Assembly (NCBI GenBank): GCA_032358255.1
Contig: JAULBX010029236.1
Coordinates: 1-23,129, forward strand
Direction: 5' to 3'
DNA from: Heterotrichella gracilis
Lineage: Eukaryota > Sar > Xanthophyceae > Tribonematales > Xanthonemataceae
Length of the DNA stretch: 23,129 bases
The notes below the pieces were generated by a model. The model was not told the origin of the DNA and ran no database searches. It saw only the letters and a list, made by a program, of their open reading frames with translations. Of the stretch, positions 1 to 23,129 are shown one piece after another. Both the position numbers and the translations under genes were made by a program. Position 1 is the stretch's first letter. The number at the start of each line of letters is the position of its first letter.

Positions 1-76
1 GCGCCGCATGTGCAAGACTGACTGCTAATCTGGCTATTTTGCTGGAATGCATGTAACTAACTAACTAACTAACTAT
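1..76 (+). mobile_element. LINE-A 3' end with (TAAC)n tail
   Basis: This is the last part of a LINE-A non-LTR retrotransposon whose body lies outside the window. Positions 2-28 read as the C-terminal residues RRMCKTDC and a TAA stop. A short 3' UTR follows, then a tail of about five TAAC units at 53-75. The same end occurs on the minus strand at 23054-23129 with no difference over about 70 bases, and more diverged versions occur many times in the window. The shared 3' end and variable 5' truncation fit target-primed reverse transcription. Confidence 0.85.
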
Positions 77-1285
77 AGTATACTCTGTTGTATATAGCAG
101 ACAGCTGGGCTTACAAACTCAGATGGGTAGATTACAGGTTTTCTTTCTTGCGTTTAGGGCACTGTGTGAAGTTTAATGTTGGCGCACACCCCCTATTTCT
201 CTCTTCTTATTAAGTGTGCAAAATAACTTGCTTGAAGCATAGGCAACAGACAAAGGGACATCAGATTCAGCTGGTTGATGATGTTTCCGAAAACATACAA
301 AATAACAACGCAAAGACTGCAGTCGCTCGCTACCAGTTTGTGTGTACAAATTGGCTCGCAGTCCCTATTTTCGTTGCGATCGATGGTTGCGGACACGCGA
401 TTGCAGAGTCCGCGCTTTGTGGTTCCAAGTCGGTGGCGATTGCTGGATCGGGAATAGCTTAACGGCAAACAGGTATTTGACACACACACAACCATCGCGT
501 TTCCGAAAGTGAAGGATTGAATGATGTGAAGGGTTGAATCAGGGGGGTGGGTGGCTGAGCCTGGAAAATATATCGTATTTCTTTTCCAGGTTGAAGGATT
601 GAATGATGGGCACGAGGGAGGTGACTTCAACCCCGGTAAACAATTATAAATTCTAGTTATAATAAAGTATTTTACAACTTAATTTTGCTATTCGTCTAAT
701 CTACAACTGAAAATATGTGGTTTCACTCATTAATCTGTTGATTTCACTGCTCTGGCTGGCTGAATTCACACTCTGAGCATGCGTTTTCACTGCCAAAGCA
801 CACCCCTTCAATCTCTACTAGGTTCACTCTTCTTCACTGAAATTCAATGACTTGGTTGACCTCTAGTCGCCTCAGCTCCGATTTAGGCAAATTGCATGGT
901 CATTTCCCCCACCTCAACTGATTAAGCATCGAGTGCCACTGCTATGACATATATGTGCGGTTGTGCATATGCGTATATATTGTAGCCATGTACTGTACGC
1001 CAAGTACTTGTATATACCGTACATACCGGATACACTGGTCATTAAAGCCGTACTAGTAAGCGACATGTGACACGCCGGGGAATAATATGCTGTGTTTTTT
1101 GCTTGAGATTTTGTTCGACAAATGTCAGTTTTGTGGGGTGACAAAAGGACTCTTGTGAAATGGGGGAGGACCACCACCACCACCAACCCTATCTCCACCA
1201 GAACCCCGTGTTTACTAACCACCCCCACCTCGCCGAGCACATACTCGTATATCAATGTACCAGTTTACCAATGCATCAACCTCAC
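77..1285. other. Unrecognised sequence, no supported gene
   Basis: I recognise no gene here. Open frames of 145 aa (193-630, minus) and 113 aa (914-1255, minus) show no known motif and low-complexity composition. The region holds a hairpin and direct repeat near 511-608 and a short (CCA)n run at about 1169-1187. Unseen exons of a spliced gene cannot be excluded. Confidence 0.5.
511..608. repeat. Direct repeat flanking a hairpin
   Basis: GAAGGATTGAATGATG occurs at 511-526 and again, identically, at 593-608. Between the copies lies a perfect 9-bp inverted repeat, CCTGGAAAA at 560-568 and TTTTCCAGG at 582-590. The repeats could be target-site duplications of a very small element or a local duplication. 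I see no coding potential. Confidence 0.55.
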
Positions 1286-1289
1286 TCAC

Positions 1290-1469
1290 CCTGCTGGGCC
1301 CTGCCCCCTCACCCCAGTGCCCAGTATACCCTCACGCCCTGTGCACTCCCCGAGGGTGTACTCCTCTGCCCAGCAGGTGTTACCCCGCAGACGAGCAAAA
1401 GTGGTAATGGCAGAGAGGGCTAGGGTACATTGGGCACTGGTGTGAGGGTATAAGACCTTTACCAGCAGG
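1290..1469. repeat. Foldback (inverted-repeat) element
   Basis: Arms of 26 nt at 1307-1332 and 1422-1447 are inverted copies with three mismatches. A further perfect 10-bp pair, CCTGCTGGGC at 1290-1299 and GCCCAGCAGG at 1368-1377, overlaps it, and CCAGCAGG recurs at 1462-1469. The two pairings compete, so the transcript could fold two ways. The unit could be a MITE-like foldback element. No transposase or clear target duplication was seen. Confidence 0.6.
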
Positions 1470-1825
1470 TGATATTCTTTCAACCATGCCCATGTTTTTC
1501 CAAGGCCCTTGACAAGGGCTTCTCTGACTGCCAGTTATGCGGTCAATGTGGTTGCTGTGCTGTCTTACTCATGCTTTGGTGATTACATTAATGCCTTGTT
1601 CACATCAAGGTAGCCTTGGCCGTTTTTATGACCTACCATTTTGGTGACCTTGTTGGAGAGTTTCTTTTAAGTCAAACGGTAACGACCACGGAATTGGGTC
1701 GAGTCTCGCCTGGCAAATAGGTTTCTGCCTCTTTTCTTAAACGGCGTAGAAAAATGCCTGCAACGCCAGTAATTCTCTGCCATAGCAGCGTTTGGAACGC
1801 AGGGTTCGGAATGCTACCCCATTGT
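1470..1825. other. Unrecognised sequence
   Basis: I find no gene, RNA gene or clear repeat in this stretch. It ends at the LINE-B fragment. Confidence 0.5.
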
Positions 1826-1890
1826 GATTTACAAGATTTATTTGACCGTCACAGTAGGGAGCCAACCCGGACTATCAAGACGTGAACGAG
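1826..1890 (-). mobile_element. LINE-B 3' end fragment
   Basis: On the minus strand this matches the 3' end shared by the other LINE-B copies: a segment reading AGCC-GGTTGGCTCCCT, then a TGACGGTCAAATAAATC block and a TTGTAAATC tail. It is a severely 5'-truncated copy and carries only the last few codons. Confidence 0.75.
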
Positions 1891-1920
1891 GCCAATGGAG
1901 TTAGGTCTATCCGTTACTTC

Positions 1921-1951
1921 TTGCTGAAATGCATGCAACTAACTACCTAAC
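1921..1951 (+). mobile_element. LINE-A tail remnant, 31 bp
   Basis: TTGCTGAAATGCATGCAACT and the bases after it match the LINE-A 3' UTR and TAAC tail at 40-70 with about three differences over 31 bases. It is an extreme 5' truncation or an eroded copy lying just after a LINE-B end. Confidence 0.65.
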
Positions 1952-2149
1952 ATCAATGTACAGTGAGAAAATCGTGGCAATAAGAAGAAAAAACGTCTTC
2001 CAAATTCCAGCCTGGCTACCATAGGTTGATTATGTTCCGCAATAGCTGGCTACCCTTGACAATGGGGTTATCTCCTATATAGCGCCCAATGTGGTATCGG
2101 GTCTTAAGGGCTTGATATTGAGCTCAAACATGCAAACCCCCAGCACCAC

Positions 2150-2222
2150 TTGGCGCAGCATGTAAGACCGACTGCCAATATTATTAATGCGATTGTAGTG
2201 CTGGATTGCATGTAAGTATGTA
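2150..2222 (+). mobile_element. LINE-A 3' end, diverged
   Basis: The order GGCGCAGCATGTAAGACCGACTGC, a spacer, GTGCTGGATTGCATGTAAG parallels the 3' end at window positions 1-60. The middle is altered and the TAAC tail has decayed. I infer an older 5'-truncated insertion. Confidence 0.65.
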
Positions 2223-3076
2223 CAGTGGGCCTGGAAATATGTGTGTGTGATCTTCAATGAATATATTTATTATTTTTGGGTAGTGCAGGGTTTGCCATGG
2301 GTAATTATCATTGCCTGGGCCATTAAATATGCACTTCTTCCATGCATGTTCAATGTCGACATGCGAATAATATTCACCCGCTTTGCCGAGCGGTCTAAAG
2401 TTAGCAGAATGTACTACTCTTACTTATCAGCCCTTCAACATATGATTGATAAAGGGTATGTTATTGTCCATGCGGGTACGGTGCTGGTTGCGTTCTTGAG
2501 TGATACTTCCAGCCCTGCTTTCCAGTGTATGTATGCAAGCGCATGAGTGAAGAAAGGTGTTTGGAGAGCTGAGGTGGTGAGGTTGAGCTTCCAGAAGCTG
2601 CTGTGTAGTTTAGAAGAGATTGCAGATATTGAGTAATAATACCCCAATGTTTGTGGTCGTCAATATTTCATTGTTGGCCAGCGTGCAGGACTGTGTAAGT
2701 CACAAATCTTATGATTGTGAGGCATACCACTTATAGCTTTCTGAGGTCCTGTCTATAGTTGCGACAAACAGAATGAGCAATCTGGAAGCTTTGGTCTTGT
2801 TTGACCCAAAAGAATGTGGGGACATGATCGATGATCAGAACAGAAGAAGTTGACTATGATATTTAAAGTCACATTAGCATCAGGCAGTAGGGTATAGTGG
2901 GATTAAGGATCTTGAATATACATCATGCACAGGGCACTGGGATAAGGAGTACGGTAGCAATCAAGTTTATACCTGTAAACAACATCTGATGAACAGGTTT
3001 TTTCAGTTCATTCAATGCGCCGCCGCCAAAGCAAGTACTGTTTACCTTTGCTTTCCATCATTTATTTCAAACGTAC
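2223..3076. other. Unrecognised sequence downstream of the J-domain exon
   Basis: This is where further 3' exons of the minus-strand J-domain gene should lie, but I cannot identify one. A plus-strand open frame at 2241-2546 (101 aa, two hydrophobic stretches) and a minus-strand frame at 2435-2647 have no recognisable motif and start and stop without supporting signals. I leave both uncalled. Confidence 0.5.
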
Positions 3077-3247
3077 CCTTGAAGCTATGCCGTTGATGTA
3101 CCTGAATTCCAGCTCCTTTGCCCAAGTATCATAAACTTTTCTCTTCTTTTCATCTGACAGAACACGAAAAGCTCCAATTACTCTTGCAAAAATATCTGCC
3201 CTTCCTCCTTTATCTGGGTGATGCTTCCGTGCCAAACACCGATATGC
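3077..3247 (-). CDS. J-domain (Hsp40/DnaJ) protein, one internal exon
   Basis: The minus strand reads AYRCLARKHHPDKGG followed by a segment ending VLSDEKKRKVYDTWAKELEF. This is helix II, the HPD catalytic loop and helices III-IV of a J-domain. J-domains stimulate ATP hydrolysis by Hsp70 and deliver substrates to it. The HPD tripeptide is intact. The exon opens after a good acceptor (a pyrimidine-rich stretch ending CTGTTCAG, AG at 3249-3248) in phase 0 and encodes 57 residues. I end it before GGTACGT at 3076; a donor after 3102 (CAG|GTACAT) is also possible. Helix I should be in an upstream exon at higher coordinates, which I could not find. The residues after the J-domain recall a group of protist and plant J-proteins with WAKELEFRY after helix IV, but I cannot name the orthologue. 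It may be an intact gene with long introns or an isolated exon. Confidence 0.8.
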
Positions 3248-3526
3248 CTGAACAGGGCAACTCGCTTTATATGAACAGCAACATACATACTTAGGTTAAC
3301 AAATACACTAGGGACACGAATAGGCAAGCCAATGATTGCTTCAACCAGCAACACCATGTACACGTTCATCATCAATTTAATAAGGCCATTGCTGACAGCA
3401 AACCTGTCTCTTTTGATCGGGACATGAGTCCCAACCCCTAAGCATTTAACAAATGTATAGTAATGTTGAGCATGCAACCAAGGAACAACAGCCAGTTTTG
3501 CCAATAGCCTTTGTTGCACTGCCAAT

Positions 3527-3573
3527 CACCGTACAGTGCACCCGTTCAAAGACAGGCTGTGCATTGTACGGTG
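3527..3573. repeat. 14-bp inverted repeat hairpin
   Basis: CACCGTACAGTGCA at 3527-3540 pairs with TGCATTGTACGGTG at 3560-3573 at 13 of 14 positions across a 19-nt loop. It lies just upstream of a LINE-A 3' end. Function unknown. Confidence 0.6.
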
Positions 3574-3587
3574 CAATACACCAATGG

Positions 3588-3650
3588 GAAAGGGTGGCGC
3601 AAGCTTGTGCTAGGCTGAATGCTGATCTGGCTTTGTGCTGGATTAATACA
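3588..3650 (+). mobile_element. LINE-A 3' end, diverged
   Basis: The segment GGTGGCGCAAGCTTGTGC, a stop-containing AGGCTGAATGCTGATCTGG and GTGCTGGATTAATAC closely match 12438-12495, where the same sequence follows the LINE-A C-terminal coding region. The TAAC tail is lost. Only the last codons are kept. Confidence 0.75.
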
Positions 3651-4599
3651 ACACTGTACTATGGTACCTGCATGGTTGTATTCGCTCTTCTATTGCTTTT
3701 ATAATATGGAGACGGTCTGATCCGGGCGCAGAACAGTTATGCATAGAAGTTTACCCTGTCGTCATCTACGGACAATGGCATACAAAGAGGAGTAGAAAAG
3801 TAAACCAGGAGCGCCCATGTTCCTTGTCAATATGAGCTCAAGTTGACTCTTAGATCCTCCCAGAAAAAGTAGAATCACCTATGATCAACATGGTACCTAT
3901 GGTGTTGCAATAAGGGTGGTTGCCGTCAACATACATCATAGCCAGGAATATGAAAATAAGCTAGCTGCTGTAACTTCCAGAGTCTAATATTAAATTCACC
4001 AATTAATTAAATAAGATCCTGCCTGTTATCAATTTCCCAGCACTGCACCATCTTTGCATCAGCAATGTCAATGCAGCATTGTCACGTAATGCCAGGTCAG
4101 CCCATGTGCTTCTGGGCCTCCCTACAGCGCTCTGCCCTAGCGAACACAACACACACGGATATTCCTATTGATTATGTGTGTCATGCATTGCCGTACATCC
4201 ACTTACGCATAGCCCCAAGCGAGCTTTACTTGTTCAACTGTTGTTGCTCAAAATAGGCTGTACCACAACTGCACATTGGTTTAAGAGAATCAATTTTGCT
4301 TTTGTAAGTGGTGGAATACAAGAAAGGGTTTATGTGCACAGATGCATCCCCTTTATGAAGTCAAAACCTTTGAAGTTGGGGTCTGGGCGCATCCATATCT
4401 GTGACCTGTTTAAATGGTCAGAGAAAATGTGCAGGAGTGATGTGACCCCCTCACTTCCAGGTTTGTGATGAGCTTGATCCACCATTCTTCTGACGTTGTT
4501 TCAGACCCGCATAGAAAGTGTTTGATAAAATAATAATGGTTTGCAAATCTTTTTTCAGATTGTAATATGACACAGCGGATTTAAAATGTACGCAAGATC
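3651..4599. other. Unrecognised sequence
   Basis: No gene or repeat is recognised. The frames at 4065-4256 and 4178-4468 (plus) have no motif. An upstream exon of the minus-strand J-domain gene could lie here, but no helix I sequence was seen. Confidence 0.45.
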
Positions 4600-4673
4600 A
4601 ATTTACAAGATTTACAAGATTTATTTGACAGTCACATTCAGGGAGCCAACCCGGGCTCGCAAGACTGTTGGGA
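4600..4673 (-). mobile_element. LINE-B 3' end with 9-nt repeat tail
   Basis: On the minus strand the element ends with the codons for EPGLAP-like residues, a TGTGACTGTCAAATAAATC block, then ATCTTGTAA-type units repeated about twice. The same layout occurs at 1826-1890, 5638-5700, 8285-8345 and 21030-21090. Confidence 0.8.
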
Positions 4674-4854
4674 CGCAGGTTGACCCTTACTTGCGCCTTG
4701 ATCAATTTAATTAACTGAAATTCTGTCCCCTTTACGTTCAAAGGCCATTTCTAATGCAAAACTGCATCTTCTTGAGCTTGGAAGACAGAAATGGAAAGAT
4801 GAACTCGTGAGCAACAATAATTGTTATTACATCGCCGTTGCCGCCGCTCTGCAC

Positions 4855-5240
4855 CGCCGACAATCGGCGGTACAAGCATATAGGTCAAAAAGTGAAAAAG
4901 GATAACATTTTGAGGGCTGCAGGATTCAAACTCGAGCACCCAGGTGGTAATCCGACCGTTAGACCACTGCGGATCCGATGAAATCAACCGGGATAAAAAA
5001 AAGTCCGAATCCGATAAGATCCGACCACCGCCGTCGAAAAGGGGCCAGATCCGGTAATTTGAGGGGCAAGGTTTGCAGTTTGGGGCGGAAATCAAGCAAT
5101 CCGACCGGCTACCGAATCCTGCTCGATCGCATGGAATATGCCACAAGAAATTACTTCGATTCGGATATATGGGTCACCCAAGCTGGGTTCCCTGTACTAT
5201 ATATTATCCCCCTTCCACGGACCGCCGATTTTCCTCGTAC
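4855..5240 (-). mobile_element. tRNA-derived SINE-like element (boundaries uncertain)
   Basis: On the minus strand a TGGTCTAACGGT A-box-like sequence (4955-4968) and a GAGTTTGAATCC B-box-like sequence (4922-4933) lie about 21 bases apart, in the order of a Pol III promoter. The arms do not fold into a proper cloverleaf, so this is not a working tRNA gene. The surrounding sequence is richer in CCG/CGG than its neighbours. It is bracketed by AATCGGCGGT-type sequences in inverted orientation near 4860-4870 and 5219-5231. The A-B spacing is shorter than usual, which lowers my confidence. It could instead be a TIR element that captured a tRNA fragment. Confidence 0.4.
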
Positions 5241-5570
5241 AGCCGCCGATGAAAAGGTGGACATCGTCCAATTAAATGACTGATTTAACCTCATTACATC
5301 TCCTGGTGTTCCATTGTCACAAATCCAGGCCTTTTTTGCCCATGTAAGCTCAAGAAACAGCTCATTCAGCAATAATTTCCAGCTAGCTCTTAACCACCCC
5401 CTCCCCTGTATAGTGATATAAGTATCCACCCCTTGACAATTTTTCACATGGCACACCATGGTTGTAATCTCCACATTATAACTTTCATAATATGTGTGGG
5501 TTTATGGTATTTGGAAGCAATGTGGCATGAAATATGGGCATTACAATTTGAGGGATTTTATCCTGAGGGA

Positions 5571-5632
5571 CATATGTCCCTCTGACCCAAGTAAGCCAAA
5601 TGTCCCTCTGGCCATATGTCCCTCTGGCCCAA
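5571..5632. repeat. Short tandem repeat, unit ATGTCCCTCTGRCC
   Basis: Three copies of a unit near CATATGTCCCTCTGGCCC occur in direct orientation, the middle one with AAATG in place of ATATG. They lie immediately before a LINE-B 3' end. Probably a minisatellite. Confidence 0.7.
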
Positions 5633-5637
5633 ACAAG

Positions 5638-5945
5638 AATTACAAGATTATACTTGACAGTCACATTCAGGGAGCCAACCCGGGCTCGCGAGACTGTTCG
5701 AGGCGCTTAAAGAAGTCACCCCGCTCACTAAAAAGTATGTGAATTAATGGAGCCGCATTGGCCCCACATTTACTACCGAAAAAGCTAAACAAGTTTCTGG
5801 GAATATCATCATAACAACTATGAAATGTTTCTCTAATGTATAGTGGACATTCAAAAATAAAGTGGTGTTCATCTTCAACATGATGCTGTCCAATGTTATG
5901 AAGGATATGGTATAAAGTTCCAAAGTGAAACTGGGTTGCATATGC
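5638..5945 (-). mobile_element. LINE-B 3' fragment (C-terminal coding region and tail)
   Basis: The minus strand aligns base by base with the last 300 bases of the LINE-B copy at 21053-21370. Parallel features are the segment coding CPLY-like residues, the R-N-L-F-S region, the EPGLAP C-terminus, and the TGACTGTCAA 3' block. It carries several frame disruptions and a 5' truncation at about 5945. It is a dead copy. Confidence 0.8.
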
Positions 5946-8090
5946 AATGCTTACCGCTCATTTGGCGCAGTTACATTATTGCTGCACGACGTGATATACC
6001 CAAGGTACCAGGAACAGACGATGAACGGTCAGAAACACGCAATCAGTGTTGTCAAGTTTCAGTGCTTACTCTTACTAGTGTGACCGGTGCCTGCCTGTAT
6101 GCGCATTACATGTCCCAAATGGTACAGTGCGTGCTTGTGACCACTGGACGGTGTGGGTTGTATTTGTTTTGCTGCACACAACCCAGGTAGCCTACTTCCC
6201 TGCTGCCACATCGTTGACACTGTTCGAGCAATGATCTCCTTCGAGTGCGCCACTACTGTTTCATACGTGCAAAACCCACGTCTGTTCCTGCAAAATTTGG
6301 ATTAACCTACTTCCGAATTTCTCCTGCGCAAGGGTGATTTCTACCAAGGCAGGTGGGGTTGCTTGGTCGGGGCTAGTGCAAGACGTTTTACGAAGTGTCC
6401 AAAAGAATGGGGGTTCAGTGTATGGCTTTCACTCACAAGTTCAAGTGTCAACAAGCCTATGCATATAGTCAATAGGAAGAAAGGTGCGAAAGAACGGAGA
6501 CATCCACCAGACCTCTACGACAACAACATGAAAGTATCAACGCACCATTTTGATATCCTGCAGCGTGGCAGATTGATGTACGCACAGTGTACGATAGTGT
6601 TCCTTCCCATCATTGTCCTCCACCTGCAAGTACGGGTACCGGTATGCAGAAAGACAGTAGATTGTGCGCTGCAAATGAATTTTGAGGTTGAATGTTAGGA
6701 CGTGTGCCAATTAAAAACGTCCTTACAGCTGTCCAAGGATCATGCCCTTCTACCCTCTTCATGACTGGACACTTCGCCACTCAGACAAAACCCACAGAGC
6801 TGCTTAAACAGAGGGATGATCCACACGGCAGAACACTGTGCTGAAGTTCAACACGCGGTTCCGAACACGTCGAACACGTAGGAAACGTATCGGACCCTAC
6901 TGTTACAGACTGGAGTCTCCTCAGGAAACTTTCCGGGAAAGTCCCACTGGCAGTGGCACAGCCCTCACCGACTGGCAGTGATATAAAGATAAATTCCGTG
7001 CCCGGCCGATGCGATATTGTGCGAATCTCCAGGGGAGTATTATATCATGATACGAAATGGGGGTGAAAACGATGATCAGCCTTTGATCATGTTTTGATGA
7101 ACAATTTCGCCAAATTTCGCCAATTTCGCACATTTCGGAAAACAATCTCGCATTTCGCACAGCCTCAAACATTTTCGGCAGGTGGAGGCCCAGTCACAAC
7201 ATCACATAGGAGTGATAGGAGCCTTGCACCCAACCCCAACAAGGACTGTACAAATACCCCACCTAAGAGCTAAAAGGCAGGCTTCGGGTAGCGTACAGTG
7301 TGCACCGCTGGTCTGATTTGCAGTCTGTAATCTCTACTCTGGTCCAGCGTTTCACTCCGTACAAGTGACAACGCGCTTGGGGGAAGTGTCATACCGGCCA
7401 TGCAAAAGTGAGATGGCGACCGGTACGATGGACCTGGCCCCAAGGTGAGGATCTGAGCTGAGTTCGCGTCCACGCGGGTCGCGTCACTGCAAACCGCGGG
7501 CGAGACATTACGGAACTGTGCAGTGTGTGGTTGCCCGTGTGGTGTTGCGGTCACTACCGCTTGCTTTGCCTGGGGAAATACCCAATCACAGGCGCAACTG
7601 GTGTTTGAAAAACCATTGCAGGTTTTGAAGTTCGTTAGTGTTTTGCACCTTTGCCGAGGCGGACTCGCTGATGCCGTGGGAAGTGCTTTAGCAAGTGTAC
7701 CAAGCCAGGGCATAAGCAAAAGGAACTACACCTTGACACCACTGCGTTTTTCCAAAGACGTTTGAATTGTGTTCACTCCGTTCAGTAATATCCGCACCAG
7801 TTAGAGGGTTCCATGGTACATCTGTCCTGGAACCCAGCACGGCTCTAGCGCTAGAGGCCGAGGAGCTAATATATAGCGAGACTGGATTACTTCAGGTCAA
7901 ACACGGTCAATGCGAGAAGGAAAACAATGCCATATGTAAGCATACCTGATGGTGATTGTGGAACGATGGCAAAATATTTGACTTGAAACTTGTGCAAGAG
8001 CCATAGTGTTTGAGTTAGCCAGGTTAAGAGTGAGTGCCCATGCTCTTGAGGTCGAAAAAGGTGGAGGGAGACGTGTTCATTATGAGCATA
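5946..8090. other. Long stretch without a recognised gene
   Basis: About 2.1 kb holds no feature I can support apart from a short tandem repeat at 7101-7160. The longest frames are 7270-7719 (minus, 149 aa), 6363-6698 (plus, 111 aa) and 6921-7172 (minus). None shows a domain, signal peptide or convincing splice pattern. The region 7270-7760 is somewhat richer in GC and CpG than its surroundings and could be the edge of an element or gene not otherwise visible. Confidence 0.45.
7101..7160 (+). repeat. Degenerate AATTTCGCC tandem repeat
   Basis: Four to five units of ATTTCGC(C/A) occur with slippage-like length variation, from CAATTTCGCCAAATTTCGCC to a final GCATTTCGCAC. A short microsatellite; no function evident. 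Confidence 0.65.
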
Positions 8091-8094
8091 GGTT

Positions 8095-8345
8095 CAACCA
8101 GTACTGCAGAACAGGACAGCATGATGTTTAAGACGAACACCACATATTTTTATAGTGTCCAGCATAGTACAACAATAGATTTTCATTTCAGAGTTGCCAT
8201 GGTGATATTTCCAGAAGCTTGTTCAGCATTTTTGGTAGCAAGTATGGGGTAAGTGTGGCCTCATTAATTCCCAGACATTTTGGGGTGACTTCACCAACAG
8301 TCTTGTGAGCCCGGGTTGGCTCCCTGTATGTGACTGTCAAATCTG
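8095..8345 (+). mobile_element. LINE-B 3' fragment, plus orientation
   Basis: The plus strand corresponds to the C-terminal region of LINE-B seen in reverse at 21053-21300, including GAAGCTTGTTCAGCATTTTT, the CAGTCTTGTGAGCCCGGGTT segment and the TGTGACTGTCAAATC block. Frameshifts break the reading frame. It is the only LINE-B copy on this strand. Confidence 0.75.
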
Positions 8346-8397
8346 TACTATGACCCATCAACTGCTTGTGAACAATTTACCGACCCATGGTACGGTG

Positions 8398-8568
8398 CTT
8401 TGGATTCATGTGCGCAGATGACATCACCCTCGTGGCAGCCAGGCTGATTCGGCAGTGCTTTGAGTAGTGTCCAATCGTGTCCCCATGACCGAGTCTTAGT
8501 AGTAGTGACATCTGGCGTTCAGCAGTCCAACATTGATTTTGAAGTACAGGTGGTAGAAGTAGTGTTCA
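8398..8568 (+). mobile_element. LINE-A reverse transcriptase fragment
   Basis: FMCADDITLVAARLIRQCFE followed by a stop is the catalytic palm motif of an RT, with MCADD in place of YADD. In a shifted frame the sequence then reads VLVVVTSGVQQ and VQVVEVVFKF, parallel to the LINE-A linker at 14040-14120. It stops at a T-run (8570-8586) against the 3' end of the next, oppositely oriented LINE-A copy. Confidence 0.75.
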
Positions 8569-8587
8569 AGTTTTTTTTTTTTTTTTC

Positions 8588-9262
8588 AATTTACGTACAT
8601 GCATTCCAGCAATACAGCCAGATTAGCAGTCAGTCTTGCACATGCAGCGCCACGCAGCCCTTTTCTGGCACTCGTTGAACCATCTATTGATCCCACGCGT
8701 CCTGAGGTCCTGCTGGAGAAGGTCAGCCCCTATGGCCCTTGGCTTACCTACCCCCTTTGCCGGGGCCCCCTCTACCCTACCGAACACCATACACTTAGGA
8801 ATCCGAGAGTCTGATAAACGTCCTAAATGTCCCAACCAGCTTAGCATAATGTCCCGTTGTCACTTATGCTTTGTTGCCCACACTCGAAAGGAGAAAAGAA
8901 ATGGGTGTGTGTGCCAACCTTGAAACCCCACACAGAGCCCTTACAAAGGTATTTGTGAAACACTCTTACCTATCAACTTGAGGCTGCCTACCAGCGCACC
9001 TGTCAGCCCCTTATAAAAGGGTTGTCTGCACCACTGTACAAAAAAACCGGCATTTTGTGCTTGGACTAAGGCAAGGCACGGCATGGCTAAGGCGGTGTGA
9101 CATCTCTGCGTCTAAAGTGTTGTTAATAGTAAAACCATTTCTTAAGCAAGTGTACCTGTCCACATCTTCCGCCTGCTGCCCATCTAGTACAACCACTGGC
9201 ATCTCCTGTTCAGTCTTAGCTACTACAAGAAACTTGGTCTTAGGGATGCTGACCAACCAGGC
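8588..9262 (-). mobile_element. LINE-A copy, 3' half (split by TIR element)
   Basis: From high to low coordinates the minus strand reads VSIPKTKFLVVAK and VVVLDGQ (9240-9150), a disrupted RT thumb region, then LSWLGHLGRLSDSRIPKCMVFG (about 8845-8780) and a C-terminus AAWRCMCKTDC with its stop. A 3' UTR matching window positions 28-52 follows, with a decayed tail near 8592. Stops and frameshifts show it is inactive. Its 5' half continues at 9962-10410 beyond an inserted TIR element. Confidence 0.85.
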
Positions 9263-9274
9263 ACCTTTAAAAAA

Positions 9275-9960
9275 AGGTGATAATATAATTTTGGTATGGG
9301 GTTGGTTTTGTTTTAGTATAGTGGTGCCAAGTGGGTTTGTTTTGGTATAAGGGTGCAGATAGGGTCTATACTAGTATAGCCCCACCTTGAAGGATCACTT
9401 GTGGTATAGGGCCACAAACAAGGCCAATTTGGGTATGGAGTTTCAGAACCCTAACTTTAGGGCATGGCCAACTCAACAAAAACCCTACTCAGCGCGTTGT
9501 CTGGTCAGGAATGAACCCTATAAAGCCCTTGTAGTGTTTCTATGTCACCGTGGTTACGTTTTTTGCCTGCAGGCGGGTTTAGGAGTATTTAGAGTGCCCT
9601 GCAGGATTCAGTAGTGATTTTTCCTGGCAGATAAACCCTTGTAGGATTACCGACTGCGGGTTAGGGTTATTTAGAGTGTCTTGCAGGGTTTTCAAGTGAA
9701 TTTTCCTGGCTAATTGACCACTGAAGGCTTTTTGTCGTTCCAAATGGTTAGGTACTTTAACTGCTGGGCAGGGATTACGTTTAGTTGTAATCTTATAGCA
9801 AGTTTGGGCTTATACCAAAAATATTGGTTTATATACCAAGCGTGTCCTGTGGTTATACCGTGCTTATACCAAATCAAACCCATTTTGGGGGCTTATACCA
9901 AAACAAATCCATTTAAGACCCTTATAACACAACAAATCCATCCCCATACTAAAAAAAAAC
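9275..9960. mobile_element. Non-coding TIR element (MITE-like), about 690 bp
   Basis: Left arm (about 9289-9385) and right arm (about 9855-9955) are inverted copies alignable over roughly 90-100 bases. Each arm is built from two or three direct copies of a module near GGTTTGTTTTGGTATAAG. The core holds two diverged direct copies of a 70-bp unit (9568-9640 and 9653-9720; shared TATTTAGAGTG and TTTTCCTGGC). No transposase frame is present, so it depends on another element if mobile. It interrupts one LINE-A copy: RT residues before the break are at 9970 and the continuation is at 9262. I could not resolve a clean target duplication; ACC/ACCA is possible. Confidence 0.75.
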
Positions 9961-9961
9961 C

Positions 9962-10410
9962 ATGACCTTACAAAAATGACAAACACGCAAGACAGTGCTG
10001 TTGCCAGCTCCAAATGCATACATTATCTCTGCACATATTGTCAGACAAATGATGAGCTGCAGGTTACCGTTGACGGTGCGAGACGAGGCCCTATACAACT
10101 GGCCATCTACCTTGTAAGCAATGGTAATGCCCAGGTCATGCAAAACCTCAAGCATTTGCCTCGCCACCCTGTCTACCAGTAAAAAAAACAAGGCAAGGAG
10201 CTAAAACGCAGCCCTGCTGAAAAAAGGTGCATACCTGAAAGAGGAGGGGGAATGTCCCCAAAGGCACGGACCACACACGTGGAGCCGTGGAGCTTCCTCA
10301 TTAACTGAACAAGCTTGCGGTCAGCACCTCTCAATCTAAAACCTTCCACAATGTGTCCCAAGCTGCTGAATCACAGGGTTTGGTGAAGGTGTAATAAATT
10401 ACCTATAAGG
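9962..10410 (-). mobile_element. LINE-A copy, RT 5' part
   Basis: The minus strand reads TKPCDSAAWDTLWKVLD (about 10385-10335), LVQLMRKLHGSTCVVRAFGD, then in another frame LLVDRVARQMLEVLHDLG and YKVDGQLY (about 10180-10100). These are the fingers and palm entry of a LINE RT (usual forms DLTKAFDS and GVKQGCVLAP). The YADD box region near 10030 is degraded by substitutions and frameshift. It joins the 3' half at 9262 once the TIR element is removed. Confidence 0.8.
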
Positions 10411-10794
10411 CACACCTGTACAAGTTCAAGCAGTTTCTTACTGATATCAAAGCTTTCACAACGCCTTAGCCCCGCAGATTGGTGCTACATATGGTGCAAG
10501 CTCATTAGCCATAATATGTGGGGCCGATGTCAACCAAGGTTCAACTTCTTGATTCTGTGTCTGTGCCCACCCTATGGGCCTGTCAATTGGGCTACTTTGT
10601 ATTCCCAGCTGGGCAGGTCACAGTTCTCAGAGTAACTGTCTGAGGACATTGTGTTGGGTGTCAAAGTTTTACTATTTCCAGTGCAAGTGCACGACTATTG
10701 CTTCTGGGCTCAGTCTACTCAGCCTAATAAACAACATGTTGGACGCATGTCAGACTAATGATACCCGAGCTTGTTACGACTGGTAGGACAATGG
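10411..10794. other. Unrecognised sequence between LINE-A copies
   Basis: I see no gene or alignable repeat. The frame at 10574-10786 (plus) has no motif. Confidence 0.45.
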
Positions 10795-10945
10795 GGCAGT
10801 GGGTTGAAGGAAGGCCACATGGCCAGACCTTGCATTATGTTTATGTAGTCCCGACTCCGCCGTGCAGAAATGGTACAGCAGTGCCATGACAGACGGGGTT
10901 GGCATGTGGGACTGCTAATCTGGCCGTATTGCTGGAGTTATGCGT
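10795..10945 (+). mobile_element. LINE-A 3' end, diverged
   Basis: The plus strand carries AAGGCCACATGGC, AGAAATGGTACAGCAGTGCC and ACTGCTAATCTGGCCGTATT in the order seen at 12350-12490, where they encode the LINE-A C-terminus (W-Y-x2-C) and 3' UTR. No intact frame remains and the tail is lost. Confidence 0.65.
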
Positions 10946-10984
10946 GTAATTGGGTCGTTTGTTAAAATAGCAACAAAACCACAT

Positions 10985-11620
10985 TTCGTCAGACACATTA
11001 AGTCAGACTTGCACAACTCACCTCACGTCCTCGCGTTGGTTACACCATTTCTGGAATATTTGCCGAGAGAAGTCATTTGCATTATCTTGCAGCACTGGCA
11101 GCTCATGTGGCCTTGGGGTTCCCCCTAGACTGTTTGCCAACTAGTTGTCAGAAACCGTACACTTGGGGTACGTTTATCTGCCATGCGTCCTAAATGTCCA
11201 AGCCATTTAAGCCATATTACCCTCAACCAGCCTTCAATAGTAGTTGGCCTAATGAGAAATTCTATATTCTGGAATGGCTCTAGTCGTGAAATTTAAAACA
11301 ACCCTTAGGCACTGGTTCTGGATTTTATTTTTGACACGAAAAGGTTGTGTAATTTTGACCAGCTCTCTGCCCTACACAGAAAAAAAGGCAGAACCTGTGC
11401 AATTGAAAATGGCTTTTGTCCTCAAGGACATGCACCTGTCATGTAAAACATTTTTCCATACCAGCAACCGCTGCATTAGCCCGGCTGGAACAGTTTTCAA
11501 AATCGGCATATATCGTGTAATTGTTAGTCAACTCCTAAACGTGTCCACGCCAACCAGCGCCCATCTAGCACTACTACAGATGTTACGTAAATAGCCTTGC
11601 TAACCGCCACAGGCTGCTTG
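10985..11620 (-). mobile_element. LINE-A copy, RT C-terminus to 3' end
   Basis: The minus strand keeps LINE-A landmarks in scattered frames: VVVLDGRWLAW near 11570, a CRAES-like vestige of the usual YGAESW motif near 11365, AWTFRTHGR/WLGHLGRMA-like sequence near 11190, and CKSD-like 3' sequence near 11000. Every segment needs frame changes to join. It is an old, dead copy placed head to head with the next one. Confidence 0.7.
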
Positions 11621-11699
11621 GCTACACTACTGATAAACATCCTTTCCCAAGAAGATAACATGTCAGAAAAGCCTGCATTGTTATTCCAAAACTAGATAC

Positions 11700-12515
11700 A
11701 TTACCGCAGACTAAGGAAAGGCCGTCTGGATTTATCCATTACCAACACGTAGGGTTAGCAATGAAAGCAGTTTTTGGCATCGTTTTCCAGTGGGGAATGG
11801 ATGTCAGTGTACCTAAGACCAAAATCTTGGTGGTTAGCAAGGTCCCCTAGGTTTTTCCTCCTTTAGTGCTGAATGGGCAGGTGATTGAAGTTGTAGAAAA
11901 CTTTACTTGTCTTGGCAGTGTGTTTACCAGTGATAACACTATGGATGCCGAGTTTTTGCATCAAGAAAGTAGGGCTGATGCGGCTTTTGCGGGGCTCAGG
12001 TGCGTGTTGAGGTATGATTGGCGCATCTCTTTGATGTCATCTTTAATTTTTTGCAATTCCAAAGTATGCACTACTCTTCTGTATGGGGCAGAGAGTTGGA
12101 GAATGACGCAAGTACAGCTGGCTCGCTTTGAGGGTTTTCAGAATCAGTGCCTGAGGGCAATATGTGGGGTTGCGGTTAGCGCACGTAGCGAATGCAGATT
12201 TGATAGGTAGATGTAGGCAATCCTCAGTTGAGGAAACGCTAAGGGTGATTAGGATCAAATGGCTGGGGCGCTCATGGTAAATGGCTGACATTAGATTACC
12301 AAAGTGTATGGCTTTTGGGCAGCTGGTTGGGAAGCGGTCTAGGGGGGCACCCAGGGCCACATGGGGTGCACTCGTTAATAAGGACCTGCAGGCTAGACGC
12401 ATCCAAGAATGGTACAAGCAATGTCAGGACAGGGCTGGGTGGCGCAAGCTTGTGCAAGGCTGATTGCTGATCTGGCTTTGTTGCTTATATGCATGTAACT
12501 CATGAATTAACACCA
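11700..12515 (+). mobile_element. LINE-A copy, RT C-terminus to 3' tail
   Basis: The frame 11866-12210 reads LNGQVIEVVENFTCLGSVFT, DAEF, LLYGAESW and LRAICGV, the post-palm region of a LINE RT. After frame breaks the frame 12281-12463 gives ADIRLPKCMAFGQLVGKRSR and WYKQCQDRAGWRKLVQG with a stop. This copy best shows the LINE-A C-terminus. The 3' UTR and a decayed ATGTAACTCATGA tail follow at 12464-12510. It is 5'-truncated before the YADD box, and an upstream VPKTKILVV segment ends in a stop. Confidence 0.85.
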
Positions 12516-12654
12516 GGTCCTTTCTGTTTTTTTAACCATCGGCTGCCCATCAGTCCGAGACCTAGCTTGCAACACCTATGCACAAATACACCATGACCTC
12601 TCCAGCTGTGCTGTATATGAATATTATTACAATATATATATAGTACAATATATA

Positions 12655-12885
12655 GTGAACAGGGTGGATGCCCGGCTTGAACCCATAACCAATAAGAAAG
12701 GGTGCAGCAAGGCCACCAAGAACCCAGACAGAGGAAGTGGTGATTGCGTGGCCTTCTCTAAGCGTCTGCACCTGCTTAGCATCTGGTCCACAGCGCATCA
12801 TGTTTTTCAAACCTATGAGTGAGTCACAGGCCTTGGTCAGTAAAACAAGAGAAAAGGACATTACAACTTCTGAAGCTTAACAAGT
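12655..12885 (-). mobile_element. LINE-A RT fragment (fingers/palm)
   Basis: The minus strand reads LVLLTKACDSLIGLKNMMRC, KQVQTLREGHAITTSSVWVL and FLIGYGFKPGIHPV. This corresponds to the usual DLTKAFDS ... LLR-H ... GVKQGCVLAP stretch of LINE RTs. It lies tail to tail with the previous copy and is truncated on both sides. Confidence 0.75.
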
Positions 12886-13029
12886 GCAGCAGTTGCTGGT
12901 TATAGGTTTTAACAGCGTCCTGCATTGCCTCCGCCTCCTCCGCTGCCCAACATTCCTGATTGGTGGTAACCCCTTGCAAGTCTTATTGACTACCTGCCAA
13001 TATGCCAAAGTAAGGCTGTAAGGTATAGC

Positions 13030-14400
13030 ATGCTTGTACGGGCAAGTATGCCTGTTTTTGAGTTGTTTTGGGATATACGAGTTGTCACTGCAGAGTGGAA
13101 GCAGGCGGTGCTAATGTGCCTGTTGAGAATATGGACAGGCTACTTTGTGGCAACTACAATTGACCTCCTTGATATTGTAGGAAAAGGCTTTGCCACTATC
13201 CTTTTGAGACAGCTTAGCGGGTAAATAGAGGGGCAGCTACTTGAAGCGCAGCATGAGTTTTGGCCAGTTTTGACACCACTGAAGCCGTTTTTTCCACTAT
13301 ATAGGCTTTTTTTATCGTGCTTGGAAGGAGTCACTAGTTTAGGGTTCGTGGACCTAACCAAGGCGCGTTACTATGTACAATACATAAAGACACAACACGT
13401 CATGGTTGACAGGTGCTGACCCCAAAATGGTTATATCACTGGGAGAATTGTACCTTGATACAATGCGCATGGTTTGTGTGTTGTAGACTTTGCACCATAT
13501 ACAATGCACGTTGTTTTTGCGTTGGGTGGCCTTTAGCTCCTTTCCTTCTTATGTTCTAGACACTTTTGCGTTGCAGGTGCTGGTGAATATGCAGTACATT
13601 GGCATCCCAGTTGCGCTTGCAAGATTGATTGCAGTTATATAGGTTAACCATGGGTTGAATGCAGTTATATAGGTTAGCCATGGGTTAGCCATGGGTTGAG
13701 GCTTTTGGTGGGTGCTCTGATCCTTTTCCAATTCGCACGGTTTCAAGCAAGGGTGTGTGCTCGCACCAAGGCGTTTCACTCTTTTTATAGATAGCGTGGC
13801 GCGGCAAATAATGCCAGTTATTATACAATATGGGGTGGAGGTGCGCTACCGGATAGATGGGCAGTTAATGGTAGCAAAACCATCTGACAAGGACCTAGTG
13901 ATGTTAGTTTGGATGTTTATGTATGCGGATGATATCTGATTGGTGTGCAGTCCTGCAGCAAATGTAGGTCTGGCAATGCAAGCCATCTTTGGTATTTTTG
14001 ATAAGTGGGGGATGATAATAAGTGTTCCAAAAACAAAGATTTCAGTCGTTTTCAAGGCTCCCCAATACACACCCACGGTTGTTCTAGATGGCCAGGTGGT
14101 GGAAATAGTGGACAATTTTACGTGCCTGTGTAGTGTATTTTCGCAGGACAATACAATGGACGCTGAGTTTGCGCACCGGCTAAGTAGGTCGGGCGCGGCG
14201 TTTGCAGGGCTGCGGAGCTGCTTGTGGTATGACAAGCACATCTCTCTGCGGACTAAAATGAACATTTTCAATGCAATAGTCTGTAGTACCCTACTGTATG
14301 GGGCAGAGAGTTGGGTACTTACTCAGGCACAGTTGTCGCGGTCTGAGGTTTTTCAAAACCAATGCCCGAGGGCAAACAATGCCAGAGCTCATGAGTTTTA
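13030..14400 (+). mobile_element. LINE-A copy with most of the RT domain
   Basis: This is the longest LINE-A coding segment. WKQAVLMCLLRIWTGYF and LLDIVGKGFATILLRQL (13100-13221) are the RT fingers. FVDLTKAR lies near 13342-13368, after which about 380 bases are disrupted and contain a tandem duplication. Coding-like sequence resumes with FKQGCVLAP near 13742, LFIDSVARQIMP, and the catalytic MYADDI at 13919-13936, immediately followed by a TGA stop. From 13940 it continues VPKTKISVV, VVLDGQVVEIVDNFTCL and LLYGAESW, ending near 14400 without the WLGH domain. The stop, frameshifts and missing 3' end make it inactive. Confidence 0.85.
13631..13698 (+). repeat. Tandem duplication, unit GCAGTTATATAGGTTARCC
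   Basis: A 34-bp unit ending CATGGGTTGAAT occurs twice in a row, followed by a partial third unit (TTAGCCATGGGTTGAG). It lies inside the LINE-A RT copy and contributes to the loss of its frame. Confidence 0.75.
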
Positions 14401-14501
14401 GGTTCTAAGCTCAAGCTCTATGCCAGAGTGATTAACCATGTTTGACCAAAACTGATTCAGCCCGGCGTATAATTATTTGGTGCATTGGGTGTGTGTATCA
14501 G

Positions 14502-17500
14502 GCACTTTTATGGTGTTCGCCAAGATCTTCGAGATAACTTGCACTTCGTGGATGACCAAGTCTTGCTATTCATATCTGGGCATCATATGGTACTTTACAA
14601 TGTAGAATCAAGGCAGCAGCGTTTTTTTCAAGGAAACCCAGACAGCACGTCAATCACCGCAATCAATGTGGCAGCTAACAAAAGACTTGCTGCAATAGCT
14701 GAGAGGTTTGATGACAAAACAACAATAACAATTGTTGACATCCATACCTTGAAGAGAAAGAAAGTCATTTCTGTTCCAGATGGAGTGGCTAAGGTGAAGC
14801 AGAAAATAATATGGTCGGATTGTGATTGTGGTGCTGTCTTGTTGTTTGCAGGTACCACATATGAATAAATGGTGTGCTCCTGTGCAGGAATGGCTGGCAA
14901 TTTGCTTCAGTATGGACGGGAAGTACATTGTTGCACAATGCGGGCAGCCTGAGTGCACCTTGGTTGTATTTTCCTGGGAAAAAGCCAAGCTGGTGGCTTT
15001 TGTGCGCAATCCAACTCAGACTGTGAGTGGCTGTCACTGTGCAGCAATGACAGGTATATTGCTAATTCTGCATTCATTACAGCCAGATAAGCAGTAACTC
15101 TTGCGCTCTTCACCCCGACCAGCTGCTTTGACCATTTGGCATTGTATCACTAACATATATGACTTCCTAGTATCCATGGCAGCTCATGTTGTCAGCCATG
15201 TTGCCCTTGATGTCCCTGCGCACTATTGTCTAAATCTCTAATCTCCATTTGTGTCAAACGGCATTGGCATGCATTTGTATGTCAGCTTTTGCCACCCGTG
15301 AGTCCTAGCCAGCATAGTGATATTCCTTGGTTATTGCTGGACAAATCTGGTGGTTTGGGACATGACTTTATATGACAACCATGACAGTCCTCGCCAAGCA
15401 CTAGATATATGTATCAAAGTACTAGGCATTTAGTAAATCTGCAAGTACAGCACAGATAAAAGAAGAAGAAAACTGACATTACTTACAGAACACGGTGAAT
15501 GGTGCATATCTTCGACTTCGACCTCTGGACTTACATCTGCACTTTGCCATATTTCATGCTCAAAACCAGGACTCAGTGATGGTGTGCAGAGGAGGTTCCG
15601 CAAAGCACGTTGTACTTAGGGAAAATATGGAGAGCAAATCACTGTGCTGATGATGCTTTGTTTTACCATTTGTGTCAGCCGAGATGAGATGAGGTGTACA
15701 TGCAGTTCATAAAAGCTTGCCGTATTTTACATCCTGCGGGAATTGAGTTCATAGCACGCTGACAGATTGTGCACGTTGCAAACAGGGGAAAAAGAAGCCA
15801 GCTTACTGGTCACAGTTTTTGGAGACGGGCTTAACTTATATAAGCTGCAAGATGCAAAGTTAAGACATGTCCCAGTACCCATCTGTAAAAGAGACACAGC
15901 ATTGTACAGCTGCCATGCATGGCTTGGGGATGACACAAGCATGCGAATGGTATGTTCCAAGGTGGCGACGCACTTCCCACGCAGCCATTCTTGCGTTGCA
16001 TTATCTTTAGCTGTCAGTGCCTGGGTTGCCAGAAATGAAACAGTTGATCACAATTCATGGTATCATACAACTCACAGTTGGGCAAGCAGGCTCCAACCCC
16101 ACATTTGTTCCCCTGCAGCAAACCTGGTCCAAGTGACTGTCTTATGGCTATTGTACCGCTGAACACTGGCAAACTGGCAGCAATAAATCTGTAGAGATGT
16201 AAACTGTATCCTGAATGCATTCAAATCATAAGGTTCCAATGCCGTATCATATCCACCAAATTTACGCACAGCCCTACAAGGCATTGGAGTATTGTGCACA
16301 TGCATGGGATATCAACTTATTTTACAATTTACAGCACAAGGACGTGTCATGCTTCCCCACGGCCTCCAGCAGCTGTATAGTGACATGTCAGATACTGTCC
16401 AAACGTTGCCTAAAAGTACGACACATCTACAGGAAATAAGAAAATACTCCTTCTGACACTGACAGAGGAGGCATACCACTTCTCCAAGCAGACAAGGCTG
16501 ACTACGGATGAAAGTACACAGGGATAAGCGGGCTCACTGTTTACTATCAGGATATACCTGAACTCTGTCAAATGCATGCAGGTTGTTGGAACACAAAATG
16601 GGGAGATTTTGGTTCTTGAAAATTTTGACATCAAGTTCTCTATGAGCATAGAGTCGTCCAGTGGAATTACATGCATTGCTCGTTCGCCAAAGGTGTGCCT
16701 AAGAAATATTGGATATGCATAGACGCAAAGTGACAACCACATTTAGTTCCTTTGGTCCTTCAATCCCTACACCTGAGATTTTCTGTACCAAAACCACCTA
16801 CTGGTTTCAGCTGCATAGAACAGACACTGCATACACAATTCTTTATGCTGGGGTGTAGATACGCTTCCTGGTATAACGTGGTTTACTGCAGGGGTTTATT
16901 GCGTGTACATCTTCGGGTAAAGCATTGATTTTTGAGCGAGGCCTTGAGGAAAAGCTGTATCACAAGGTCTATTCCTACCGTTTGCCATGTCACACCGAAG
17001 CTGGAGGGGCATTTGCTACGTCTGTGGCCATTTCACATCACGGAGATGCAGTTATTTGCGCCACAAATGACAACCGCCTGTGCCACATAGCATGTGCAGC
17101 AAGTCAGGTGCGTATCTGCCTCCACTTGCATAACAGGCTGCACTCCTAAGTAAAAACGCAAGCTTGCAAGCTGTCACAGGTTCCAAAGCTACCTTGTTAC
17201 CGCTTTGCGCTACCCTGGCGAACTTATTCACTTTCGGTGTTGTTCAGGTTGGAGAGCCAAAGATGTCTATTCCCCTACCTGCTTGCCATTCGGCAGAAGT
17301 TGTGGGCATAGCACTCGGAGCTTACCACCCTATTATGGCGTCGTGTGCAAAGGACTGTACTGTTCGGCTATGGAGCCTTCGCGAGAAGTCCCTGCATATA
17401 GTACGTTGATTGCTCTAAAAAGCTGGCCGAGACTCTCATGCACAACGTATGTTAATACCCACCTTGACACATACCAGTGGCATAAGGCTTGCTCTGAGAC

Positions 17501-17772
17501 AACATGGCTAAAAAAAAAGGAAGTTGTCCTACTGTAGGCTAGTGTATGAACTGCAATGGCATAATTAGTTGTATTTTCTCGAAAATATTCCACATCACGC
17601 TGGGCATGAATTTGTGTGGGTCTTCACAGATACCTTCTGATGATTTGCTGCTGTAGGTAAAAAAGTTTACTGCAGAGCTATTCTCCGTGTCTCTGCATCC
17701 ATCGGGACACATGATGTTGGTTGGATTTGCAGATAAGCTTCGTTTACTGCATATTCTCTTGGATGATTTCAG
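14502..17772 (+). CDS. CFAP57: CFAP57 (WDR65) ciliary WD-repeat protein, N-terminal exons
   Basis: CFAP57 is a long WD40 and coiled-coil protein of motile cilia, linked to assembly of inner-arm dyneins. Seven consecutive exons fit: 14502-14793, 14888-15053, 15786-15949, 16582-16692, 16892-17107, 17248-17400 and 17657-17772. All junctions keep frame (406 codons); all introns visible in full are GT-AG. Family landmarks in order are [107 protein letters not shown] and [20 protein letters not shown]. This is about the first third of a usual 1,200-residue protein. The initiator exon is not seen: upstream, the frame has no ATG after a stop at 14470, and CAG|G at 14501 looks like an acceptor. The last exon ends AG|GCAAGT, apparently a GC donor. 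Later WD repeats and the coiled coil are missing from the window, either beyond a long intron or lost. No internal stop was found, so these exons look under constraint. Confidence 0.88.
15067..15300 (-). mobile_element. LINE-A remnant inside a CFAP57 intron
   Basis: The sequence ATTCATTACAGCCAGATAAG, then CAGTAACTCTTGCGC, is the reverse of the LINE-A 3' UTR and last codons. Further right, GGCAGCTCATG and TGTTGCCCTTGATGTCCC resemble the reverse of the GGxPRAxW segment at 11095-11125. The copy is heavily diverged, and only the first 40 bases are reasonably clear. Confidence 0.5.
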
Positions 17773-18483
17773 GCAAGTACTTGCATTTTGCAAACAGACA
17801 ACTTAGTAGTACCCTGGTTCAAAGAGCTTTGCATGCACTAGTTTGGCATCCACCATTGACAATCACGGTAGTATTAAGCAACACCTTTCTTGATGCCTTA
17901 TAAGCTAGGTAGGTGTAAGGGTAGGGGTATACAGTCTACGCATGTTATCCTTGTTTTAATAATTCCCAAATTTTGCATCTCTGGCAACCACTCCCTCATG
18001 CCACAGTATGGTTATGTCCACGCTGGGGAACCCTTCTTGAGACTCAAACCCCCTCGCGAGTCTGTACCCCTATGAACGCCCCTTCGGTCAGGGAGGATGT
18101 GCATTATCCCATGCCATGGACAAGGTCTGTAGAACCTGATTGTGTGGCAAATCGTTAACGCACTATTTTGTTGTGAGTTTTACAGTCTTAATTGAACATA
18201 GAATAGCAATTGCCCACGTTACCCAACATTAGTCCACACGAGATGGCTTGGGATTGAGCCTTAAAGCAGCAATTTCTTGAGTCGAGTCCAGAAAGAGAGT
18301 CATGCACAGAGTCGACCAAGGGAGGCTGGCATAACACCGCCAATTTGCTGTGTCATGTTTAGCCCCTGTATGATGGATATGAGAAGGTTTATCCACATCA
18401 TTATGGCAAGAATTATTGGCAGCTCACAGCTTAGATGAGCTGTCCTGGTAACACATTTTTAAAATAATATGTTGGCAATATCA
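17773..18483. other. Probable CFAP57 intron or 3' flank, nothing recognised
   Basis: After the GC donor at 17773 I find no sequence resembling the next CFAP57 segment. Frames at 17721-17903, 17890-18075 and 17973-18158 (plus) have no motif. The stretch could be the start of a long intron. Confidence 0.5.
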
Positions 18484-18795
18484 AGTAAGTAAGTAAGTAT
18501 CTGCTTTCCAGCTTCGAAGCCAGGTTAGTATGTCTGGGTATGCCTCACCCCAGTCCTAGAGCCATTCCTTAACTGACACTGTATCCAGTAAGGCAGATGA
18601 TGGCCAACCAGTTGTGCCGCTTACCGCCCTTTTGTGCTACCCATTTTATCTCGTCGCAAAGTTCAGGGAAAGTCGAAAAATATCTCTACCCTTCGGATTC
18701 GAACCTGCGACCCTTGCTTAGTTGAGCTCAAGACTCAACTCACACTCAGGTTCTGAGCCAACGGTGAAGTCGACCGTTGGAGGGGTAATATTACC
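18484..18795 (-). mobile_element. tRNA-derived SINE with (TTAC)n tail
   Basis: On the minus strand, A box TGGCTCAGAACC (18760-18749) and a perfect B box GGTTCGAATCC (18705-18695) are 43 bases apart, typical of a tRNA-like Pol III promoter. Between them GTTGAG/CTCAAC can pair like an anticodon stem, but the T-stem does not pair, so a tRNA gene is unlikely. About 195 bases of unrelated body follow, ending in three to four TTAC units at 18499-18484. The total length of about 310 bp and the simple-repeat tail are standard for a SINE. I could not confirm a target duplication. Confidence 0.7.
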
Positions 18796-18899
18796 GTATG
18801 CTATATTGTGATGCTACTTGTGACATATTTATTATGCCACTCGTTCTAGTGCTATGCACCTGGACCAGTTATTTGTATGGTCAGCTGGCATCTCCAGCT

Positions 18900-19345
18900 T
18901 GAAGATGTGTACATGTATTACAATGTACCAGGTTTGCCACATCCTGCCACCCATCCAGTCAGATAACCAGGCAGCCTTGCACATGCCGTACCAGGTACTT
19001 GTATTTGCTTCCAAGTCCTTAGTGATGAGGGCAGCCCATGTGGCCCTGGGTGCCCCCTTCGACCGCTGTCCAACTATCTGACAAACCATATATTTATATA
19101 TACTGTCCTCTGCCATTTGTCCTACGTGTCCAAGCCATTTGAGATTCGATACCCCTAAGCTGTCCTCAATTGAGAATTTTTTACACCTATCTAGTAACTC
19201 TACATTCACTAAGTGAGCTAAGCGCAATACCCCACAGATTACCTCTAACCACCCCCTGGTTCTGGATACAAAGGGTCGTAACCTCCCCAGCGATTTTTTT
19301 TTGGGAATGAATATACTGATTGTTTGATTACGTAATGGTAAACGC
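18900..19345 (-). mobile_element. LINE-A copy, C-terminal coding region
   Basis: The minus strand has one long frame (19359-18832). It reads WLEVICGVLRLAHLVNVELL, LKWLGHVGQMAEDSIYKYMV and KGAPRATWAALITKDLEANT. These match the end of the RT, the WLGH motif and the GAPRATW segment of LINE-A. The stop and 3' UTR are replaced after about 18950 by unrelated sequence that keeps the frame open by chance. This is the least broken LINE-A C-terminus in the window. Confidence 0.85.
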
Positions 19346-20256
19346 GTGCTAAAATTCATTGCCGTGTTCCTAATGACAAAGACTTGCTACCACGACACCC
19401 GCCCAAACCCCATTACTGGTGTGCATTCCCTTGTTTCTAGCAGGCCGGCCAGTGATGTAGTGGCTCATTCAATGATATATTTGTACATCGGAAATGTTAA
19501 AACTCACTTGGCCACATATTCTCAACCCCCTACGTTGATGTCTTCCCTCCCTCAATCTCCTCTTTTTCACTGCAATTAAATATTGCCATATTTATATGGA
19601 GTTACAATGTCCAAACCACAAGCCAACTTGCTAGTTTGAGAAATATGAATAAAAGTAATCGCTGATCAAATACATTGAGCAGCATCTATGCATTCATTTT
19701 CGTCTTCAGCCATCCCGGGACACCCGTGGTAATAGGTTTTCACCCCTTGGTCTACCTGCGGTGCATGCGTACAGCAAGAGAGTGTTGCTTTGCAGCTTGC
19801 GTGCACCCACCATGCCAGCACCATAGCGCTTAACCCGCAGTGTGCACACATGCACGCATGCATCACACATGCACATCACTGTTTGTATCCGGAATAAAAT
19901 TAGCGCTTGAGAGGCACGCAAAAGCGAGGTACTGGAAAATTATTCGCGAAGGTGCACCTCGTTACGTCTACCCGGGAGTAGGTCCGCAGACGTTGCAATG
20001 CCGTTGCGACTCCGTTGCGTCCCCATTGTGTTGCTGTCGCATGTTACGTGCGTGCACGTCCTTCACCTGGTACGAACGACAAACCTTGATGAGCCATCGA
20101 TAATCAATCCTCGCAACCCACGAACGAAGGCGGGAACGAAGGAGGCCTCGATGAGCTATAAAAAAACCCGCTGATTACGGAGCTATCCCAAGTCACGTGC
20201 TACCACGGGCACCACGCGGCCACGTGCATTTGCCTCAGGCTGCCTGTGCCTCAGCG
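19346..20256. other. Unrecognised sequence with promoter-like motifs near its end
   Basis: No gene is recognised. A CA/TG-rich segment lies at 19845-19875. Toward the right end the sequence becomes CpG-rich and holds TATAAAAAAA at 20157-20166 and two CACGTG sites, at about 20195-20200 and 20221-20226. These would suit a plus-strand promoter, but no coding sequence follows, because the next 694 bp are a SINE-like insertion. I treat the promoter reading as weak. Confidence 0.4.
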
Positions 20257-20268
20257 ATTCGGCTCAAA

Positions 20269-20962
20269 AAAGAAAAAAAGTAAAGTAAAGTACTACGCTT
20301 CCGGGGAGATCATTGGTGCGTTGGTTAAGGAAGTCACGCCAAGGAGGGGCACCCTGCCACCCCCCAAATTTGCGATCCTACCATTACGAACAGACTTGCC
20401 ATCCGCCGAACCGGCTCGGAGCTAGCGGACCAACCGCGTGGTATTGTACCGGATAAACCGGCCACGAGGCGGACTCTCGAGATACCCCCCACCGGGTATG
20501 GGCGGTGCAGGTGGCCTCTATTATAGGCTCTATATATTAGAGGCTCTATACCCATGGCCTGCACCGCCCTTCATAGCCGGACAGTGTCCCGGACCGACGG
20601 TCAAAGACCGTAGCCTAGTACTTTTTGTGCCCCTCGGATTCTTAGGATTTTTCGTCAGGCGACTTGCCCCCCGGGACCGAAGACCCGTGAGACCTCCCAA
20701 GAATCTTTGGGCCAAGATCCGTCAACTGTCGGTATCGCTGGCCCAAGCCATGGCTAGCCACTGGCCGTGAATCCCCGGGATGTCCCGGGCCCAAAGGGAG
20801 GAGGCGGAACCAGCTAGCAAAAGTATCACCCTAAATCAGTGATATCTTCTTGCTTTTCGATAAATAATGCCGTTAGTCGGTGGCTCGAAGAATCGAACCG
20901 GCGACTTTTTGGTCGCGAACCCGCGGACACTACCAACCACGTTTATAGCCCGCTGGCTAGCT
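20269..20962 (-). mobile_element. Long T-tailed SINE-like element between 12-bp direct repeats
   Basis: ATTCGGCTCAAA occurs at 20257-20268 and 20963-20974, exactly flanking 694 bp, as a target-site duplication would. Read on the minus strand, the element begins at 20962 with a tRNA-like head: an A-box-like GTGGTTGGTAGTGTCC (20940-20925) and a B-box-like GGTTCGATTC (20899-20890). It ends with TACTTTACTTTAC and a T-rich run directly before the left repeat. Head, tail and duplication agree on orientation. T-tailed SINEs are known in plants; 694 bp is long, so the body may hold a second element (see the hairpin at 20500-20569). It has no protein-coding frame with a known motif. Confidence 0.72.
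20500..20569. repeat. Nested hairpin with 12-bp perfect outer stem
   Basis: GGGCGGTGCAGG at 20500-20511 pairs perfectly with CCTGCACCGCCC at 20558-20569. Inside, GCCTCTA at 20514-20520 pairs with TAGAGGC at 20538-20544, and GGCTCTATA occurs twice. The structure is near the middle of the long SINE-like element and could mark two joined units or a structured RNA domain. Confidence 0.75.
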
Positions 20963-21019
20963 ATTCGGCTCAAATTTTCGGCTTAACCACGTGCGCTTCA
21001 CTTCCAGCTGAATACATTT

Positions 21020-21983
21020 CACTGCCCACTACAGGAATTTACAGGAATTTTGTCATGAGGGAGCCAACCCGGGCTCATTAGACTGTTGGAGGTGGTGTTG
21101 CAAGAATTCACCTCGCATACTAAAACAACTATGAATTAATGAGGCCAAAAGGGCTCCACTTTTGCTAGTAAAGATGCTAAACAAGTTTCTTTGAATATCA
21201 ATATAGAGACTCTGGTGTTGTTCTCTAATGTCCCCGTAAAGAGGACAGTCAAAAAGGAAATGCATTTCATCTTCTACTTGTTGTTGTCCAATGCTGCAAC
21301 AGTACCTGCAGCATCTATCTTGAAATGGAATTGTTGGTCTACGCCACCTACCAAGTTCAACCTCTAACACATGGGCCCCCATCCTAAACCTAGTAATTTC
21401 TACCCTATTTGCCTTGGAAATATTCAGTGTCAAATACTGTGCGATTTCGCCCCACTCGCCACCATGTATACTAACATATGTGTGCATTTTCCTACTTGCA
21501 CCTATGGTATTAGACCTCTGGTATATAACTATTCCTTTTTCAAGTAGTTCCTCGCTGTCTAGCTCCTCCATGGGTGCCACAGGGGTTGCCGAGATTGCAT
21601 TCGCATCCCGGGGTTGGTCGGCTGCCGCACTGTCATGGGGAGCCCCCCCGCCCAAAGGTGAGGCCCCATGAACTTGAGAGTGTGCGTGTTCATATAGATT
21701 TGCCCCCGCCGAGCTGCCGCCGCCTTCCCCGTTCGCTAGTGCACCTGGTCCCCCCTGTGTCCCCGTCATCGTCTACACGGTGTTGGCTGTGACCCAGTTC
21801 TGCAGTTGTGCTGCCCACGTGTGCGTCTCTTGCTGGTGTACTGCCCATTCAAAAGCTGTTACTAGCAGCCTACTGCTACCAGAAATACAGAATTCAAACA
21901 TACGGTTGTGAAATTTCAAAATTTGTTTCTGCCAGTAAAATCGCAAGGGGAGTCTCCAGGGGGAGTTCCCGTACTTCATTAAA
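21020..21983 (-). mobile_element. LINE-B copy, C-terminal part with Cys/His knuckle
   Basis: This is the 3' part of a LINE-B non-LTR retrotransposon. From 21965 the minus strand reads LPLRFYWQKQILKFHNRM and LVTAFEWAVHQQETHTW. A frame from about 21769 to 21053 is then open for 238 residues. It contains ITRFRMGAHVLEVELGRWRR and the knuckle CCRYC ... VEDEMHFLFDCPLYGDIR (Cys-x2-Cys ... His-x4-Cys), as at the C-terminus of many LINE ORF2 proteins, and ends EPGLAPS and a TGA. The tail has two ATTCCTGTAA-type units. The open end suggests a relatively young copy, but its RT is split and broken at 21984-22500 and beyond. Confidence 0.85.
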
Positions 21984-22272
21984 AGGGGCTACGCAAGCGA
22001 TCACGTGGCTGTGGCAAGGGTTGGCCTGATCACCCAGCCCGCACAGTGCAGGCTTCCCGGCCGTGGTAACGCGCGGCTGTCACCCGAGAGGGGTGACTCA
22101 TCTGGGAACGGGTGCTTAGCCGAAATCCCTTGGTGACCAGGTGGGGACCAAAAGTCTGACCTGGGAGCGGTCAGCTTTGGCGCTGAGGGAGTGCACTCCC
22201 AACGCTAAATTCGTGAGGTAAAAACCATATATCGGAAATTAATTACTTCCGATACAGTGATGATAACCCCAC

Positions 22273-22327
22273 TGATCCAGTGGTACGATCGGACACCCTC
22301 GCGGTGGAAGGTCTCAGGTTCGAATCC
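22273..22327 (+). promoter_or_regulatory. tRNA-like Pol III internal promoter (A and B boxes)
   Basis: TGATCCAGTGG (22273-22283) resembles the A box, and GGTTCGAATCC (22317-22327) is a perfect B box, 33 bases apart. The flanking arms do not fold as a tRNA (the T-stem fails after two pairs), so this is a promoter relic rather than a tRNA gene. It sits inside the 517-bp insertion about 55 bases upstream of the hammerhead motif, so a Pol III transcript would include the ribozyme. Confidence 0.6.
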
Positions 22328-22381
22328 CATCAGTAGAATTTCTCAGATGCCTTTCGGGGCACCCAGATATGAAATTTCAAA

Positions 22382-22426
22382 GGCTACTGATGAGGCCCCG
22401 TGGCGGGGGCCGAAACCGGTATAGCC
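22382..22426 (+). ncRNA. Hammerhead ribozyme motif (type I, minimal stem III)
   Basis: All conserved core elements are present in order. Stem I 5' strand GGCTA is at 22382-22386 and core CTGATGA at 22387-22393. Stem II is GGCCCC/GGGGCC (22394-22399 and 22406-22411) with loop GTGGCG. Core GAAA is at 22412-22415, then CCGG, T (the U16.1 position), A at 22421 (cleavage site, H17), and stem I 3' strand TAGCC at 22422-22426. Stem III is only ACCGGT, self-complementary, so two RNAs could form it as a dimer, as known for hammerheads of some retroelements. Possible extra stem I pairing (AAAT upstream with ATTT downstream) is unproven. Cleavage would fall after 22421. CATCAGTAG at 22328-22336 could pair with CTACTGATG at 22384-22392 and mask the core. 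Confidence 0.82.
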
Positions 22427-22506
22427 AGCCATTTTACCGCACACGTCTGATGTACCAAATTTGGTACCTGGCTTTGTGCCCTAACGCAAAAACACACAAA
22501 ATTAAA

Positions 22507-22875
22507 TAACATGAATACTGGGGTTAAATTCCGAACCTGCAACAATTTTCTCAAAAACATTTTTTGGACTTTTTCAAGCACGTCGCAATCTGAACTCATG
22601 TATGATGTGCCCCAAACCTCGCAAACAAATGATATTACCGGTCTCACTTATGTGTCAAATAGCTGGCATTTGAGTTTCACATCGGCAATTCCTAGAGATG
22701 CACACCTGCGCAACATACCAAACATTGCTTTTCTGGCCGCTACCGCTAGGGTGTCCACAGCTGCCTTTCAATTTGCTTTCCTATGAAAGACTACGCCTAA
22801 GTACACACACTGCTCAACCTTCACTAAAGGGGCGCCCATGTAGTAAACTAAAATTGTTCTCTACCCCCACTCTAC
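22507..22875 (-). mobile_element. LINE-B copy, RT C-terminal part
   Basis: The minus strand reads LVYYMGAPLVKVEQCVYLGV (about 22850-22790), VDTLAVAARKAMFGMLRRCA, then after a stop VRPVISFVCEVWGTSYM and FLRKLLQVRNLTPVFMLF. This is the post-palm region of a LINE RT (usual YLGV.F and CEVWG motifs). Two in-frame stops and the insertion at 22500 show it is dead. It continues in the LINE-B C-terminal part at 21983. Confidence 0.85.
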
Positions 22876-23053
22876 CCCCAATCATTTTTTTTTATTACAA
22901 AAACAAAATCCGGAAAACTCCTAACCGTGCCAGTTGTAATTGCGTGATTTTTCAACACTCTGCCGTGTACAGAAGAGTAGTGTGGACTGTTTAATTAACA
23001 ATTTATTCTGCCTGCCCCGTACAAAAGGGTGGTGGGAAGTAGGGGTTCATACG

Positions 23054-23129
23054 GTTAGTTAGTTAGTTAGTTACATGCATTCCAGCAAAATAGCCAGATT
23101 AGCAGTCAGTCTTGCACATGCGGCGCCAC
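23054..23129 (-). mobile_element. LINE-A 3' end with (TAAC)n tail, at window edge
   Basis: This is the reverse complement of window positions 1-75 with no mismatch that I can see until the tails diverge. Five TAAC units form the tail (23073-23054). The coding body lies outside the window to the right. Identity to the copy at the left edge suggests both inserted recently. Confidence 0.88.

Follow-up and report, generated by a model that had tools for sequence, protein, structure and literature searches.

A minimal type I hammerhead motif in a dispersed SINE-type retroposon with a 7SL-like head, most likely from a green alga

Within the window, the whole stretch of 23,129 nucleotides analysed here, an initial annotation recognised a hammerhead ribozyme motif in a short mobile element. 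The locus raises the question of whether this motif is more than a chance arrangement of letters, what kind of element carries it, and whether it is likely to act as a ribozyme. The reading preferred here, to which a probability of about two in three is assigned, is that the carrier is a non-autonomous SINE of a green alga, in which a 7SL-like head is joined to a pol III stretch resembling a tRNA, a minimal type I hammerhead expected to act as a dimer and a 3' tail of LINE type. Direct reading of the sequence, together with a strict descriptor, bears out every hammerhead element in the order and at the positions first annotated (Table 1), with the NUH site GTA followed by the stem I strand TAGCC at 22419-22426.

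Table 1. Coordinates of the retroposon, its hammerhead motif and its other features in the window.
Feature	Position	Strand	Basis or remark
Target-site duplication ATTAAA, 5' copy	21978..21983	+	6 bp, weak alone; site agrees with empty paralogues (ACTTCACTAAATAACATG)
SINE-type retroposon of 517 bp, the longest among the copies found	21984..22500	+	Empty paralogues and about 35 copies
5' stretch, window copy only	21984..22051	+	Next longest copy, C864, begins at 22052
7SL (SRP) RNA Alu-domain-like region, S domain missing	22056..22144	+	Plant_SRP match; alignment to host 7SL
A-box-like TGATCCAGTGG, one departure from consensus	22273..22283	+	Begins 44 nt before B box
Pol III B box GGTTCGAATCC	22317..22327	+	Exact to consensus GGTTCGANNCC
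Hammerhead motif, minimal type I	22382..22426	+	Direct sequence reading; strict descriptor
Hammerhead stem I, 5' strand GGCTA	22382-22386	+	Sequence reading
Hammerhead core CTGATGA	22387-22393	+	Sequence reading
Stem II hairpin, 6 bp	22394..22411	+	GGCCCC 22394-22399, loop GTGGCG 22400-22405, GGGGCC 22406-22411
GAAA of hammerhead	22412-22415	+	Sequence reading
Stem III palindrome ACCGGT, self-complementary, no loop space	22415..22420	+	Sequence reading
Cleavage position A	22421	+	Predicted cut between 22421 and 22422
Hammerhead stem I, 3' strand TAGCC	22422-22426	+	Sequence reading
Palindrome GTACCAAATTTGGTAC in 3' part of element	22452..22467	+	Sequence; also an opposite-strand self-match
Common 3' end GGCTTTGTGCCCTAACGC and A/CA-rich tail	22470..22500	+	3'-end 20-mer search
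Target-site duplication ATTAAA, 3' copy	22501..22506	+	Sequence comparison

The strict descriptor (CTGATGA, a stem II of at least 5 bp, GAAA, a TH site and a stem I of at least 5 bp) matches once across the whole window. Both strands of 70 Mb of order-1 Markov sequence simulated from the window (140 Mb of strand scanned) contain no match, or two if G-U pairs are counted, and a chance motif was ruled out on the strength of this absence of strict matches. In the genome, the pattern CTGATGAN{8,38}GAAACCGGT is present at 12 places, comprising 11 element copies and one unrelated site (C23), with a single match for the reversed-pattern control. The looser pattern CTGATGAGN{6,30}CGAAA returns 28 matches against 18 in its control, and the hammerhead core alone is therefore not rare. 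A match to the covariance models, proposed with the annotation as a check, did not materialise: the Rfam hammerhead models give nothing in the window at E<=5, nor in 22350-22460 at E<=10, and the best result is that of Hammerhead_3 over the core of the C864 copy, which has an enlarged stem II (14.5 bits, E 4.5; gathering score 48.5). We infer that the models, which expect a closed stem III, miss the motif for that reason. Searches for an exact 22-mer in viral and genome contig collections returned 0 and 0 matches.

That the carrier is a short mobile element, as was also annotated, is supported by empty paralogues, by about 35 dispersed copies and by a common 3' end. Three uninterrupted paralogues align with both flanks of the window element and lack the insert (C838, matching 21030-21955 and 22503-22863; C196:77.4k, matching 21039-21955 and 22503-22863; C238:7.3k, matching 21052-21955 and 22503-22847); therefore, 21984-22500 is an insertion. 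The interrupted repeat contains LINE reverse-transcriptase-like ORFs on the opposite strand, recognised by eye. A DNA search with 21900-22500 gave 37 matches, of which 29 are element copies, four cover the flanking repeat only and four the hammerhead half only. A 20-mer from the 3' end, carrying G in place of the window's A, was found at 41 places, 30 of them with no more than two mismatches (reversed control 0). Ten of the 11 three-mismatch places were examined and yielded three further copies, and the eleventh is the already known copy C560; one 20-mer match, on C57, does not align to the element and was dropped as chance. With six further copies in all (C130, C143:16.3k, C199, where the match spans only 20 nt, C15, C200 and C542:14.6k), the total comes to about 35.

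The copies begin at scattered positions between 21984 and 22469 but share a single 3' end followed by A/CA-rich tails, a pattern characteristic of LINE-mediated, target-primed copying. Clear target duplications are present at C238:70.1k (14 nt, GAAAATATTAGAAT) and C542:19.4k (10 nt); the remaining copies have duplications of 5-7 nt or none that can be called, the latter being the case for C864. Where the upstream flanks of truncated copies were compared (24 copies), they are unrelated, except for shared stretches taken as other repeats, and the comparison revealed no LINE partner sharing the 3' end of the element. The end of a candidate partner would be GGCTTTGTGCCCTGACGC...(CA)n, and (CA)n ends are recorded for green-algal RTEX and L1 LINEs in the available text of one survey (PMC3747384). 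Being short, non-coding and dispersed, with a common 3' end, 5' truncations and target duplications, the element is probably a real SINE, and probably one that has been active recently. None of the approximately 35 copies are in tandem; the nearest pair lies about 4.7 kb apart, on C542 and in opposite orientation, and two further pairs are about 10.5 kb apart.

Two observations on the 5' starts concern the ribozyme. The C542:19.4k copy (near L023 about 1501), with the duplication CAATGGGTAT, begins no more than 1-2 nt from the cut predicted for the hammerhead, and its start was taken as 22422 in the breakpoint count. This start is possibly the outcome of copying a cut RNA, with which it is compatible, though it is a single case and may well be chance. 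Separately, four of 29 5' breakpoints fall at 22410-22413, just 3' of stem II, in a count that leaves out the window copy, two contig-edge copies, C81:15.5k and two starts before 22257. The probability of such clustering is 0.002 at that spot and 0.23 for any 4-nt stretch, and on the latter value the clustering was discarded.

The 5' part of the element resembles the Alu domain of 7SL RNA. When Plant_SRP was run over the 68.5-Mb genome, with 27 of 1370 first-look candidates scored, it recognised three sites at E<=0.001. The host 7SL gene on C2 reaches 109.9 bits, whereas C864 scores 40.2 bits (E 2.1e-8; E 6.3e-10 when that 501-nt copy is searched alone) and the window copy 31.3 bits (E 1.2e-5). 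Both SINE scores are below the gathering score of the family (105). These two copies, the longest, are also the only ones to contain the whole Alu-like domain. Metazoa_SRP independently found the host 7SL gene and gave no match to a SINE copy. From the first bases of 7SL RNA onward, the element is 68% identical to the host gene over 65 nt, with an alignment score reached by 2 of 1000 shuffles. When the Alu-domain helices are compared with those of host 7SL, 97.4% of cells are paired, and four pairs have changed on both sides with pairing kept; nine of 500 shuffles reach this level and slid controls stay at or below 59%, in a test comprising three sequences of which two are copies of one element. 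The element has about 29 nt where the Plant_SRP model has 245, and the S domain is therefore gone. Taken together, the sequence comparisons argue that the head is homologous to the 7SL Alu domain, with the S domain deleted.

Downstream of this head, the boxes in Table 1 were matched to A-box and B-box (GGTTCGANNCC) consensus sequences that we take to be those of pol III promoters. No tRNA is called in the element by ARAGORN or Rfam, and its tRNA-likeness consists of the A-box-like sequence and the B box. A different view would make the element the 3' portion of an autonomous LINE that has escaped detection, its copies being 5'-truncated pieces and the 7SL-like part lying in a 3' UTR. The truncation spectrum is LINE-like, a length of 517 bp is reached by one copy only, and the window copy extends 72 nt upstream of the 7SL-like domain, all of which would fit. 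However, a search of the assembly found no element copy longer than 517 bp, the pol III box and the SRP-like head are SINE features, and in the second longest copy, C864, 4 nt precede the SRP-like part. An origin in a LINE 3' region is consequently considered improbable, and the element is treated here as a SINE.

Fourteen element copies span the hammerhead motif, with integrity counted by script in five and by eye in the others. The core, stem I and stem II are intact in nine copies (C671, C864, C196, C241, C143, C186, C40, C44 and C9), including C864 with its longer stem II and different loop, but five are damaged: the core or stem I is altered in C348, C560, C107 and C772, while in C583 stem I contains a single mismatch and stem II is enlarged. 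The window copy is itself among the nine intact ones, and the other eight are 93-99% identical to it, compared with 78-87% for the damaged copies; the high identity of the intact copies suggests recent activity of the element. When stems I and II of 10 copies were aligned, giving 8 distinct rows, pairing held in 93% of cells, against 55% or less in slid controls. The compensatory changes that might have strengthened the annotation were sought in the same 10 copies and are absent, with no two-sided change in either stem among sequences that are very alike. The stems are preserved by the youth of the copies as much as by anything.

A closed stem III is not available within one molecule, as ACCGGT is loopless and could pair only between two molecules. 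In the predicted fold of a single transcript, the core bases pair instead with CCGGT, and this inactive pairing is favoured at -23.8 kcal/mol versus -20.6 kcal/mol for the fold with stems I and II; a requirement for two molecules would be consistent with this prediction. The loopless palindrome and the mis-paired core thus lend support to the requirement for a dimer or tandem RNA that had been deduced from the self-complementary ACCGGT. Prediction for two molecules gave as its minimum another, non-hammerhead duplex and not the hammerhead dimer. In the preferred reading, the minimal type I hammerhead would cut only as an RNA dimer.

A second repeat family complicates this picture. It was found at four places (C346, C148 and C30 twice; loci L061, L062, L063, L064 and L085-L087) and is 2.6-2.9 kb long in the three copies read far enough. 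One end of this repeat, over 30-40 nt, is 90-100% identical to the 5' half of the hammerhead (core, stem II, GAAACC), so that its 3' terminus consists of a stem I strand variant AAAGCTTA, the core, stem II and GAAACC, followed by AA; in C30:51.5k the variant strand is partly missing. This repeat has neither a cleavage site nor a second stem I strand. No reverse-transcriptase ORF was recognised in it among ORFs of at least 180 aa. The ends of the repeat are sharp (5' GTGCAGGGT in C346 and C148 and TTGCGCGGG in C30; 3' GGCCGAAACCAA), and two of the three copies read also have ACCAA in their 5' flank. The half-motif can evidently persist without ribozyme function, and either the second repeat took half a ribozyme or a hairpin of other use was completed by the SINE.

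The latter option can be extended to a rival account of the whole motif, in which it would be a terminal hairpin module shared among algal repeats rather than a working ribozyme, with the core and stem II exchanged between two families and the completing strand incidental or dead. The half-motif family, the lack of stem covariation and the damage in five of 14 copies are what such a module would predict. Yet the SINE has exactly the strand that the other family lacks, comprising the palindromic stem III, the NUH site and a 5-bp stem I. An estimate made by hand puts the share of random flanks that would provide this strand below 1%, and it is preserved in nine copies, though these are also the youngest. 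An idle hairpin module therefore appears unlikely, and the motif is still best read as a hammerhead, with confidence in an active ribozyme kept moderate mainly because of the half-motif repeat.

The host bears on which known systems are relevant. The genome contains 43 matches to light-harvesting proteins, counted exon by exon, one of which reads as CP26; the best chains are 7pi0, 9is4, 6kac and 8bd3, which we take to be from green algae. The 7SL gene and light-harvesting matches occur together on contig C2. The C196 SINE copy adjoins a gene that matches SNF2/ERCC6-like proteins, the highest named matches being from Tetrabaena socialis (73%) and Dunaliella salina (62%), presumably both green algae, each over 18% of the query, and the lower ones from land plants, a brown alga and a clam. 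Tetranucleotide agreement among the window, the SINE loci and the light-harvesting and 7SL loci is 0.89-0.94, compared with 0.38-0.44 for bacterial loci. The GC content of the window (0.46) and SINE loci (0.43-0.56) is lower than that of the light-harvesting and 7SL loci (0.54-0.59), and no repeats common to the latter and the window or SINE loci were found in the 15 kb compared, so that the link between SINE and alga rests on tetranucleotide make-up and the ERCC6-like gene. On this sequence evidence, the host of the SINE is most likely a green alga and not an animal.

The assembly is mixed. A search for GIY-YIG sequences, such as accompany Penelope-like reverse transcriptases, gave nine places; at the five that were read (C1, C111, C151, C826 and C871), no reverse-transcriptase ORF was recognised by eye among ORFs of at least 230 aa. 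C1, C111 and C151 are bacterial-looking, with UvrC-like or exonuclease ORFs among bacterial ORFs (by eye), while C826 and C871 (GC 24-28%) carry GIY-YIG endonuclease ORFs that resemble phage, bacterial or organellar homing endonucleases. The animal frame in which the motif was originally placed, that of Penelope-like elements, Sm-alpha and animal retrozymes, is accordingly unsupported, and an animal setting is very likely wrong. An animal-type retrozyme or Penelope-like derivative would have tandem hammerheads that excise a monomer, which is circularised and spreads by circular RNA, and minimal type I hammerheads with a tiny stem III are indeed described from such elements in the available portions of two accounts (PMC7229834, PMC7761336). 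Nevertheless, the copies here are single, 5'-truncated and tailed, the host reads as a green alga, and the GIY-YIG places that were read offer no partner. A tandem retrozyme was rejected on the absence of tandem copies, and an origin of this broader type is regarded as very improbable.

Several described systems share parts with the algal SINE, as far as the accessible text of the sources goes. The minimal type I hammerheads of Penelope-like elements and of Terminons, as portrayed in papers that cite Cervera & de la Pena 2014 and Lunse et al. 2017, have the common core, an open stem I, a reduced stem III and an expected dimer action, whereas the element here forms single, 5'-truncated, SINE-type insertions in a green alga, with no pseudo-LTR or GIY-YIG/RT partner seen. 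SMalpha of Schistosoma mansoni, likened here by description, is likewise a SINE-like retroposon with a type I hammerhead, but belongs to another host kingdom; a 7SL-like head and the lack of tandem copies set the present element apart (PMC8490949). Animal non-LTR retrozymes are also short, non-autonomous and non-LTR, with type I hammerheads and target duplications; however, they form tandem arrays of 150-450-bp repeats and have circular RNAs, whereas the element here is a monomer of 517 bp whose copies are truncated and share one 3' end (PMC7229834). The 7SL-derived SINE1 group (Alu, B1 and hagfish SINE1-1_EBu) similarly keeps the Alu domain, deletes the S domain and joins the remainder to another SINE body, but the present case is from a green alga, has a ribozyme in the body and resembles host 7SL (68% identity) across no more than 65 nt (PMC7245038). 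Finally, SINEX-1 to -6_CR of Chlamydomonas, compared by description only, are green-algal SINEs that use LINE tails; their heads are given as tRNA or unknown, none being 7SL, and the available text makes no mention of a hammerhead (PMC3747384).

Genomic hammerheads of this kind are best known from animals, according to the accessible parts of four papers (PMC7229834, PMC7761336, PMC8490949, PMC6155905), and 7SL-headed SINEs are described, in similarly partial texts, as limited to primates, rodents and hagfish (PMC10886601) or to Euarchontoglires and hagfish (PMC7245038). Among the matches listed in a literature search that took in little of the subscription literature, no paper reports a 7SL SINE or a SINE hammerhead in algae, and within that scope the element is made of known parts in a new combination and host. 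If the reading is correct, a 7SL-headed SINE would have arisen independently once more, this time in a green alga, and paired changes would have preserved its Alu-domain fold, a case that bears on why this fold aids the spread of SINEs. A hammerhead inside such an element would likewise make the role of genomic hammerheads testable in algae, including whether a dimer-only ribozyme helps or hinders its carrier.

Under the preferred reading, the element would be transcribed by RNA polymerase III and copied from its 3' end by a LINE reverse transcriptase, with frequent early stops giving the 5' truncations. In a single transcript, the palindromic stem III without a loop and the mis-paired core are predicted to leave the hammerhead inactive or weak. 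Two transcripts could pair via ACCGGU, after which each would be cut after 22421. The predicted cut lies 79 nt upstream of the 3' end and would leave the head without the tail on which the LINE enzyme depends; the ribozyme would thus be a concentration-dependent brake or a processing step. Of this account, the motif, its copies, the pattern of truncation and the 7SL-like domain are observed, whereas the use of pol III, the LINE partner, the cleavage and the effect of cleavage are deduced. A more specific and rather doubtful version of this idea is that an independently born green-algal 7SL SINE uses its dimer-only hammerhead as a copy-number sensor, in which case low RNA concentrations would leave whole, copyable transcripts and high concentrations would lead to ACCGGU pairing, mutual cutting and loss of the tail.

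Other features of the window are of a different nature. LINE-ORF-like fragments lie at 11851-14401, where the ORF 13940-14398 resembles DUF6451 at E 8.3e-5, below the cutoff, and a protein search with the ORF 14473-14865 gave no match. A perfect 73-nt inverted repeat occupies the contig ends (1-73 and 23054-23126) and is also present near the ends of contigs L019 and L020 and inside L023, L028 and L038; it is a dispersed repeat at assembly breaks. At 3514-3587 there is a strong near-palindrome, CCGTACAGTGCACC ... GTGCATTGTACGG, with weak miRNA-model matches below threshold.
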